This document shows, piece by piece, positions 1 through 64,000 of a DNA stretch of 64,000 nucleotides (position 1 is the first letter of the stretch; every line of letters begins with the position of its first letter). Origin of the DNA: Eggerthella lenta DSM 2243 (GTDB lineage Bacteria; Actinomycetota; Coriobacteriia; Coriobacteriales; Eggerthellaceae). The stretch covers positions 620,001-684,000 of the forward strand of contig NC_013204.1 in assembly GCF_000024265.1 (NCBI RefSeq), written 5' to 3'. The position numbers and the translations under genes are program-made. The notes under the pieces were generated by a model, which searched no databases, was not told where the DNA came from, and saw nothing but the letters and a program-made list of their open reading frames with translations.

Positions 1-1037
1 AGGAACGGCTGGCTGCCGGGAAGGAAGATGTCGCCGCCCTGGTAGGAGCCGTCGAACTCGGTATCGTCGAACATGATGCCGCGGTTCCAGATCATGCAGG
101 CGCCGCCCGCTTCCAGCTCGGCTCCCGCCCACAGCGCCATGCGGATGCCGTCGCCCTCCTCGGTGACGCTGTCGCGCAGCACGCACCAGTTGGAGTTGCC
201 GGGGCACAGGTCCTGCAGCATCTCGTCGTTCGCGCCGTAGCCGCCCGTGCACACGATGACGCCGTTCTTCGCGTTGATTTGGATGACGCCCTTGTCCTTG
301 CTCTCGGCGATGACGCCGCACACTTTGCCCGACTCGTCCTGCACGAGCATCTTCGCGGGCGTCATGAGCATGACTTCGCCGCCCAGCTCGCCCAGCACCT
401 CGTTCATCACTTCAAGGTGGGCGTACGCGCCGTAGTTCGGGCCGTCGGGGTTGTACTCGCCCATGCAGGGGTTATAGCACATGGCCGGGTAGTAGGCGTG
501 AGGGTCGTCGGGCTTGTGCCATTCGAACGGGAACAGCATGCCCTTGGGCTCAAGCGTCTCCTTCATCCATTCGATCATCTCGCCAGACTTCTCGGCCCAG
601 GTTTTGTACAGCAGCATGTTGGCATCGCCCGCTTGGGTCTGGTTCGCATGGTTTAGCAGTGTGGGGACGTCTTCGACATGGTCGGGCTCCAGCGCGGAGT
701 TGAGCGCGCCGATAGCCTCGCGTGCGGCGGCGATGTTGCCGCCCTTTTCCAGCACGATGACCTTCGCGCCGTTCTGCGCGGCCGTGGTGGCGGCCACGAG
801 CCCGCCGTTGCCGGCGCCTACCACCACGAGGTCGGCTTCCAGCGTCTCGGCGATGTCGGCGGGCATCTCCGGCTTGTCGCGCCAACTGCCCTGAGCGTCG
901 GCGTCGGCCTTGCCGCTCTTTCCGCCTTCGGCCTGCGCTTGCGGCGCGCATCCGGCCAGCGCCCCTGCTGCGGCCAGCGCGCCCGTCGCGGTGATTCCCG
1001 CCAGGAAGTTGCGGCGGCTGATGGTTCGTTCTCCCAT
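1..1037 (-). CDS. Tat-exported FAD-dependent reductase (fumarate reductase/flavoprotein family), 3' end cut by window edge
   Basis: About 345 N-terminal codons are visible; the C-terminus lies before base 1. The N-terminus has a twin-arginine motif (ISRRNFLAG) followed by a lipobox-like ALAGC, so a Tat-exported lipoprotein is likely. After a short linker comes a Rossmann FAD-binding segment (DLVVVGAGNGG, then a run ending VIVLEKGG) typical of the fumarate reductase/urocanate reductase flavoprotein family. No FMN-binding domain precedes it, so the FAD domain alone is exported. The start at 1037 is preceded by GAGGAGGG at good spacing. It is divergent from the desulfidase gene at 1272, with a large dyad between them. 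The substrate is unknown, and the substrate-binding C-terminal part is mostly outside the window. Confidence 0.88.
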   Translation of the reverse strand, partial: MGERTISRRNFLAGITATGALAAAGALAGCAPQAQAEGGKSGKADADAQGSWRDKPEMPADIAETLEADLVVVGAGNGGLVAATTAAQNGAKVIVLEKGGNIAAAREAIGALNSALEPDHVEDVPTLLNHANQTQAGDANMLLYKTWAEKSGEMIEWMKETLEPKGMLFPFEWHKPDDPHAYYPAMCYNPCMGEYNPDGPNYGAYAHLEVMNEVLGELGGEVMLMTPAKMLVQDESGKVCGVIAESKDKGVIQINAKNGVIVCTGGYGANDEMLQDLCPGNSNWCVLRDSVTEEGDGIRMALWAGAELEAGGACMIWNRGIMFDDTEFDGSYQGGDIFLPGSQPF

Positions 1038-1112
1038 GATTCCCTCCTCGGTCGTTTGGTTTCAACGAGGTGCATGCTACGCGGGGCGCGGGGCCGCGTC
1101 ATCGCGCGGATC

Positions 1113-1156
1113 CGGGTATATTCGTCCATGTCCAGGCAAAACGACGAAGATACCCG
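1113..1156. promoter_or_regulatory. Inverted repeat between divergent flavoprotein and desulfidase genes
   Basis: The arms 1113-1126 and 1143-1156 pair over 14 bases with one mismatch (left begins CGGGTAT, right ends ATACCCG) around a 16-base spacer. It lies 76 bp upstream of the flavoprotein start and 116 bp upstream of the desulfidase start. It could be an operator or a cruciform; nothing shows which. Confidence 0.45.
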
Positions 1157-1271
1157 AAAACGGGGGAGGGCTGCCGAACGCGGTTTACGAGGTCGGGCGG
1201 CGCGTGGCGCCATGCGCGAGGTGCTATCATGATGCGTTGCATGCGACGGGCGGGGCGAAAGGGAGTGCTTC

Positions 1272-2600
1272 ATGGAGCGGACGGACGAGCGATACGGGCG
1301 GTACGTGGCCATCCTCGAAGAGGAGCTCGTCGCCGCGATGGGATGCACCGAGCCCATCGCCATCGCGCTGGCAGCCGCGCGGGCGCGCGAACTGCTGGAC
1401 GCGGAGCCTGCTCGCGTGGAGGTGAAGGCCAGCGGCAGCATCATCAAGAACGCGAAGAGCGTGGTGGTGCCCCACACCGGAGGCCTGAAGGGGATCGAGG
1501 CCGCTGCGGCGGCGGGCATCGTGGCGGGGCGCGCCGAGCGCAGCCTCGAAGTGATCGCCGAGGTTTCTCCCGAGGAGATTGCGGGTATCGCGGCCTATGT
1601 GGAGCGCGCGCCCATCGCGGTTGAGCGCGCCGCATCGGAGCTGGACTTCGACATCGTCGTGCGTGTGTTCTCGGACGCGGAGGCGCAGGCGGCGGCCGCG
1701 GCTGATGCCTGCGCCTCTCCCGCTCGCAGCGCGCTCGTGCGCATCGCCGACTTCCATACGAACATCGTGCGCGAGGAGCGCGACGTGAAGGTGCTGCGCG
1801 ACGTGGCGGTGCCCTCCGTTGGCGGCTCGGGCGACGGGATGACCGATCGCGGCGTGCTGTCGATGGAGGGCATCTGGGACTTCGCCATGACCGTGGAGCT
1901 GGACGACGTGCGCGACCTGCTGGATCGCCAGATCGCCTGCAACGGCGCCATCGCCGACGAGGGGCTGGCGGGCGACTGGGGCGCGAACATCGGCAGCGTC
2001 ATGCTGGGCGCCTACGGCGACGACGTGAAGGTGCGCGCGTGCGCGTGCGCCGCGGCGGCGTCCGACGCGCGCATGAGCGGCTGCGAGCTGCCCGTGGTCA
2101 TCAACTCCGGCAGCGGCAATCAGGGCATCACGGTGTCGGTTCCGCTCATCGTGTACGCGCGCCACCTGGGCTCTTCCGACGAGCAGCTCTACCGTGCGCT
2201 CGTGCTGTCGAACCTCGTGGCTATCCATCAGAAGACGGGCATCGGACGGCTGTCGGCGTTCTGCGGCGCAGTGTGCGCGGGCGCGGCTGCGGGCGCGGGC
2301 ATCGCGTATTTGGATGGCGGCGGCTACTGCGAGGCCTGTCATGCCGTGGTGAATGCGCTGTCTATCGTGGCCGGCATGGTGTGCGACGGCGCGAAGCCAT
2401 CGTGCGCCGGCAAGATCGCGTTCTCGGTGAACGCGGGCATCCTGGGTTACGTCATGTACCGTGACGGCCAGCAGTTCTACGGCGGCGACGGCATCGTGAA
2501 GAAGGGCGTCGAGAACACCATCGACAGCATCGCCCGCCTCGGCCGCGACGGCATGCGCGCCACCAACGACGAGATCATCAGGATCATGCTGGGAGCGTGA
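1272..2600 (+). CDS. cyuA: L-cysteine desulfidase / UPF0597 (CyuA, YhaM) family protein
   Basis: This 442-residue protein has the hallmark N-terminal segment with AMGCTEPIAIALAAA (Cys25), then GSIIKNAKSV and VPHTGG, and later INSGSGNQGITVSVP. It matches the L-cysteine desulfidase/UPF0597 family in length and motif order. Family members carry a [4Fe-4S] cluster and break L-cysteine down to pyruvate, ammonia and sulfide in the cytoplasm; relatives act on L-serine. The start at 1272 follows AAAGGGAG. It is monocistronic and is followed by a hairpin (2608-2657). Cysteine breakdown could supply sulfide or pyruvate to the iron-sulfur-rich respiratory proteins around it, but that link is inference. 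The exact substrate is not proven by sequence. Confidence 0.85.
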   Translation: MERTDERYGRYVAILEEELVAAMGCTEPIAIALAAARARELLDAEPARVEVKASGSIIKNAKSVVVPHTGGLKGIEAAAAAGIVAGRAERSLEVIAEVSPEEIAGIAAYVERAPIAVERAASELDFDIVVRVFSDAEAQAAAAADACASPARSALVRIADFHTNIVREERDVKVLRDVAVPSVGGSGDGMTDRGVLSMEGIWDFAMTVELDDVRDLLDRQIACNGAIADEGLAGDWGANIGSVMLGAYGDDVKVRACACAAAASDARMSGCELPVVINSGSGNQGITVSVPLIVYARHLGSSDEQLYRALVLSNLVAIHQKTGIGRLSAFCGAVCAGAAAGAGIAYLDGGGYCEACHAVVNALSIVAGMVCDGAKPSCAGKIAFSVNAGILGYVMYRDGQQFYGGDGIVKKGVENTIDSIARLGRDGMRATNDEIIRIMLGA

Positions 2601-2607
2601 ATCGCGG

Positions 2608-2657
2608 GACGAGCGAAGGGAGGTAATGAACTGTCAACCCCGTCCCTTCGTCTCGTC
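2608..2657 (+). terminator. Hairpin after the desulfidase gene
   Basis: The arms 2608-2621 and 2643-2657 pair over 14 bases with one bulged base. The spacer includes TGTCAACCCCGTCC. No T-run follows, so termination is only a guess. A related sequence recurs at 2907-2942. Confidence 0.5.
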
Positions 2658-2906
2658 ACTGGGAGTCAACGGGAATGAGTCAACGTCTCGTCTCGAACCG
2701 GCGAACTTCGCTCGAATTCCTCGAACGTGGGCGTGAATCGGGAGCCATGGCAATTACGCCCTCGCCTGAAGCCGCATATCGTCGTAGGTTCGAAATGCGA
2801 CCAGGCCTTTTGCGTGTGCTTCCAGCGAGAAGCGCGTTTCGAGCGCTTGAGAATTGACATGGCTACCGATTTGCGTCCACCCGGGACGAGGCCGGAGCGG
2901 CCGAAG

Positions 2907-2942
2907 CGAGGGGAAGAGGTGTCGACCCCGTCCGTCCCCTCG
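2907..2942. repeat. Second hairpin with TGTCGACCCCGTCC loop
   Basis: The arms CGAGGGGA (2907-2914) and TCCCCTCG (2935-2942) are perfect. The loop carries TGTCGACCCCGTCC, almost the same as the loop of the hairpin at 2608-2657, so the two look like copies of one small interspersed element. Confidence 0.4.
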
Positions 2943-2981
2943 GCTCACCTCTGTTTTTCTTCGTATTCCCAGATCAGCGGC

Positions 2982-3000
2982 ATCACCCCTGAGGTTTGAT
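2982..3000. promoter_or_regulatory. Imperfect 19-bp dyad upstream of the flavoprotein at 3133
   Basis: The sequence ATCACCCCTGAGGTTTGAT has ATCA/TGAT ends and a CCTgAGG centre. It lies 132 bp before the start codon, like the dyads before other reductase genes in this window. The core CACCCCTGAGGTT also occurs at 12027-12039. Confidence 0.35.
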
Positions 3001-3132
3001 GCGCGTTTTCGGAAGATTGCGCTCGGTTCAAACCTCTGCGGCGATGCGGTGGGCGTCCTTCTCGATGCAGCATCGGCCTACCGAATCGGGATATTCGGGA
3101 GAAGCGAGCACCATCACAACAAGGAGGGCGTC

Positions 3133-4953
3133 ATGTCGAATCTTTCACGCAGAAATTTCATTACCGGTGGAGCTATTGCTGCTTTGGGCGGGACGCTGGC
3201 GATAGCAGGTTGCGCTCCGAAAGGCGAAAGCTCGTCGACGGTCGCAGGCGCTGCGGGCGAGGGTGCGCAGGCATGGACCGGCACGGCCAACGGCAAGGGC
3301 GGCGAGCTTACCGTCGAGGTCATCACCGAGGGCGATTCCATCGCCCGCATCAACCCGTTGAAGTCGCGCGAGTCCTACGGCGTGGGCACCGCCGGCATCG
3401 ACGTGCTTTCCGATCTCATCGTGAAGAACCAGACGCTCAACGTGGATATGGTGACGGGCGCCACGGTTTCGTCCATGGCCTTCCTCACGGCCGTCTCCGA
3501 CGCCGTCGACGCCTCGGGCATGAAATCGAGCGAATGGAAGAAGCGCGAAAAGGCCGTGCCGCAGGCTCCCGAGGGCCTGACGACCGATGTGGATGTCGTC
3601 GTAGTGGGTGCCGGAGGCGCGGGCTATGCGGCCGCGCTGACCGCGGCCGAGGCCGGCAAGAACGTCGTGCTGTTGGAGAAACTGGGCATCGTCGGCGGCG
3701 ATACCATCCTGTCCGGCGGCGCCATGGCCGTGCCGAACAACTGGTTCCAGAAGCGGGACGGCATCGAGGACAGCGTGGAGAAGATGGCCGAGGACATGAT
3801 CGTCGGCGGCGATCATGTGGGCGACCCCGACCTGGTCAACGTCATCTGCGAAGGCGCGTACGGCGCCATGGAGTGGCTCATCTTCAACGGAGGCGTGGCA
3901 TGGCAGCCCTACGAGCGCTTCTTCGGCGGCCACTCGGTCATCCGCTCGCTCATCCCCGAAGGCAACGAGGGAAGCGGCATCATCTGCAAGCTGGACAAGC
4001 GCGCCGAGGGTCTCAAGAACCTCAAGGTGTGCCGCAACACGAAGGCCGACGAGCTGGTTCAGGACGCCTCGGGCGCGGTCGTGGGACTGAAGGCCACGAA
4101 CACGGCCACGGGCGAAACCTACGACTTCAAGGCGAAGGCCGTCATCCTCGCGGCCGGCGGCTTCGGCTCCAACGTCGAGATGCGCATGAAGTACAACCCC
4201 GAGATGGACGAGAAGATACTCTCCACCGACTCGGTGGGCGCGACGGGCGACTGCCACGTCATGGCCGAGAAGATCGGTGCGAACCTCATCGACATGCAGT
4301 ACATCCAGACGTATCCCACCTGCGACACGCAGACGGGCGCCCTCTTGTACGTGGGCAACATGCGCCTGGAGAATCGAGCCATCTGCATCAACAAGGAAGG
4401 CGACCGCTTCGTCGAGGAGATGGAGCGCCGCGACGTCATCTCCAACGCCATCAAGGAGCAGACGGACGGCATCGGCTACATGATCTTCAACCAGGACGGC
4501 CTCGACCACACCGACATCGCCACGGTGAACGCGGCCGAGATGGACGGCTTGTTCGGGCGCGGCCAGCTGGCGAAGGGCGAGACCATCGCCGAGGCGTGCG
4601 AACCTTTCGGCATCGATGCCGCTGAGCTGCAAAAGACCGTGGAGAAGTGGAACGGCTACTGCAAGGACGGCGCCGACCCCGACTTCAACTACCGCGCGGC
4701 GCTCAATCCCATCGAGGGCGGCCCTTACTACATCTTGGCGTACAAGCCGTCGGTGCACTACACCATGGGCGGCCTGCACATCAATACCGACGCGCAGGTG
4801 CTCGATAGCGACGCCGCGCCCATCCCCGGCCTGTTCGCGGCCGGCGAGCAGGCAGGCCATAAGATGGGTACGAACCGCCTGGGCTCTTGCTCCATCACCG
4901 ACGTGTTCGTGTTCGGCCGCGTGGCCGGTGCGAACGCGGCGGCGCTCGCATAA
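3133..4953 (+). CDS. Tat-exported flavoprotein reductase with FMN-binding and FAD domains (fumarate/urocanate reductase-like)
   Basis: The 606-residue protein starts with a Tat motif (LSRRNFITGG) and a lipobox-like AIAGC. Next is an FMN-binding domain (about residues 50-135) with DMVTGATVSS, the motif in which Thr is flavinylated by ApbE-type enzymes. Then comes an FAD domain beginning DVVVVGAGGAG. The C-terminus has AAGEQAGHKMGTNRLGSCS, close to the fumarate-reductase motif whose Arg is the catalytic acid, so this is the most canonical reductase of the group. It probably reduces an unsaturated organic acid outside the membrane, but the substrate cannot be named. The start at 3133 follows AAGGAGGG. 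A membrane LuxR regulator follows after 99 bp and may be co-transcribed. Confidence 0.9.
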   Translation: MSNLSRRNFITGGAIAALGGTLAIAGCAPKGESSSTVAGAAGEGAQAWTGTANGKGGELTVEVITEGDSIARINPLKSRESYGVGTAGIDVLSDLIVKNQTLNVDMVTGATVSSMAFLTAVSDAVDASGMKSSEWKKREKAVPQAPEGLTTDVDVVVVGAGGAGYAAALTAAEAGKNVVLLEKLGIVGGDTILSGGAMAVPNNWFQKRDGIEDSVEKMAEDMIVGGDHVGDPDLVNVICEGAYGAMEWLIFNGGVAWQPYERFFGGHSVIRSLIPEGNEGSGIICKLDKRAEGLKNLKVCRNTKADELVQDASGAVVGLKATNTATGETYDFKAKAVILAAGGFGSNVEMRMKYNPEMDEKILSTDSVGATGDCHVMAEKIGANLIDMQYIQTYPTCDTQTGALLYVGNMRLENRAICINKEGDRFVEEMERRDVISNAIKEQTDGIGYMIFNQDGLDHTDIATVNAAEMDGLFGRGQLAKGETIAEACEPFGIDAAELQKTVEKWNGYCKDGADPDFNYRAALNPIEGGPYYILAYKPSVHYTMGGLHINTDAQVLDSDAAPIPGLFAAGEQAGHKMGTNRLGSCSITDVFVFGRVAGANAAALA

Positions 4954-5052
4954 CGCTCGCCAGCCTTGACGTTCCTCCCTCTCCCAGAACCCGTTCGACG
5001 GCTTTGCGCTTCGGACGGGTTCGCCTTGTGCGAACGCGTTCCATCGGCTAGT

Positions 5053-6531
5053 ATGTGCCGCATGCGCAGCAACGCTTCCATAGCGGACGATACGACGAAA
5101 AAGACCTCCCGGTCAGGCGGTGCCGTGCCGTTCCCCAAACCCAATCGCGCGATGCTGTTCGATAGCGCGGGGCTGGCTTGCTACATCGCTTGGAGCTTCG
5201 TGTTCTGGAACGGATCGGTGCTGTTCGGCGACCTGCGCCATGAGGCGCCCGTGGGCGAGGCGCAAATCGTGCAGGCGGCGCTGACGGCCTTGGCCGCGCT
5301 CGTGCTCGTGCTGCTAGCGCGCAGGACGGCTCCTCTTAGGCGACGCACCGTGCTGTTGGCGGTGTTCGCCGCCGTGTCGAGCCTGGCCATCGTAGTTGCC
5401 GCGCTTGCCGGTTTCGGGCGGGCGCCGATGGGCTGGATGCTGATCGCCTTCGCGCTGAGCGGCTTGGGAAGCACGCTGCGTCTCGGATGGGAAGAGCGCA
5501 TGAGCGTGCAGGGCGTGGAGCGCACCGCCGTGTGCGCAGGGACGGCGTACTTGCTCGGATTCCTCTTGTTCGCCCTGATCTCGCTGTTGCCCGCCCTGTC
5601 GGTGCTCGCGGTCTCCGTGCTGCTGCCGTTCGGCGCGTTCGGGCTGCTCGAAATCGCGGTGCGGGGCGAACGGGAACGGGGCGCATCGGAGGTGCGGATG
5701 CTGCCCGCTTCTTTGGACGGCGACAGTCTGCGCGTATCGTTGTCGCGCGTTCCCTGGAAGCCGATGGCGGCTATTTCGCTCGCGTTCTTCGGCTACGGGG
5801 CGACGCGGGCGAACGGCGTGATCGGCGGTTTCGAGGTGTCTTCCGAGTTCCACGGCGCGCTGGCCGGCGTGCCTGCGCTTGCGTCGTTCGTCGCTATCCT
5901 GTTGGCGTACCTCTTTTATCGCAAGAACGCCATGTTGGCTTTCTACCTGGCGTTTCCTTTGATGGCTATGGCTTCGCTGCTCCCGGCATCGCTTGATCCT
6001 TTCGGGGGCGGCACTACGTTCAGTGTGGCGCTGGTGGGGGCGGAGCTGGTTAAGTACCTGGTATGGTTTCTGCTCATCGATTCCTTCTTCAAGGACGGCC
6101 TGTCGGCGCTGCTGTGCCTGGCGCTTATGCGATTCGCCCAATGGGGCGGCAGCTGTCTGGGCCAGATCATGACCGATGTGCTGCCCACGTCCGAATCGGT
6201 GGCCATCGCCATCTTGCTGTCGCTTATGGCGGCGTTGCTGGTCATCATGGGATCGCCTCTGTCTCTCAAATCGCCTGCCGTCGTCGAAGAGGACGCGGTC
6301 GACGCCCTTGCCCTCCGCGTGAAGCGCGTGGCCGTGCAATGCGGCTTATCGCCGCGCGAGCAGGAGGTGTTGGCCATCTGGGCAACCGGCCACACGGGCG
6401 CCTACATCGAGAAACAGCTGTTCATCTCCAAGAACACCGTGAAGACCCACCTCAACCACATTTATGCGAAAACGAAGACCGCTAACCGGGAGGAGCTGTT
6501 GGAGCTGCTGGAGAGTGTGGACGCCGGATAG
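5053..6531 (+). CDS. Membrane-bound LuxR-family transcriptional regulator
   Basis: About 492 residues. Roughly residues 30-415 form about ten to twelve hydrophobic segments, and the last 65 residues are a LuxR helix-turn-helix (LSPREQEVLAIWATGHTGAY, then KNTVKTHLNHIYAK). This membrane-sensor plus LuxR layout is repeated eight times in the window and is an Eggerthellaceae hallmark. It probably senses a substrate or respiratory cue in the membrane and controls the flavoprotein just upstream. The start is uncertain: ATG at 5053 or 5062, neither with a clear ribosome-binding site. A strong bidirectional terminator follows. Confidence 0.88.
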   Translation: MCRMRSNASIADDTTKKTSRSGGAVPFPKPNRAMLFDSAGLACYIAWSFVFWNGSVLFGDLRHEAPVGEAQIVQAALTALAALVLVLLARRTAPLRRRTVLLAVFAAVSSLAIVVAALAGFGRAPMGWMLIAFALSGLGSTLRLGWEERMSVQGVERTAVCAGTAYLLGFLLFALISLLPALSVLAVSVLLPFGAFGLLEIAVRGERERGASEVRMLPASLDGDSLRVSLSRVPWKPMAAISLAFFGYGATRANGVIGGFEVSSEFHGALAGVPALASFVAILLAYLFYRKNAMLAFYLAFPLMAMASLLPASLDPFGGGTTFSVALVGAELVKYLVWFLLIDSFFKDGLSALLCLALMRFAQWGGSCLGQIMTDVLPTSESVAIAILLSLMAALLVIMGSPLSLKSPAVVEEDAVDALALRVKRVAVQCGLSPREQEVLAIWATGHTGAYIEKQLFISKNTVKTHLNHIYAKTKTANREELLELLESVDAG

Positions 6532-6551
6532 CTCGCCCCGACCGATCCTCG

Positions 6552-6592
6552 CTCGAAAAACACGCCTCGTTCGCTGAGGCGTGCTTTTCGAG
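6552..6592. terminator. Bidirectional terminator between convergent genes
   Basis: A long stem is formed by 6552-6568 and 6576-6592, with an ACGCCTC/GAGGCGT core flanked by an A-run on the left and a T-run on the right. It lies between the 3' ends of the LuxR gene (+) and the helicase gene (-). Confidence 0.8.
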
Positions 6593-6634
6593 ATCGTCAA
6601 ATCGGCGGGTCTGCGAAAGCCACCCCAGTCGCGG

Positions 6635-8473
6635 CTACTCCTGCGCTGCGATTTGCTCCAGGAATAGGCTGGGCTCTATAGTGCAGGTGCGGATACCGTT
6701 CTTGAGGCGGATGCGACTGATCTTGAGCTTCAGCTTGCCGGCGCTTTCGAGGTCGGTGGACGTGAAGTACGACAGCGCCACCGCGCGGCCGGCCTTTCCT
6801 GTGAGCGCGCGCACGCGTCGTTCGTCGACGGCGCGCATCTTCTCCTGGCGCTCGGGCGGGGTCACCGTGGCGTCGAAATAGTCGCGGGAGGGGATGAAAC
6901 CGTTCACGAAGCCGGCGACGATCAGCAGGTCGGGCGAGAAGCCGCAGGCGAAGTCGTAGGGGACGACGGCTACCGCGTCGGCAACCTCCAGCGTGGGCGC
7001 GAGCAGGCGCTCGGCCATGCGCCGCGCCATCGCCGCAGCATCGGCATCGTAAAGGCTTTCCGGGTTTTCATCGGCTGCGTTGCCGTGCTCGAGGCAGAGC
7101 TCGCGCAGAACGGCGGGCGCTTGGGATTCCGCTCCGTCGGTGACGATGCGCGTCAGCTCGTCCAGCAGTGCCGTGCCCCGCAATCCTCGTACCTGCTCGA
7201 TGAGCGCGCGACCGTCCTTGTAGGCGGTCGCCACGCGTTGCGCGCCCACTACGTGCTCGCAGTCGTTTTCGCTTAGCATCTCCAAAGCGTCCACGAGGCC
7301 GATACTGCGCTCCTTCGCGCAAGTCCGCAGGCTGGCGAAAGCCGCGCTGTTCACCAGGTAGTCGCCGAATCCACACCAGCACCGCCAAGCCGCGGTGTCG
7401 TCTGGGTTCGCCACGAGGTTGAGGGCCGTGGCGATGCGCGCAGGCGTGCAGCGGGCGTTGTCCCGCACGTCGCCGCGCAGGGGCTGCGAGATGGCGAGCG
7501 CTTCGGTTGGCACGCCTCGTGCGTGCAAAGCGGTTGCGATGTTGCGCGACCACACGCTGTTCGGTACGGCCACGACGATCTGCCGTGCGGGCGTTCCTGC
7601 GGCGACGGCTTCGGCCACCGTGCGCGCCACCTGTTCGAACTCGGCTTCGGGCGTGTCGCTTGCCAGAGCGACCCGTTCGACGGCATCGGGCGCGTCGGCA
7701 TCCAGGTGCTCGCAAGCAGCATCGGGATGCGTTGCGAGGAATTCGTCGATTCCGGCGGCATAGGGGTACGAATCGTATGTCTCGATGCAGGTTTCCGCGT
7801 CGCCCGCCACGGTGATCGAGCAGGTTGCGACGAGATTCGCCAGCGTCTGCGAGGCACGGCTTGCGCAGGCGTAGTCGTCCATCAGCACGTGCGCGTAGGA
7901 ATGCGCCGCCCGCGCTTCGTCGTGTTCTCGGAGGTAGCGTGCAGCAAGGTTCGCCGCTTCGGGTTCTATGACGGCGCGCATGAAGACCAGGTTCTCTTTC
8001 AACAGCGTATGGACATCGGCCTCCTCGCCCGGTAGCAGCCAATCGGGATCGTCGTCCGCCAGCTCGGTCCACGAGCGGTAGAAGAACTTGAGCATCTCGC
8101 GCAGCCGCTTCGGCCGCAGCCCGCTCACCTTCATGTCCTCCATGAGGAACGTCTCTTCGAAGGCGGTCAGTAGTCGCGGCTCGCGCCCCGACCAGCGGCG
8201 CGCGCCGTCGTCGGCCAGCACGTCGAGCGCTAAGGCGCGTGCGGTGGCGACGGTTGCGCCGGCAGCGCGCTTGGCACCGACGCGGGCTGTCAACCGCTCC
8301 GAGAACAGGCGTGCGGCCTGGGGCGTCGCGCACAGCACGAGCACGTTGCCCGCGGCGGCGTTTTCGGCCAGCAGCGCGGCAGCGCGCTCGACGAGACGTT
8401 GCGTTTTGCCGGTGCCGACGCCTCCGGTGACGAGCAGGGCCTCGGTCGATTCGCTTGTCGTTTCGTATGCCAT
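6635..8473 (-). CDS. UvrD/Rep-like DNA helicase family protein
   Basis: The 612-residue protein has a Walker A motif near the N-terminus (GGVGTGKTQR, about residues 17-26) and the layout of a superfamily 1 (UvrD/Rep/PcrA-like) ATPase. These features include LLTAFEE, VLMDDYACASR as the likely Walker B region, VAVPNSVWSRNIATAL, and a C-terminal part with VVPYDFACGFSPDLLIV and ALSYFTSTD. It is short and divergent for UvrD, so it may be a specialised helicase or an AddB/RecB-like relative. It may unwind DNA in repair. The start at 8473 follows GGGAGG. An upstream in-frame extension to 9025 runs through the hairpin and the NapH-like gene in antisense and is not real. Confidence 0.75.
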   Translation of the reverse strand: MAYETTSESTEALLVTGGVGTGKTQRLVERAAALLAENAAAGNVLVLCATPQAARLFSERLTARVGAKRAAGATVATARALALDVLADDGARRWSGREPRLLTAFEETFLMEDMKVSGLRPKRLREMLKFFYRSWTELADDDPDWLLPGEEADVHTLLKENLVFMRAVIEPEAANLAARYLREHDEARAAHSYAHVLMDDYACASRASQTLANLVATCSITVAGDAETCIETYDSYPYAAGIDEFLATHPDAACEHLDADAPDAVERVALASDTPEAEFEQVARTVAEAVAAGTPARQIVVAVPNSVWSRNIATALHARGVPTEALAISQPLRGDVRDNARCTPARIATALNLVANPDDTAAWRCWCGFGDYLVNSAAFASLRTCAKERSIGLVDALEMLSENDCEHVVGAQRVATAYKDGRALIEQVRGLRGTALLDELTRIVTDGAESQAPAVLRELCLEHGNAADENPESLYDADAAAMARRMAERLLAPTLEVADAVAVVPYDFACGFSPDLLIVAGFVNGFIPSRDYFDATVTPPERQEKMRAVDERRVRALTGKAGRAVALSYFTSTDLESAGKLKLKISRIRLKNGIRTCTIEPSLFLEQIAAQE

Positions 8474-8562
8474 GGGTTTTCGTCCTCCCACGTCGTGGTT
8501 GTCAGATGAAGGCCGGAAGCGGCATCCCTCTTTTCGCAGGGAGGGGGAGCGGGGATGTCGCT

Positions 8563-8619
8563 CCCGGGCAAAAGGCGGCTCGTCCCCCAAAGCCCTTGCC
8601 AAGCCGCCTTTTGCCCGGG
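8563..8619. repeat. Hairpin element with conserved CCCCN-CCTTGC loop, copy 6
   Basis: The arms 8563-8580 and 8602-8619 are perfectly complementary over 18 bases around a 21-base loop (TCCCCCAAAGCCCTTGCCA core). The loop matches the loop TCCCCAnACCCCCTTGCAAA of the five hairpins after the molybdoenzyme operons, while the stem sequence is entirely different. It lies between the helicase and NapH-like genes. Confidence 0.65.
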
Positions 8620-8691
8620 GTCGGGCTCGGCCCGATTCCGGATGCGCGACCAGACCGCTGCAGCTGCGAGCCGGGTCGCGCAGGAGGGGCT

Positions 8692-9690
8692 TTACGGAAC
8701 GGGGCGCGCATTCTCCGCGTCGATCTTCTCGGCGTTCGTTGGCACGGCGACAGGTTCTGCGGTAGACGGCGTTCGCCGCGGCAGCAGCGGCATGGTGATC
8801 GCGTTCGCAGGGCATGCGTCCACGCAGGCGCGGCACTTGGTGCACTCGCTCCATGCCGCCTGCGAAAGCTGCGGGTGGCGCGGGTCGATGCCCTCCTCGC
8901 AGACGCGGCCGCAGGCCCCGCACGCGCCGCCCTTCGCCGTTTCCAGGCACTTCGCATCGTCGATCGTGGGCACGAAGGTCTTGTTCGCCTTCGCGATCAG
9001 GCTCATGAACGCCGAAAGCGGGCACAGCTTATGGCACCACTTCTTGAACAGCAGCACCTCGGCGATAAGCAGCGCGGGCACCACGATGAGCGACCAGGTG
9101 ACATCGCCGTGTGAGAACAGGTTGATGACCAGCAGGATGGTGGCGAACGTGAGTCCGATGGGGCAGACGAGGCAGAACACCGGGAATCCAAAGATGAAGG
9201 TGGACGCCAGCGCGCCGCCCAGCACGAAGTGGCGAGCATCGAGCGCGGCTCCGCGCTTGGAGGCGCAGGACGCGCATCCGCTGCCATTCTTCGACCCCTT
9301 CGAGCATGAAACGCCCAGCGCGTCGATCTCGACTTTCGTGAGCGGCGCCGCGGCAGGATCGGCATCGTCGCCGCGTTCGACGGGTTGCTTCTTCGCGAAC
9401 AAGCCGCGCAACTTCTGCACGAGCGGCACGGGGCAAATCCATCCGCAGAACGCGCGGGCGAACAGAACGATGAGCAGCACCATCACGATCAGCGAGATTA
9501 CGGCGCGCGGCACCATCATCTTGGAGGCGAGCATCGTTCCCAAGGCGCCCAGCGGGCATAGGATGGAGATGTCCCAGATGCCCGGTGCCGACATGGTGCC
9601 GATCCCGACGTTCGTGACGAAGCCGACGGCGACGACGGCCACGATGGCCAGTGCGACGAGGGTGCGCAGCTTCTTGGAGTTCTTCTTCAT
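8692..9690 (-). CDS. NapH-like membrane ferredoxin (quinol dehydrogenase component)
   Basis: The 332-residue protein has an N-terminal membrane helix and further helices, two membrane-proximal CxxxCP motifs (CGWICPVP and CLVCPIG, with HKLCPLSAF later), and a C-terminal pair of 4Fe-4S motifs (CGACGRVCEEG and CTKCRACVDACP). This is the NapH/MauN polyferredoxin layout. In nitrate respiration NapGH passes electrons from quinol to periplasmic NapCAB. Here no NapA, NapB or NapC gene is present, so its partner is unknown. It is the last gene of a minus-strand operon with a NapG-like protein 9 bp upstream. It could feed an exported reductase elsewhere in the island, which is inference. Confidence 0.85.
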   Translation of the reverse strand: MKKNSKKLRTLVALAIVAVVAVGFVTNVGIGTMSAPGIWDISILCPLGALGTMLASKMMVPRAVISLIVMVLLIVLFARAFCGWICPVPLVQKLRGLFAKKQPVERGDDADPAAAPLTKVEIDALGVSCSKGSKNGSGCASCASKRGAALDARHFVLGGALASTFIFGFPVFCLVCPIGLTFATILLVINLFSHGDVTWSLIVVPALLIAEVLLFKKWCHKLCPLSAFMSLIAKANKTFVPTIDDAKCLETAKGGACGACGRVCEEGIDPRHPQLSQAAWSECTKCRACVDACPANAITMPLLPRRTPSTAEPVAVPTNAEKIDAENARPVP

Positions 9691-9699
9691 GAGGGCACC

Positions 9700-10341
9700 T
9701 TATCCTTCAACTTCGTCAAGCGGGTGGACGACGATGGCGCGCGCGGTGGCTCCTTCGGAGATGGAGCCGTTCTGCAGCGAGACGCACACGCTCTCGCACG
9801 CGCCGCAGCCGTTGCACTTGTCCTCGATCACGACGGGGCGGTTGTTCTCGTCGAGCTCCATGGCCTCGTAGGGACAGGCGTCGTAGCAAAACCGGCATCC
9901 GATCAGCTTGTACGCCAAGCACCAGTCCGTGTTGATAACGGCTTTGCCGATGATGGTGTTCTCGGCCGTGGCGTCGTCGGGCAGCTTGAGCGCTTCGGTG
10001 GGGCAGGCGCTCACGCACAACGGGGTGCCGTCGTGCTCTTCGGCGCACCAGTCGCACCAGTTGGCCGAGAAGTCGAACGTGGGGGTGCGCATGTTCAGCA
10101 CACCGTCCTCGAGGTGGGCGGGCGCGATGACGTCGCGCGGGCAGATCTCGTAGCACTTCTCGCAGCGGATGCAGGCCGAGATGAGCCGTTCCTCGTCCTG
10201 GCCTCCCGGCGGGCGCACGAGCGGTTGCGATCCCGCGTACTTCAATCCGCCTAGACCTAGCATGACCGCAGCGCCGCCTGCGCCCAGGCACAGCGTGCGT
10301 CGCGTCATGCCGGCGTAGGTTTTCTCCTGCTTGTTGTCCAT
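9700..10341 (-). CDS. NapG-like Tat-exported ferredoxin
   Basis: The 213-residue protein starts with a Tat signal (MTRRTLCLGAGG) and then has four 4Fe-4S binding motifs: CIRCEKCYEICP, CDWCxxxxxxxxLCVSACP, CRFCYDACP and CNGCGACESVC. The size and order match NapG, the periplasmic iron-sulfur partner of NapH. The start at 10341 follows AAGGAGCG. It lies between the TorD-like chaperone (25-bp gap) and the NapH-like gene (9-bp gap). The pair probably forms a quinol-oxidising electron-transfer module. With no nitrate reductase nearby, the Nap name describes family only. Confidence 0.86.
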   Translation of the reverse strand: MDNKQEKTYAGMTRRTLCLGAGGAAVMLGLGGLKYAGSQPLVRPPGGQDEERLISACIRCEKCYEICPRDVIAPAHLEDGVLNMRTPTFDFSANWCDWCAEEHDGTPLCVSACPTEALKLPDDATAENTIIGKAVINTDWCLAYKLIGCRFCYDACPYEAMELDENNRPVVIEDKCNGCGACESVCVSLQNGSISEGATARAIVVHPLDEVEG

Positions 10342-10366
10342 CGCTCCTTCTTTCGATCCTGTGCAG

Positions 10367-11077
10367 TTAGTCTTCGGCCAGCACGTCGTCGAGGAACGTT
10401 TGGTCGGTTTGGAGGAACCCGTCCGTCAAGTACGCCAAGCCCCGGTAGAAGTCGGTTTGCGCGAATCGCTTCATGTCGGAGGTCATCATGGGAGCCCATG
10501 CCGCCAGATGGTCTTCGAGAAAGTTCTTCTGCGTGGTCAGCAGCGCGACGGCCTCGTCTTCGTCGCCTTTGCGCAGCGCTTCGACCGTGCGCGTGGCCAT
10601 GATCTGCTCGAATTCCAGCTCGAGCGCGATATGATCCTCGCCCTCTTTCCATGTGTCCTGCTTGTCGAGGCCTGCGCTGCGGTAGATGGCCAGCACCTCG
10701 TCGCGTGCTTCCTGCATGAGCAGGCGCTTCTCGGAGGTGTACACCGATTCGAACGGGTAGGCGGCCGAGAACGCGTCGATGCCGTGTCCGATGAACACGC
10801 GCACGTAGTCGATGGCGAGGTCGGTGACGCTGTTGTCCCAGGTGTTGCTCAGGTACGTGGCCAGCAGGCGGTAGCCCTCGTCCACGTTCTCGTTGCCCGT
10901 CTTGGCGGGGAAGCGCATGCTGCGCAGCTCGTCGAGAAGGGGCTGGTCCACCTCCACGCGGTACAGGCGCGACAGCAGGCCGTACGTGGCGGCGCGCTGC
11001 TCGTTCAGTTTGACGAGCTCCTGCATGGTCGCTTCGTCGGCGAGGGTCTCGGTTGCGGGCGCGGTTGCTTCGGTCAT
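10367..11077 (-). CDS. TorD/DmsD-like molybdoenzyme chaperone
   Basis: The 236-residue, mostly helical protein shows the TorD family pattern: an N-terminal RAATYGLLSRLYR helix, then a central DYVRVFIGHGIDAFSAAYPFESVYTS-type segment containing the family's YxxxF(I/L)G and P(Y/F)ES features. Members bind the Tat signal of a molybdoenzyme and hold it until cofactor is inserted. No operon C1-C5 has its own chaperone, so this gene could serve several of those Tat molybdoenzymes; that is inference. It is the second gene of the minus-strand operon, 2 bp after the hypothetical gene. The start follows GGAGG. Confidence 0.85.
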   Translation of the reverse strand: MTEATAPATETLADEATMQELVKLNEQRAATYGLLSRLYRVEVDQPLLDELRSMRFPAKTGNENVDEGYRLLATYLSNTWDNSVTDLAIDYVRVFIGHGIDAFSAAYPFESVYTSEKRLLMQEARDEVLAIYRSAGLDKQDTWKEGEDHIALELEFEQIMATRTVEALRKGDEDEAVALLTTQKNFLEDHLAAWAPMMTSDMKRFAQTDFYRGLAYLTDGFLQTDQTFLDDVLAED

Positions 11078-11079
11078 GG

Positions 11080-11970
11080 TTAGTCCTCCTTGGATGCGGC
11101 GGGATCAGGGGTTGCGGGGGTTTCGGGCTGGGTGGCGGGCGCGTTCTCGTCTACGACGTCTGCCAGCATATCGAGGCCGGCGCGTCCGATGTCGGTGATG
11201 CACCACGCCTTCTTCCAGGCCAGCGCGTCGCATTTCTCCAGGCGGTCGACGAAGTGGGGCGCGTAGAAGCGCGGCTTCTGCACCAGCGGGTTGTGGTCGA
11301 CCGCGTTGTTGATGGCGGGTGTCGTGGCGCCGCCGTCTGCTGTGCACAAGCGGAGGATGCGCTGGTAGATGGGCGCGTAGGCGGCATCTTCGTCCAGGAG
11401 GGCGCGCAGGCGCTCGAGCGGTTTGTCGGCCTCAAGCGCCGCGCGGCCCGGCTCGGTGATGTGCCAGTAGATCTCGACGGGTTCGCGGGCTTCCAGGTAT
11501 TCGACGCCGTCGACGACGACGGTCTGTGGCTCGATTTCGATGTCCTCCGCGGGTTCGCCCTCGGCCGTGACGCGCTCGATGGCGCCCGCCTTCTCCAGCA
11601 AGGAGCACAGGTTGGCCGCGCTGTACACCGAGAAGTTGTTCTCCTGCAGCTCGTCGACGCGAGCGTTCACGGCGGATGCCGGCTGCGGCTCGGCGCAGGC
11701 GGCCAGGATGCCCAGCAGCACCGTGCGGCGCGGCGCCATGGCCTCCAACAAGTCGGCGATGCGCTCTTCAGCGGGCTTTTCGCAGATGGCGGGCGTGGCG
11801 GGTGCCATCGCGTCGTGAGCGAGCGCGTCTTCGGCGGCGCTCACCGTGGCGACGAACTCGTCGGCACGGCCTTCGACCTCGGTCGCATCGTCTTCGAAAT
11901 CTTCAAGTGGATCGAACCCGTCGTAGTCGGGCTCAAGAGAAAGATGCTGGTTCGTGGAATCGTGAGTCAT
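11080..11970 (-). CDS. Conserved hypothetical acidic protein, first gene of TorD-NapGH operon
   Basis: About 296 residues. I do not recognise a catalytic domain. The first 75 residues are acidic and look disordered. The middle and C-terminal parts contain two similar winged-helix-like blocks (around ILAACAEPQPASAVNARVDE and RILRLCTADGGATTPAINNA), each followed by a segment such as YWHITEPGRAALEA or WCITDIGRAGLDML, typical of helix-turn-helix wings. It could be a DNA-binding or scaffold protein, but this is weak. ATG 11970 follows GAGGGGCGG. Upstream alternatives (ATG 11991, GTG 12000) overlap a 13-bp inverted repeat arm, which argues for 11970. Confidence 0.7.
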   Translation of the reverse strand: MTHDSTNQHLSLEPDYDGFDPLEDFEDDATEVEGRADEFVATVSAAEDALAHDAMAPATPAICEKPAEERIADLLEAMAPRRTVLLGILAACAEPQPASAVNARVDELQENNFSVYSAANLCSLLEKAGAIERVTAEGEPAEDIEIEPQTVVVDGVEYLEAREPVEIYWHITEPGRAALEADKPLERLRALLDEDAAYAPIYQRILRLCTADGGATTPAINNAVDHNPLVQKPRFYAPHFVDRLEKCDALAWKKAWCITDIGRAGLDMLADVVDENAPATQPETPATPDPAASKED

Positions 11971-11986
11971 GTTCCGCCCCTCGTCA

Positions 11987-12060
11987 GACATTGTTTGCAC
12001 TTACGGCGCACAGCACCGCGAAACCTCACCCCTGAGGTTCCCACTTTTGCAAACAATGTC
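11987..12060. promoter_or_regulatory. Divergent control region with a 13-bp and a 7-bp inverted repeat
   Basis: GACATTGTTTGCA at 11987-11999 has its exact reverse complement TGCAAACAATGTC at 12048-12060. Nested between them is a perfect AACCTCA-CCCC-TGAGGTT hairpin at 12022-12039. It lies just upstream of the minus-strand operon and about 150 bp before the polyferredoxin gene. It looks like a two-site operator for divergent genes; the protein that binds is unknown. Confidence 0.55.
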
Positions 12061-12211
12061 CGCTTCGCACGCGATCAGCGTGCCGGCGGACTCCCCAAGG
12101 CCACATGATAGGGAGGCCTGTCGAAGGTGTCAAGCGCGTTTTTTCTCGCGTGAGACGGCGAAAGTGGTTATACTGTGCGGTGCAAGGGGGTAGACGAGAA
12201 AGGGTGAAGTC

Positions 12212-13396
12212 ATGGCTCACGTGACGAATTTCCTCGGTCTGCTCGAACAACTTCAGAGCGCCGACATTACGGTTCATCAGGGTCGTTGCGCTATTGTGCG
12301 CAATCGCAACGCAACGTGCATGAAGTGCGCCGACGTGTGCACGAGCGGTTGCATCTCCTATGACGACAACGAGCTGGTCATCGAACCCGAGCGGTGCATC
12401 GGGTGCGGAACCTGCGCCACCGTGTGTCCCACCTGCGCGCTTGAAGCGCATCGTCCGAACGATGCCGAGCTTCTGCAAGCATGCCGCGCGGCGGCTGACG
12501 TGGCCGACGGACAGGTGGTTATCGCCTGCGATCAGCTGCTTGCCGCGGCCGACGGGTTGTACGACCCCGAGAAGGTGGTGGGCGTCACGTGCCTGGGGCG
12601 CGTGGAGGAGAGCCTGCTGGTCACGCTGGCGGCGTTGGGCGTGCGCCGCGTGAGCCTCGTGCAGGCGCGCTGCGCGCAATGCGAGCATGTCTCGGGTTTC
12701 GAGATGGCGCGGGTTGTGTGCGACACGGCAAGCGCGCTGCTTGCAACCTGGAACAACGATATGCGCATCGACCTGGCGGAAAAGCTTCCCTCATCCGTGC
12801 GCCGGGCGGGCGACGAGGGCTACGACGCGAGCCGTCGGAGCTTCTTCTCCAGCATGAAGGACGAGGCTAAGAACGTTGCGGCGGTGACGGCTGACTACGC
12901 CGTCAAGGACGCATTGGGTGTGGAGGAGCGGCGGGAGCCGAGGTTCGTGAAGGTGGGCAAGGACGGCACGCTGCCTCACTTCATTCCCGACCGCCGCGAA
13001 CGTTTGCTGGCCGCGCTCGATTCGTTGGGGCAGCCGCAGGATGTGCTCATGGACACGCGCTTGTGGGGCCATGTGATCATCGATCCCGAGAAGTGCTCGT
13101 CGTGCCAGATGTGCGCCACGTTCTGCCCCACCGGGGCCATCGCGAAGTACGCGGGTGAGGACGGCTCGATCGGCGTGACGCATCGTCCGGTCGATTGCGT
13201 GAAGTGCCGCTGCTGCACCGACATCTGCCCGGAAGGCGCGCTCGAGCTGTCCGACGAAGTGTTCGCCGTCGATCTGCTGTCGGGCGCGCAGGAGCGCTAT
13301 CCGATGAAGCCGCTCAAGAACCCGCCGGGCAACCCGCACCAGATCTGGCACTCCATGAAGGATCTGCTCAACTGCGACCAGGTGTACGAGCGCTAA
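12212..13396 (+). CDS. Polyferredoxin with four 4Fe-4S clusters
   Basis: The 394-residue cytoplasmic protein has no signal peptide. Two ferredoxin motifs lie near the N-terminus (CMKCADVCTSGC and CIGCGTCATVCPTC, about residues 33-75). A middle domain has VTCLGRVEESLLVTLAALG and CAQCEH, resembling the cysteine-rich domain of heterodisulfide reductase-associated proteins. Two more ferredoxin motifs follow in the C-terminal third (CSSCQMCATFCPTGA and CVKCRCCTDICPEGA). It probably carries electrons between soluble donors and a membrane complex. It is divergent from the TorD-NapGH operon and may be co-regulated with it. A TATACT -10-like hexamer lies at 12169-12174; no clear -35. Confidence 0.82.
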   Translation: MAHVTNFLGLLEQLQSADITVHQGRCAIVRNRNATCMKCADVCTSGCISYDDNELVIEPERCIGCGTCATVCPTCALEAHRPNDAELLQACRAAADVADGQVVIACDQLLAAADGLYDPEKVVGVTCLGRVEESLLVTLAALGVRRVSLVQARCAQCEHVSGFEMARVVCDTASALLATWNNDMRIDLAEKLPSSVRRAGDEGYDASRRSFFSSMKDEAKNVAAVTADYAVKDALGVEERREPRFVKVGKDGTLPHFIPDRRERLLAALDSLGQPQDVLMDTRLWGHVIIDPEKCSSCQMCATFCPTGAIAKYAGEDGSIGVTHRPVDCVKCRCCTDICPEGALELSDEVFAVDLLSGAQERYPMKPLKNPPGNPHQIWHSMKDLLNCDQVYER

Positions 13397-13584
13397 CCCT
13401 CGTGCGCGATGTCGGGGCCGAAGCGTCGGGCTTCTTCCTCGAGAGCGTCGGGGAAGAAGCCGATGGCGCTGGTGCGCTCATCGGCTCGGAACAACGCGTA
13501 GTAGGGAAAGCGCGCCTCGGCGTCCGCGAAGGGGAGCGCGCAGCTTCCTTCCGACTGCGCCAAGGCGACGCATCTAAGACTTCT
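13393..13584 (-). pseudogene. Possible C-terminal fragment of a decayed gene
   Basis: A 63-codon open stretch without a start codon ends at a stop at 13393-13395, overlapping the end of the polyferredoxin gene. Its translation (for example ARFPYYALFRADERTSAIGF) reads like real protein rather than antisense noise. An in-frame stop at 13585-13587 interrupts it upstream. I do not recognise the family. Confidence 0.35.
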
Positions 13585-13697
13585 CTACGCTCGACATCGC
13601 GGACAACATCCTGGTGGTGGAGGAGCCCATCCGGAAGCGGCAGCCGCAGTCGGGCGCCCGGCTCGGTACGCCCTTGGATCTCTGGCGGCCGCCTCGC
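13397..13697. other. 301-bp gap between convergent genes, probably decayed coding sequence
   Basis: It holds the minus-strand fragment at 13393-13584 and, on the plus strand, a 46-codon open stretch 13578-13718 (containing DIADNILVVEEPIRKR) that runs into the end of the LuxR gene. Neither has a start codon. I see no terminator or RNA gene. Confidence 0.35.
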
Positions 13698-15230
13698 TTA
13701 CGCGACTTCTTCCTCTGAGCCCTCCACCAGGTCCATCAGCTCTTGCTGGGTGTGGATGTCGAGCTTTTTGTAGATGTGGCGCATATGGGTGCGGGCGGTG
13801 CCCTCGGAGATGTAGAGCTGCTCCTGGATGTAGGCGGCGTTGCGGCCTTTCGCCAGCAGGAACAGGACTTCTGTTTCCTTCTTCGACAGGAGGTAGCGGT
13901 TAGCCACCAGCTCGCACTTGCGCTTGAACCGCCCGGCGCGCGCTTTTTCGGGGGACTCGGCGCGCTCGCGCCCGCGGAGCATCTCGCCTGCCGGGTTGTC
14001 CGATTCACCCACGATGAGGGCGCGCAGCTCGCTGCCGCGCGGCAGGGCGCCGAAGCCGAAAATGATGCATGCGAACACGATGATCAGCGTGTTCGCCGGA
14101 TTGGTTGCGGAGTCGAGCGCGGGGATGGCGAAGGAGGCCGTCATCCCGATGAGCGCGCCCAGCGCGAGTGCCCCGCGTCCGAACCCGAACACCACGAACG
14201 ACGTCAGGCGGAAACGCTGGGTGATGTCGGCGTAGCTCACCCACATGGTGCCCTCGAACAGGAGGTAGCACAGCAGCAGCGCGAACGTGGTGAAGGGCGT
14301 CGCGTCGGCGATAAAGTAGACCGCGACCAGCGCGATCGCGATAAGGGGCAGCAGGGGGCGGAACATGAAGTTGATGTGCTGGCGCTGCGTTAGCATGACG
14401 GCGATCATGAGCGCGCACGCCGTGAGCGCGGCCGCCCCGATGCAGACGACCTGCGTTCCCAGGCCCCCTACCAAGTGCATGTCGGCGATGGCTTGCGTGC
14501 GCACGGCGCCCAGCGCGAACCCGAACAGCAGGCTGGGCGCGCACAGGCGCAGCGCGAACGGGGTTTTCCTCACCTTGAGCGTGATGGCGGCGAACTCGAG
14601 CTTGTCGACGAGCGCGGTGCTGCACCGGTAGAGGCACCAGCACTCGAGGAACGGGATGAGGGCCGCGGCCAGGGCTCCCAGCGGATGGAGCAGGTCCAGG
14701 TTAGACACTGCCGTGTACAGCGCGATGCCCGCCACCAGCGAGAGCGCCGTACTGGTGACGATGGTGGCGATGTCGCATTGCCCGAACGACACGCCGTAGC
14801 TCATCAGGAGGATGGCCGAGCCGATGCCGGTGGTCGCACCTCCCGCCGCGAGCGCGGCGATGCCCGCTGCGCTTCCGACGTCCGCCAAGCACATGAACAG
14901 CGTGCCGGCGAAACCGAGCGTCGCGCCGATGAACCGTAGGCGTGCGCGTCGGCGCTGCGTGGCGAACAAACGGCGGTATGCGCGCGATAGCACGCCGTAG
15001 GACAGCAGCGTCATGACGAAGAACACGAGCGACACGGGGTGGAAGAGCCCGGCCGGCACCGCCGGATCGGCCGCGTTCCAGAAGAACAGCTGCTGGCCGT
15101 TGAACATCGTGAGGTAGACCCACGCCCAGTGGGCGCCGAAGCCGACGATGAGCGCTGGCGACAGCTTTCCCAGCGAGAACCCCTCATCCTCGCGCACCTC
15201 CACTTTGACCCGCGGAAGCTTGATTTCCAT
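13698..15230 (-). CDS. Membrane-bound LuxR-family regulator, divergent from operon C1
   Basis: 510 residues. About residues 25-400 hold ten to twelve hydrophobic segments, and the C-terminus is a LuxR helix-turn-helix (LSKKETEVLFLLAKGRNAAY, then GTARTHMRHIYKKLDIHTQQ). The divergent position upstream of the C1 molybdoenzyme, with a perfect ATCATA-N7-TATGAT dyad midway between the two starts, suggests it controls C1 and perhaps itself. ATG 15230 is the first plausible start. It differs strongly from its paralogues in the membrane part, as expected if each senses a different compound. Confidence 0.9.
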   Translation of the reverse strand: MEIKLPRVKVEVREDEGFSLGKLSPALIVGFGAHWAWVYLTMFNGQQLFFWNAADPAVPAGLFHPVSLVFFVMTLLSYGVLSRAYRRLFATQRRRARLRFIGATLGFAGTLFMCLADVGSAAGIAALAAGGATTGIGSAILLMSYGVSFGQCDIATIVTSTALSLVAGIALYTAVSNLDLLHPLGALAAALIPFLECWCLYRCSTALVDKLEFAAITLKVRKTPFALRLCAPSLLFGFALGAVRTQAIADMHLVGGLGTQVVCIGAAALTACALMIAVMLTQRQHINFMFRPLLPLIAIALVAVYFIADATPFTTFALLLCYLLFEGTMWVSYADITQRFRLTSFVVFGFGRGALALGALIGMTASFAIPALDSATNPANTLIIVFACIIFGFGALPRGSELRALIVGESDNPAGEMLRGRERAESPEKARAGRFKRKCELVANRYLLSKKETEVLFLLAKGRNAAYIQEQLYISEGTARTHMRHIYKKLDIHTQQELMDLVEGSEEEVA

Positions 15231-15357
15231 CAGGTACCCGCTTTCCCCTCGTCTGCGAACCCTTGCTGTTCATCATACTGCACCGTCATCGGGTTGCTGC
15301 TCCGCGCCTGCCACCTTTCCCCTTTGTCGATGGCTGTTTCCTGGGGTTTTGCGAAAA

Positions 15358-15376
15358 ATCATAGCCACGGTATGAT
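15358..15376. promoter_or_regulatory. 19-bp dyad ATCATA-N7-TATGAT upstream of operon C1
   Basis: Perfect 6-base arms are separated by 7 bases, 125 bp before the C1 start and 127 bp before the divergent LuxR start. A further ATCATA half-site lies at 15403-15408, 45 bp along. The same layout occurs upstream of operon C2. This is the likely operator for the local LuxR regulator. Confidence 0.6.
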
Positions 15377-15501
15377 GCCCCGCCACTCCGTCTCGACGCA
15401 AAATCATAGCGCTGCTGGGAGGGGATGCCCGCCTTCGCCGCTTAGGATGGCTCCATCGTTTCAGGTATGAAGCGAGAGACGAGAAAGGAAGGTGGGGATC
15501 A

Positions 15502-18500
15502 ATGACTCAGCTCACGCTCACGCGCCGCAGCTTCATGAAGGCGATGGCGGTCACCGGTGCCGCTGCGTCGCTCACGGCGGTCGCCGAGCCGATGCGGGCG
15601 CTTGCCGAGGGCGTCGATGCCGATGCGGGGGAAGTCAAGCGCGTTCGCTCGTGCTGCCGCGCTTGCGGCAAGGTGGAGTGCGGCGTTTGGGTAACCGTGC
15701 GCGACGGCAAGGTCGTCAAGGTGGAAGGCGACGAGTCCGCGCCGCAAAGCCGCGGGCACTGCTGCTCGAAGTCGCAGTCATCGATGCAGGCGCTATATCA
15801 TCCCGACCGCCTTCGTTTCCCGGTGAAGCGCACGAACCCTAAGGGCGAGGACGATCCCGGTTGGGTGCGCATCACGCTGGACGAGGCGTTCGAGATATGC
15901 GGCGAGAAGCTCAAGGAAGTGAAGGAGAAGTACGGCGGGGAGTCCATCTTCGTGATGTGCGGCACGTCGCGCGTGTGGTCGCTCGGGCCTTACCAGGGCA
16001 TGAAGCAGCTGTTCGGCACGCCGAACGCGCATTTGGCCTACCAGGTGTGCAAAGGCCCGCGCCACTTCGGCGGCATCATGACCGACGAGATGGGGTCCCC
16101 GTGGATGGAGGTGGAGGCCGAGCCCAGCGTGTACGTGCAGTGGGGCACGGCGTGCGAGTACTCCAACTACGACTCCACGAACCGCACGGTCACCGACGTC
16201 GCGCATCGTGCGTCTAAGCATATCGTGGTGGATCCGCGCGTCACGCCTTTGGGCAAGGAAGCCGACATCTGGCTGCCGCTTCGTCCCGGCACCGACGGCG
16301 CGCTGGCGCTGTCGTGGCTCAACTGGATCATCGAAAACGAAGCTTACGATGACACGATGGTGCGTCGCTGGTCGAACGCGTCGTTCCTCTACGTGGACGA
16401 CAAGCCCGAGCTGACGCAAGGCTGGTTGGTGGAGGGCAACGGCGGCATCAACATGAAGACGAAGCTGCTGACCGAGGCCGACCTCAAGGAAGATGGCAAG
16501 TACCAGCGCTTCATGGTGTGGGACGAGGCGAACGAGCGTCTCACGTACTGGGATGCCGAGCTTGGCATGTGGGAGGGCGAGGAGCACCGCATCCCCACCA
16601 CCGGCACATGGATCGAGCATCCGTACAAGCCGCTTGTTGCCGATGCATGGCTGCCCGATCAGTCGACGTTCGCCGATCCGGCTACCGAGCCCGACCGCTT
16701 CCCCGACGGTTTCGAGGAATGCAATCCCAAGGGGTTGCCGAAGCGCCCATCTCTGCTTCCTGGTGAGGTAGAGGTAACGCTCAAAGACGGAACCGTGCAC
16801 AAGGCTCGCTCTGTGTGGGATGCGTTCCATCAGATGACCAGCGAGTACACCATGGAGAAGGCAGAGGAGATCACCGGCGTGCCGGCGGCGAAGAGCGAGG
16901 AGGCTGTACGCGCCTGGACGACGCGCGTCAATCCGCTGCATGGCAACGGCGGCATCCACTTCCAGCTGGCCACCGACCAGAACGGCAACTCCATCCAGAA
17001 CGTGCGTGCGCTGCAGATCCTGTCGTGCATCACCGGCAACTCCGACGAGCCGGCCGGCAACCGCGGCTCGTCGAAGGCGCAGTTCGACGGCAATCCAGGG
17101 CGTTCGAACATGCAGGCCGGCGCGCCGTACGGCGACGAGGCCAAGATGTGGGACGGCCGCGACGTCGACCTCGAAGGGCTCGCCGCGAAGATGCAGGATT
17201 TCGTGCAGTACCTCATCGACAACGATTCGCCCCTGGCCGAGCGCTACGGCAACAAGGTGCCCAGCCATGAGGAAGCCCTCGTTATCGCCAAGCGCATGGG
17301 CGGCGCATTCCGCACGTCGCAGGCGTGGCCGAACCCCAAGACCGTGTTCGAGCGACAAGCCAACGAGGTTGACGCCGAGCGATTCCCCCTCAACCGCTAC
17401 TGGGCGCGCTGGGCGGACGCGAACTCCATCTGGGACGGCTGCCTGGACAACGACGTGCCGTACCAGTTGCATGCGGGCGTGTGCCAGTCGGGCGACTTCA
17501 TGAATATGGGCAACATCGACGTGGCGTGGGAGGCCATGACGAAGCTGGACTTCTTCACCGACATCAACCTGTGGTTCTGCCCGAACAACGGCAACGCCGA
17601 CGTCATCTTTCCGTGCTACCACTGGTTGGAAGTTGACACGACGCGCGTCAGCCAGGGCGCCGGCGGGTTCTTCGGCTGCGGGTGCGCCGCTGTCGAGGCG
17701 CCGGGCGAGTGCATCTACGATCCCGACTGGAACGTGGGCATGTACAAGGCCATGGGCGTGCCATGGAACACGAAGGACGAGTCGGCCGAGCCGTCCGAGA
17801 TCCTCAACTTCGGCGAGAAGACCGACTACCGTTGGCCGAACCGCAGCCGCGTGCTCAAGGACAACGTGGACGCGTGGAAGACAGCCGAGTTCCCCGACGG
17901 TCCCACGTGGGAGCAAGCGAAGGAGCACTTCCAGAAGAACGGCTGGATGGATTGCCGCACGTGGCATCCCGAGCGTTGGGGCACGTATCGCCGGCACGAG
18001 ATGGGCTGGCGTCGCCAGCAGGGCGGCTTCAACCTGTTCCCGTTGGTGGACGACCATCCGGGCTTCATGACGCCGTCGGGCCTCATTGAAATCTGGTCGC
18101 TTGTGTGCGAGGCGTACTTAGGCGACGAGGACAAGTTCCCCGTGTACCGCGAACCCACGAACTCGCCGGTGACCACGCCCGAGTACTTCGACGCCGCGAA
18201 GGTTGCCGACATCGATGAGTCGAAGCTGCGCAATATGGATTATCCCGCCAGCCTGCAGGAGCACGCCGATGCGACGTTCCTCATGACCACGGGCGCGCGC
18301 CAGCCGGTGTACTTCCACAGCGAGCATCGCCAGCTGCCGTGGTGCCGCGAGCTGTGGCCCGCGCCGCGCCTGGAGATGAACCCGAACGACGCTGCGCGTC
18401 TGGGGCTCGAGCAGGGCGACTGGGTGTGGATCGAGAGCCCGTGGGGCAAGGTGCGCGAGGTGCTGGATCTGTACTACGGCATCAGCAAGGGCGTGGTGAA

Positions 18501-18810
18501 CGCGAACCACGCGTGGTGGTTCCCCGAGATGGACACGGCCAGCCACGGCTACGAGCTGGTGAACATCAACTGCGTGATGGATCCTTACGGCCAGGATGTG
18601 GTGTGCGGTGCAGCAACGATGCGCTCGGTTCCCGTGCTGGTTTATAAGGCTACGGCGGAAAACTCGCCGTTCGGCAACCCGGTGCCGTGCGATCCGCAGG
18701 GTAACCCGTGCATCTGCGATGCGGGCGATCCGCGGTTGAAGGAATGGATGGGAACGGGATTGCGATCTCGCGTTGAAGGCGAAGAGGCGTGGACCGGAGA
18801 GGGGGCGTAG
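15502..18810 (+). CDS. C1: Tat-exported molybdopterin oxidoreductase, catechol-dehydroxylase type
   Basis: 1102 residues, the longest of the five paralogues. It has a Tat signal (LTRRSFMKAM), then a CX2CX4C-X27-C 4Fe-4S motif (C52, C55, C60, C87 or C88) and the molybdopterin oxidoreductase fold. A cysteine in QVCKGPRHF (C183) sits where DMSO-reductase family enzymes place the metal ligand. The C-terminus has VYFHSEHRQLPWCRELWP and LGLEQGDWVWIESPWGKVR, shared by all five. Known relatives in gut Eggerthellaceae remove a hydroxyl from catechols (dopamine, catechin, hydrocaffeate, DOPAC types). The substrate here is unknown. RBS GGAAGGTGGGG lies upstream. It is first in an operon with ferredoxin and anchor genes. 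Confidence 0.9.
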   Translation: MTQLTLTRRSFMKAMAVTGAAASLTAVAEPMRALAEGVDADAGEVKRVRSCCRACGKVECGVWVTVRDGKVVKVEGDESAPQSRGHCCSKSQSSMQALYHPDRLRFPVKRTNPKGEDDPGWVRITLDEAFEICGEKLKEVKEKYGGESIFVMCGTSRVWSLGPYQGMKQLFGTPNAHLAYQVCKGPRHFGGIMTDEMGSPWMEVEAEPSVYVQWGTACEYSNYDSTNRTVTDVAHRASKHIVVDPRVTPLGKEADIWLPLRPGTDGALALSWLNWIIENEAYDDTMVRRWSNASFLYVDDKPELTQGWLVEGNGGINMKTKLLTEADLKEDGKYQRFMVWDEANERLTYWDAELGMWEGEEHRIPTTGTWIEHPYKPLVADAWLPDQSTFADPATEPDRFPDGFEECNPKGLPKRPSLLPGEVEVTLKDGTVHKARSVWDAFHQMTSEYTMEKAEEITGVPAAKSEEAVRAWTTRVNPLHGNGGIHFQLATDQNGNSIQNVRALQILSCITGNSDEPAGNRGSSKAQFDGNPGRSNMQAGAPYGDEAKMWDGRDVDLEGLAAKMQDFVQYLIDNDSPLAERYGNKVPSHEEALVIAKRMGGAFRTSQAWPNPKTVFERQANEVDAERFPLNRYWARWADANSIWDGCLDNDVPYQLHAGVCQSGDFMNMGNIDVAWEAMTKLDFFTDINLWFCPNNGNADVIFPCYHWLEVDTTRVSQGAGGFFGCGCAAVEAPGECIYDPDWNVGMYKAMGVPWNTKDESAEPSEILNFGEKTDYRWPNRSRVLKDNVDAWKTAEFPDGPTWEQAKEHFQKNGWMDCRTWHPERWGTYRRHEMGWRRQQGGFNLFPLVDDHPGFMTPSGLIEIWSLVCEAYLGDEDKFPVYREPTNSPVTTPEYFDAAKVADIDESKLRNMDYPASLQEHADATFLMTTGARQPVYFHSEHRQLPWCRELWPAPRLEMNPNDAARLGLEQGDWVWIESPWGKVREVLDLYYGISKGVVNANHAWWFPEMDTASHGYELVNINCVMDPYGQDVVCGAATMRSVPVLVYKATAENSPFGNPVPCDPQGNPCICDAGDPRLKEWMGTGLRSRVEGEEAWTGEGA

Positions 18811-18813
18811 ACG

Positions 18814-19473
18814 ATGACACAGTACGCAATCATCACCGATTTGAACCGGTGCGTCGGATGCCTTGCGTGCACGGTCGCATGCAAAGCGGTGAACAACGTG
18901 CCCGTCGGGGCGTTTTGGATCAAGACGCTGCGCGTGGGTCCGAATCCGATCGAGGGCGGAAGCGGCGATTGGCCCGACGTTGAGATGTATTTCCTGCCCA
19001 TCCAATGCCAGCATTGCGCCGATCCCGAGTGCGTGAAGGTGTGTCCCACGGGCGCCTCGCATAAGGCAGCCGACGGCACCGTGCAGATCGACAAGTCGAA
19101 GTGCATTGGCTGCCAGTTCTGCGCGATGAGCTGCCCCTACAACGTTCGCTACCTCAACGAAGAGGAGCGCGTGGTGGAGAAGTGCACGCTGTGCGAGCAG
19201 AAGATCGCCCAAGGCGAGCTTCCGCAGTGCGTGGCGCAATGCGGCTCGCGTGCGCGCTTCTTCGGCGACTTGGAGCAGGGCGTGGACGGGTTCGAGGCAC
19301 CGGCTCCGCCTCAAGCCCTGTCGTGCGACTACGCCGAAATGCAGCAGACGCGCGTCACGCTGAAGGAGTACGTCGAACCGTATACGGAAGACGAGATCCA
19401 TCGTCTGCCCGATGTTGGAAATGGCCCGGAGCTCATGTACCTGCTGCGCTCCGACCGAAAGTGGAGGGGGTAG
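18814..19473 (+). CDS. C1: four-cluster ferredoxin subunit (DmsB-like)
   Basis: The 219-residue electron-transfer subunit has four cysteine motifs: CVGCLACTVAC (C13, C16, C19, C23), CQHCADPECVKVCP, CIGCQFCAMSCP and CTLC-x11-CVAQC. This is the usual pattern of DmsB/NrfC-type proteins that link a membrane anchor to a molybdoenzyme. It has no signal peptide, so it is probably exported by riding with the Tat-tagged catalytic subunit. It lies 3 bp after the C1 catalytic gene and 3 bp before the anchor gene. The middle part is nearly identical to the other four ferredoxins, while the last 60 residues differ and may fit the specific catalytic partner. Confidence 0.92.
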   Translation: MTQYAIITDLNRCVGCLACTVACKAVNNVPVGAFWIKTLRVGPNPIEGGSGDWPDVEMYFLPIQCQHCADPECVKVCPTGASHKAADGTVQIDKSKCIGCQFCAMSCPYNVRYLNEEERVVEKCTLCEQKIAQGELPQCVAQCGSRARFFGDLEQGVDGFEAPAPPQALSCDYAEMQQTRVTLKEYVEPYTEDEIHRLPDVGNGPELMYLLRSDRKWRG

Positions 19474-19476
19474 ACC

Positions 19477-20382
19477 ATGGAACTGCAATGGCCTTTGATC
19501 GTGTTTACCACCCTGGTTGCCTGGTCGGCGGGGCTGTTCGGGACGCAGGCGCTGATGGCGGTGTTCGGCGTCGGGAAGAAGGCGCAGGTGCCGGCTTGGG
19601 TCTGCTCGGCCGTGCTGCTGGCGGCCGGCGGGATCGCGGTGTTCTTCCATCTCGAGCACTGGGAGCGGATATTCAACGGGTTCGGGCACCTGACGAGCGG
19701 GATCACCCAGGAATTGATCGCGATCATCGTGCTTGCCGTGGTGGCTATCGTCTACTTGGTGCTCATGCGCAAGTCCGACGACGGCGCGAGCGTGCCGAAG
19801 TGGCTGGCCTGGGTCGCCGTCGCGCTGTCGGTGGTGCTGGTCGCCGTGATGGCGCACTCGTACACGATGGCCGCCCGCCCCGCCTGGGACTCGGCCCTCT
19901 GGATCCTCTACGTCCTCGGCAACGCCTGCGTGTTGGGCCCCGCGACGTTCGCCCTCCTCTCCGCCTTGGCTGCAGGGGGACCCCGGGACCAGCCCGCCGA
20001 GCGCGCAGCCGACGCCGGGGCCCCCGCGGGTAGGACGCCCCTGGTAGGCGCAGCCGCCAACGCCCTCGCAACCCTCGCCTTCGCCGCCTTCCTCCAGCTC
20101 TCCGCCGGCTCCTTCGCCGACGTCGGCCTCTACTTCGACCCGACGCACCCCACCAAGGCCATGGCCGACGCAGCCGCGACGGTCGCCTCCCAGGCCCCGC
20201 TCCTGTGGCTGGGCGCCGTGGCCGTCGGCGCGATCGTCCCCCTGGCCGCCGCCTTCCTAGGCAGGCGCACGGGGAACTGGAAGCTCTGGGCCCCGGCAGC
20301 CATAATCGCCGCCCTCGTCGGAGCCGTCTGCATGCGCGTCGTCTTCTACAACCTGGGGCTCTCGGTCTTCATGTTCTACTAG
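19477..20382 (+). CDS. C1: DmsC/NrfD-like membrane anchor subunit
   Basis: The 301-residue membrane protein has about eight hydrophobic segments and DmsC-family features: FGTQALMAVFGVGKK near the start, FFHLEHWERIFNGFGHL, and a conserved C-terminus ending VFMFY. It probably oxidises menaquinol and passes electrons to the ferredoxin subunit. It is nearly identical in protein and DNA to the anchors of C2-C5, far more than the catalytic subunits are. A loop around residues 170-185 (SALAAGGPRDQPAERA) is the main variable segment. It is the last gene of the operon and is followed by a hairpin and two parS-like sites. Confidence 0.9.
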   Translation: MELQWPLIVFTTLVAWSAGLFGTQALMAVFGVGKKAQVPAWVCSAVLLAAGGIAVFFHLEHWERIFNGFGHLTSGITQELIAIIVLAVVAIVYLVLMRKSDDGASVPKWLAWVAVALSVVLVAVMAHSYTMAARPAWDSALWILYVLGNACVLGPATFALLSALAAGGPRDQPAERAADAGAPAGRTPLVGAAANALATLAFAAFLQLSAGSFADVGLYFDPTHPTKAMADAAATVASQAPLLWLGAVAVGAIVPLAAAFLGRRTGNWKLWAPAAIIAALVGAVCMRVVFYNLGLSVFMFY

Positions 20383-20396
20383 CGCGTCCCCCGATA

Positions 20397-20442
20397 GCGC
20401 CCGCGGGGGCGCCGCCGACCAGGCGAGCCCCTCCGCAGGCGC
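20397..20442 (+). terminator. GC-rich hairpin after the C1 anchor gene
   Basis: GCGCCCGCGGGGG (20397-20409) pairs with CCCCTCCGCAGGCGC (20428-20442). The same hairpin follows each of the five anchor genes within about 15-60 bp of the stop codon. No T-run follows, so it may stabilise the mRNA end rather than terminate. Confidence 0.5.
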
Positions 20443-20496
20443 AAGAGGGGGGGAGCCCCCCCCCGCCCCTCCTCGCCCGTGCGCGGCAACGCAGAA

Positions 20497-20512
20497 TGTT
20501 TCACGTGAAACA
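20497..20512. other. parS-like ParB-binding site, copy 1
   Basis: Exact TGTTTCACGTGAAACA, identical to the bacterial chromosomal parS consensus, a perfect 16-base palindrome. It is paired with the copy at 20532, 35 bp start to start. Confidence 0.75.
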
Positions 20513-20531
20513 TCAGCAACAAAAGAACGAA

Positions 20532-20547
20532 TGTTTCACGTGAAACA
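20532..20547. other. parS-like ParB-binding site, copy 2
   Basis: Exact TGTTTCACGTGAAACA, 35 bp from copy 1. The same pair with the same spacing recurs after operon C5. Confidence 0.75.
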
Positions 20548-20559
20548 TCCCAATTTCCC

Positions 20560-20628
20560 AGTCCTCTTCGAGCGCGATTCGTCTCCCCAAACCCCCTTGC
20601 AAACGACGAATCGCTCTCGAAGAGGGCT
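20560..20628. repeat. Hairpin element with conserved CCCCCTTGCAAA loop, copy 1
   Basis: The arms 20560-20583 and 20605-20628 pair with only two or three non-Watson-Crick positions around a 21-base loop (TCCCCAAACCCCCTTGCAAA core). Stem differences from the other copies are matched by changes on the opposite arm. Confidence 0.65.
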
Positions 20629-20732
20629 GGCGGCCTTTCCGTCCCCAGGCACCCCTTCCTGAAAACCGGATTCGGCACCCGTTTCTGCGACTTTTTCGGC
20701 TTCGTGGCAAGCGCCACGGGAAAGCCAACTTT

Positions 20733-20894
20733 TGGCAGGTTTTGCACGATATTCGTAGTCATTTGAGGAATGCTCGGCCAAGCCACTCTCGGCACAACCC
20801 TGCGAGCAGGCGAAACGCAAACTGCTTCGCGGCGGTGTTCCTTAGGGCTTTCTTTTAGCGGTTTGAAACCACGAATATCGTGCAAAACCTGCCA
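20733..20894. repeat. 24-bp perfect inverted repeat around 114 bp
   Basis: The left arm 20733-20756 (TGGCAGGTTTTGCACGATAT start) is the exact reverse complement of the right arm 20871-20894. The total length of 162 bp and lack of an ORF suggest a small non-autonomous element or a long RNA stem. No flanking target duplication was obvious. Confidence 0.6.
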
Positions 20895-20984
20895 GAAATC
20901 GGGAAAACTCTGGCGCAAGGGTCATTCGCAGGTCCTTTGCGGGTTGTCTGAAGGTCATTCGCTGAGAGACGGTCTGCTGGTTGC

Positions 20985-21065
20985 TTGCTTAAAGTAGGGC
21001 TGCGCATATAGTACAAAGTGCTAAGCGCCCGAACGGTACGCAGTTGCCTCCCTCGGGCGTTTTTT
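20985..21065 (+). ncRNA. Possible small RNA: promoter-like sequence followed at once by a terminator
   Basis: TTGCTT (20985-20990), 16 bp, TATAGT (21007-21012), then about 45 bp ending in a stem (CGCCCGA 21026-21032 with TCGGGCG 21053-21059) and six Ts. This would make an RNA of about 50 bases. Alternatively the stem is only a terminator for readthrough from C1. Confidence 0.35.
21026..21065 (+). terminator. Rho-independent terminator
   Basis: A 7-bp stem with a 20-base loop is followed by TTTTTT. It lies 18 bp from the 3' end of the convergent LuxR gene. Confidence 0.6.
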
Positions 21066-21082
21066 CATTTGAGGGCGTTATG

Positions 21083-22546
21083 CTACTCCCGCCCCTCGAT
21101 CACGTCCAGGAACTCCTGCTTGCTGTGGACGTCCATCTTTTGGTAGATGTGGCGCAGGTGGGTGGTCACCGTGCCGCGCGACAGGTAGAGGTCTTCCTGG
21201 ATGCGGGTGCTCGAGCGGCCCTTCGCGAACAGGATCATGATCTCGGTTTCCTTCGGCGACAGACCGTATTCCCCGGCCACGTCTTTGCAGCGGTCTTGGA
21301 AACGCTGGCGCCTCGGCTCGGCGCCGCCCTTGTCCTCATCGCCCTTCGCCAGCGCGATGAGGTCGTTCTCGTTGAACACGAACATGTACGAGATGAGGAT
21401 GGCCAGCGTGGCCAGCAGCGCGATCAGGCTGAGGCTCTGCGGCGAGAACGGCGCGAACGTGCACACGAACTGCCCCAGCGAGGAACCGAGCAGCACGCCG
21501 AGCGTCACCATGCCCCAGCCGATGCCGAACACCATGACGCCCGACAGCCGGTACGTGAACGAGATGTCGGCGAGCAGTATCCAGATGAGCACGTTGAACG
21601 TGCCGTAGCCGGCCAGCGCGATGGTGCTCTCGATCTCGGAAAAGCCGGTGAACACGGGCAGCAGCATGAAGAACACGGCCATGACCAGCATCACCGAGCG
21701 GTACACGGGACGTAGGCCCGTTTTGCTGGAGAGCAGCACGCAGCCGTAGACGATGGCGATGGTGAGCAGGCTCGACCAAAGGAGCGGGAAGCGGTAGAAG
21801 TTCTCGACGCTGGCCTCGTTCGCGGTGATGAACACCGCGCGCACCACGCCGTCGGCCATGCCGATGAGGCAGGCGCACACGCCGATCTTCCACGAGAACT
21901 TCCCCAGGTGGATCTCGAACGGCTGCACGACCGGCTCGGCTTTCGACGACCACGTCCTCAGCTTCACGAACAGAATCCAACCTGACGCGGCGGGCAGCAG
22001 CGCGCAGACCACGCACGCTCCGACGGGCGGCAAGGTCAGAACGGCGGGGAAGAGGGCCGCGGCGATCAGGAAGGCGAGCGGCGCTTCGAACGACGTGCGG
22101 CGGGGATCGACATTGCGGTACAGCTCGCCGTACCCCAGGTCGATGAGCCCCGATCCGGCGCCGGTCGATACCGAGCCGAACGCGCACAGCGCCAGCGCCG
22201 GTGCGCTCGGCAGGGTGGCGCAGGCGAGGGCCAGCGTGCCGACGGTGGTGAGGGCCGGGCCGAGGAAGCGGAACGCGCGATGGCCGATGAGCGCCGTGAA
22301 GCGCCGGTGGAAGATCGCGCTTGCGAACAGGGTCGCGCACAGCACGAGCGTCGATCCCAAGTAAGCCGCGCCGGGCAGCGGCTCGCCGTTCCACGTGATG
22401 GAGCTGGTGGCGGCGCCTAGGAACATGAGGTACACCCACGCGCGCGCCAGGGCGAAGCCGAGCATGCGCAGGTTCAACAGGCTGCGCGGCGCCGTCTCGC
22501 GCAGGCGATCCCGGGCGGTGGTCAGCGGTTTCGGCATGTGCGTCAC
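21083..22546 (-). CDS. Membrane-bound LuxR-family regulator, divergent from operon C2
   Basis: 487 residues with multiple hydrophobic segments over residues 25-400 and a C-terminal LuxR helix-turn-helix (LSPKETEIMILFAKGRSSTR, then GTVTTHLRHIYQKMDVHSKQ). The start is GTG 22546, eight bases after GAGGGGG; ATG 22537 is the alternative. The divergent position and the ATCATG-N7-CATGAT dyad in the shared upstream region point to control of C2. The membrane part is little like that of the C1 regulator beyond general layout. Confidence 0.9.
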   Translation of the reverse strand: MTHMPKPLTTARDRLRETAPRSLLNLRMLGFALARAWVYLMFLGAATSSITWNGEPLPGAAYLGSTLVLCATLFASAIFHRRFTALIGHRAFRFLGPALTTVGTLALACATLPSAPALALCAFGSVSTGAGSGLIDLGYGELYRNVDPRRTSFEAPLAFLIAAALFPAVLTLPPVGACVVCALLPAASGWILFVKLRTWSSKAEPVVQPFEIHLGKFSWKIGVCACLIGMADGVVRAVFITANEASVENFYRFPLLWSSLLTIAIVYGCVLLSSKTGLRPVYRSVMLVMAVFFMLLPVFTGFSEIESTIALAGYGTFNVLIWILLADISFTYRLSGVMVFGIGWGMVTLGVLLGSSLGQFVCTFAPFSPQSLSLIALLATLAILISYMFVFNENDLIALAKGDEDKGGAEPRRQRFQDRCKDVAGEYGLSPKETEIMILFAKGRSSTRIQEDLYLSRGTVTTHLRHIYQKMDVHSKQEFLDVIEGRE

Positions 22547-22670
22547 GAGAATTCCCCCTCAAGATCTCGATCCCCTGAGCCTCATTATAGCGTGCGCGAT
22601 CCGTCCGGCTCACGTGGCCCGATAGGTTGATGCGTGACGTCATGCTTTGCTCATCAGGTGTTTCTCCAAA

Positions 22671-22689
22671 ATCATGGGAAATGCATGAT
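22671..22689. promoter_or_regulatory. 19-bp dyad ATCATG-N7-CATGAT upstream of operon C2
   Basis: Perfect 6-base arms, 7-base spacer, 133 bp before the C2 start. A CATGAT half-site follows at 22728-22733, 44 bp further on, matching the C1 arrangement of one dyad plus one half-site. Confidence 0.6.
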
Positions 22690-22822
22690 GGGAAAGCCTC
22701 CGATTCGCCCGATTTTTTGCAGAAACGCATGATGCGCGGACGTCCCCTGCCGCGCATGCTCGAACAAAGCGGCGGGCGTTCTCGACGAGCCGTCGCAAGG
22801 ACGAGACGGAGAAGGAGGAGGA

Positions 22823-25800
22823 ATGGGAAAGCTCAATCTGACGCGCCGTGCGTTCACGAAGCTCACGGCCGTGACGGGTGCGGCGTTGGCCTGCGCGGCA
22901 GCGGTCGCCCCGAACGCGGCGCTGGCCGAAGATGCCGGAGCGGCCGCGCGCGGCGACGACGTGAAACGCGTGCGCACGTGCTGCCGCGGCTGCGGAAAGA
23001 TGGAGTGCGGCGTGTGGGTGACCGTGCAAAACGGCCGCGCTATCAAGGTGGAGGGCGACCAGTCGTCATTCCAGTCGAGCGGCAACTGCTGCGGCAAGTC
23101 GCAGTCGTCCATCCAGGCGGCGTACCACCCCGACCGCATCTACCATCCCATGAAGCGCACGAATCCCAAGGGCGAGGATCCCGGCTGGCAGCGCATCACG
23201 TGGGACGAGGCGATGGAGATCGTCGGCACCAAGTTCAACGAGCTGATGGACCGCTACGGCGGACAGTGCATCTTCAACATGGCGGGCACGTCGCGCCAGT
23301 GGGTGTACGGGCCCTACGCGTTCTACAAGTGGCTGTTCGACACGCCGAACGCGCACGTGGCGTCGGAAATCTGCAAGGGGCCGCGCCGTTTGATGGGGTG
23401 GATCAGCTCGGTCGACGGCGCGCCGTGGATGGCGCTGCGCGACGGGCCGCGCGTGTACGTGCAGTGGGGGACCGCGCCCGAAAACTCGAACTACGATGAC
23501 AGCTGCCGCAACCTCGTGGACAAGATGACCGAGGCCGACGTGCACATCTGCATCGATCCGCGCCTGTCCGGCTCGGGCAAGGAGGCCGACTACTGGCTGA
23601 ACCTGCGTCCCGGCTCCGACGGCGCGCTGGCGCTGTGCTGGCAGCACCTCGTCATCAAGAACGACCTGGTGGACTGGGAGTTCGTGAAGCGCTGGACGAA
23701 CTCGTCGTTCCTCGTGGTGGAGGACCGGGAGCCCACGGGCGGCCGCTACATCGACCTGTCCACGCCGCTCAACAACGCCGGCATCCCCGCCGACGTCGTG
23801 GGCACGAAGCTCAAGACGCGCCTGCTGAAGGAAAGCGATGTGGTGGAGGGCGGCAGCCCGCGCAAGTTCTACGCGTGGAACAAACTGGCCAACGACGGCG
23901 CCGGCGGCTTGGTGATGTGGGACGTCGACACCACGCAATGGGAGGGCTGCAACCACGTGGCCCCCACGCGCGACCAGATGGAGGTCGTGTACAAGGGCAC
24001 GTCGCAGGAGGGCTATTTGCCGCCGCTGTCCTATCACGAGCTGGAGGAAGCCGGCATCGACCTGGATATGCGTGGGACGCATGAGGTGGAGCTGCTCGAC
24101 GGTTCGAAGCACACGGCGAAGCCGGTGTGGGCGTACCTCGAGGAATCGGTGGCGGACTGCACGCCCGCGTGGTGCTCCGAGATCACGGGCCTCGATCCTG
24201 CGCTCATCGAAGAGGCGTGCCTCGTGTGGGCCACGCGTCCCGAGGGGCAGGATTACGGCAACGGCGGTATCCACCTGAACCTCGCGCCCGACCAGATCGG
24301 CAACTGCACGCAGACGGTGCGCGCGGTGCTGCACCTCATCTACATGACCGGCAACTTCGACACGCCCGCCGGCAACCGCGGCCTCACGCGCTCGCCCATC
24401 GACGAGCAGGCCACGGCCGCGCCCGGCTCGAACATGCCGCAGGAAGTGAAGGCCCAGCTGATCGCCTTGGGCGAGATCCCCGTGGAAGGCGTCACGCCCG
24501 ATCCCCTCAACGTGCCCGACCGCTACGACACGCTGTCGAACATGGTGGGCGCCGACGAGTTCCCCATCACGGCGTACTACAACGAGTGGGCCGACGCGAC
24601 GCGCATCTGGGACGCCTGCCTCACCGGCGAGCCGTACCCCGTGCGCGGCGGCATCAACGAGTCCGGCTCGTTCATGAACATGTCGAACGCGAACCTGGCC
24701 TGGGAGGCGTTGCAGTCGCTCGATTTCTGGGTGGACATCAACATGTTCCACCATCCCGGCACCGAGATGGCCGACATCCTGCTGCCGTGCCAGCATTGGC
24801 TGGAGATCAACAACATCCGCGTGTCGCAGGGCGCGTCCGGCGGTATCGGCGCCACCATCCGCGCGGTCGAGCCGCCCAGCGACACGAAGTTCGACTACGA
24901 CATCAACCGCCTGCTGTTCGACGCCGTGGGCGGCCCGAACGGAACCTGGACCAACATCGCGGGCGACGCGCCCGGCGGCTACCACGTGGACGAGCGCTTG
25001 GAGGACTGGTTCCAGAACAACTCGAAGACCAATCCCAAGGTGAAATGGCAGCATTGGGACGACTTCGTGGAGGACTTTCAGGAGAACGGCTGGATCAACG
25101 CCAAGGAGATCGAGCCCGACCGCTGGGGCACGTACCGCCGCTTCGAGACCGGCTGGATGCGCATCGGCAAGGACGCGTGCACCGGCTCCACGTTCAGCGC
25201 GGCGTTCGACGACGCCGGCAATCCGGTGAACAACTTCGGCTGCCCCACGCCGACGGGCCTCGTGGAATTTTGGCCGCTCGTGTTCGAGACGTACTGCGTG
25301 GACAAGGCGAACGAGTTCAACCCCGGCAAGTTCGACCTGGTGCACGAGATGATGCCGCACTACGACGAGCCGAAATCGGGCCCCAAGGGCGACGTGGACA
25401 TGAACGAGTATCCCATTATCCTCACCACCGGCCGCCGCATACCCGTGTACTTCCATTCCGAGCACCGGCAGCTGCCGTGGTGTCGCGAGCTGTGGCCGGC
25501 ACCGCGTTTGGAGGTGAACCCCGAAGACGCTGCCGAGCTGGGGCTCGAGCAGGGCGATTGGGCCTGGATCGAGACGGAGTGGGGCAAGGTGCGCCAGTGC
25601 GTCGATTTGTACTACGGCATCGCGAAGGGGTGGGCGAACGCCGAGCACGCCTGGTGGTTCCCCGAGCTGCCCGCGCCGACGCACGGGTTCGAGCTGTCGA
25701 ACATCGAGTGCATCTGGAACCCCTACGGCCAGGATCCGTTCATCGGGTCGTCCCACATGCGCGGCGTGCCCGTGAAGATATACAAGGCCACGCCCGAGAA

Positions 25801-25921
25801 CTGCCCCGACGGCAAGGTCATCCCCTGCGCGCCCGAGGACGGCACCGAGATCATCTACGATGCCTCCGACCCGCGCCTGAAGGAATGGCTGCCGAACTAC
25901 ACCATCCGAGAGGAGGCGTAA
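22823..25921 (+). CDS. C2: Tat-exported molybdopterin oxidoreductase, catechol-dehydroxylase type
   Basis: 1032 residues. Tat signal LTRRAFTKLT, then the 4Fe-4S motif (C54, C57, C62, C89 or C90) and the likely metal-ligand cysteine C184 in SEICKGPRRL. The C-terminal VYFHSEHRQLPWCRELWP and LGLEQGDWAWIETEWGKVR blocks match the other copies. Note that TEICKGPR-type residues differ in what follows (RRLMGW rather than RHFxx), so the active-site entrance may differ. RBS AAGGAGGAGG at ideal spacing. First gene of a three-gene operon. It likely removes a hydroxyl group from an aromatic compound; the substrate cannot be told from sequence. Confidence 0.9.
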   Translation: MGKLNLTRRAFTKLTAVTGAALACAAAVAPNAALAEDAGAAARGDDVKRVRTCCRGCGKMECGVWVTVQNGRAIKVEGDQSSFQSSGNCCGKSQSSIQAAYHPDRIYHPMKRTNPKGEDPGWQRITWDEAMEIVGTKFNELMDRYGGQCIFNMAGTSRQWVYGPYAFYKWLFDTPNAHVASEICKGPRRLMGWISSVDGAPWMALRDGPRVYVQWGTAPENSNYDDSCRNLVDKMTEADVHICIDPRLSGSGKEADYWLNLRPGSDGALALCWQHLVIKNDLVDWEFVKRWTNSSFLVVEDREPTGGRYIDLSTPLNNAGIPADVVGTKLKTRLLKESDVVEGGSPRKFYAWNKLANDGAGGLVMWDVDTTQWEGCNHVAPTRDQMEVVYKGTSQEGYLPPLSYHELEEAGIDLDMRGTHEVELLDGSKHTAKPVWAYLEESVADCTPAWCSEITGLDPALIEEACLVWATRPEGQDYGNGGIHLNLAPDQIGNCTQTVRAVLHLIYMTGNFDTPAGNRGLTRSPIDEQATAAPGSNMPQEVKAQLIALGEIPVEGVTPDPLNVPDRYDTLSNMVGADEFPITAYYNEWADATRIWDACLTGEPYPVRGGINESGSFMNMSNANLAWEALQSLDFWVDINMFHHPGTEMADILLPCQHWLEINNIRVSQGASGGIGATIRAVEPPSDTKFDYDINRLLFDAVGGPNGTWTNIAGDAPGGYHVDERLEDWFQNNSKTNPKVKWQHWDDFVEDFQENGWINAKEIEPDRWGTYRRFETGWMRIGKDACTGSTFSAAFDDAGNPVNNFGCPTPTGLVEFWPLVFETYCVDKANEFNPGKFDLVHEMMPHYDEPKSGPKGDVDMNEYPIILTTGRRIPVYFHSEHRQLPWCRELWPAPRLEVNPEDAAELGLEQGDWAWIETEWGKVRQCVDLYYGIAKGWANAEHAWWFPELPAPTHGFELSNIECIWNPYGQDPFIGSSHMRGVPVKIYKATPENCPDGKVIPCAPEDGTEIIYDASDPRLKEWLPNYTIREEA

Positions 25922-25925
25922 AGCC

Positions 25926-26591
25926 ATGACCCAGTACGCGATCGTCACCGATTTGAACCGGTGCGTCGGCTGCCTGGCCTGCATGGTTGCCTGCAAGGCG
26001 GTCAACAACGTGCCGGTGGGCAACTATTGGAACAAGGTGCTGCGCATCGGCCCCTCGCTGAAAGAGGGGGCCACGTCGTCGCACGACGTGGAGATGTACT
26101 ACCTGCCCGTGCAGTGCCAGCACTGCGCCGACCCCGAGTGCGTGAAGGTGTGCCCGACGGGCGCCTCGCACAAACTGGAGGACGGCACGGTGCAGATCGA
26201 CAAGGCGAAGTGCATCGGCTGCCAGTTCTGCGCGATGTCGTGCCCCTACAACGTGCGGTACCTGAACGAGGAAGAGGGCGTCGTGGAGAAGTGCACGCTG
26301 TGCGCGCAGATCGTGGGGCAGGGCGGGTTGCCGCAATGCGTCATCCAGTGCGGAGGGCGCGCCCGGTTCTTCGGCGATCTGGACCAGGGGATCGAGTCGT
26401 TCGAAGCCCCCGCCGTCGGCTACGACACCGATCGCACCTACGACGGCCTGTATGCAGGCAACCGCGTGACGCTGGGCGAGTTGGCGCAGGACTTCGATGC
26501 GAGCACCGATCTGCATCATCTGCCGAACGTCGGCAACGATCCGAACTTCGCGTTCATCCTGCGCAACCGCGACTGGAAGGGTGATGAATAA
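25926..26591 (+). CDS. C2: four-cluster ferredoxin subunit (DmsB-like)
   Basis: 221 residues with motifs CVGCLACMVAC, CQHCADPECVKVCP, CIGCQFCAMSCP and CTLC-x11-CVIQC. One difference from its paralogues is CTLCAQIVGQGG in place of CTLCEQKIAQGE. It lies 4 bp after the catalytic gene and shares one base with the anchor start (TAATG). It carries electrons from anchor to molybdoenzyme. Confidence 0.92.
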   Translation: MTQYAIVTDLNRCVGCLACMVACKAVNNVPVGNYWNKVLRIGPSLKEGATSSHDVEMYYLPVQCQHCADPECVKVCPTGASHKLEDGTVQIDKAKCIGCQFCAMSCPYNVRYLNEEEGVVEKCTLCAQIVGQGGLPQCVIQCGGRARFFGDLDQGIESFEAPAVGYDTDRTYDGLYAGNRVTLGELAQDFDASTDLHHLPNVGNDPNFAFILRNRDWKGDE

Positions 26592-27496
26592 TGGAACTCC
26601 AGTGGCCTTTGATTTTGTTCACCACGCTGGTTGCGTGGAGCGCGGGGCTGTTCGGGACGCAGGCGCTGATGGCGGTGTTCGGCGTCGGGAAGAAGGCGCA
26701 GGTGCCGGCGTGGGTTGCGTCGGCCGTCTTGCTGGCGGCCGGCGGGATCGCGGTGTTCTTCCACCTTGAGCACTGGGAGCGGATCTTCAACGGGTTCGGG
26801 CATTTGACGAGCGGGATCACGCAGGAGCTGATCGCGATCGTGGTGCTTGCCGTGGCCGCCGTGGCCTACCTCGTGCTCATGCGCAAGTCCGACGACGGCG
26901 CGAGCGTGCCGAAGTGGCTGGCGTGGCTGTCCGTCGCCTTGTCGGTCGTGCTGGTCGCCGTCATGGCGCACTCGTACACGATGGCCGCCCGCCCCGCTTG
27001 GGACTCGGCCCTCTGGATCCTCTACGTCCTCGGCAACGCCTGCGTGTTGGGCCCCGCGACGTTCGCCCTCCTCTCCACCTTGGCTGCAGGGGGACCCGCA
27101 GGTCAGCCCGCCGAGCGCGCAGCCGGCGCCGGGGCCCCCGCGGGTCTCGCGGCCCTCGCCGGCGCCGCCATCAACGCCCTCGCAACCCTCGCCTTCGCCG
27201 CCTTCCTCCAGCTCTCCGCCGGCTCCTTCGCCGACGTCGGCCTCTACTTCGACCCGACGCACCCCACGAAGGCCATGGCCGACGCCGCCGCGACGGTCGC
27301 CTCCCAGGCCCCGCTCCTGTGGCTGGGAGCGGTCGCCGTCGGCGCGATCGTGCCGCTGGCCGCCGCGTTCATGGGCAGGCGCACCGGCAACTGGAGGCTC
27401 TGGGCCCCGGCCGCCATAATCGCCGCCCTCGTCGGAGCCGTCTGCATGCGCGTCGTCTTCTACAACCTGGGGCTCTCGGTCTTCATGTTCTACTAG
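26591..27496 (+). CDS. C2: DmsC/NrfD-like membrane anchor subunit
   Basis: 301 residues, about eight membrane segments, almost the same as the C1 anchor except for a few positions (PAWVASAV instead of PAWVCSAV, and SVALSVVLV). Probable menaquinol oxidase subunit. The start overlaps the ferredoxin stop by one base, implying translational coupling. The 3' region has the GC hairpin and the loop-conserved hairpin but no parS-like site. Confidence 0.9.
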   Translation: MELQWPLILFTTLVAWSAGLFGTQALMAVFGVGKKAQVPAWVASAVLLAAGGIAVFFHLEHWERIFNGFGHLTSGITQELIAIVVLAVAAVAYLVLMRKSDDGASVPKWLAWLSVALSVVLVAVMAHSYTMAARPAWDSALWILYVLGNACVLGPATFALLSTLAAGGPAGQPAERAAGAGAPAGLAALAGAAINALATLAFAAFLQLSAGSFADVGLYFDPTHPTKAMADAAATVASQAPLLWLGAVAVGAIVPLAAAFMGRRTGNWRLWAPAAIIAALVGAVCMRVVFYNLGLSVFMFY

Positions 27497-27571
27497 CGCG
27501 TCCCCCGGGTCGCGCCTGCGGAGGCCCCTCCAACGAAGCAAGTCCCTCCGCAGGCGCACAGGGCGGCCCCG

Positions 27572-27638
27572 GCCCTCCTCGAGCGCGATTCGTCTCCCCA
27601 TACCCCCTTGCAAACGACGGATCGCTCTCGAGGAGGGC
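27572..27638. repeat. Hairpin element with conserved CCCCCTTGCAAA loop, copy 2
   Basis: The arms 27572-27594 and 27616-27638 pair over 23 bases with two exceptions. The 21-base loop TCCCCATACCCCCTTGCAAAC minus its last base matches the other copies. It lies only 5 bp from the inverted-repeat promoter of the next gene. Confidence 0.65.
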
Positions 27639-27643
27639 TTTGC

Positions 27644-27737
27644 CAATGCTTTCATTAACGATAGATTTGAATTTTGACAATCCTCGATAGCCGTTCTATA
27701 CTATCGAAATAAAAATCTATCGTTAATGAAAGCATTG
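27644..27737. promoter_or_regulatory. Promoter enclosed by a 25-bp perfect inverted repeat
   Basis: The arms 27644-27668 and 27713-27737 are exact reverse complements (left begins CAATGCTTTCATTAACG). The 44-bp interior holds TTGACA (27674-27679), a 17-bp spacer and TATACT (27697-27702), a near-consensus sigma-70 promoter pointing at the kinase gene 4 bp beyond the right arm. A smaller CGATAG/CTATCG pair overlaps the -10. It is either an invertible promoter or an autoregulatory operator pair. Confidence 0.75.
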
Positions 27738-27741
27738 ACAC

Positions 27742-28623
27742 ATGGAACTGATCGATTTCTCCCTCTATGAGCGCGGCTGGATAAACTACGGAGGCTCGGA
27801 GCGCAAGGAATCCATCCTTGTTCCCAACGGCGACGGAACCTTCAGTGACTACATGCTCAAATTTCGCAAACGCACGCCTTTCGGCATGAGGTACAACCAC
27901 GTTTCCGAATACCTCGGCTCGCATATCTTCGAGCTGCTTGGATTCGATGCCCAAAAGACCTTCCTCGGCACATTCGAGGGCGAGGACGTGGTTGCCTGCA
28001 AGAGCTTCGTAGGCGCGGGCGAACAGTTCGTCCCGTTCAACGATGTGGGCGAGAGCACGCTCGACCAGGATAAGGAACGGTATCAATACGAATACGCGGA
28101 CATCATGCAGATGCTTCGCGACAATTCGAAGCTCGTCGATGTATCGGGGACGATCGCAATGTTCTGGGAGATGTTCGTTGTCGATGCGCTCCTCGGAAAT
28201 TTCGACCGGCATGGAGCCAACTGGGGATTCGTCAAGCGGAACGGAGCTTATTCGCTCGCGCCGACCTTCGATAACGGCTCGTGCCTGTTCCCCGCGCTTG
28301 TCGACGAGGACGAGATGGAGCGCGTCATGGAATCGGAAGACGAGACGGCGAAGCGCGTATACGGGTTCCCCACTTCTCAAATCCGGTTGCGCGGGCGGAA
28401 AAGCTCGTACTACGACGTCGTGTCCAGCTTGGAATTCGACGAGTGTAATCGAGCCCTGCGAGAGGTCATGGAGCGTATGGATTTGGAAGCGGCTCATCAG
28501 CTCGTGCGATCCGTTCCGAACATAAGCGATCGGCGCAAGGAGTTTTACTGCCATATGCTCGATGCGCGCTATCGGGTCATTCTGGAAGCCCCCTATTCGG
28601 ACCTGGTGAGGAGGGGCGCATGA
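27742..28623 (+). CDS. HipA-type (HipT/CtkA-like) serine/threonine kinase
   Basis: 293 residues. It lacks the HipA N-terminal subdomain but has the kinase core: a Gly/Ser loop (YGGSERKES, about residues 16-24), a lysine in YMLKF (K40), the catalytic loop GNFDRHGANWG (D155) and the metal-binding PTFDNGS (D177). These match HipA-family kinases, whose targets include aminoacyl-tRNA synthetases and whose action slows growth. The short core-only form resembles HipT of the three-part HipBST systems or CtkA. It overlaps the next gene by 4 bp (ATGA). The promoter lies inside a 25-bp inverted repeat. It is not related to the respiratory operons on each side and looks inserted. Confidence 0.82.
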   Translation: MELIDFSLYERGWINYGGSERKESILVPNGDGTFSDYMLKFRKRTPFGMRYNHVSEYLGSHIFELLGFDAQKTFLGTFEGEDVVACKSFVGAGEQFVPFNDVGESTLDQDKERYQYEYADIMQMLRDNSKLVDVSGTIAMFWEMFVVDALLGNFDRHGANWGFVKRNGAYSLAPTFDNGSCLFPALVDEDEMERVMESEDETAKRVYGFPTSQIRLRGRKSSYYDVVSSLEFDECNRALREVMERMDLEAAHQLVRSVPNISDRRKEFYCHMLDARYRVILEAPYSDLVRRGA

Positions 28624-29411
28624 GGGAATCGACGACTACGGGGATGATCAGCCTCGATGGTCCCGGGGGCCTGGTATACGAGGTGGGGGCGATCACGTAC
28701 CTGGTGCGCGAGGACGAGTCGTTTCGCTATACGTTCGTTCCGAATTGGCCGGTGATCGATTTGCTCGAGCCCCCGCTTTTCCAGGGGGTGCCGGGGTACG
28801 ACCTGTCGTTGCGCAAGACGGAATACGTGCGCGAGAACGTCACCCCGACGTTCGTGAGCGAGCGGGCGCCGTCCGAGAGCCGCGAGGGCTTGTGGCAGCT
28901 CCTCGATGCATGCGGCATGGAGTACCTCGACAAGATCGAATGGCTCATCAGGACGGATACGCGCTACATAGGAGATGGCTTGTACGTTCGGCCATTTGAA
29001 GAACGCGAGGTCGGTGCCGATGTCGACGTGGCCGACGCGATCGCGGGCGCCGCGAACTCCGAGCAGGCTGCAAGAGCGGTGCTTTCGGCGCTGTGCCGAG
29101 GCGATGCCCTCTTTCTGAACGGCGAGCCTATTGCCGACAGCGAGCGCAAGGTGCTGCACGACGTCCTTCTATCCATGTACGAGAAGGCGTATCGCGCGCG
29201 CGAGGAGAAGCGCATCTCGGGCGTGCGCGCGGCTGCCGAGCGGGGCGCGTACAAGGGCCGCAAGCGCAAGCCGATGGACGAACTTGTGCTGCGTGAGGTG
29301 GTTTCGAGCTATGAAGCGCGCGAGCTGGATGCCGAAGAGGCGGCGGCTCGGCTCGGCGTGAGCGTCTCGACGTTTTTCCGGAGACTGAAAGAGCTTCGGT
29401 TGCAAGGGTAA
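28620..29411 (+). CDS. Putative antitoxin: HipA N-subdomain (HipS-like) fused to a resolvase-type helix-turn-helix
   Basis: 263 residues. Residues about 10-128 resemble the small N-terminal subdomain of HipA (VTPTFVSERAPSESREGL, then a LLDACG and RTDTRYIGDG segment), which in split systems is the separate protein HipS. The C-terminus (about 185-263) looks like the end of a serine recombinase: AREEKRISGVRAAAERGAYK, GRKRKP, then a helix-turn-helix EEAAARLGVSVSTFFRRLKE. No recombinase catalytic domain (no YSRVST-type N-terminus) is present. It probably neutralises the kinase and binds the inverted-repeat promoter. Gene order kinase-then-antitoxin is the reverse of HipBST. Confidence 0.65.
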   Translation: MRESTTTGMISLDGPGGLVYEVGAITYLVREDESFRYTFVPNWPVIDLLEPPLFQGVPGYDLSLRKTEYVRENVTPTFVSERAPSESREGLWQLLDACGMEYLDKIEWLIRTDTRYIGDGLYVRPFEEREVGADVDVADAIAGAANSEQAARAVLSALCRGDALFLNGEPIADSERKVLHDVLLSMYEKAYRAREEKRISGVRAAAERGAYKGRKRKPMDELVLREVVSSYEARELDAEEAAARLGVSVSTFFRRLKELRLQG

Positions 29412-29427
29412 TGGCTGTGCAGCATGC

Positions 29428-30987
29428 TCATGCCTTCTTCTGCTCGTCGATGGTCTGCTCGACCAGATTGAGGATCTCCTGCTGGTTGTGGACGTCCATC
29501 TTCGCATAGATGTTGCGAAGGTGGGTCTTCGCGGTGGACTGCGTGATGACGAGCGTGTCCGCGATATGCTGCGCGGTGCGGCCGCGTGCCAGCAATACGA
29601 GGATCTCCTCCTCGCGCCCCGTCAGCTGGTACTGGTCGGTGAGCGCATGGCACGCGTTCTGCAGCTTGTTCGCGTGGGGAAGCGCATCGTGAACGTCGGG
29701 TGCGTCAGGGCCGGGCCATTGACCGCGGATTGGCGTGTGGTAGTCGGTGATGCTTCCCGAAAGCGACGTGATGGCTCCGCAGGCGAACAATACGACAAGC
29801 GCGATGACCGAGCTGGACACGAATACGTCGGGCGACATATGCTCCAATAGAAGAGAGCTCGCCGCTTTGCCCGCGGTGAACGAGAGGAACGCGACGCACC
29901 AGGGCATCAGGTAGGGTCGTTTGCTTTCGATGAGGAAGGGGGCCAGCATGATAAAGAGGAACACCAGCTTCTGCGTGATGTTCAGCAAGACGAGGTAGAG
30001 GAATATCCACGTCTCGTTCACGAAGGACGACAGCCACAAGGCAAGAAGCACGGTGGGTATGAGGAACACCTTGTACAGCTCGAGGCTCCGCCTGTTCCAG
30101 AAGTACTGGACGAGCACGAGGATGGCCGCTCCGCCGCATGCGGTGCCCACGGCCGTGCCCAGCTGGATGATGAGCGATACCGTCCCGCCGTCTTGCAGGG
30201 GAATCCATTGGTAGTGGATATGTCCGAACACCACGGCATAGCAAGCCAGCGACAGCATCATCGTCACGACGAATACTCGTCGACCGCGAGGAGCCTGGTC
30301 CGAGGGGACGATGAGGGATCGATCGGGGCAGCCGATTCCCGCCACCATGCTCCGCTCCGGGCTCGCGCAGGCATCCTCGCTCGGGATGTCGTCGCGATCC
30401 GCACGCGGCGCGCGCGAACGGGCGTATTCCCTGAAATAGCAGAGCAGCACCATCGACACGATGGGGAGCAGCGATACCGTGCCGTAAGCGGCATCCACCT
30501 TCAGAAACGCGATGAGGCTGTTCATTGCCGCAACGACGATCGTTCCCAGGCCCAGCACGGCGGCGCAGGCGCGCGCCCCGTAGGGAAAGAGCGCTTTCAT
30601 CCAGAGAAACAGGATGACGCCCTCTCCAAGCCCGAATACGATGCGCGCGATGGAGGATACGATGGGGTTGTCCTCCCATACGCTTTGCTGCAAGACGACG
30701 AACATGGAAGCCGACATCAACGCTCCTGCGCCGATGACGATCGCGGCGGGAACGTGGGTGGGCGCGTCCAGCTTGCGATACGCAAGAGCCAGCATGATCA
30801 GGAGAAGGAACGATACGAGCGACGCGACGGCGTGGTAGTCGCCGCTGATATTGACGGTTCTGATCGTCGAGAGGCGGTCGCCTTCGATGGCGAGCAGCGC
30901 GCATCCGAAGCCGATCGAAGCGATCGCGATTCCCGGCACCTCGCGAATCGCCAGCGCAAGCGGCGACGATCCTCGTTCGTCTGTCAT
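29428..30987 (-). CDS. Membrane-bound LuxR-family regulator, divergent from operon C3
   Basis: 519 residues with many hydrophobic segments and a C-terminal LuxR helix-turn-helix (LTGREEEILVLLARGRTAQH, then STAKTHLRNIYAKMDVHNQQ). Start ATG 30987 follows a G-rich stretch. The hydrophilic loop near residues 190-225 is longer than in its paralogues. Its 3' end comes within 17 bp of the antitoxin gene. The divergent layout and the TACCAC-N5-GTGGTA dyad between it and C3 suggest that C3 is its target. Confidence 0.9.
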   Translation of the reverse strand: MTDERGSSPLALAIREVPGIAIASIGFGCALLAIEGDRLSTIRTVNISGDYHAVASLVSFLLLIMLALAYRKLDAPTHVPAAIVIGAGALMSASMFVVLQQSVWEDNPIVSSIARIVFGLGEGVILFLWMKALFPYGARACAAVLGLGTIVVAAMNSLIAFLKVDAAYGTVSLLPIVSMVLLCYFREYARSRAPRADRDDIPSEDACASPERSMVAGIGCPDRSLIVPSDQAPRGRRVFVVTMMLSLACYAVVFGHIHYQWIPLQDGGTVSLIIQLGTAVGTACGGAAILVLVQYFWNRRSLELYKVFLIPTVLLALWLSSFVNETWIFLYLVLLNITQKLVFLFIMLAPFLIESKRPYLMPWCVAFLSFTAGKAASSLLLEHMSPDVFVSSSVIALVVLFACGAITSLSGSITDYHTPIRGQWPGPDAPDVHDALPHANKLQNACHALTDQYQLTGREEEILVLLARGRTAQHIADTLVITQSTAKTHLRNIYAKMDVHNQQEILNLVEQTIDEQKKA

Positions 30988-31090
30988 GCGGACCCCCTTT
31001 TACTCACATCCCCATGGCGATAAGGCTCGTTCGAGCATTGTCGTCAGTATAGCAATTCGCCGATACCGCGGCGGCGGGCGGATGGCGAAA

Positions 31091-31107
31091 TACCACTCTC
31101 GGTGGTA
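31091..31107. promoter_or_regulatory. 17-bp dyad TACCAC-N5-GTGGTA upstream of operon C3
   Basis: Perfect 6-base arms with a 5-base spacer, 166 bp before the C3 start and 103 bp before the divergent LuxR start. The same 6-N5-6 geometry with different bases precedes the flavoprotein genes at 50332, 55386 and 60742. Confidence 0.6.
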
Positions 31108-31273
31108 GGTCTTTCATGAGCTCGATAGTAGGGTTTCTGACCTGGTTGAACAGAGTTCGCATCAGCGGTGGGGTGCTCAACTCGCGCTCGATCTGCATCA
31201 TGGTTCGCACGGACGCTTGGTCCGGCCCGCTCGTTGGAGTGCGGGTGAAAAGGGAACCGGCAGAGGAGGAGCT

Positions 31274-34132
31274 ATGGCGAACACCACGCAAAGGCGGTCG
31301 TTCGGCACCATGAGCCGTCGCAGCTTCATGAGGCTCGCAGGGGTGACGAGCGCTGCGCTTGCGCTGACGTCGGCAACGGCGCCGGCGGCGCTTGCCGAAG
31401 AGCACGACAGCGGAACGGTTGCGTCGTCGGACGGCGTGCAGCGTATTCGCACGATGTGCCGCGGGTGCGGCAAGATGGAATGCGGCGTGTGGGTGACGGT
31501 GGAGAACGGCCGCGCCATCAAGATCGAGGGGGACGAGAGCTCGTTCGCGTCGTCGGGGAACAGCTGCAGCAAGTCGCAGGCTTCGCTGCAGGCGTGCTAC
31601 CATCCCGATCGGCTCGCGTATCCCATGAAACGCACGAATCCCAAGGGCGACGACGATCCGGGTTGGGTGCGCATCAGCTGGGACGAGGCTCTCGCCGAAG
31701 CCGGCACGAAGCTCAACGAGATCAAGGAGCAGCGCGGCGGGAACTCCATGTTCTCGATGTGCGGCACCAGCCGCATCTACTGCATGGCGAGCGCGCTCGG
31801 CATGCAGGGCATTCTGAACACGGCGAACACCCATCAGGCGTACCAGATTTGCAAGGGTCCCCGCCATGTGGCCACCGGTATGGTGTCGGCTCGTGCGTAC
31901 AGCTGGATGGCCACGGTCGACCGGCCGAGCGTGTTCGTGCAATGGGGCGGCGCTTCGGAGCTGTCCAACTACGATGACTCGTGTCGCACGACGGTCGATG
32001 CTGCGGTCAAGGCGGACAAGCACATCATCGTCGATCCGCGTCAGACGAACCTCGGCAAAGAAGCCGACATATGGAATCCGCTGCGTCCCGGCACCGACGG
32101 CGCGGTGGGGCTCGGCTGGCTCAACGTGATCATGGAGAACAACCTGTACGACGAGCTTTGGGTGAAGCGGTGGACGAACGGCCCGTTCCTCGTGTGCGAG
32201 GATATCGAGCCTTCCGGTTGGCAGCAGATGGGTGCCGGCGGTCCAGAAGAAATCAAAACGCGCCTGCTCAAGGAATCCGATGTGCAGGAAGACGGCAGTC
32301 CGAAACGGTTCATGGTCTACGATCAGTTGAACCAGCGGCTTACGTATTTCGATGCGGATACGGGATACTGGGAGGGCGAGCAGCCGCGTACGCTGACGGG
32401 GAAGGAGGCGCGGCAAAAGCACCTCGCACCCGGCGTGACGCAAGGTTGGGTGCCCGATCCTACCGGGTTCGATCCGGAGATCGATCCTCAGATATTCGGG
32501 CAGGTGGAAGTCACCCTGAAAGACGCTTCGACCTCGGTCTGCAAAACGGTGTGGCAAACGTTCTCGGACTACGTAGCCGATTTCACGCCCGAGAAAGTGG
32601 AGGAGATCACCAGCGTTTCGGCTGATGCTTTGCGCGAGGCGGCCATCACCTATGCGACGCCTATCGATCCATCGACCGGATACGGCAACGGCGGCATCCA
32701 GTACATGCTGGCCATCGAGCATGCGTGCAACTCGGTCCAGAACAGCCGTATCTGCGATCTCATCGTGGGGATCACGGGGAACTTCGACACCCCCGGCGGC
32801 AATCGCGGCGCAACGGCCGCGACTTTCGACGAAGAGTTCGCCATGATGGGCAGCGGTCTGCCCATGGCGTCGGCTGACTTGTGGGACAAGGTGCTGGGCG
32901 TGGAGGACATTCCTTTGCTCAAGCATCACGGCATCTGGGCCGATTCGACGGCCATTTGGGATGCGTGCAACAACGAAGGGGCGCCGTACCCGTTGTACGG
33001 CGGCGTCTGCCAGTCGGGCGATGTGATGAACATGTCCAACGCTCTTTGGGGTTGGGAAGGCTTGAAGAAGCTGGACTTCCTGCTGGACATCGACCTGTGG
33101 CATACGCCCACGTCGCAGCTGGCGGATATCCTGCTGCCTGCGCGCCATTGGCTCGAGGTGGATTGCCCTCGCCGCTCCCAAGGGTCTGGCGGCATGGAGG
33201 GAAGCCATTGCAAGTGCGTGGAGCCGCTCGGCGAGAGCTGGTTCGACGTGGACATCATCATCCAGCTGTGCAAGGCCATGGGCATTCCCTGGAGCGCCGA
33301 CCCCGACGATCCGTGGCCGGACTCCATCAAGGAGCTTGATGCGGCATGCGAGCCGATGGGTCTTACCTGGGAGGAGTGGAAGCAGGAGTTTCAGAAGACC
33401 GGTTTCCGCGACTGCAAGAAGGAATACCCCGACGACTGGGGCACTTACCGACGCTACGAAACGGGCCACTGCCGCTCCGATGGCAAGCCGGGCTTGCAGA
33501 CGCCCACGCTCAAGCAGGAGATATGGTCGACCATCATCGAGACGTACCATCCTGACGGCCGGTACAACCTTCCCACGTATTCCGAGCCCCCGGAGAGTCC
33601 CGTTGCGCAGCCTGAGCGGGCTCAGGAGTACCCCTACATCATGACGACGGGCCGTCGCATTCCCGTGTACTTCCACTCCGAGCACCGGCAGCTGCCGTGG
33701 TGCCGCGAGCTGTGGCCGGTGCCGCGCGTAGAGATCAACCCGAAGGATGCGCTTGAGCTCGGCATAGAGCAGGGCGATTGGGTGTGGATCGAGACAGAGC
33801 GCGGCAAGGTGCGACAAGTGGCGGATCTCTATCACGGCATCCGCCCGGGGACCATCAACTGCGAGCATCAGTGGTGGCTGCCCGAGTTCCACGGCGCGAC
33901 GAAGGGTTTCGACCTCATCAGCATCAACTGCCTGGTGAACAAGGACATGCGCGATCCTCTGTGCGGATCTTCGTACGCGCGCGCTTACAACGTGAAGGTG
34001 TACAAAGCCACGCCCGAGAACTCGCCGTTCGGCAATCCCGTGCCGTGCGACGTCGACGGGACCGAGATGATCACGTCGCCCGATGACCCGCGTTTGAAGG
34101 AATGGCTGCCGAACTACGAGGGGAGGGACTAG
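31274..34132 (+). CDS. C3: Tat-exported molybdopterin oxidoreductase, catechol-dehydroxylase type
   Basis: 952 residues. Tat signal with MSRRSFMRLAG, then C62, C65, C70 and C98 for the 4Fe-4S cluster, and the likely metal ligand C193 in YQICKGPRHV. It contains STGYGNGGIQYMLAIEHACN, shared closely with C5, and the usual VYFHSEHRQLPWCRELWP block near the end. ATG 31274 follows GAGGAGGAG; an upstream in-frame start at 31217 would bury the Tat motif. It probably acts as a reductive dehydroxylase outside the membrane; the substrate is unknown. It looks most like C5 among the paralogues. Confidence 0.9.
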   Translation: MANTTQRRSFGTMSRRSFMRLAGVTSAALALTSATAPAALAEEHDSGTVASSDGVQRIRTMCRGCGKMECGVWVTVENGRAIKIEGDESSFASSGNSCSKSQASLQACYHPDRLAYPMKRTNPKGDDDPGWVRISWDEALAEAGTKLNEIKEQRGGNSMFSMCGTSRIYCMASALGMQGILNTANTHQAYQICKGPRHVATGMVSARAYSWMATVDRPSVFVQWGGASELSNYDDSCRTTVDAAVKADKHIIVDPRQTNLGKEADIWNPLRPGTDGAVGLGWLNVIMENNLYDELWVKRWTNGPFLVCEDIEPSGWQQMGAGGPEEIKTRLLKESDVQEDGSPKRFMVYDQLNQRLTYFDADTGYWEGEQPRTLTGKEARQKHLAPGVTQGWVPDPTGFDPEIDPQIFGQVEVTLKDASTSVCKTVWQTFSDYVADFTPEKVEEITSVSADALREAAITYATPIDPSTGYGNGGIQYMLAIEHACNSVQNSRICDLIVGITGNFDTPGGNRGATAATFDEEFAMMGSGLPMASADLWDKVLGVEDIPLLKHHGIWADSTAIWDACNNEGAPYPLYGGVCQSGDVMNMSNALWGWEGLKKLDFLLDIDLWHTPTSQLADILLPARHWLEVDCPRRSQGSGGMEGSHCKCVEPLGESWFDVDIIIQLCKAMGIPWSADPDDPWPDSIKELDAACEPMGLTWEEWKQEFQKTGFRDCKKEYPDDWGTYRRYETGHCRSDGKPGLQTPTLKQEIWSTIIETYHPDGRYNLPTYSEPPESPVAQPERAQEYPYIMTTGRRIPVYFHSEHRQLPWCRELWPVPRVEINPKDALELGIEQGDWVWIETERGKVRQVADLYHGIRPGTINCEHQWWLPEFHGATKGFDLISINCLVNKDMRDPLCGSSYARAYNVKVYKATPENSPFGNPVPCDVDGTEMITSPDDPRLKEWLPNYEGRD

Positions 34133-34135
34133 GCT

Positions 34136-34804
34136 ATGACTCAGTATGCGATTGCCACCGATCTCAATCGGTGCGTAGGCTGCCTGGCATGCTCGGTGAC
34201 CTGCAAAGTGGTGAACGACGTTCCTATCGGGTCGTATTGGAACAAGGTGCTGCGCATCGGCCCGAATCCGAAGTTCGAAGGCGCCGAGTTCCCCGATGTG
34301 GAGATGTACTTCCTCACCGTGCAATGCCAGCACTGCGCCGACCCCGAGTGCGTGAAGGTGTGCCCGACCGGTGCCTCGCACAAGCTGGAGGACGGAACCG
34401 TGCAGATCGACAAGTCCAAGTGCATCGGCTGCCAGTTCTGCGCCATGTCGTGCCCGTACGGGGTGCGGTATTTGAACGAGGAGGAGCGCGTGGTGGAGAA
34501 GTGCACCTTGTGCGAGCAGAAGATTGCCCAGGGCGAGCTGCCGCAGTGCGTCACGCAATGTGGCGGCCGTGCGCGCTATTTCGGTGATCTGGAGCAAGGG
34601 ATCGCAGGTTTCGAGGGCCCGGCTCCCATCGATATCGCTTCAAGGAACGTCGACTACGATGCGACCGTCCAGAGTCGCGCGAAGTTGGTCGACGAGATCG
34701 AGTCGTATGCCGAAAGCGATGTGTATCGCCTGCCGAACGTGGGGAACAACCCGAGCTTCGTGTACATCCTGCGCAATCGTACGTGGCAAGGAGGCGGTGA
34801 ATAA
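34136..34804 (+). CDS. C3: four-cluster ferredoxin subunit (DmsB-like)
   Basis: 222 residues with motifs CVGCLACSVTC, CQHCADPECVKVCP, CIGCQFCAMSCP and CTLC-x11-CVTQC. It lies 3 bp after the catalytic gene, and its TAATG overlaps the anchor start by one base. The C-terminal 60 residues are specific to this copy. Confidence 0.92.
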   Translation: MTQYAIATDLNRCVGCLACSVTCKVVNDVPIGSYWNKVLRIGPNPKFEGAEFPDVEMYFLTVQCQHCADPECVKVCPTGASHKLEDGTVQIDKSKCIGCQFCAMSCPYGVRYLNEEERVVEKCTLCEQKIAQGELPQCVTQCGGRARYFGDLEQGIAGFEGPAPIDIASRNVDYDATVQSRAKLVDEIESYAESDVYRLPNVGNNPSFVYILRNRTWQGGGE

Positions 34805-35709
34805 TGGAACTGCAGTGGCCTTTGATTATCTTTACCACCCTGGTTGCCTGGTCGGCGGGGCTGTTCGGGACGCAGGCGCTGATGGCGGTGTTCGGCGTCG
34901 GCAAGAAGGCGCAGGTGCCGGCTTGGGTTTGCTCGGCCGTCTTGCTCGCGGCCGGCGGGATCGCGGTGTTCTTCCACCTGGAGCACTGGGAGCGGATCTT
35001 CAACGGGTTCGGGCACCTGACGAGCGGGATCACGCAGGAGCTGATCGCGATCGTCGTGCTGGCGGTCGTCGCGGTCGCGTATCTCGTGCTCATGCGCAAG
35101 TCCGACGACGGCGCCAGCGTGCCGAAGTGGCTGGCGTGGGTCGCCGTCGCCTTGTCGGTCGTGCTCGTGGCCGTCATGGCGCACAGCTACACGATGGCCG
35201 CCCGCCCCGCCTGGGACTCGGCCCTCTGGATCCTCTACGTCCTCGGCAACGCCTGCGTGTTGGGGCCGGCGACGTTCCTCCTCCTCTCCGCCTTGGCTGC
35301 AGGGGGACCCGGGGACCAGCCCGCCGAGCGCGCAGCCGGCGCCGGGGCCCCCGCGGGTCTCGCGGCCCTCGCCGGCGCCGCCCTCAACGCCCTCGCGGCC
35401 CTCGCCTTCGCCGCCTTCCTCCAGCTCTCCGCCGGCTCCTTCGCCGACGTCGGCCTCTACTTCGACCCGACGCACCCCACCAGGGCCATGGCCGACGCCG
35501 CGGCCACCGTGGGCGCGCAGGCCCCGCTCCTGTGGCTGGGAGTGGTGGCCGTCGGCGCGATCGTCCCCCTGGCCGCCGCCTTCGTGGGCAGGCGCACCGG
35601 CAACTGGAAGCTCTGGGCCCCGGTCGCCATCGCCGCCGCCCTCGTCGGAGCCGTCTGCATGCGCGTCGCCTTCTACAACCTGGGGCTCTCGGTCTTCATG
35701 TTCTACTAG
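34804..35709 (+). CDS. C3: DmsC/NrfD-like membrane anchor subunit
   Basis: 301 residues, nearly identical to the other anchors. Differences cluster in the variable loop (FLLLSALAAGGPGDQPAERA) and a few C-terminal positions (VGAQAPLLWLGVVAV). It is the probable quinol-oxidising subunit of the C3 complex. The start overlaps the ferredoxin stop by one base. Confidence 0.9.
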   Translation: MELQWPLIIFTTLVAWSAGLFGTQALMAVFGVGKKAQVPAWVCSAVLLAAGGIAVFFHLEHWERIFNGFGHLTSGITQELIAIVVLAVVAVAYLVLMRKSDDGASVPKWLAWVAVALSVVLVAVMAHSYTMAARPAWDSALWILYVLGNACVLGPATFLLLSALAAGGPGDQPAERAAGAGAPAGLAALAGAALNALAALAFAAFLQLSAGSFADVGLYFDPTHPTRAMADAAATVGAQAPLLWLGVVAVGAIVPLAAAFVGRRTGNWKLWAPVAIAAALVGAVCMRVAFYNLGLSVFMFY

Positions 35710-35838
35710 CGCATCCCCCGATAGCGCCTGCGGGGGCGCCGCCGACCAGGCGAGCCCCTCCGCAGGCGCACGGGGGCGGGGCGCTACGCCCGCAGGCGCA
35801 CGGGTCGGGGGCCTCCCCTGCGCGCACGACCCTCCCCG

Positions 35839-35906
35839 GCCCTCCAAGAGCGCGGTTCGCCATCCCCACACCCCCTTGCAAACGGCGAACCGCTCTCCCG
35901 GAGGGC
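35839..35906. repeat. Hairpin element with conserved CCCCCTTGCAAA loop, copy 3
   Basis: The arms 35839-35861 and 35884-35906 form a 23-bp stem (GGTTCGCC/GGCGAACC at the base of the loop) around a 22-base loop. The stem sequence differs from copies 1, 2 and 5 in a compensated way. It lies between C3 and the LysR gene. Confidence 0.65.
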
Positions 35907-35912
35907 CCGGAT

Positions 35913-36842
35913 TCAGGCTTTTTCGTCTCGGCGGTGGCGCATGATGATTTCGCGTGATTCATCAAGTGCTTCAATGAGCGGCTTGAGGCGTTCTTCGTTT
36001 TCCTGCTTGTAGATGCAGTAGATGATGAAATGCGCATCCTCGTCCGAAATGGGGATGCTTACGGTTTGGTTTACATCTTCGAGAAATTTGAGTTGCCGAA
36101 GATTCTTCTGCAAGATGAGCACGCCGCCGTCAGGAGAGGTAGTCGCATAGCTTGTCACGGCACGCCCTAGTTTGGGACGTTTTTTTGGCTCGAATCCGTG
36201 TTCGTGGCATATCTGCTCGATCCGTCTCCATCCCGAAACGGAGTATTCATCGATGAACTGGATAAACGTCTCGTCAGCTAGTTCGTCTATGCTGATTTCC
36301 GAGCGATCAGCAAGTGGATGGTCGCGATCAACGACGGCAACAAATGGCGTTTGAACAAGCGGGCGGAAAACCAGCCCTCGCTCTTCGAGCGCATGAGCCT
36401 CGTCGTACGCGAACACCATATCCACCTCGTCTCGATCCAACTGATCGAACAGAGGTCGATCCTGATGGTGCTCAAACAGAATGGGTACATGGTGCTGGTC
36501 ATTGAGCAGCACGGTGGACAGCGAGATGATGCTCGACACCGTGTTGTCGTAGAGTATCCCGTCTACCCGGATGGGCCGTTCTTTCACGACCGTGGCTATG
36601 GCTGCTTGGGCCCTGTCGTATGCATCGACCATCTCCATCGCGCATCCGAACAGAATACGTCCTGCTTCGCTCAGTTGCACGGTTCTTCGGTCGCGGATGA
36701 ATAACTCGGCGTCGAACTCGCGTTCCAACGCAACGATATGCTTGCTCAGCGCAGGCTGGGTCATATGCAGCTTCTCAGCTGCTTCGGTGTAGTTGAGGCA
36801 GCGCGCCAAAACGATGAACTCGCGATAGAAGTCGATGTTCAT
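35913..36842 (-). CDS. LysR-family transcriptional regulator, divergent from operon C4
   Basis: 309 residues. The N-terminal helix-turn-helix is canonical (ARCLNYTEAAEKLHMTQPAL, then SKHIVALEREF), followed by a LysR effector-binding domain of the usual length. It is the only LysR in the window; C1, C2, C3 and C5 have LuxR membrane regulators instead. ATG 36842 follows GGAAGGGG. It is cytoplasmic, so it would sense an imported compound. Like C4, its codons are richer in A and T than those of its neighbours, which suggests the pair arrived together. No clear LysR box was found in the 210-bp upstream region. Confidence 0.92.
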   Translation of the reverse strand: MNIDFYREFIVLARCLNYTEAAEKLHMTQPALSKHIVALEREFDAELFIRDRRTVQLSEAGRILFGCAMEMVDAYDRAQAAIATVVKERPIRVDGILYDNTVSSIISLSTVLLNDQHHVPILFEHHQDRPLFDQLDRDEVDMVFAYDEAHALEERGLVFRPLVQTPFVAVVDRDHPLADRSEISIDELADETFIQFIDEYSVSGWRRIEQICHEHGFEPKKRPKLGRAVTSYATTSPDGGVLILQKNLRQLKFLEDVNQTVSIPISDEDAHFIIYCIYKQENEERLKPLIEALDESREIIMRHRRDEKA

Positions 36843-37052
36843 AGGATCCCCTTCCGCCCGTTAGAGCGTTCCCCGCTTCATGGTATCACGTCGACGGCGT
36901 CCGCGCGTTTCCGGATTGTCTGTGGTAGAAAACGGAATAACGATATGCACCTTCATCTCGGTTGGCCTGCGACGTTCGTTTTCATTATTTCCATATGCTT
37001 TGGCTGCTCGCCATACTCAGGTTTAAGGAAAGCCTTGAGAGAAGGAGGGTGT

Positions 37053-40000
37053 ATGGGGAAGACGACCGTGACAAGGCGCGCGTTCGCTCAGCTTGCCGCC
37101 GCGACAGGCGCAATAGCCGCTATGGGTGTTGGAACTCGTCCTGCGGTGGCGCTTACCGATGGCAATTCGGGGACGGCGGGCGAGCGGGGGATCAAGAAGA
37201 TACGCTCGTGCTGCCGCGGCTGCGGAAAGGTCGAATGCGGTGTGTGGGTGTACATCCAAGATGGCAAAGTGGTTCGAACCGAAGGTGACGAAACCTGCTT
37301 CAACACTATGGGCAATCATTGCAGCAAGGGGCAAGCGTCCATTCAGGCTGCGTATCATCCTGATCGTATCAAGTTCCCAATGAAGCGCACGAACCCGAAG
37401 GGCAGCGAAGATCCAGGTTGGGTGAGGATCAGCTGGGACGAGGCCTACCGGACCATTGCGGACAATATTATGCAGTTGCGTGAGAAGTACGGTCCTGAAA
37501 GCTTGTTCACGTGGTGCGGTACGGGCCGACAGTGGTGCATGCAGTCCGATGCTGGCATGGCGCTTGAGCTGTTCGGTACGCCGAACATCATCGCGGCGTA
37601 CCAAGTGTGCAAGGGTCCGCGCCATTTTTCGTCGCGTCTCGACAACGTTCAGGCGTGGTCTTGGAGTGAGGTGATAAACCATTCGACGAAATACGTCCAA
37701 TGGGCTACCGATCCCTCCGTTTCGAATTACGACGATTCGTCTCGTTTGGTAATTGATGTGGCGCGCGAAGCTGAGGCTTTTATCGTGGTTGACCCTCGCC
37801 TGTCGAATCTTGGCCGCACTGCGAAGTATTGGTTAAACTTGCGACCTGGCACCGATAATGCCATGGCGCTAGGATGGTGCCATATCATATTGAAGCACGA
37901 TCTGGTGGATTGGCAGTTCGTGAAACGCTGGTCCAATGCCTCGTTCATCGTCGTGCCCGATATGGACCCTTCGGGCTACACCGAGGCGGTTCAAAACACG
38001 AAAAGCCCCTACGAATATCGTACGCGTTTGCTGACCGAAGCCGACATAGATCCTTCTATGGTTGACTGGGAGATTGAAGGCGAGGGGAATCCAAAACGTT
38101 ATCTTGTGTACGATCAGATCAATCGGCGCTGGACATATTGGCAAGCCGATCCCGAAGACGCGCATTGGGAAGGCGAGACCTGGACAAAACAAACCTCTGG
38201 ATTCACGCAAGACGTTTCGCGTCTTCGCGACGACGAATCGAAGGTGGCTGGCTGGATCGCGGATCTGTCGGAATTCGATCCGCGTATCGATCCGGCGCTC
38301 ACCGGGGAATTCGAAGTAAGGCTTAAGGACGGAAGTACGCATATCGGCCGTCCTGCATGGGATTTGTGGGCTGAGTACCTGCAACAATTCACTCCCGAAC
38401 GAGTGTCGGAGATCACGGGCGTGGATGCCCAGCTTATCGAAGACGCCGTGGTTGAATGGGCAACGCGCGATGACCCGCGCATACCCAACGGCGGTATAAA
38501 TTACGGTCTGGGCGTGGAGCATGCGGGCAACTCAACGCAGAATTGCAGGGCCATTATGGCGGCTTGCGCAATGGTAGGCGCCATCGACACGCCGGGCGGC
38601 CAGCGCGGTGCGACGAACGGATGGACCGAACAGTCGGGTCCGTGCGCCATGCTTCCGTCGATGGCGGCATTCGCGTTCATGCCCACGCCCGACTTGTCGC
38701 TCAAGATGGCCGGAAATGAGAAGATGCCGCTTCTATACTGGTACGGTGTGTGGTGCGATGCCAATGCCGCCATGGAATGCGCGCACAAGGAGCCGGATGC
38801 GCCCTATGAGATTCATGGTGGCATGATCGGCTCGGGCGACCATATGAACATGGGCAACGCAACGTACAATTGGGAAGCGCTCAACATGCTCGACTTTCTG
38901 TTCGAGGCGAATCTGTGGCATTCCCCTACTTCAGGTGCGGCCGACATCCTCCTTCCGGTCTGCCATTGGACCGAGATCAACGCGTATCGCATTGCCCAAG
39001 GGGCATCCGGTGGGTTTGGCCTATGCGTGAAAGCTGTTGATCCTCCTGGCGAATGCAAAAGCGATCCGTTGTACTTCATGGAGCTGTCGAAGTATTTCGG
39101 CGTCCCAGCGTTTGACGGCGACGATCCGTGGCTCGAGAACAAACCTGATGCCGATCTCGAAATCGAAAACCTCACGATTCAGTGCTGTGTCCAAGGATGC
39201 GCGCCATACAACAATTGGAACGAGTTGGAGGCTGCATTCCAAGAGCACGGTTGGTGGAACATGAAACGCGAGATCCCGGAAGACTGGGGCACGTACCGTC
39301 GATACGAGGTGGGGCAGGCGTATCGGTTGGCTCCCCATCAGCAACCGGCTCAGCTGAACATCAATAAACCGGGGTTCCCCACACCTACGATGAAACATGA
39401 GTTTTGGTGCACTTCCATCGAATCGTTCTTCCCGGAGGGGGCGGATGGCCCTGAGCTTGCACCCGGGTTCACTTCCGAAGCGCTGCCTTATTATGCAGAG
39501 CCCGCACACGGCCCTGTGGTCGATGCGGAAACGTACAAGGAGTATCCCATTACCTGCATCACTGGACGACGCATACCGGTGTACTTCCACTCCGAGCACC
39601 GACAGCTGCCCTGGTGTCGCGAGCTTTGGCCGGTGCCTCGCATGGAGATCAATCCCGATACGGCTGCTGAACTTGGACTCGAACAAGGAGATTGGGCCTG
39701 GATCGAGAGCCCTTGGGGCAAGGTGCGACAGACGGTCGATCTCTATTACGGCATTAAGCCGAACATGATCAACGCCGAGCATCAATGGTGGTATCCGGAG
39801 TTGGCTCAAGCGGACAAAGGATATGAGTTGTCATGCATCAATTGCATTACCGATCGGAAGACTCAGGATAAATACAATGGATCGTCGAATGTGCGCACCT
39901 ATCCAGTGAAGGTGTACAAAGCCACGCCTGAGAATTCCCCCTTTGGGAATCCTATCCCTTGCGGAAACGATGGGACTGAGATCATTCATGACTCTTCTGA

Positions 40001-40061
40001 TCCTCGCCTCAAGCTATGGGAAATCGGCGCTGCTGGCATCCATCCGGATCACTTCGAGTAG
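37053..40061 (+). CDS. C4: Tat-exported molybdopterin oxidoreductase, catechol-dehydroxylase type
   Basis: 1002 residues. Tat signal VTRRAFAQLA, 4Fe-4S cysteines C54, C57, C62 and C90, and likely metal ligand C186 in YQVCKGPRHF. The VYFHSEHRQLPWCRELWP and LGLEQGDWAWIESPWGKVR blocks are present. ATG 37053 follows GAAGGAGGG; an in-frame extension to 36738 runs into the LysR gene and is not used. Base composition is visibly more AT-rich than the other copies over most of its length, a sign of more recent transfer. Regulation is probably by the divergent LysR. Substrate unknown. Confidence 0.9.
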   Translation: MGKTTVTRRAFAQLAAATGAIAAMGVGTRPAVALTDGNSGTAGERGIKKIRSCCRGCGKVECGVWVYIQDGKVVRTEGDETCFNTMGNHCSKGQASIQAAYHPDRIKFPMKRTNPKGSEDPGWVRISWDEAYRTIADNIMQLREKYGPESLFTWCGTGRQWCMQSDAGMALELFGTPNIIAAYQVCKGPRHFSSRLDNVQAWSWSEVINHSTKYVQWATDPSVSNYDDSSRLVIDVAREAEAFIVVDPRLSNLGRTAKYWLNLRPGTDNAMALGWCHIILKHDLVDWQFVKRWSNASFIVVPDMDPSGYTEAVQNTKSPYEYRTRLLTEADIDPSMVDWEIEGEGNPKRYLVYDQINRRWTYWQADPEDAHWEGETWTKQTSGFTQDVSRLRDDESKVAGWIADLSEFDPRIDPALTGEFEVRLKDGSTHIGRPAWDLWAEYLQQFTPERVSEITGVDAQLIEDAVVEWATRDDPRIPNGGINYGLGVEHAGNSTQNCRAIMAACAMVGAIDTPGGQRGATNGWTEQSGPCAMLPSMAAFAFMPTPDLSLKMAGNEKMPLLYWYGVWCDANAAMECAHKEPDAPYEIHGGMIGSGDHMNMGNATYNWEALNMLDFLFEANLWHSPTSGAADILLPVCHWTEINAYRIAQGASGGFGLCVKAVDPPGECKSDPLYFMELSKYFGVPAFDGDDPWLENKPDADLEIENLTIQCCVQGCAPYNNWNELEAAFQEHGWWNMKREIPEDWGTYRRYEVGQAYRLAPHQQPAQLNINKPGFPTPTMKHEFWCTSIESFFPEGADGPELAPGFTSEALPYYAEPAHGPVVDAETYKEYPITCITGRRIPVYFHSEHRQLPWCRELWPVPRMEINPDTAAELGLEQGDWAWIESPWGKVRQTVDLYYGIKPNMINAEHQWWYPELAQADKGYELSCINCITDRKTQDKYNGSSNVRTYPVKVYKATPENSPFGNPIPCGNDGTEIIHDSSDPRLKLWEIGAAGIHPDHFE

Positions 40062-40074
40062 GAGAGGGGGAATT

Positions 40075-40695
40075 ATGACGCAGTACGCTATCGTCACCGA
40101 TCTCGATCGTTGCGTAGGTTGTCTTGCCTGTTCGGTTGCCTGCAAGGTAGTCAACGGCGTTCCGACGGGCTCGTTTTGGAACAAGACATTGCGCATTGGC
40201 CCGAATCCTCGAGAAGGCGGCAGTGGGCAATGGCCCGATGTGGAGCTGTATTTTCTCAATGTGCAGTGCCAGCACTGCGAGAACCCCGAATGCGTGAAGG
40301 TGTGCCCGACGGGCGCCTCGCACAAGACCGAGGACGGCACCGTGCAGATCGACAAGTCGAAGTGCATCGGCTGCCAGTTCTGCGCGATGTCGTGCCCGTA
40401 CGGGGTGCGCTACCTCAACGAGGAGGAGCGCGTCGTGGAGAAGTGCACCTTGTGCGAGCAGAAGATCGCTCAGGGCGAACTTCCTCAGTGCGTGAGTCAA
40501 TGCTGCGGTATGGCACGCTGGTTCGGCGATGCGGACGAAGGTATCGAAGGTTTCGTCGGGCCTCGCGGCGAGATACTGGGCGAGTATATATCGCCATTCT
40601 CGGATGATCAGGTGTATAGCCTGCCGGATGTGGGCAATAAGCCGTCGCTCAGGTACATCTTGCGCGATATGAAATGGCAAGGAGGCGGTGAATGA
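40075..40695 (+). CDS. C4: four-cluster ferredoxin subunit (DmsB-like)
   Basis: 206 residues, the shortest of the five. Motifs CVGCLACSVAC, CQHCENPECVKVCP, CIGCQFCAMSCP and CTLC-x11-CVSQC followed by CGMARW rather than the usual GGRARF. ATG 40075 follows GGAGAGGGGG. The gene is a mosaic: the first 190 and last 210 bases use AT-richer codons like C4, while about 40270-40470 is nearly identical to the GC-rich copies. It overlaps the anchor gene by 4 bp. Confidence 0.92.
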   Translation: MTQYAIVTDLDRCVGCLACSVACKVVNGVPTGSFWNKTLRIGPNPREGGSGQWPDVELYFLNVQCQHCENPECVKVCPTGASHKTEDGTVQIDKSKCIGCQFCAMSCPYGVRYLNEEERVVEKCTLCEQKIAQGELPQCVSQCCGMARWFGDADEGIEGFVGPRGEILGEYISPFSDDQVYSLPDVGNKPSLRYILRDMKWQGGGE

Positions 40696-41594
40696 TGGAA
40701 CTGCAATGGCCTTTGATTTTGTTCACCACGCTGGTTGCGTGGAGCGCGGGGCTGTTCGGGACGCAGGCGCTGATGGCGGTGTTCGGCGTCGGGAAGAAGG
40801 CGCAGGTGCCGGCTTGGGTTTGCTCGGCCGTCTTGCTGGCGGCCGGCGGGATCGCGGTGTTCTTCCATCTCGAGCACTGGGAGCGGATCTTCAACGGGTT
40901 CGGGCACCTGACGAGCGGGATCACGCAGGAATTGATCGCGATCGTGGTGCTGGCGGTCGTCGCGGTCGCGTATCTCGTGCTCATGCGCAAGTCCGACGAC
41001 GGCGCGAGCGTGCCGAAGTGGCTGGCCTGGGTCGCCGTCGCCTTGTCGGTGGTGCTCGTGGCCGTCATGGCGCACTCGTACACGATGGCCGCGAGGCCGG
41101 CGTGGGACTCGGTGCTCTGGATCCTCTACGTCCTCGGCAACGCCTGCGTCCTGGGCCCCGCGACTTTCCTCCTGGTCTTGGCTGCAGGGGGACCCGGGGA
41201 CCAGCCCGCCGATCGCGCAGCCGACGCCGGGGCCCCCGCAGGTAGGACGGCCCTCGCCGGCGCCGCCCTCAACGCCCTCGCGGCCCTCGCCTTCGCGATC
41301 TTCCTCCAGCTCTCCGCCGGCTCCTTCGCCGACGTCGGCCTCTACTTCGACCCGACGCACCCCACGAAGGCCATGGCCGACGCCGCCGCGACGGTCGCCT
41401 CCCAGGCCCCGCTGCTATGGCTCGGCGCCGTGGCCGTCGGCGCGTTCGTGCCGCTGGCCGCCGCGTTCATGGGCAGGCGCACGGGGAGCTGGAAGCTCTG
41501 GGCCCCGGCCGCCATAATCGCCGCCCTCGTCGGCGCCGTCTGCATGCGCGTGGCCTTCTACAACCTGGGGCTCAGCGTGTTCATGTTCTACTAG
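40692..41594 (+). CDS. C4: DmsC/NrfD-like membrane anchor subunit
   Basis: 300 residues (ATGATGG start; the second ATG gives the 299-residue form aligned with the others). It differs from the C5 anchor by only one residue (PAWVCSAV here, PAWVASAV in C5). It has a two-residue shorter loop (FLLVLAAGGPGDQPADRA). The high GC content contrasts with the AT-richer catalytic gene before it, so this gene has probably been overwritten from another copy. Confidence 0.9.
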   Translation: MMELQWPLILFTTLVAWSAGLFGTQALMAVFGVGKKAQVPAWVCSAVLLAAGGIAVFFHLEHWERIFNGFGHLTSGITQELIAIVVLAVVAVAYLVLMRKSDDGASVPKWLAWVAVALSVVLVAVMAHSYTMAARPAWDSVLWILYVLGNACVLGPATFLLVLAAGGPGDQPADRAADAGAPAGRTALAGAALNALAALAFAIFLQLSAGSFADVGLYFDPTHPTKAMADAAATVASQAPLLWLGAVAVGAFVPLAAAFMGRRTGSWKLWAPAAIIAALVGAVCMRVAFYNLGLSVFMFY

Positions 41595-41712
41595 CGCGTC
41601 CCCGGGTCGCGCCTGCGGGGGCGCCGCCGACCAGGCGAGCCGCCCCGCAGGCGCACGGGGTCGGGGCGCATCCCCCCCCCGCCGCCGCACGGGGGAGGGT
41701 TTCTCGAACGAA

Positions 41713-41728
41713 TGTTTCACGTGAAACA
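41713..41728. other. parS-like ParB-binding site, copy 3
   Basis: Exact TGTTTCACGTGAAACA, preceded by CGAACGAA as in the second member of the pairs after C1 and C5. The first member of the pair is absent here. Confidence 0.75.
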
Positions 41729-41746
41729 CTGCTCCCTCCACCCTCC

Positions 41747-41820
41747 CCGGCTCTCCGAGAGCGCGGTTCGCCATCCCCATACCCCCTTGCAAACGGCGAA
41801 CCGCTCTCCCGGAGGGCCGG
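41747..41820. repeat. Hairpin element with conserved CCCCCTTGCAAA loop, copy 4
   Basis: The arms 41747-41772 and 41795-41820 form a long stem (CCGGCTCTCC.../...GGAGGGCCGG) around TCCCCATACCCCCTTGCAAA. It lies 7 bp before the 3' end of the convergent LuxR gene. Confidence 0.65.
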
Positions 41821-41827
41821 GGTCGTA

Positions 41828-43309
41828 TCAGTCGATTTCTTGCACGAGGTTGATCAGCTCTTGCTGGGAGTGAATCCCCAGCTTTTGGTAGATGTGCTGG
41901 CGATGGGTGGAAACCGTGCTCTTCGACAGGCATAGCTGGTCTTGCACGTACGGCAGGTTGCGTCCCTTCGCGAACATGATGAGAATCTCGGTTTCGCGTT
42001 CGGTCAGACCGTACCGATCGACCACCTTCAGGCATTTTTCCTGGAAGCGGCGCTTGCGTTCAAGCGGAATGATGTCCATCGCTTTCAGCAGATCCGATTC
42101 GGTGAACACGGCGCTGCTCACCAGCAGAATGACCAAAGCCGAAACCAGCATGATGGGAAAAGCTGAAGCAAGCTGGATGCCGTGCTGGTGAAGCACGAAC
42201 CGGCCCAGCAGCATGCCCAGCAGCGGTCCGACCGCCCATGCGGCACGCGCGAATGAAAACGTGCGTATCCTGACCGACGCGTATCGATTGCATATGCCCG
42301 TCACGATGACCCACATAAACAAGCTGAAGCATTGGTAGGCGGCCGCATTCGCGGCGTAGGGAAGGTAGGCCGACGAATCGGGGTATACGAGAGGCAGCGG
42401 CAGCAGAAGCGCGCCGATGACGAGGAACACGACGATCGCGTGGTAGCAGTTTTTCGCCATGCGCTCGGATCTTGAGTTGAGAAGGATGAGCGCGATGGCG
42501 ATCGCTCCGGCGGTCACTCCGAATGCGACAAGGGCCTGGGTGAACGCGTAGACGGTGCCTCCGACGCTCGCGATGCCCATTTGTATGTAGAGGGTTCGGA
42601 CGGCCTCGTTCGCGAATCCCACCAAAAGGGCGCACAGCCCGAGCCTCGTGACGAGGTGGGCCCAGTCGCGTCGCTCGAGCGGGTCTTCGATGGGCGTCTG
42701 CTGGTCGAGCGGGCATGGCGCCTCCTGCGGCGCCAACCCGATGTTCTTCATGCCGAACTCGAGCAATACGGCTGCGATCAGGGGCATGCTGGCGGCAAAC
42801 ACGCATGCCTCGAAAGGCGAGAACAGCAAGAACAGGGCGAAAAGAAGCGTCGACAGGATGTGGGCCGATGCGGCGCCCGTCACGATGGCGCGCATGGGCA
42901 GGAGGCTGAAGCTCATGCCGAATCTGATGAGGAACAGTCCCGAAAACACGCCCGACAAAACGCCCGCCAAGCTCACGAACGCGGTGCCCGCGATTCCCTC
43001 GAACCCCGCAAGCGGCATAAGCAGCGTGGACGCGCACACGCCGAAAGGGAGCAGGTAAAGCGACAGCTTGGATTTCAAGAAACGTCCCGTAGCCCTGTCG
43101 GCTATACCGGCAAGCGCAAGCGTCAACGTGACGGCGATGATGGATATCAGGTAGGTGGTATCGAGCAGGCTTTCGCCGTGATGGTAGCTTGCGAACAGGC
43201 TCATGCTCTTGAAGCTCATCGACACCCAGGCGATGTTGCAGCCCAGCGCTGCTCCTACGGTGATTTCTGCAGCTGTTGGGAAGACCCTTTTTGGATTGAC
43301 CGGCTCCAT
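41828..43309 (-). CDS. Membrane-bound LuxR-family regulator, divergent from operon C5
   Basis: 493 residues with about ten to twelve hydrophobic segments and a C-terminal LuxR helix-turn-helix (LTERETEILIMFAKGRNLPY, then STVSTHRQHIYQKLGIHSQQ). ATG 43309 (MEPVNPKRVF) lies eight bases after a GGGGA site and is preferred to a TTG at 43357. It shares the control region with C5, which holds two perfect dyads. Confidence 0.9.
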   Translation of the reverse strand: MEPVNPKRVFPTAAEITVGAALGCNIAWVSMSFKSMSLFASYHHGESLLDTTYLISIIAVTLTLALAGIADRATGRFLKSKLSLYLLPFGVCASTLLMPLAGFEGIAGTAFVSLAGVLSGVFSGLFLIRFGMSFSLLPMRAIVTGAASAHILSTLLFALFLLFSPFEACVFAASMPLIAAVLLEFGMKNIGLAPQEAPCPLDQQTPIEDPLERRDWAHLVTRLGLCALLVGFANEAVRTLYIQMGIASVGGTVYAFTQALVAFGVTAGAIAIALILLNSRSERMAKNCYHAIVVFLVIGALLLPLPLVYPDSSAYLPYAANAAAYQCFSLFMWVIVTGICNRYASVRIRTFSFARAAWAVGPLLGMLLGRFVLHQHGIQLASAFPIMLVSALVILLVSSAVFTESDLLKAMDIIPLERKRRFQEKCLKVVDRYGLTERETEILIMFAKGRNLPYVQDQLCLSKSTVSTHRQHIYQKLGIHSQQELINLVQEID

Positions 43310-43438
43310 GGATTTGTCCCCATCCCCCCCCGAATGCGGGCTTTCCGCCGTCCGCAAGCGAACGGCTCCGAGATGCCTATTGTACCGCGCTCTCGTGCCG
43401 GTCGAGTTCCGATTGCGACAAAAAGACTGGGAGATTTG

Positions 43439-43457
43439 GAAACGCGATCAGCGTTTC
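43439..43457. promoter_or_regulatory. 19-bp dyad GAAACGC-N5-GCGTTTC upstream of operon C5
   Basis: Perfect 7-base arms around GATCA, 130 bp before the C5 start and 130 bp before the LuxR start. It could serve either direction. Confidence 0.5.
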
Positions 43458-43472
43458 TCCAGGTGAACGGCC

Positions 43473-43491
43473 ATCGTGCGATGCGCACGAT
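43473..43491. promoter_or_regulatory. 19-bp dyad ATCGTGCG-ATG-CGCACGAT upstream of operon C5
   Basis: Perfect 8-base arms with a 3-base centre. It reads ATCGTG-N7-CACGAT, the same ends and spacing as the C1 and C2 dyads, and lies 96 bp before the C5 start. Confidence 0.6.
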
Positions 43492-43587
43492 ACCGATTTG
43501 ATCGAAAACGTGCGACCAGGCCGATGTGCGACGGCGACGGGATCCATAGGGTGAAGCGCATCGGAGAGGACGATGAAAGGAGGAGGA

Positions 43588-46482
43588 ATGGGCGAACTGC
43601 TCATGACCCGACGTGCGTTTGCGAAGGTGATGGCCGTGACGGCTGCGGCCGCCGGTTTCACGGGGGCTCAGTCGGCGTTGGCGGATACCGAGCCGGCTGC
43701 CTCGTCGGGCGAAGTCAAGCGCATACGCTCGGCCTGTCGCGGATGCGGCAAGATGGAGTGCGGCGTTTGGGTGACCGTTCAGGATGGGCGGGTTGTCAAA
43801 ACGGAGGGCGATGAAAGCGCTTTCCAGTCGGCGGGAAACCATTGCGCGAAAGGGCAGGCGTCCTTGCAGGCGGCGTATCATCCCGACCGTCTCATGTACC
43901 CGCTCAAGCGCACGAATCCCAAAGGGCAAGAGCCCGGTTGGGTGCGCATCAGCTGGGATGAGGCGTATCGATCCACCGTCGAGGCAATCCATAAGAACCA
44001 GGAAAAGTACGGCAACGAGACGTGCTTCTTCATGGGCGGCACGTCGCGTATCTGGGCCATGGGCCCTTATGGCGCGCTGAAGCAGTGCTTCGGGTCGCCG
44101 AACGGCATACAGGCCAACGAGATATGCAAAGGCCCGCGCTTCTACGCTACGAAGCTGAACGATTCGAACGCCTACAGCTGGATGGAAGTGGTGGGGCGTC
44201 CGCGCGTGTACGTGCAATGGGGCGGCGCGTCGGAGCTGTCCAATTACGACGATAGCTGTCGCACCACGGTCGACGTGGCGACGCGCGCCGACAAGCACAT
44301 CCTGGTCGATCCGCGCCAGACGAACTTGGGGAAAGAGGCGGATATCTGGGTGAACCTTCGTCCCGGAACCGATGGGGCAGTGGCGAACTGCTGGGCCAAC
44401 GTGATCATCGAGAACGAGCTGTACGACGATTTGTACGTACGGAAGTGGATGAACGCTCCCATGTTGGTGGTGGAAGATGAGAGCTTCGAGCCAACCCCTT
44501 CCTCGTCGAGCGCGCAGACGGCCAAGGTGCGTACGCGCCTTCTCAAAGAGTCCGACCTCGTCGAGGGCGGGGCGGATACCCGCTTCATGGTGCTCAACGA
44601 GATCACAAACGAGCTGAGCTGGTACGATGCCGGCGGCGACAACCCCGGCTGGGAGGGCGAGGACTGGGTTCCCGCAACCGAGGGCAAAGAAGCTCATCAG
44701 CCGGGATTGGATCTGACGGGTCAGACGCAGGGCTTCGTGCTTGACTACGTACCGTTTCCCGACGGGCTGCTTCCCGCGCTGCATACCCCCGAAGGCGGCT
44801 TCGAGGTGGAGTTGAAAGACGGCTCCAGCGTGCACGTGCGCACGGTGTGGGAGCGCTATATCGAGTTCTTGGAAGACTACACTCCCGAAAAGGTGTCGGA
44901 GATATCGGGCGTTGACGTCGAAGTGCTAAAAGAGGCGGCCATCACGTACGCAACGCGCGTCGACCCTTCGACCGGGTACGGCAATGGCGGAATCCAGTAC
45001 ATGCTGGCGTTGGAACACGCGTGCAATTCGACGCAGAACAACCGTGCCTGCGACCTGCTGGCGGGCATAACGGGCAACATGGACACTCCGGGCGGCATGC
45101 GCGGCTCGACTCCCGGTTGGCCCGTCTACGACCTCGGCATGTGCGTGCCCGACTCCGGCAAAACCACCGAGTACACCATCGAGAAGATTTTGGGCAAAGA
45201 GCGTTTTCCGATGATCGGCTCGGACTGCAACCCCAGCTGGGCGGATGCGACGTCGGTGTACGACGCTATCGAGAGCGGCGAGCCTTATAACGTGACGTGC
45301 GGCATCGGGCAAACGGGCGACTTCATGAACCAGTCGAACTCCCTCTTTGCCGCGGAGCAGCTTCAGAAGCTCGACTTCTGGTGCTCGATCGATCTGTGGC
45401 ACACCCCGTGCGTGGATATGATGGCCGATATCGCAATGCCCGCCGCTCATTGGCTGGAGCTCGATTGCATTCGCAAAAGCCAGGGCTCGTCGGGTGCGTT
45501 CGGCGCTACGGTGAAAGCGGTGGAGCCTCCCGGAGAAGCGAAGAACGATCTGGAGATCGTGGTTGGCCTGTATAAGGCCGCCGGGGTCCCGTACTTCGAC
45601 GAGGAGTATCACGGTGCGGCGTGGCTCGAGGGGGATGAAGCCGTGGACGCGTGCAACAACGTTGCGCTCAAAAGCTTCCGCATTCCCGATTGGAATGACT
45701 ACAAGAAGGAATTCCAAGAGAAGGGCTGGTTCGATTCCAAGGTGGAGAAGCCCGACGATTGGGGCGTCTACCGGCGCTATCAAACCGGAAACGGCCACAT
45801 CAACGGAGGGTTCCCGCCCAATCCGAACCAGCATCAAGGCTGGAACACGACCACGCACAAGCAGGAGATCTGGTCGACGGTGCTGGAATCATGGTTGCCC
45901 GGCGAGGGCGAGGAGTTCCCGAAATTCGTGGAGGCTCCGCATGGCCCCGTCGCCGACCCCGATTTGTTCACGGACGACAACTCGTTCTTGATGACCACCG
46001 GGCGTCGTCAAGGAACCTACTTCCATTCCGAGCACCGGCAGCTGCCATGGTGCCGCGAGCTGTGGCCCGTTCCTCGGCTTGAGATGAATCCCGTTGACGC
46101 CGAGCGACTTGGTCTCGAGCAGGGGGATTGGGTATGGATCGAAACCGATCAGCACAAGATTCGCGAAGTGGTCGATCTGTACTACGGCATCGCCCCGGGT
46201 GTGGTGAACGCCGAGCACCAATGGTGGTACCCCGAGCTCAATCAGCCCGATCACGGGTTCAAATTGTCCGGCGTGAACTGTTTGATCGATCGCCATGCCC
46301 AAGATCGCATCATCGGGTCGTCGAACCTGCGTGCTTACGGTGTGAAGGTGTACAAGGCCACGCCCGAGAATTCGCCGTTCGGCAACCCCGTGCCGTGCGG
46401 AGACGACGGGACGCCCATCATCCACACCTGCGACGATCCGCGCCTGAAGGAATGGCAACCGTTGTACGAGGGGAGGGAGTGA
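43588..46482 (+). CDS. C5: Tat-exported molybdopterin oxidoreductase, catechol-dehydroxylase type
   Basis: 964 residues. Tat signal MTRRAFAKVM, 4Fe-4S cysteines C50, C53, C58 and C86, likely metal ligand C180 in NEICKGPRFY. It lacks the doubled cysteine before the first motif (RSACRGCGK, against RSCCRGCGK in C1 and C4). It shares STGYGNGGIQYMLALEHACN with C3. ATG 43588 follows AGGAGGAGG; the upstream ATG 43573 overlaps this site. The HSEHRQLPWCRELWP block is present but preceded by RRQGTYF instead of RRIPVYF. Substrate unknown; probably a reductive dehydroxylase. Confidence 0.9.
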   Translation: MGELLMTRRAFAKVMAVTAAAAGFTGAQSALADTEPAASSGEVKRIRSACRGCGKMECGVWVTVQDGRVVKTEGDESAFQSAGNHCAKGQASLQAAYHPDRLMYPLKRTNPKGQEPGWVRISWDEAYRSTVEAIHKNQEKYGNETCFFMGGTSRIWAMGPYGALKQCFGSPNGIQANEICKGPRFYATKLNDSNAYSWMEVVGRPRVYVQWGGASELSNYDDSCRTTVDVATRADKHILVDPRQTNLGKEADIWVNLRPGTDGAVANCWANVIIENELYDDLYVRKWMNAPMLVVEDESFEPTPSSSSAQTAKVRTRLLKESDLVEGGADTRFMVLNEITNELSWYDAGGDNPGWEGEDWVPATEGKEAHQPGLDLTGQTQGFVLDYVPFPDGLLPALHTPEGGFEVELKDGSSVHVRTVWERYIEFLEDYTPEKVSEISGVDVEVLKEAAITYATRVDPSTGYGNGGIQYMLALEHACNSTQNNRACDLLAGITGNMDTPGGMRGSTPGWPVYDLGMCVPDSGKTTEYTIEKILGKERFPMIGSDCNPSWADATSVYDAIESGEPYNVTCGIGQTGDFMNQSNSLFAAEQLQKLDFWCSIDLWHTPCVDMMADIAMPAAHWLELDCIRKSQGSSGAFGATVKAVEPPGEAKNDLEIVVGLYKAAGVPYFDEEYHGAAWLEGDEAVDACNNVALKSFRIPDWNDYKKEFQEKGWFDSKVEKPDDWGVYRRYQTGNGHINGGFPPNPNQHQGWNTTTHKQEIWSTVLESWLPGEGEEFPKFVEAPHGPVADPDLFTDDNSFLMTTGRRQGTYFHSEHRQLPWCRELWPVPRLEMNPVDAERLGLEQGDWVWIETDQHKIREVVDLYYGIAPGVVNAEHQWWYPELNQPDHGFKLSGVNCLIDRHAQDRIIGSSNLRAYGVKVYKATPENSPFGNPVPCGDDGTPIIHTCDDPRLKEWQPLYEGRE

Positions 46483-46485
46483 CCT

Positions 46486-47169
46486 ATGGCTCGTTATGCG
46501 ATTCTGACCGATCTCAACAAATGCGTCGGCTGCCTTGCGTGCTCGATAGCGTGCAAGGTGGTGAACAGCGTGCCGGTGGGGTCGTATTGGAACAAGGTCT
46601 TGCGCATCGGACCGAACCCGCGCACCAAGGGCGGCCAATGGCCCGACGTGTACACCTATTTCCTCACCGTGCAGTGCCAACACTGCGAGAATCCCGAGTG
46701 CGTGAAGGTGTGCCCGACCGGCGCCTCTCACAAGCTGGAGGACGGCACCGTGCAGATCGACAAGTCGAAGTGCATCGGCTGCCAGTTCTGCGCGATGTCG
46801 TGCCCGTACAGCGTTCGCTACTTGAACGAGGAGGAGGGCGTCGTGGAGAAGTGCACGCTGTGCGAGCAGAAGATCGCCCAGGGCGAGCTGCCGCAATGCG
46901 TGAGCGAATGCGGCGGTCGCGCTCGGTTCTTCGGCGATTTGGACCAGGGGCTCGAGAGCTTTGAGGCGCCGGGGTGCGATCTGCAGGACCCGTCGTACGA
47001 TGCGCAGGCGAAGGCCAGGATGAAGTGGGGCGATTTGATAGGCGACTCATGCGACTATCCGGTGAAGCCTTACGACGAGAACGAAGTGTACCACCTTCCC
47101 GACGTGGGCAACGCCCCCAGCTTCGTCTACATCCTGCGAAACGAGAAGTGGCAAGGAGGCGGTGAATGA
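46486..47169 (+). CDS. C5: four-cluster ferredoxin subunit (DmsB-like)
   Basis: 227 residues with motifs CVGCLACSIAC, CQHCENPECVKVCP, CIGCQFCAMSCP and CTLC-x11-CVSEC. It starts MARYAILTDL where the others start MTQYAI. The C-terminus is the longest of the five. It lies 3 bp after the catalytic gene and overlaps the anchor by 4 bp. Confidence 0.92.
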   Translation: MARYAILTDLNKCVGCLACSIACKVVNSVPVGSYWNKVLRIGPNPRTKGGQWPDVYTYFLTVQCQHCENPECVKVCPTGASHKLEDGTVQIDKSKCIGCQFCAMSCPYSVRYLNEEEGVVEKCTLCEQKIAQGELPQCVSECGGRARFFGDLDQGLESFEAPGCDLQDPSYDAQAKARMKWGDLIGDSCDYPVKPYDENEVYHLPDVGNAPSFVYILRNEKWQGGGE

Positions 47170-48068
47170 TGGAACTCCAATGGCCTTTGATTTTGTTCAC
47201 CACGCTGGTGGCGTGGAGCGCGGGGCTGTTCGGGACGCAGGCTCTGATGGCGGTGTTCGGCGTCGGGAAGAAGGCGCAGGTCCCGGCTTGGGTTGCGTCG
47301 GCGGTGCTGCTCGCGGCCGGCGGGATCGCGGTGTTCTTCCACCTGGAGCACTGGGAGCGGATCTTCAACGGGTTCGGGCACCTGACGAGCGGGATCACGC
47401 AGGAATTGATCGCGATCGTGGTGCTGGCGGTCGTCGCGGTCGCGTATCTCGTGCTCATGCGCAAGTCCGACGACGGCGCGAGCGTGCCGAAGTGGCTGGC
47501 CTGGGTCGCCGTCGCCTTGTCGGTGGTGCTCGTGGCCGTCATGGCGCACTCGTACACGATGGCCGCGAGGCCGGCGTGGGACTCGGTGCTCTGGATCCTC
47601 TACGTCCTCGGCAACGCCTGCGTCCTGGGCCCCGCGACTTTCCTCCTGGTCTTGGCTGCAGGGGGACCCGGGGACCAGCCCGCCGATCGCGCAGCCGACG
47701 CCGGGGCCCCCGCAGGTAGGACGGCCCTCGCCGGCGCCGCCCTCAACGCCCTCGCGGCCCTCGCCTTCGCGATCTTCCTCCAGCTCTCCGCCGGCTCCTT
47801 CGCCGACGTCGGCCTCTACTTCGACCCGACGCACCCGACGAAGGCCATGGCCGACGCCGCCGCGACGGTCGCCTCCCAGGCCCCGCTGCTATGGCTCGGC
47901 GCCGTGGCCGTCGGCGCGTTCGTGCCGCTGGCCGCCGCGTTCATGGGCAGGCGCACGGGGAGCTGGAAGCTCTGGGCCCCGGCCGCCATAATCGCCGCCC
48001 TCGTCGGCGCCGTCTGCATGCGCGTGGCCTTCTACAACCTGGGGCTCAGCGTGTTCATGTTCTACTAG
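47166..48068 (+). CDS. C5: DmsC/NrfD-like membrane anchor subunit
   Basis: 300 residues, identical to the C4 anchor except for one residue, and nearly identical at DNA level including the stop and about 60 bp beyond. Probable menaquinol-oxidising membrane subunit. From the stop onward the DNA instead follows the C1 copy, including both parS-like sites, so the region is a patchwork of C4-like and C1-like sequence. Confidence 0.9.
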   Translation: MMELQWPLILFTTLVAWSAGLFGTQALMAVFGVGKKAQVPAWVASAVLLAAGGIAVFFHLEHWERIFNGFGHLTSGITQELIAIVVLAVVAVAYLVLMRKSDDGASVPKWLAWVAVALSVVLVAVMAHSYTMAARPAWDSVLWILYVLGNACVLGPATFLLVLAAGGPGDQPADRAADAGAPAGRTALAGAALNALAALAFAIFLQLSAGSFADVGLYFDPTHPTKAMADAAATVASQAPLLWLGAVAVGAFVPLAAAFMGRRTGSWKLWAPAAIIAALVGAVCMRVAFYNLGLSVFMFY

Positions 48069-48180
48069 CGCGTCCCCGGGTCGCGCCTGCGGGGGCGCCG
48101 CCGACCAGGCGAGCCCCTCCGCAGGCGCAAGAGGGGGGGAGCCCCCCCGCCCCTCCTCGCCCGTGCGCGGCAACGCAGAA

Positions 48181-48196
48181 TGTTTCACGTGAAACA
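48181..48196. other. parS-like ParB-binding site, copy 4
   Basis: Exact TGTTTCACGTGAAACA, the first of a pair spaced 35 bp apart as after C1. Confidence 0.75.
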
Positions 48197-48215
48197 TCGG
48201 CAACAAAAGAACGAA

Positions 48216-48231
48216 TGTTTCACGTGAAACA
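48216..48231. other. parS-like ParB-binding site, copy 5
   Basis: Exact TGTTTCACGTGAAACA, the second of the pair after C5. Confidence 0.75.
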
Positions 48232-48241
48232 TCCCAATTTC

Positions 48242-48314
48242 CCGGCCCTCCTCGAGCGCGATTCGTCTCCCCACACCCCCTTGCAAACGACGGATCGCCC
48301 TCGAGGAGGGCCGG
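48242..48314. repeat. Hairpin element with conserved CCCCCTTGCAAA loop, copy 5
   Basis: The arms 48242-48267 and 48289-48314 form a 26-bp stem with few mismatches around TCCCCACACCCCCTTGCAAA. Confidence 0.65.
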
Positions 48315-48345
48315 GGCCGGGCTCCCGAGCGGGTTCCGGCGCCTC

Positions 48346-48513
48346 TTCTGCGACTTTTTCGACTTCGTGGCAAGCGGGCTCCCGAAGCCGGTTCTCCCAT
48401 CAGGCGTTTCGCAAGCGCGAGAAAGCGCGCCGGCGGAAGCCGGCGGCCACGTGCGGGAGAAACCCCTGGTCGGCTTTCTCCCCGCTTGCCACGAAGTCGA
48501 AAAAGTTGCAGAA
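48346..48513. repeat. 33-bp inverted repeat around 102 bp
   Basis: The arms 48346-48378 and 48481-48513 are complementary at 32 of 33 positions (left arm begins TTCTGCGACTTTTTCGACTT). Most of the left arm also occurs at 20683-20713 after C1. The length (168 bp) is close to the 162-bp inverted repeat after C1. Confidence 0.6.
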
Positions 48514-48593
48514 AGCAGACCAAACCTTGCAACGAGTCGCCCGCCGTCCTCATGAGCGTCCTCATGAGCGACAGGCCTCAATTCCGGCAGAAC

Positions 48594-50060
48594 CTATCCC
48601 TCCACGCCGCTTTCTCGCTCTAGCAGGTCGATCAGCTCTTGTTGGGAGTGGACGTCGGTTTTGCGGTAGATGCTCTTCACGTGGCTCTTCACCGTCTCGT
48701 CGCCGATGACCAGCTCCTCGCGGATGTAGGCGCGGTTGCGCCCCTTCGCCAGCAGGAAGAACACCTCGATCTCGCGCGGCGACAAGCGGCAGCTGCGCGC
48801 CAGGCGCGTGCCCGCCTTCTCGAGGTCGGACGTGGCGTCGGCCTCCTCCATCGGTTTCACGAACCCCCAGCCCGTGTTCGCCGACCCGCTCCCCATCGCG
48901 AACAGCGCGATGATGAGGATCACGAACACGATGCCCGCCGACAGCATGGCCAGCCCGAGGTCGCCGTGCACCACGGTGAGCGCGAGGGCGGCCGCGACCG
49001 AGCCCACGAACTGCCCCAGCTGGATGCACAGCAGGCCCCAGCCCACCACCCAGCCGGTCGGCACGCCGCCGCGCGAGGCCAGCACGGGCCACAGCGCCCA
49101 CAGCACGATGTAGAAGTACTGGTAGCCGAACTGGTGCACGGCGGTGCCGATGACGTTCCACGGCTCGTGCAGCGGCAGGAACAGGAACCCCGCCGCCATG
49201 AGCGGCAGCGCGATCTGGTACGTCAGGTGGTCGAAGTCCATCTTGTACACGCTCATCGTGACGAACACGGCCAGCGCGCCGCCTGCGATGGCGATGATGT
49301 TCAGCTGGTCGCGCACGCCGATCCAATCGTCGCCCACCGGGGCGATGAGCCCCTTCATGGCGCCGAACGACACGCCGAAGAACACGGCGATCACCATCAT
49401 GCGCACCGGCGGCTTCTCGCGCACGCGCACGTTGCGCATCGCGCGCGGCGGACGCGGCACGCTGCGCTTGAAGTGGACGAAGCATCCCATGCTGACGAGG
49501 GGGAGCAGCGCCACCACGAGCTGCGCCACGTCGATGGGGAGCAACCGCACGAGCAGGTACGCCACCGCGGCGATGAGCAGCGACACCACGCTGTAGTTCA
49601 CGGTGCGCTGCGACCCCAGCGACGCCAGCAGCTCGGCCCACAGCACCACGACGATGCCGCTGCCCACGCCGGTCAGCAACGATCCGGCCAGATAGAGGGT
49701 CGATGCGCCGTCACCCGTCCCGGCAAGCGCGGGGTGGGAGATGGCGACGGTGCCCAGCGCGGTGAGCACGGCGGCCAGCGGAGGAAGGCCCTTCACGTCG
49801 GACAACGGGTTGCGCAGGTAGGAGAGCGGCAGCAAAAACGCGATGGTCACCACGTTCGCCAGCAGCGACGTCACCCACAGCGGCTCGAGCGCGATCCCCG
49901 CAAGCCCCGTCGCCGCGCCCGCACCGACCGACGAGCCGAGCAGCGTTCCCTCGCCGTAGAACAGCGAGCTCCAGAACACGCACCAGATCCAGGTCCAATG
50001 GGCCGCGAACCCCAACAGGTCGGGCGTGCGCCACAGCTCCTTGCGCAACGATGGTGTCAT
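48594..50060 (-). CDS. Membrane-bound LuxR-family regulator, divergent from flavoprotein 50332
   Basis: 488 residues with ten to twelve hydrophobic segments and a C-terminal LuxR helix-turn-helix (LSPREIEVFFLLAKGRNRAY, then ETVKSHVKSIYRKTDVHSQQ). ATG 50060 follows GGGGAGG at 5 bp; the upstream ATG 50078 lies before this site and is less likely. The divergent layout with a TCCCCC-N5-GGGGGA dyad in the shared region suggests that it controls the flavoprotein gene. Confidence 0.9.
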   Translation of the reverse strand: MTPSLRKELWRTPDLLGFAAHWTWIWCVFWSSLFYGEGTLLGSSVGAGAATGLAGIALEPLWVTSLLANVVTIAFLLPLSYLRNPLSDVKGLPPLAAVLTALGTVAISHPALAGTGDGASTLYLAGSLLTGVGSGIVVVLWAELLASLGSQRTVNYSVVSLLIAAVAYLLVRLLPIDVAQLVVALLPLVSMGCFVHFKRSVPRPPRAMRNVRVREKPPVRMMVIAVFFGVSFGAMKGLIAPVGDDWIGVRDQLNIIAIAGGALAVFVTMSVYKMDFDHLTYQIALPLMAAGFLFLPLHEPWNVIGTAVHQFGYQYFYIVLWALWPVLASRGGVPTGWVVGWGLLCIQLGQFVGSVAAALALTVVHGDLGLAMLSAGIVFVILIIALFAMGSGSANTGWGFVKPMEEADATSDLEKAGTRLARSCRLSPREIEVFFLLAKGRNRAYIREELVIGDETVKSHVKSIYRKTDVHSQQELIDLLERESGVEG

Positions 50061-50192
50061 CCGTTCCTCCCCTTGCATGCATCGAACGCCCGCAGTGCCC
50101 GCAGCGCGCGGATGGGCGAATCCGACAGCGATCCCCGCCAGAGATTATACGCGAGCGCATCACCCTTTGCCGCGCCGCCCGTGTGAAAAGCA

Positions 50193-50209
50193 TCCCCCAG
50201 GTAGGGGGA
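50193..50209. promoter_or_regulatory. 17-bp dyad TCCCCC-N5-GGGGGA upstream of flavoprotein 50332
   Basis: Perfect 6-base arms, 5-base spacer, 122 bp before the start codon. A weaker copy TCCCCC-N5-ACGGGA follows at 50232-50248. Its sequence is close to the dyad upstream of the flavoprotein at 60742. Confidence 0.6.
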
Positions 50210-50331
50210 AATCCGGGAGGGGAGGCGAAGTTCCCCCGGTCGACGGGATGATGACCTGCGAGGTCGGGCGTATGGTCGGCGCAACGCGGCAACAAGGGGC
50301 CGCGAGCAAGCAACGGAGGAGGGAATCACTC

Positions 50332-52155
50332 ATGGAGGAAGAGAAGAAGCAGGGCCTTTCGCGTCGAGCGTTCTTGGGTCTGGGCGGCACCGCGCTCGCG
50401 GGTGCGGCCGTCGCCGGGCTGGCGGGCTGCGCGCCGCAGGGTTCCGCCGACGCGGGCAAGGCCTCGACGGCGGGCGCGGCGGATGGCGCGACGGGCGGCA
50501 TGCCCGTGGCCGACAGCGGCGCTTCGGCCGGTCCCGACGTGGCCGGCATGCACAGCTGGGAGATCGCGCCCGAGGACATCCCCGCGGACAAGATCACGAA
50601 CACCGAGGACTGCGACGTGCTCGTCGTGGGCGCGGGCCTCGGCGGCTGCTGCGCCACCATCGCCGCGCTCGAGGAGGGCGCGAAGAAGGTCATCACCATC
50701 GACAAGAACCCCGAGACGGTGGTCGCGCGCGGCGTGCACATCGCCGGCTTCCACACGAAGGTGCAGCAGGGTCTCGTGGACCAGGGCCTCGTCGAGGAGC
50801 CCGACTACAACAACGTCGTGCGCCGCTGGATCAACTGGGCGCAGGGCCGCGTGAAGGAGCCGCTGCTGTGGGAGTTCGCGCACAAGAGCGGCGCATGCTT
50901 CGACTGGCTGTACGACCTGGCCACCAAGAAGGGACTCGAGGCGCTGCTGTGGGACGGCTACTACAAGGGTCCCGACTACACCGAGTACCCGGTCACGCAC
51001 ATCTTCTACCAGGCCGACAAGTACGAGGAAACCATCAACTTCACCTTTTACCAGGGCTCGGGCGTGGGCGACGTGTACGGCAACGCGGTGCTCGTGCCGG
51101 CGCTGTACGACACCATCGAGGAGCTGGGCGGCGAGATCCGCTGGGAGACGAAGAGCGAGCGCCTCGTCCGCGACGGCGACGGCCCGGTGACCGGCGCCAT
51201 CGTGGCCACCGGCAAGAACGAGTACACGCAGATCAACGCGAAGTCGGTCATCATCGCCTCGGGCGACTACGCCGCCGACGACGAGATGTTCCAGTACTAC
51301 TCGCCCATGACCGCCTACGCTATGGACGGCCGCTTCTACAATCCGCCCGACGTCGACACCGGCGACATGCACAAGCAGGCCCTGTGGGCCGGCGCGGCCA
51401 TGCAGAAGTCCGAGCCGCATTCGGCCGTCATGCACCTCGACTTCGGCGCGGCAAGCTACGGCTTCCTGCACGTGAACTGGGACGGCAAGCGCTTCAAGAA
51501 CGAGGACGTGAACACCCAGTCGAAGAGCGTGACGAAGGCGCTGCAGACGCAGAAGGACGCCTGGACCATCTACGACTCCCATGGCCTCGAGCAGGTGAAG
51601 GCCCAGATGGACGCCGGCCTCGGCGGCGGTTTGCAGTGGGGTCAGCTCACGCAGCCCGTGGGCGGCGAGTACAACCTGGAGGCGCAGCAGATCGTCCTCG
51701 AGGGCGAGGTCGAGAGCGGCCAGACGCTGAAGGCCGATTCGCTGAAGCAGCTCGCCGAGAAGATGGGCGTGCCGCCCGAGAACCTCGAGGCCACGGTCGC
51801 CCGCTACAACGAGCTGTGCGATCTGGGCAAGGACCTCGACTACGGCAAGCGCCCCGAGGTCATGGGCAAGGTGCAGGATCCGCCGTTCTACGCCGGCAAG
51901 CTGGTGGCCAGCCTGCTCACCATGTGCGGCGGCCTGCGCACGAACACCGACTGCCAGGTGCTCGACGCCGAGGATCAGCCGATCGAGGGCCTGTACGTGT
52001 GCGGCTCGGCCGCCGGCGAGTTCTTCGGCGCGGGCGACTATCCCACCTACGTGCCGGGTATCGGCCACGGCCGCTGCGTGACCTTCGGCCGCATCGCCGG
52101 CATCAACGCCGCCGGCGGCGACGCCGAGTCGAAGATCCCCAGCCTCGACATCTAA
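50332..52155 (+). CDS. Tat-exported FAD-dependent reductase
   Basis: 607 residues. Tat motif LSRRAFLGLGG and lipobox-like GLAGC, then a 60-residue Ala/Gly/Asp-rich linker and an FAD domain starting DVLVVGAGLGGCC. No FMN domain. Where the fumarate reductases have the catalytic NRLG block near the C-terminus, this protein has FGAGDYPTYVPGIGHGRCVT, so the substrate chemistry is probably different. Exported lipoprotein; it would need an external electron donor such as a multihaem cytochrome, which is not next to it. ATG 50332 follows GGAGGAGGG. A perfect terminator follows at 52205. Confidence 0.9.
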   Translation: MEEEKKQGLSRRAFLGLGGTALAGAAVAGLAGCAPQGSADAGKASTAGAADGATGGMPVADSGASAGPDVAGMHSWEIAPEDIPADKITNTEDCDVLVVGAGLGGCCATIAALEEGAKKVITIDKNPETVVARGVHIAGFHTKVQQGLVDQGLVEEPDYNNVVRRWINWAQGRVKEPLLWEFAHKSGACFDWLYDLATKKGLEALLWDGYYKGPDYTEYPVTHIFYQADKYEETINFTFYQGSGVGDVYGNAVLVPALYDTIEELGGEIRWETKSERLVRDGDGPVTGAIVATGKNEYTQINAKSVIIASGDYAADDEMFQYYSPMTAYAMDGRFYNPPDVDTGDMHKQALWAGAAMQKSEPHSAVMHLDFGAASYGFLHVNWDGKRFKNEDVNTQSKSVTKALQTQKDAWTIYDSHGLEQVKAQMDAGLGGGLQWGQLTQPVGGEYNLEAQQIVLEGEVESGQTLKADSLKQLAEKMGVPPENLEATVARYNELCDLGKDLDYGKRPEVMGKVQDPPFYAGKLVASLLTMCGGLRTNTDCQVLDAEDQPIEGLYVCGSAAGEFFGAGDYPTYVPGIGHGRCVTFGRIAGINAAGGDAESKIPSLDI

Positions 52156-52204
52156 GCCATCCCTCCCGGGTGCCGCTTCCCTGCGGCCCCGGGCCCCATC
52201 GACG

Positions 52205-52242
52205 AGCCGCCGCCCCCTCCCTCCCTGGGGCGGCGGCTTTTC
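52205..52242 (+). terminator. Rho-independent terminator after flavoprotein 50332
   Basis: AGCCGCCGCCCC (52205-52216) pairs with GGGGCGGCGGCT (52227-52238), followed by TTTT. Confidence 0.85.
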
Positions 52243-52353
52243 CGCGCGCAAGGGGGGCACCCTCTTTGCCCCCCCCCTCCCCGCGTTTTCCGCCGCCTCG
52301 GTCGCGATCGGCTATAATGCCTGCTAAGGGTTCCAGCAGAACGGGGAAGACGT

Positions 52354-53916
52354 TTGCCGGCATTGCGGCGAAGCATACAATCGAGCGCGCGCGAGCTCGC
52401 GCGCGTCATCGCGCGGGACGGGGCCGCGTCGTTCGTTCTCGCGGTCGTCGGGCTGGCCTGCTGCTTCGTGTTCTGCAGCATGGGCTCGTCGGTGGAGACG
52501 GTGGCCATGCGGTCTTCCGAGCTATTCGCCCCGTCGGGACAGGCCGACGCGCTGCCGACGTTCGCCGTGACGGCGGGGTCGCTTGCCGCCTACGCGCTGT
52601 TCGGGTGGGCGCCGCTGCGCGCGGTCGATCGCGTGCGGGGGTCGATGCCCGTCTACGCCGTCTGCTGCGTCGCGTTGGCGGCGGTGTACGCGGTGACGTC
52701 CCTGCCGGTGCTGTCGGACGCTTCCGGCGCGCGGGCGCTCTTGCTCGTGCTGCGCGGCTTCCTGGGCGTGACGACCCTCGTGAGCTGGTTCGCGTTGCTG
52801 GGCGATCGTCCGCGCCTCTTCCAGGTTTCCGCGATCGCCGTCGCGTTCGCGGCGACCGCGCTGGCGGATCTCGCGTTCCTCGCGCTGCAGGCGGCCGTGG
52901 GGTTTGCGCTGCTGGTGGCGCTGCCCCTGCTCTCCCTCGGGGCGTACCGCGTCGTCGCGCGGAAGCGCTCCGGCGCGGGCGCGGCTGCAGCTGCGCCGGC
53001 AGGTGCGGCTTCAGCCGCAGCCGTCGGCGACGCCGAGCCGTCGCGCGCCGCATCGGGCGGCGTGGCGCGCGTGTTGGGCTCTCCCATCCTGTTCTGCCTG
53101 CTGGCGGGGGCGGTGCTGGGGTGCATCCAGGGCGTGGGCGCCGACCTGGTGCTTGCGCACGAGCAGCTGGCCGGGGGATACGTTGCGAACAACCTGCTGG
53201 TGGCCGCAGCGCTGGCCATCGCCGCGGCGCTCGTCGGCGGGGGCGCGGCGTTCGCGCACGACGGCGACGACGCGCGGCTGCTCGCCTATGCGCGGCTGAC
53301 GGTCATCGTGGCGCTCGTGCTGGCGCTGTGCCTGGCCAACGTGCTGATGATGTCGGGCACGTTCGTGTCGCTGACCGCCGCGAAACTGATCGGCGCGTTG
53401 CTGCTGGCGTACGCGTGGTTCGCGGCGTGCGCTCGCCCGGGCGCGCGAGCCGTCCGCGCCCTTACGCGGATGCTCGTATGCTGGCAGGTGGCGGCGGCGC
53501 TTTTGCAGGCGGCCGTCATGGCGATGGCGGGCGAGGGGCCCGTGCAGGTGGTGAACGTCATCGTCGTGATCCTGCTGGGCGCCGTGCTGGTCATGCAGCT
53601 GTTCCCGCTCTTCCTGTCGAGCCGCCCCGCCACGTTCCCCACCGGGCCTTCGAACGGCCAGACGCGCTCCCAAGCGCTTTCGATCTCCGCCGACGAGGCC
53701 GACTTGGCGCTCGTCGAGCGGTTCGCGGACGAGTACGGGCTCACGCCGCGCGAGCGCGAGCTGCTGGGGTTCTTCGCCCAGGGGTACTCGGTGGCCTACG
53801 CCTCGGAGCAGCTCGTGCTGTCGCCGTACACCGTGCGCACGCACCTGCGCAACATCTACGTGAAGACGGACACGCACTCGCGCGACGACCTCCTGGCGCT
53901 GCTGAAGACGTACTAG
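52354..53916 (+). CDS. Membrane-bound LuxR-family regulator
   Basis: 520 residues, multiple hydrophobic segments and a C-terminal LuxR helix-turn-helix (LTPRERELLGFFAQGYSVAY, then YTVRTHLRNIYVKTDTHSRD). The best start is TTG 52354 behind GGGGAAG; a TATAAT hexamer at 52313-52318 supports a promoter just upstream, though no good -35 is seen. It follows the flavoprotein at 50332 after a terminator, so it is a separate transcript. It may control that gene, or the flavoprotein at 55386 beyond the radical SAM gene. Its last 4 bases overlap the end of the convergent radical SAM gene. Confidence 0.88.
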   Translation: MPALRRSIQSSARELARVIARDGAASFVLAVVGLACCFVFCSMGSSVETVAMRSSELFAPSGQADALPTFAVTAGSLAAYALFGWAPLRAVDRVRGSMPVYAVCCVALAAVYAVTSLPVLSDASGARALLLVLRGFLGVTTLVSWFALLGDRPRLFQVSAIAVAFAATALADLAFLALQAAVGFALLVALPLLSLGAYRVVARKRSGAGAAAAAPAGAASAAAVGDAEPSRAASGGVARVLGSPILFCLLAGAVLGCIQGVGADLVLAHEQLAGGYVANNLLVAAALAIAAALVGGGAAFAHDGDDARLLAYARLTVIVALVLALCLANVLMMSGTFVSLTAAKLIGALLLAYAWFAACARPGARAVRALTRMLVCWQVAAALLQAAVMAMAGEGPVQVVNVIVVILLGAVLVMQLFPLFLSSRPATFPTGPSNGQTRSQALSISADEADLALVERFADEYGLTPRERELLGFFAQGYSVAYASEQLVLSPYTVRTHLRNIYVKTDTHSRDDLLALLKTY

Positions 53917-55145
53917 GCCGACGCCGCGACGCGCGGGCTCGCGCCGGCGCCGCGATGGCCGGCCGCCTCCTTCTCCGCCTGCGCCGCGGCCGCAAGGCGC
54001 CGCACCGCATCGTCGTACCGGTGCCCGCCTTCGCACGTGAGCTTCCAGCGGTCCCCTTCGCACGTCGCCCAGCCCGCTTCGGCCAGGCGCTCGAGCTCGG
54101 CGCGCAGGGGAACGGGCAGGCTCGCGCCGAAGCGGCGCTCGTGCTCGGTGTGCGAGAACCCCTCGGCCGCGAACAGGCGCCCGGCCACGTAGCGGCACGA
54201 CGCCTCGACGGGTGTCAGGACGTCGGCGGCCGCCGTGATGGCGCGGACGTCTTCGGCGTGCGCCAGGTACCGGGTGAGGTCGCCGGTCGAGCGCGACACG
54301 ACGCCGTCGAGCTTCGACCAGGCCCCCGCGCCGACGCCGAGACGGTCAACGTCGTCGCAGCGCGCCCGCTGGCTCGCCCGCAGCGTGCCGTCCGCGCTGA
54401 ACAGGTGCTGCGTCACGCGGGTGAAGCCGCCGGCGACGAGCTGCTCTTCGCCGGCCGCACGCAGGGCCAGCCGCTCGTCGTCGGTGGGCCAGGCCTTGCG
54501 CGGCAACGCGTCGAAGCGCTCGGGGTGCTCGGCGTAGCGCTCGTGCAGCGCGCTTCCGGGCCGCAGCCGCAGCGGGGCGAGCGCGATCTCGCGCGCGCCG
54601 AAGCCGACGGCGTTGACGATGGAGGTGGACAGGTTGACGCGGTTCTGGCCGGGCAGGCCGTACAGCAGGCTCATGCCCAGGCCGTCCCACGAGCAGAACG
54701 TCAGCAGCTGCCGCGCGTCGATGTAGCTGTTCATGGGGTAGCAGAGCCCCAGCGCGTCGTGCTGCACGCCGTCGAACGTCTCCTGTCCCAGCTCGAGGAA
54801 CGTGATGCCCGCTTTGCGATAGTGCCCGAGCGCGTCGAAGCTCAGCCCCGCGCACGTCGCTTGCAGGGCCGCGTCGGCATCCGGCGCCACCTCGAACGCG
54901 TTCCGCAGCTCGTCCATGACGCGTGCGAGGGCTTTGGGCGGCATGAGCACGGGCGAGCCCCCGGAGAAGCGCACCGACATCACGATGCGCCCGCGCGCCT
55001 CGGGCGCGGCCGCGCGCAGCTCGCGCACGAGCGCGTCGGCGTAGCGTTCGAAGTCGGCCACCCTGCCGGTGGCGACGAGCGAGTCGCAGTAGTCGCAGCG
55101 GCGGGGGCAGTACGGGAAAGAGAGGTCGACGTGCAGCTCGTTCAT
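53913..55145 (-). CDS. HemN/HemW-like radical SAM protein
   Basis: 410 residues. The radical SAM motif is near the N-terminus (FPYCPRRCDYCDS, CX3CX2C), followed by FSGGSP, the equivalent of the GGGTPS motif, and GITFLELGQETFD and GMSLLYGLPGQ as in the HemN/HemW family. It would bind a 4Fe-4S cluster and S-adenosylmethionine. HemW relatives are haem chaperones and HemN makes protoporphyrinogen anaerobically; SGGSP and ETFD differ from the usual GGGTP and QSFD, so the role is uncertain. ATG 55145 with GGAG upstream is preferred; a much longer in-frame extension is antisense to the flavoprotein at 55386. Confidence 0.8.
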   Translation of the reverse strand: MNELHVDLSFPYCPRRCDYCDSLVATGRVADFERYADALVRELRAAAPEARGRIVMSVRFSGGSPVLMPPKALARVMDELRNAFEVAPDADAALQATCAGLSFDALGHYRKAGITFLELGQETFDGVQHDALGLCYPMNSYIDARQLLTFCSWDGLGMSLLYGLPGQNRVNLSTSIVNAVGFGAREIALAPLRLRPGSALHERYAEHPERFDALPRKAWPTDDERLALRAAGEEQLVAGGFTRVTQHLFSADGTLRASQRARCDDVDRLGVGAGAWSKLDGVVSRSTGDLTRYLAHAEDVRAITAAADVLTPVEASCRYVAGRLFAAEGFSHTEHERRFGASLPVPLRAELERLAEAGWATCEGDRWKLTCEGGHRYDDAVRRLAAAAQAEKEAAGHRGAGASPRVAASA

Positions 55146-55238
55146 GGGGCGCTCCATCCTGGGTCCGGGGGAGGGGCTGCGGTGCGGCCGCAGCGTTTCG
55201 TTCCGCTTCGATGATAGCGAGGAAGGCCGTCGAGCGCC

Positions 55239-55255
55239 TACTGCACTCTGCAGTA
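55239..55255. promoter_or_regulatory. 17-bp dyad TACTGCA-CTC-TGCAGTA upstream of flavoprotein 55386
   Basis: Perfect 7-base arms (reads as TACTGC-N5-GCAGTA), 130 bp before the flavoprotein start and 93 bp before the divergent radical SAM start. Confidence 0.6.
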
Positions 55256-55385
55256 ACCGGCCGCATTCATGCAGGTTGGGGGATACCGAACCGCGGTGCG
55301 CCCCGTAGGATGGGGTCGGTTCTGCAGCGCACCACGGCCTGGGGGAAGGGCTCTCGGGCCGCTCGCTGCAGGGAAGGAGGATGCG

Positions 55386-57227
55386 ATGAGCGAACGGACG
55401 AATCACCTCGATGCGATGGACGATCTGGAGGGCGCGACGCTGTCCCGGCGAAGCTTCCTGGTGGGTGCCGGCGCGGCTGGCGCTCTGACCATGCTGGGGC
55501 TTGCGGGATGCGCGCCCAGCACGTCGGCTTCGGGCGACGCGGCTGCGAGCGCGAGCGCCGATGCGGCCGAGCCGGCTGCGGGCGGCGAAGGCGGGGGCGG
55601 CGCGGCAGGCCCCGCGATGGGCGGCGGCGCGGCCGATCCCACATGGCGGACCGATCCCGGCGCAAGCTCGTTCGATCCGAAGGAGACGCGGGACTTCGAC
55701 GTGGTGGTGCTCGGCGCGGGGCACGCGGGCGTGGCGTGCGCCCATAAGGCGGCCGAGCTCGGCAAGAAGGTGGTGCTCGTCGAAAAGCAGGCCGAGGAGA
55801 ACTACCAGAACCTGGGCAACGAGAACGGCCACATCAACTCCGAATGGCAGAAGAGCCACGGCGTGCCCGAGGTCGATCCCATGACGTTCTTCAACAACTG
55901 GCAGCTGAACTCGGGCAACCGCGCCGAGCCCGACATCCTGTCGTACTTCTGCCATCATTCCGGCGAGGTGTTCGATTGGCATCTGTCGTTCACGCCCGGC
56001 TACGACCCCATCTGCGAGACGTGGGACGACATTCCCGACGAGTGGACGCCCCAGCTGGGCAGCTTCTACAGCTGGCCGGGAGCCGCGAACCACCAGGCCG
56101 AGATCGAGGGCGCCACGTACGCCGGCATCACGCAGGTGAACTACAACGCCATCCAGGCCGCGATCAGCAACGACGGCATGGAGATGCTGTGGGGCTACGA
56201 GGCGGTGTACCTGGTCAAGGACGGCGACAAGGTGGTCGGCGCCATCGTCGAGGGCGACGACGGCCAGATCCAGCTGAACGCCAGCGTGGGCGTCGTGGTG
56301 GCGACGGGCGACATGTCCACGAACACCACCATGTGCGGCGAGCTGCTGACCGAGATCAGCGACCTGAACCCCACGTCCGACGGGTTCTCGGGCATGGGGC
56401 AGGACGGCATGGGCCAGAAGATGATGTACTGGGCGGGCGGCGAATTCGAGATCGGCCCCCGCGCCGCCATGGGCGGTGCCAACGTCAGCCCGATGGGTCC
56501 CTGGCAGGGCACGCACGTGCTGCTGCTCGACAAGGACGGCTACCGCTTCTCCAACGAGGCCTTCTCCACGTCGTTCCTCGCGGGCATTCCCGGCGCCCGC
56601 CACGAAGCGGGGTTCGTCAGCGTGTTCGATTCGAACTGGCGCGCCACCGTCAACCGCATGCCCATCGGCCACCTCAACGTGAAATGGTGGGACGACCAGG
56701 AAGGCCATTTCGGCGCCAAGTACTGGGACAACGACTTCACGGCCGATCACGCCGACTCCGGGGCCGAGGGGTTCCAGACGTCCGAGGCGGAGCACGGGGC
56801 GTTCACCTGCTACTGCTCGAACGATCTCGCCACGCTGGCGGGCTACTGCGGCTACGAGGGCGAGGCGGCGGAGCGGTTCGTCGCCAGCGTCGAGCGCTAC
56901 AACGAGATGTGCGAGCAGGGGGCCGACACCGATTACGCCAAGCCCGCCGAGGTCCTGAACAAGCTCGAGCCGCCCTACTTCGCCATCCCGTTCCCGACCG
57001 ACGGGAACATGGCCGGCGGCCTGGTCACGCTCACGGGCATGTTCTGCGACCGCCACGGCCAGGTGCGCGCGCAGAACACGTTCGCGCCCATCGAGGGCCT
57101 GTACGCGGCCGGCAACTGCATGGGCGGCAGGTTCCCCTTGCAGTACACGTCGCCCATCAACGGCGTGTCGATCGGCTTTGCCCAAACCTCGGGCTACCTG
57201 GTGGGCGAGTACCTGGGCGGCAAGTAA
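55386..57227 (+). CDS. Tat-exported FAD-dependent reductase
   Basis: 613 residues. Tat motif LSRRSFLVGAG, lipobox-like GLAGC, an Ala/Gly-rich linker, then an FAD domain (DVVVLGAGHAGVACAHKAAE). No FMN domain. The C-terminus reads AAGNCMGGRFPLQYTSPING, unlike the NRLG block of fumarate reductases, and resembles neither of the other flavoproteins here closely. ATG 55386 follows GGAAGGAGG. It probably reduces an organic acceptor outside the membrane. It is followed by a perfect terminator and then a LuxR regulator gene. Confidence 0.9.
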   Translation: MSERTNHLDAMDDLEGATLSRRSFLVGAGAAGALTMLGLAGCAPSTSASGDAAASASADAAEPAAGGEGGGGAAGPAMGGGAADPTWRTDPGASSFDPKETRDFDVVVLGAGHAGVACAHKAAELGKKVVLVEKQAEENYQNLGNENGHINSEWQKSHGVPEVDPMTFFNNWQLNSGNRAEPDILSYFCHHSGEVFDWHLSFTPGYDPICETWDDIPDEWTPQLGSFYSWPGAANHQAEIEGATYAGITQVNYNAIQAAISNDGMEMLWGYEAVYLVKDGDKVVGAIVEGDDGQIQLNASVGVVVATGDMSTNTTMCGELLTEISDLNPTSDGFSGMGQDGMGQKMMYWAGGEFEIGPRAAMGGANVSPMGPWQGTHVLLLDKDGYRFSNEAFSTSFLAGIPGARHEAGFVSVFDSNWRATVNRMPIGHLNVKWWDDQEGHFGAKYWDNDFTADHADSGAEGFQTSEAEHGAFTCYCSNDLATLAGYCGYEGEAAERFVASVERYNEMCEQGADTDYAKPAEVLNKLEPPYFAIPFPTDGNMAGGLVTLTGMFCDRHGQVRAQNTFAPIEGLYAAGNCMGGRFPLQYTSPINGVSIGFAQTSGYLVGEYLGGK

Positions 57228-57306
57228 GGCTCGCCCGTCCGGCCCCGCCGCGCGCCGCACGCTGTTGGCATTCCCGTTCCCGGGGCGCACCCGCCCCGCC
57301 TTCCCC

Positions 57307-57343
57307 AGCCGCCGTCCCACCCCTCCCAGGACGGCGGCTTTTT
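57307..57343 (+). terminator. Rho-independent terminator after flavoprotein 55386
   Basis: AGCCGCCGTCC (57307-57317) pairs exactly with GGACGGCGGCT (57329-57339), followed by a T-run. Confidence 0.85.
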
Positions 57344-57448
57344 CACGCGAAAACGGGCGGGCGTTTATTCGAAACGGTATACTGGCAGGCGAAGGAAGCT
57401 GTGGCGAGGGGTCGCCGAGCGGGCTTGTGGTACGGGGAGGGTGCGGGC

Positions 57449-58984
57449 ATGGTAAGGCTGCGCGATTTGATGGGGTCCGATGGCAAAGGCGCTCGGCTCT
57501 GGCTCTGCTGCTTTGCCATGGGAACGTGCTCCTCGGTTCGCGTCTGGATTCTCAACAACGACATCATCTCGGTGTTCTCGGCGACGGACCCGTTTGCCCG
57601 CGATGTTGTGTATACATGCGCGGAGATACTGCCCCTCGTGGCCATTGCCTTGTTGGCCCGCTTTCGCCCAACCGTTCTGAGCAATCGGCTTCTCTCGTGC
57701 ACTGCGGCTGCGTCGGCTGCAATCGGAGCGGCGATGTTCTTATGCGTCGACGCTTGGGCCGTTCCCGGCTGGCCTCAGATCGCCTATGCTTTATGCATAC
57801 TCGGAGGCATGTGGGTGAGCGCCGCCCTCGCGCTGTCGTTGTGCAAGCTTGCCAACCCAAGAAGCGTTGCATTGTGCGTGTGCTCCGCGTACGCCGCAGC
57901 ATCGGTGCTCGAGTGGGCGATGTCCTCTGTGCCGCTTGAAGCGCGCGTGGCGTCCTGGGTTGCCCTCACGTGCATCGTGCTCGTGCTGGCGTACCCCCTG
58001 GCGAGCGACATGATTCGCGAGGCTGCCGAGGTGGGGGACGCGCGCGACTTGGTGCTGAGCCAGCCTCGTTCTTTCGTGAGCCCCTTCAACGTCGCGTTCT
58101 TGAGCCTGCTCGCGCTCAAGCTGGTTTCGGGCTTCTCTCTGGCGCTCAACAGCGTTTCCGGGGTTCCCGTCCACACGTTCGTCACAGGGCTCGTCCCCTT
58201 GCTTGCAGGCGTCTGGATAGTGCTGAGCGGGCGCGAGCGCGGCCAAGAGGACGCGTTGTTCCAAATCGCCTCGCTGCTCGTCATCGCCGGCGTTCTGGCT
58301 GCGATGGTGTCGATCCTCCACTCGCTGGGAGCGACAAGCAACGTGTTGCTTGCTTCGGCGAGCGAGTGTTTCGCTTTGCTTCAGATGCTGGTCGTTGTTT
58401 CCATGGCCGCTCGCAACAAGATCGATGCTGTGTACGTGGTCGCATGCAGCCAGGCATATACCTCGGTCGGGACGATGCTGGGGGCGGGTGCCGGTCATGC
58501 GGCGAACGGCATTGCCACCGCAAGCGATGCGGCTACGCTCGCGTTTCTCGCGGCCCTGCTGTTCCTGTTCGTCGTATTTTGCTTCGTTTGGCTGCGTCGC
58601 GTCAGTTTCGAACGCATCATATACGGCATTCAGCCCGTGAAGCCCTTGGTGATCGCCGATTCTCATCAGGCATCCGAGAAAGGCGGGAGCTTTGAGAGCC
58701 GCTGCGCTCGCTTGGCGGCACAGCGAGGGCTTACGAAACGCGAGACGGAGATCATGGCTATGCTGGCTCGGGGACGCAACGGGAAGTTCATCGAAGAGCA
58801 CTACGTCGTGTCGTATAACACGGTGAAAACGCATGTGAAGCATATCTACATGAAGCTGGACGTGCACTCCCAGCAGGAGTTGATCGATGCGGTCGAGCAC
58901 TTCGGAGACGAAGGGGCCTCAGCGTCGCGCTCCGAAAGCGGTGCCGGTTTGGAACCGGCACCGCCAAGGGAGGGGTGTTGGTAG
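57449..58984 (+). CDS. Membrane-bound LuxR-family regulator
   Basis: 511 residues with about twelve hydrophobic segments and a C-terminal LuxR helix-turn-helix (LTKRETEIMAMLARGRNGKF, then NTVKTHVKHIYMKLDVHSQQ). ATG 57449 follows GGGGAGGG; a long in-frame upstream extension through the flavoprotein gene is not real. It is convergent with the flavoprotein at 58988 (3-bp gap). It could control either adjacent flavoprotein. An 11-bp stem with a 3-base loop (58939-58963) at its 3' end may help terminate both transcripts. Confidence 0.88.
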   Translation: MVRLRDLMGSDGKGARLWLCCFAMGTCSSVRVWILNNDIISVFSATDPFARDVVYTCAEILPLVAIALLARFRPTVLSNRLLSCTAAASAAIGAAMFLCVDAWAVPGWPQIAYALCILGGMWVSAALALSLCKLANPRSVALCVCSAYAAASVLEWAMSSVPLEARVASWVALTCIVLVLAYPLASDMIREAAEVGDARDLVLSQPRSFVSPFNVAFLSLLALKLVSGFSLALNSVSGVPVHTFVTGLVPLLAGVWIVLSGRERGQEDALFQIASLLVIAGVLAAMVSILHSLGATSNVLLASASECFALLQMLVVVSMAARNKIDAVYVVACSQAYTSVGTMLGAGAGHAANGIATASDAATLAFLAALLFLFVVFCFVWLRRVSFERIIYGIQPVKPLVIADSHQASEKGGSFESRCARLAAQRGLTKRETEIMAMLARGRNGKFIEEHYVVSYNTVKTHVKHIYMKLDVHSQQELIDAVEHFGDEGASASRSESGAGLEPAPPREGCW

Positions 58985-58987
58985 ATG

Positions 58988-60742
58988 CTAGGCCTTGGTG
59001 CCCGCGATGTGGTTCACGGCGTGCCGGGCGAACGTGAGCGCTCTTCCGCACGCCATGCCGTGCGTGAGGTTGTAGTACCCGTCTGCGAAGACCGATCCGC
59101 CGCAATTGCCTGCAGCGTACAAGCCGGGAATCACTTCGGCGTTGGTGTCGAGCACCTGCATGTCGGCGTTGATGCGCAGGCCGTCGCTCGTGTCGAGCAA
59201 GGTTCCGCCCAGCGTGACGCCGTAAAACGGGGCCGTGCGGATCTGCGATAGCAGGTACGGCTCCTTGCCGAAATCGACATCCTCTTGGGCGTCGTACAGC
59301 TCGTTGTACCGTTCGATGGTGGCGAGGAAAGCCTCTTTGTGGGCCCCTTCCAGTTTCAGGCCGTCGGCGAGCTCTTCCAGCGTATCGGCTTTGACCACGA
59401 TGCCCTTGTCGATCCATTCCTGCAGGTAACCGTCGGTTCCCATGCCCACCGTGTTAACCATGACGCGCGTGAGGCTCGCGCAGCCCAAGCTGTGGAACCG
59501 CTCGATGTCTTCGGCGAAGCCGGCATCCCAAACCTCCAGGTATACGCCGCCCGGTTGTGACGCGGCGGCGTGAGGCGCCCAGTCGTAGTTGGCTGATTCG
59601 TTGAAGAAGCGCTCGCCGTGCAGGTTCATCTTGAGGAACGGCTGCGACCCGGGGTTGAACTGCCCCGTCGCAGGTAGCATCGGCTCTCCGTTCTCGAGAC
59701 TCTGCTGGGTCCATCCCGCTTTGGTTCCCGGCTCGACGGCACCGCGGTCGAATACGAACGCGGCAGACTGCGGGTCCTTCATGGCTCCGGCCCATAGAGC
59801 CGCCTTGATGCCCATGCCGGTGTTCCCGGGCGTCCAGTCGGATGCGGTCAGGCATTTCGAGAGAATGGGGTTCAAGGAGTCGAGCATCTCCGCATTCGCT
59901 GCGTATCCGCCGGTGGTCATGAGCGTGTTTCGGGCCTTGACGTGCACGTACCCCTCTTTCGTGTCGAAGATGGCTCCCGTCACCGCGCCGGCGTCGTCGG
60001 TGGTCAGCTTGACGAGGTCGAATCCGTACGTCACCTCGTGACCCTGTTTGTTGATGTAGTCTTCGAACAGCTCGTTGCGCTTGAGCTTGGCGTACTCCTC
60101 GGGGCAATCTTCGCGGGCGTTGTAGTTCACCTGAATGGGGGGAACGTACATGTCGATGCCCACGCCTCCATGGCCGAGCCCTTGATCCGAATCGAAAGAA
60201 ACCTCGTAACCGTAATCGGACATGATCTGCTTGACCCAGGCATGCGTGTCGGCGGACTCGTCAAGCCACACCTTCACGACCCGCATGTCGTTTTTTCCTC
60301 CAAACGCCTGGCGAAGCACGTTGTTCAGCTTGACGGTGTCGACCTCTTTGCCCGCTTCGGCGCACTCGGGGATATTCACCGCGCCGTACCAGTTGCGCGT
60401 TGCGCCCACGGCTCCGGCCTTCTCGGCTACGACGAAGTCGATGCCCAGGTCGGTGGCGAGAACGGCTGCGGCCATACCGGCATTTCCGGCTCCCACGATA
60501 AGAAGCTCGGTTTCCATGGTGTTCACGATGTCCGATTCTTCGATCTGCGGTGCATCGCCCAACCATGCTGGCGTTTGGCCGATGGTCGTTTTGCCCGAGC
60601 CTGCCGGTGCCGCCTGCGCGCTTGACCCCGCAGTCGCTTCGCTCGTTTGTTGGGGCGCGCACCCCGCCAAGCCGGCGGTGGCGGCGATGCCCGCGACCGC
60701 AACTGCTCCTGTCAGAAAGCTGCGGCGTGAAATGTCTTCCAT
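58988..60742 (-). CDS. Tat-exported FAD-dependent reductase
   Basis: 584 residues. Tat motif ISRRSFLTGAV and lipobox-like GLAGC, then an FAD domain (ELLIVGAGNAGMAAAVLATD). No FMN domain. The C-terminus reads AAGNCGGSVFADGYYNLTHG then MACGRALTFARHA, again without the NRLG block. It resembles the partial flavoprotein at the left edge of the window in its VVGAGN start. ATG 60742 follows GGAGGGA. A TCACCC-N5-GGGGGA dyad lies 89 bp upstream. Extracytoplasmic reductase, substrate unknown. Confidence 0.9.
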   Translation of the reverse strand: MEDISRRSFLTGAVAVAGIAATAGLAGCAPQQTSEATAGSSAQAAPAGSGKTTIGQTPAWLGDAPQIEESDIVNTMETELLIVGAGNAGMAAAVLATDLGIDFVVAEKAGAVGATRNWYGAVNIPECAEAGKEVDTVKLNNVLRQAFGGKNDMRVVKVWLDESADTHAWVKQIMSDYGYEVSFDSDQGLGHGGVGIDMYVPPIQVNYNAREDCPEEYAKLKRNELFEDYINKQGHEVTYGFDLVKLTTDDAGAVTGAIFDTKEGYVHVKARNTLMTTGGYAANAEMLDSLNPILSKCLTASDWTPGNTGMGIKAALWAGAMKDPQSAAFVFDRGAVEPGTKAGWTQQSLENGEPMLPATGQFNPGSQPFLKMNLHGERFFNESANYDWAPHAAASQPGGVYLEVWDAGFAEDIERFHSLGCASLTRVMVNTVGMGTDGYLQEWIDKGIVVKADTLEELADGLKLEGAHKEAFLATIERYNELYDAQEDVDFGKEPYLLSQIRTAPFYGVTLGGTLLDTSDGLRINADMQVLDTNAEVIPGLYAAGNCGGSVFADGYYNLTHGMACGRALTFARHAVNHIAGTKA

Positions 60743-61076
60743 ACGTTCCCTCCTTGCTCGATGGATGTGTCGCGCTCGCCATGCAGCCGACGAGCGTCTC
60801 GCATCCTAGGTTCGTCGAAGGAGAGGTTCGTCACCCGCTGAGGGGGATTTTTGCATAAGGCCATGTCAAAAGACGTTTTCTGTTGCTTGTTCCAACGTCG
60901 AGACCCCTTTCTCTCCCAAGGGCCGGTTTCCGGGGCGCAACGTTTCCGCAACGGGCTTGGGGCTTCAGGTGCGGGCGGGGCGGCGTGGGCGACAATGCGC
61001 GGATACTGAACATTCCGCCGAAGCGCCGTGGCCGCCCCCGGACGCCCGCGCTCGGCGCGCGTCGAAAGGAAGCGCC
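60743..61076. other. 334-bp gap with the flavoprotein 60742 control region
   Basis: It holds the dyad at 60831-60847. Nothing else is recognisable; the remaining open frames are short and without codon bias. Confidence 0.5.
60831..60847. promoter_or_regulatory. 17-bp dyad TCACCC-N5-GGGGGA upstream of flavoprotein 60742
   Basis: Five of six arm positions pair. It lies 89 bp before the start codon of the minus-strand flavoprotein and matches the dyad upstream of the flavoprotein at 50332 in geometry and mostly in sequence. Confidence 0.5.
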
Positions 61077-62051
61077 ATGCCCGCATCGATCCATCCTCCC
61101 GTGCAACTGCATATCGTCCTCGACGAGGACAGCTACCAGGGCGGCGACAGCGTCGAGATGGCGCGCCGCTTCACGGCCGTCGCCCCCACCGACGTGGTGC
61201 GCGCGTCGAAGGGCTCGCAGCGCGCGAACGTGCTGCGGTTCGACCTGGGCGACGATGTGGTGACCGCCGAGGCCGACGACGATCCGCTGTGGCGCGACGC
61301 GCTCACAACCTGGCTCGACGAGGAGTTCGCCGAGACGTCGGCGCTCGTGGCGCGCGAGAACGACGCCCGCCAGAACAACGGCGAGCAGCCGGTGCCGTTC
61401 GCGTGGGCCGAGGTGAAGTTCGGCGCGGGGCCGGTCATCGCCATCCGCATGAAGGACTCCGCCATCCCGCCCGAGGCGGCCGGCTTCGTCGCCCGTGCGC
61501 GCCAGCTGCTCGTGGGCGGGGCGTTCGGCGCGGACGACATCGCCGCCATCCGCATCCCCGCGTGCGCCAGCATCGAGGCGCAGCGCGCTGACGCCCACCG
61601 CGCCGAGTACCTGGAAGCGCAGCAGTACGAGGCCGAGCACCGGCCCGTGCTGCAAGAGGTCGACCGCTATTCCGAGGAGGTGGACCTTGCGACGGGCGAG
61701 GGGTGGACCGACGAGCTGCAGGGCTCGCAGTCGAAGCGCGACGCGCCGACGGACAGCGAGCTTGCCGAAGCCGTGGCCGAGGCCGAGGCGGCGCTGCGCC
61801 AGGGCGTCGACCCGTCGGACATCGCCGCCGAGGACCGCGCGGCCGACGTCGATGCCGGCGACTTCGCGGTGGACGTGGAGGCCGTCGAGGCCGGCGGCGC
61901 AAGCGACGACGTGGACACGTCGGGCGAGGGCTGCGCGCTCGAGGGCGGCGGCGTACCCGAGCATCTCGACTACCGCGTGTGGAACGTGGCCTACGCCGAC
62001 GGCACGTCGGTGCGCTTCGACTCGGTGCTGGGCGAGGCGCTGATCGACTAG
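61077..62051 (+). CDS. Hypothetical acidic protein
   Basis: 324 residues, no recognisable domain, no signal peptide and no membrane segment. The first 180 residues look folded (LHIVLDEDSYQGGDSVEMAR and a FAWAEVKFGAGPVIAIRMKD segment). Residues about 180-290 are rich in Ala, Glu and Asp and are probably disordered or coiled. The C-terminus (YRVWNVAYADGTSVRFDS) is again ordered. ATG 61077 follows AAAGGA. Codon usage is strongly GC3-biased, so it is a real gene. The function is unknown; it has no obvious link to the reductases. Confidence 0.75.
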   Translation: MPASIHPPVQLHIVLDEDSYQGGDSVEMARRFTAVAPTDVVRASKGSQRANVLRFDLGDDVVTAEADDDPLWRDALTTWLDEEFAETSALVARENDARQNNGEQPVPFAWAEVKFGAGPVIAIRMKDSAIPPEAAGFVARARQLLVGGAFGADDIAAIRIPACASIEAQRADAHRAEYLEAQQYEAEHRPVLQEVDRYSEEVDLATGEGWTDELQGSQSKRDAPTDSELAEAVAEAEAALRQGVDPSDIAAEDRAADVDAGDFAVDVEAVEAGGASDDVDTSGEGCALEGGGVPEHLDYRVWNVAYADGTSVRFDSVLGEALID

Positions 62052-62064
62052 CGAGATGCTGCGT

Positions 62065-62102
62065 GCGTGCAAGCGGCACCGACATCGGCACCGCTTGCAC
62101 GC
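62065..62102. terminator. Bidirectional hairpin between convergent genes
   Basis: GCGTGCAAGCGG (62065-62076) pairs with CCGCTTGCACGC (62091-62102) around a 14-base loop. It lies 13 bp past the hypothetical gene and 11 bp before the 3' end of the EFR1-type gene. Confidence 0.65.
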
Positions 62103-62113
62103 GGGCGCGGGCC

Positions 62114-62896
62114 CTACCGGAACAGCTCCGGTTCCTTGCGCTCGAGGCACTTCGATTCCAACATGGCTATCACCTGGTCGGTCGACTCGCTCGAGAAGCG
62201 CTTCGCGTCCTCGGGGCAGCTCTTGACGCACGCGCAGCAGTGGAGGCATCCGGCTCCCACGAGCGCGGGGTCGTCCTCGTCGATGATGCCGAGCGGGCAG
62301 CGCGCGACGCAGATGCCGCAGCTCGTGCACGCATCCGAGGTGAGCGGGCGCACGTCGGCGCCGGGCTTGAGCTCCTTGTAAGGGCGGCTGCCCTTGATGG
62401 CGGGCGCGGGCAGGTCGCGCGAGCGCGCCAGGCGTTCTCCCAGGTCCGCGCCGAAGCGCTGCGCCACGGCGATGTCGGCGTCGTCGGGACGGCCGGTTCC
62501 CACGCGCGCGGTGAGCGAGTGCTCGCCGATGAACGCGCCCGCGGCCGTCACGTTGAACCCGCGCTCTTCCAGCAGGTCGGCGGCTTCCAGCAGCGCGTCG
62601 TCGAAGGCGCGGTTGCCGTACAGCCCCACGACCACGGCCGGCGTGCCGCGGCCTTCCAGATGCGCGAACTCGTCGCGCAGCAGCACGGGCACGCGCCCGG
62701 CGTACACGGGGAATCCGAACACGAGCACGTCGTCGGCCGCGCACGAAACGTCGGCCGGACGCTGTGCCGGCAGCGTGAGGCTCACGGCTTCGACGGAGGC
62801 GTCCAACGGCGCGGCCAACGCGCCCGCCACCTCCTGCACGATGGTCTTGGTGGTGCGCGTGGGGCTGAAGTACACGGCGCGAACGATCGACGACAT
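62114..62896 (-). CDS. EFR1-family flavodoxin-ferredoxin fusion
   Basis: 260 residues. The N-terminal part is flavodoxin-like (VRAVYFSPTRTTKTIVQEVA, where SPTRTT forms the FMN phosphate loop), and the C-terminal third has two 4Fe-4S motifs (CTSCGICVARCPLGI and CLHCCACVKSCP). This is the EFR1 family layout. It probably transfers electrons in the cytoplasm by one- and two-electron steps. ATG 62896 follows GAGAGG. It is separated from the cytochrome gene upstream by a terminator, so it is its own transcript. Confidence 0.88.
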   Translation of the reverse strand: MSSIVRAVYFSPTRTTKTIVQEVAGALAAPLDASVEAVSLTLPAQRPADVSCAADDVLVFGFPVYAGRVPVLLRDEFAHLEGRGTPAVVVGLYGNRAFDDALLEAADLLEERGFNVTAAGAFIGEHSLTARVGTGRPDDADIAVAQRFGADLGERLARSRDLPAPAIKGSRPYKELKPGADVRPLTSDACTSCGICVARCPLGIIDEDDPALVGAGCLHCCACVKSCPEDAKRFSSESTDQVIAMLESKCLERKEPELFR

Positions 62897-62972
62897 GGCG
62901 ATTCCTCTCTTCTCCCGTAATCCTTCGATGATACCCCTTTTCGCACCTGCGCGTCGCGAGCCGGACGGCGAA

Positions 62973-63002
62973 AGAGCCCGGCGGGGAGGGATGCCGGGCT
63001 CT
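62973..63002 (-). terminator. Terminator after the cytochrome gene (minus strand)
   Basis: AGAGCCCGGC (62973-62982) pairs with GCCGGGCTCT (62993-63002). On the minus strand the stem is followed by TTTCG. Confidence 0.65.
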
Positions 63003-63058
63003 GCGGATAGGGAGGGACGGGGGCGGGGAGGGATGCCCCGGTCCCTGAACGGGAGGTG

Positions 63059-63754
63059 CTAGGTCGTCGCGCGTTCGCGCAACTCGTGGCAGGTGCCGCA
63101 TTCGAAGGTTCCCCGGTGGTGGCACTGCGCGCAGTACCGCATCGAGTCTTTGGGGAGGTCCTTGGAGTGGTTGTTGTGGCAGTCGGTGCACGTGGCCGGG
63201 TTCTCCTCGTGCTTCTCGCCGGCGGGGCGCTCGTGGGGGTTCACGGTGGTGCCCTTGTCGTCGGTGAGCGCCGTGGAATCGGCGGTCTTGGCCGCCATGT
63301 CCTCGAGCGTGCCGTGGCACGACTCGCACGTGGCCGGGTCCACCGTGACCATCGTGGGCTTCGAGGCCGGCTTGTCGCCGAACTTCACGTCGGCGTGCGC
63401 GGTCGAGAGCTCGCCCTCGTCGGTGTGGCACTGGGCGCACGCGACGCCCTCGGCCTCGTGGGCCGTCGCCTGCGGGCAGGCGGCGTCGGTCGCCGACTCG
63501 GCCTCGCTCGTGTGGCACATCGAGCAGTCGGACTCCATCGTCCAGTTCACGGGCTGGCCGTCCATGGCCGACGCGGCGGAGCCGGAGCCGGAGCCGGAGC
63601 CCTCCGCCTTCTGCCCGGACTCGGCCGGGGCGTCGGTTTCCGCCTTCGGCGCGCAGCCCGCGAGCGTCCACATCGCGGCCGTGAGCGCGAGGACGACGCC
63701 GAGGACGGCGAGCACGACGAGGCGCCGGTCGGCGGCGTGTGCTTGCACGGTCAT
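63059..63754 (-). CDS. Hexahaem c-type cytochrome, membrane- or lipid-anchored
   Basis: 231 residues. An N-terminal hydrophobic segment ends in TLAGC, which could be a membrane anchor or lipobox. Then a Ser/Gly linker and six CXXCH haem sites: CSMCH, CAQCH, CESCH, CTDCH, CAQCH and CGTCH. The pattern resembles the tetrahaem cytochrome domain of flavocytochrome c reductases, with two extra haems. It lies 10 bp after the partial flavoprotein, so the two probably form a split flavocytochrome in which the cytochrome feeds electrons to the reductase. It may also serve the other exported flavoproteins, which have no cytochrome of their own here. Confidence 0.88.
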   Translation of the reverse strand: MTVQAHAADRRLVVLAVLGVVLALTAAMWTLAGCAPKAETDAPAESGQKAEGSGSGSGSAASAMDGQPVNWTMESDCSMCHTSEAESATDAACPQATAHEAEGVACAQCHTDEGELSTAHADVKFGDKPASKPTMVTVDPATCESCHGTLEDMAAKTADSTALTDDKGTTVNPHERPAGEKHEENPATCTDCHNNHSKDLPKDSMRYCAQCHHRGTFECGTCHELRERATT

Positions 63755-63764
63755 GCGCTTCTCC

Positions 63765-64000
63765 TTACTTCTTCTCGTCCCACGCGTCGAGCGACGCCGC
63801 GTGGCGGGCCGAAATGCGGCCCCAGATCATGTTCTCGGCCACGTTGCCGCCCGTGATGCCGTAGGTGTGCGAGTGGATGTTGCCGAAGCTGCCGGCGCCG
63901 TACAGACGCGGGATGGGCTGCTCGGCGAACACGTCGAGCACCTGGCCGTGCTCGTTCTTCATGGCGCCGCCCAGCGTGGAGCACGAGCCGGGGTACACCG
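63765..64000 (-). CDS. C-terminal end of a FAD-dependent reductase, cut by window edge
   Basis: About 78 C-terminal codons are visible. SCSTLGGAMKNEHGQVLDVF, then PRLYGAGSFGNIHSHTYGIT and GNVAENMIWGRISAR are typical of the end of fumarate-reductase-like flavoproteins, in which the last block contacts FAD. The N-terminus is outside the window. It is upstream of the hexahaem cytochrome in the same operon (10-bp gap). Confidence 0.85.
   Translation of the reverse strand, partial: VYPGSCSTLGGAMKNEHGQVLDVFAEQPIPRLYGAGSFGNIHSHTYGITGGNVAENMIWGRISARHAASLDAWDEKK

Follow-up and report, generated by a model that had tools for sequence, protein, structure and literature searches.

Two overlapping genes in a 64,000-nucleotide stretch of Eggerthella lenta DSM 2243 DNA (hereafter, the window) encode a HipA-type kinase, A, and a partner, B, in which a likely HipS-like domain is joined to a resolvase-derived tail. 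The pair is probably a type II toxin-antitoxin module of the hipMP kind, encoded on the chromosome; the function that we infer for it is that B blocks the kinase with the N-terminal domain, or lid, and represses the operon with the tail. Computation reveals a fold match for the lid, a missing catalytic half in the tail, a conserved gene order and conserved sites at the promoter.

A core-only HipA-type kinase is the first gene of the pair

Gene A (27742..28623, + strand; 293 aa) encodes a putative toxin, a core-only HipA-type Ser/Thr kinase. Its product matches the Pfam family HipA_C (PF07804) above the curated cut-off (E 9.4e-15) and, in PADLOC, the model PDC-M03A (E 7.9e-27), while the closest of the PDB sequences is CtkA (3akj; E 1.6e-44 over residues 29-286). 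In A, the stretch YGGSERK, which holds the Gly-rich loop, starts at residue 16, and because the loop motif itself sits at residues 17-22, A has no space for an N-subdomain. The active-site residues K40, D155, N160 (GNFDRHGANWGF) and D177 (FDNGS) are all present and are identical in each of 13 aligned A sequences, the window's A counted among them. Residue 19, a serine in the window (S19), is Ser or Thr in the same 13 sequences and Ala in the more distant loci L120-L122. By analogy, the active-site and loop residues of A would have the roles that they have in HipA. A preliminary description of this DNA had proposed a split, core-only HipA-type kinase, which the PF07804 and CtkA matches and the motifs bear out; both of its reading frames, at 27742-28623 and 28620-29411 and overlapping, were likewise recovered.

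The N-terminal half of B is likely to have a HipS-like fold

Gene B (28620..29411, + strand; 263 aa) overlaps A by 4 bases (ATGA). We annotate its product as a putative antitoxin and autorepressor in which a HipS-like domain is fused to a resolvase-derived DNA-binding half. B matched no Pfam family above its cut-off; NCBIfam yielded no match above its own cut-offs. Its structure was predicted with AlphaFold2 from an alignment of 11 sequences, giving a mean pLDDT of 77.6 for whole B and a model of modest confidence for residues 1-129 (mean pLDDT 67.4, with residues 76-91, 98-100 and 111-118 below 50).

The 1-129 model was compared with known structures by realigning the top 1000 Foldseek chains with VIA. 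Ranks 1-7 were all HipS or HipA structures, with Z from 8.0 to 5.8, and the next row had a Z of 4.4; a VIA Z under 8 may reflect merely a common arrangement. The top match was 8ezr_A (Z 8.0, 3.9 A over 100 of the 101 HipS residues), followed by 7vkb_B (Z 7.9, 3.9 A over 101 residues), which is titled only 'bacterial kinase complex' and which we took for HipS. Three of the structures at ranks 3-7 (Z 7.1 to 5.8) are titled HipA and the other two 'MDT protein', presumably also HipA. Through its residues 2-129, the whole-B model led VIA to the same HipS and HipA families, with Z from 5.0 to 5.9. Foldseek itself placed neither HipS nor HipA among its best 50 rows for the 1-129 model or for the whole-B model, and no row of either search reached an E-value of 0.001 or better.

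Sequence comparisons gave a partial match between residues 28-170 of B and positions 25-161 of the 245 in the PADLOC model PDC-M03B (E 4e-5). Couple_hipA (PF13657) did not match B in a search of 26 genomes at E up to 10, and it was absent among the 25 listed of 38 families for 11 B members. A profile-profile comparison of the B N-domain with 18 HipA N-domains was colinear and not significant (E 0.087; reversed controls 0.26 and 0.28). On the strength of the VIA alignment of the 129-residue model and the partial PDC-M03B match, we assign a HipS / HipA N-subdomain-like fold to residues 5-127 (28632..29000, + strand) and regard a HipS-like fold in this half of B as likely. The preliminary description had named the predicted fold of residues 10-128 as the check on its HipS-like domain; structure, as compared by VIA, favours that domain, and sequence does not.

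In E. coli, HipS wedges its Trp65 beside the Gly-rich loop of HipT; according to passages of PMC10627512, some HipS proteins do not carry this residue. By a weak alignment, Trp65 has no evident counterpart in the equivalent loop of B (PSES), and for this reason the contact between B and the kinase may differ from that made by E. coli HipS.

The C-terminal half of B is the second half of a serine resolvase

In hmmsearch, a profile of 11 B sequences matched the gamma-delta (1gdt) and Tn3 (5cy1) resolvases (E 4e-4). Residues 126-256 of B align with resolvase residues 53-180, leaving the first 52 residues of the resolvase unmatched. Foldseek ranked 2r0q, a serine recombinase-DNA complex, first for whole B (E 5e-3). 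From these searches, residues 126-260 (28995..29399, + strand) were assigned to the second half of a small serine resolvase, made up of a catalytic-domain remnant, the long helix and the helix-turn-helix (HTH), with the catalytic half absent. The preliminary description had seen a recombinase-type HTH here. Its recombinase-type DNA-binding part stands, but the limitation to an HTH has to be given up, as the homology reaches back to residue 126 or so, into what was the catalytic domain.

Residues 178-260 of B resemble the tails of small serine recombinases from the same bacterial family. PF00239, the serine recombinase catalytic N-terminal domain, is carried by all three of these recombinases that were scanned, whereas B has no match to it. 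The arginines of the DRLGR stretch and Ser10 are catalytic in resolvase. In the B consensus, DRLGR faces 's-e-l-g-n' and the arginines of the motif are missing; one of the 11 aligned B rows, L024, has R at the position of the second arginine. Judged from its sequence, the resolvase part of B is apparently a truncated, dead module. Between the long helix and the HTH, residues 213-216 (GRKR; 29256..29267, + strand) would by analogy form a resolvase-like arm, and G213 and R214 are invariant across the 11 aligned B sequences, the window's B included.

A and B are neighbors in Coriobacteriia and Clostridia

Full-length B is present in 12 of the 138 genomes of the family, in three of the four genomes of the genus and in 6 of 299 genomes in a sample of the family to which the Butyrivibrio genome with locus L025 belongs. 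A scan of GTDB contigs with the B alignment confirmed 11 loci among 105 candidates, three of which (L028-L030) are the loci of genomes G019 and G025 already counted; the same scan with a single B protein confirmed none of 215 candidates. No relative of B was confirmed among 31 candidates in viral contigs, and none of the phage and plasmid records searched carries B. The counts leave out matches confined to the tail (residues ~178-260), which come from ordinary recombinases, as well as L104, where the contig stops before an A could appear.

In all 13 junctions measured, A comes first and B follows on the same strand, with an overlap of 4 or 11 bases or a gap of 4-15, and the more distant loci L120-L123 retain this order. 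The kinase-first arrangement given in the preliminary description is conserved, and the genome search that it had suggested for the same two-gene order found it in relatives from both Coriobacteriia and Clostridia. With the same order in these two groups, the adjacency of A and B is not due to chance. Among genomes of the family with a full-length A at an identity of at least 58%, B adjoins A in 10 of 10 (in G472, B is cut by the contig end).

Several loci carry B beside a damaged A, or B on its own. In the genomes of L023 and L025, which have B, a search at E 1e-10 found no A; two copies of B lie beside a 107-aa A remnant in G019, B lies beside a 123-aa remnant in L036, and in L123 it lies beside an A without catalytic motifs. 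In L124 the motifs of A are intact and B is broken, being open over the HipS-like part alone; by eye, a stretch bounded by inverted repeats lies near the start of this B. A lethal toxin should not allow an intact A beside a broken B, and L124 argues against A being one.

Inspection by eye placed a DMSO-reductase-like (dms) unit upstream of the A-B pair and a LuxR-type gene downstream of it on the other strand. Such dms units are repeated along the region.

Inverted-repeat sites lie at the promoter of the pair

Upstream of A, a region bounded by perfect 25-bp inverted repeats (27644..27737; arms 27644-27668 and 27713-27737) contains a sigma-70-type promoter, TTGACA-17-TATACT (27674..27702, + strand), that agrees with the consensus at 11 of 12 bases. 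Two operator-like sites, each a 34 bp inverted repeat recognized in the sequence by a half-site pattern, are found here: site 1 (27648..27681) lies over the -35 box, and site 2 (27700..27733), as drawn, takes in the final 3 bases of the -10 box. In length and shape, the sites are like resolvase subsites. The upstream repeat was also considered as a pair of insertion-element ends, which we rejected: it brackets the promoter, and the arrangement recurs in relatives.

The site pattern consists of the half-site TC[AG][AT][AT] facing its complement, at 22-27 bases end to end. It was drawn by eye from the tested promoters themselves, so that their shuffle counts are after the fact. Two candidate sites within 120 bp were found in 11 of 11 Coriobacteriia loci (0 to 17 of 1000 shuffles each), a set that includes three near-identical genomes of one genus. 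One candidate site was found in each of five Clostridia loci (58 to 136 of 1000 shuffles), four of them from Butyrivibrio or Lachnospiraceae and one from Eubacteriaceae. Five of six held-out promoters contain a site, with two in L105 and one each in L120-L123; the one-site pattern appeared in 44 to 163 of 1000 shuffles of these six, so single-site promoters are individually weak. The remaining held-out promoter, that of L124, has no site by the half-site pattern, and the B of this locus has lost its tail.

Of the window's 1065 tiles, only the one at the promoter of A contains the two-site pattern. Elsewhere it occurs in 7 of 516 tiles of the Coriobacteriia loci, promoters counted in, and the one-site pattern occurs in 53 of 840 tiles of the Clostridia loci; such counts can overlook pairs that straddle tiles, as happened in L025. 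One spelling of site 1 has a single occurrence in the whole genome. In a rigid test with 12-base arms, the window promoter did not stand out, 54 of 100 shuffles being as good; the result was clear for only 5 of 14 promoters (L035, L037, L036, L005 and L022), whose two-site score was matched in 0 to 6 of 100 shuffles.

Sites are also found where A is missing or reduced. The orphan B gene of L025 is preceded by two good sites and a third, weaker match, that of L023 is preceded by one good site, and two sites are still present upstream of the A remnant in G019. A role for B as a DNA-binding autorepressor would fit both the loss of A with B and the sites kept and the absence of a site where the B tail is lost.

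A sister class joins the HipS-like domain to an XRE-type tail

At L014, in a related genome, the gene after a core-only kinase overlaps it and encodes a 196-aa protein that combines a B-like N-domain with an XRE-type HTH (PF01381, E 5e-12). Its N-domain matches that of B in BLASTP (27% over 97 residues, E 1e-7 as a single comparison), and the profile-profile comparison of the B N-domain with the XRE-fusion N-domain gave an E-value of 5e-9 (reversed control 0.004). Of 16 loci examined with a HipS-like-XRE fusion, 14 have a related kinase next to it; one of these kinases, that of L141, lacks the DR[HN] motif.

A tree was made of 52 kinases. All 21 of the resolvase-tail loci chosen contributed (three of them near-identical and one carrying a broken B), as did 14 of the 16 XRE loci and 17 of 18 loci termed 'solitary', a label signifying that no B was found beside the kinase and nothing more. 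The kinases group by partner, and the resolvase-tail, XRE-tail and solitary groups need two changes only. The branch that sets the resolvase-tail kinases apart has a support of no more than 75/86. Distances between A sequences correlate with those between B sequences (r 0.88, 19 pairs); this is expected from joint inheritance and was not used as evidence. From the sister class and the grouping by partner, the HipS-like lid therefore appears to have been joined to at least two kinds of tail in the sequences analysed, resolvase and XRE, and HIRAN is a further one in the literature.

The pair shares the compared features of hipMP

The preliminary description knew of no system with such a layout, a claim that the literature does not support. 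Gerdes et al. (2021; PMC8262856) had already predicted hipMP, defined by a short HipM kinase and a downstream putative antitoxin, HipP, that is similar to gamma-delta resolvases. The same paper places the kinase first in hipIN, where the partner HipN is HipS-like with HIRAN, and in hipJS, where the partner is HipS. HipM is a subclade close to HipG in clade XI, for which Table 1 lists no experiment, and HipP is a postulated antitoxin that may bind DNA to autoregulate (PMC8262856). HipS-like domains are assigned in the main text to HipN, HipS and HipL, not to HipP (PMC8262856). The conclusion of that paper names HipJ as the resolvase partner; its body says HipM.

At 293 aa, A compares with 279-321 aa for the HipG/I/J/M kinases, and like a hipMP kinase it keeps the core motifs and lacks N-subdomain-1. 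The pair further resembles hipMP in having this short kinase first, a gamma-delta-resolvase-like putative antitoxin downstream and a serine in the Gly-rich loop (S19), whereas the HipP of the main text has no described HipS-like domain and its operator is not described. In the main-text features of kinase, order and resolvase similarity, A-B agrees with the published description of HipM and HipP. In open-licence PMC papers, we found no experiment on hipMP and no other paper on a pair of the A-B kind.

The hipIN and PDC-M03 systems resemble the pair in the leading kinase and in an antitoxin made of a HipS-like N-domain and a DNA-binding tail, and A matches PDC-M03A. They differ from it in the tail, which in B is resolvase-derived and not HIRAN; no HIRAN family was found in B with Pfam at E up to 1. 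Part 125-220 of the PDC-M03B model matches proteins widely. We read the end part of this model as a probable HIRAN domain, and PDC-M03 would then correspond to hipIN; open-licence PMC papers included none on PDC-M03, nor any on CtkA with HipA.

In hipBST (E. coli O127, Legionella), the kinase is similarly split from its N-subdomain, which is the antitoxin HipS, but there are three genes in the order hipB-hipS-hipT, whereas the window has two with the kinase first and no separate HipB, and B shows no evident counterpart of the HipS residue Trp65. The pair shares with hipBA the kinase family and the expectation of autoregulation; in hipBA, by contrast, the small HTH protein HipB comes before a full-length HipA, while the window kinase is without an N-subdomain. 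Compared with gamma-delta and Tn3 resolvases, to which it aligns from residue 126, B is without the catalytic half and is fused to a HipS-like domain. The nearest solved kinase by sequence, CtkA of H. pylori (3akj), has been studied as a host-acting kinase.

Relative to the main text of PMC8262856, the HipS-like lid on a resolvase-type antitoxin looks new. The same applies to the shortened and apparently inactive state of the resolvase part, to the resolvase-like inverted-repeat sites over the promoter, which two orphan B genes retain, and to the sister class of a kinase with a HipS-like-XRE fusion.

Proposed mechanism and alternatives

As a toxin of the hipMP kind, free A would be a Ser/Thr kinase that arrests growth by phosphorylating something essential. 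The HipS-like domain of B would dock on the kinase at the position of the HipA N-subdomain and prevent ATP binding. According to passages of PMC10627512 and PMC9325769, HipS blocks ATP binding in hipBST via the Gly-rich loop, and by analogy this mechanism may carry over to B. The resolvase half would dimerize and bind the two inverted-repeat sites of ~30 bp at the -35 and -10 boxes, and B, alone or with A, would repress its own operon. A fall in the level of B would then open the promoter and free the kinase, which might benefit phage defence, stress tolerance or self-maintenance. Toxicity, inhibition, dimerization, DNA binding and repression are what we infer for the pair.

It is possible, if somewhat doubtful, that the pair instead serves phage defence as an abortive infection module, in which the kinase would be inhibited until infection and would then act on an essential target and stop phage growth. 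A matches a candidate defence kinase of PADLOC, PDC-M03A, and the N-terminal part of B matches PDC-M03B, but the end part of the PDC-M03B model, which we took for HIRAN, is missing from B; passages of PMC11706625 flag HIRAN-type relatives as predicted defence genes. The spread of full-length B is patchy in the family, in the genus and in the family of the Butyrivibrio relative, as a defence module might be, yet no phage or plasmid record searched carries B, and the neighbors, dms-like units by eye, look metabolic, unlike those of a defence island.

We think it unlikely that the pair is a regulatory switch and not a toxin, with B bringing the kinase to DNA and A phosphorylating B or another regulator and so setting expression. 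Such a switch would be compatible with the intact-looking kinase beside a broken B in L124 and with related kinases lacking an adjoining B, of which the family has many (17 are in the tree). However, B persists without A, and close full-length A is never found without B in the family, which is the pattern expected of a toxin-antitoxin pair; passages of PMC10627512 and PMC9325769 also identify HipS as the antitoxin in both hipBST systems studied. We give practically no credence to phase variation of the kinase through B as an active recombinase, inverting or resolving DNA at both sites, and we rejected it on the absence of the catalytic half: the paired sites are resolvase-like inverted repeats, with perfect 25-bp arms in the window, but the first 52 resolvase residues are unmatched, the B consensus is without the DRLGR arginines, PF00239 is missing from B and present in the three family recombinases scanned, and the promoter has the same orientation in three genomes of the genus.

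A toxin-antitoxin module of the hipMP kind could also be imagined, at what we judge to be a very low probability, to use B as a sensor of incoming mobile elements via its resolvase-type dimerization helix and HTH. Foreign serine recombinases, by forming mixed dimers, or res-type sites, as decoys, would draw B off the operator and the kinase, and the kinase would be set free when a transposon, phage or conjugative element enters. If this were true, the HipS-like lid with its swappable tails (resolvase, XRE, HIRAN) would represent a plug-in design for the type of invader.

As it stands, the locus gives the predicted hipMP system a testable anatomy, with a candidate kinase-blocking domain, a putative DNA-binding domain and predicted target bases. 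B appears to be a case of a recombinase reduced to its DNA-binding module and reused as the tail of a repressor. Together with the XRE sister class, it makes the HipS-like lid look like a unit that can be attached to different DNA-binding tails.

Kinases with and without a fusion partner

Kinases related to A, the putative toxin kinase of the hip pair, but for which no adjoining B gene was found, are common in the Eggerthellaceae (L016–L019 and L066–L079); most share 30–37% identity with A. At L014 (1297–2749), with further loci in L127–L141, the gene downstream of a core-only HipA-type kinase encodes a protein of about 196 residues in which a HipS-like domain is fused to an XRE-HTH; when L014 and L127–L141 were examined, the fusion was adjoined by a kinase in 14 of the 16 loci. 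The text of Gerdes et al. 2021 (PMC8262856) contains no description of a HipS-like plus XRE-HTH two-domain antitoxin.

At L025 the putative antitoxin gene B is an orphan with operator-like sites upstream of position 4001, and no A was found in that genome. Two of these predicted resolvase-like inverted-repeat sites lie about 60 bases apart, each closely matching the reverse complement of the other; a third match is weaker. At L123 (2391–3281), a pseudokinase that has lost its catalytic motifs adjoins a full-length B, and a predicted operator-like site is retained. At L124 (1190–1830), a kinase with intact motifs adjoins a broken B, which has, close to its start, a stretch lying by eye between inverted repeats; a search upstream in L124 revealed no operator-like site.

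Association with dms units

The hip pair of the window comes after one of several repeated DMSO-reductase-like (dms) units, so labelled by eye (20990–27587, with repeats to about 35900), and is preceded by a repeated stretch (27569–27640) judged by eye to be an inverted repeat. A decayed second copy of the B tail (85% DNA identity over about 150 bases; contig positions ~755765–755933 of G002:C1, locus L102) comes after another dms unit, which suggests a past duplication of the hip pair together with the dms unit.
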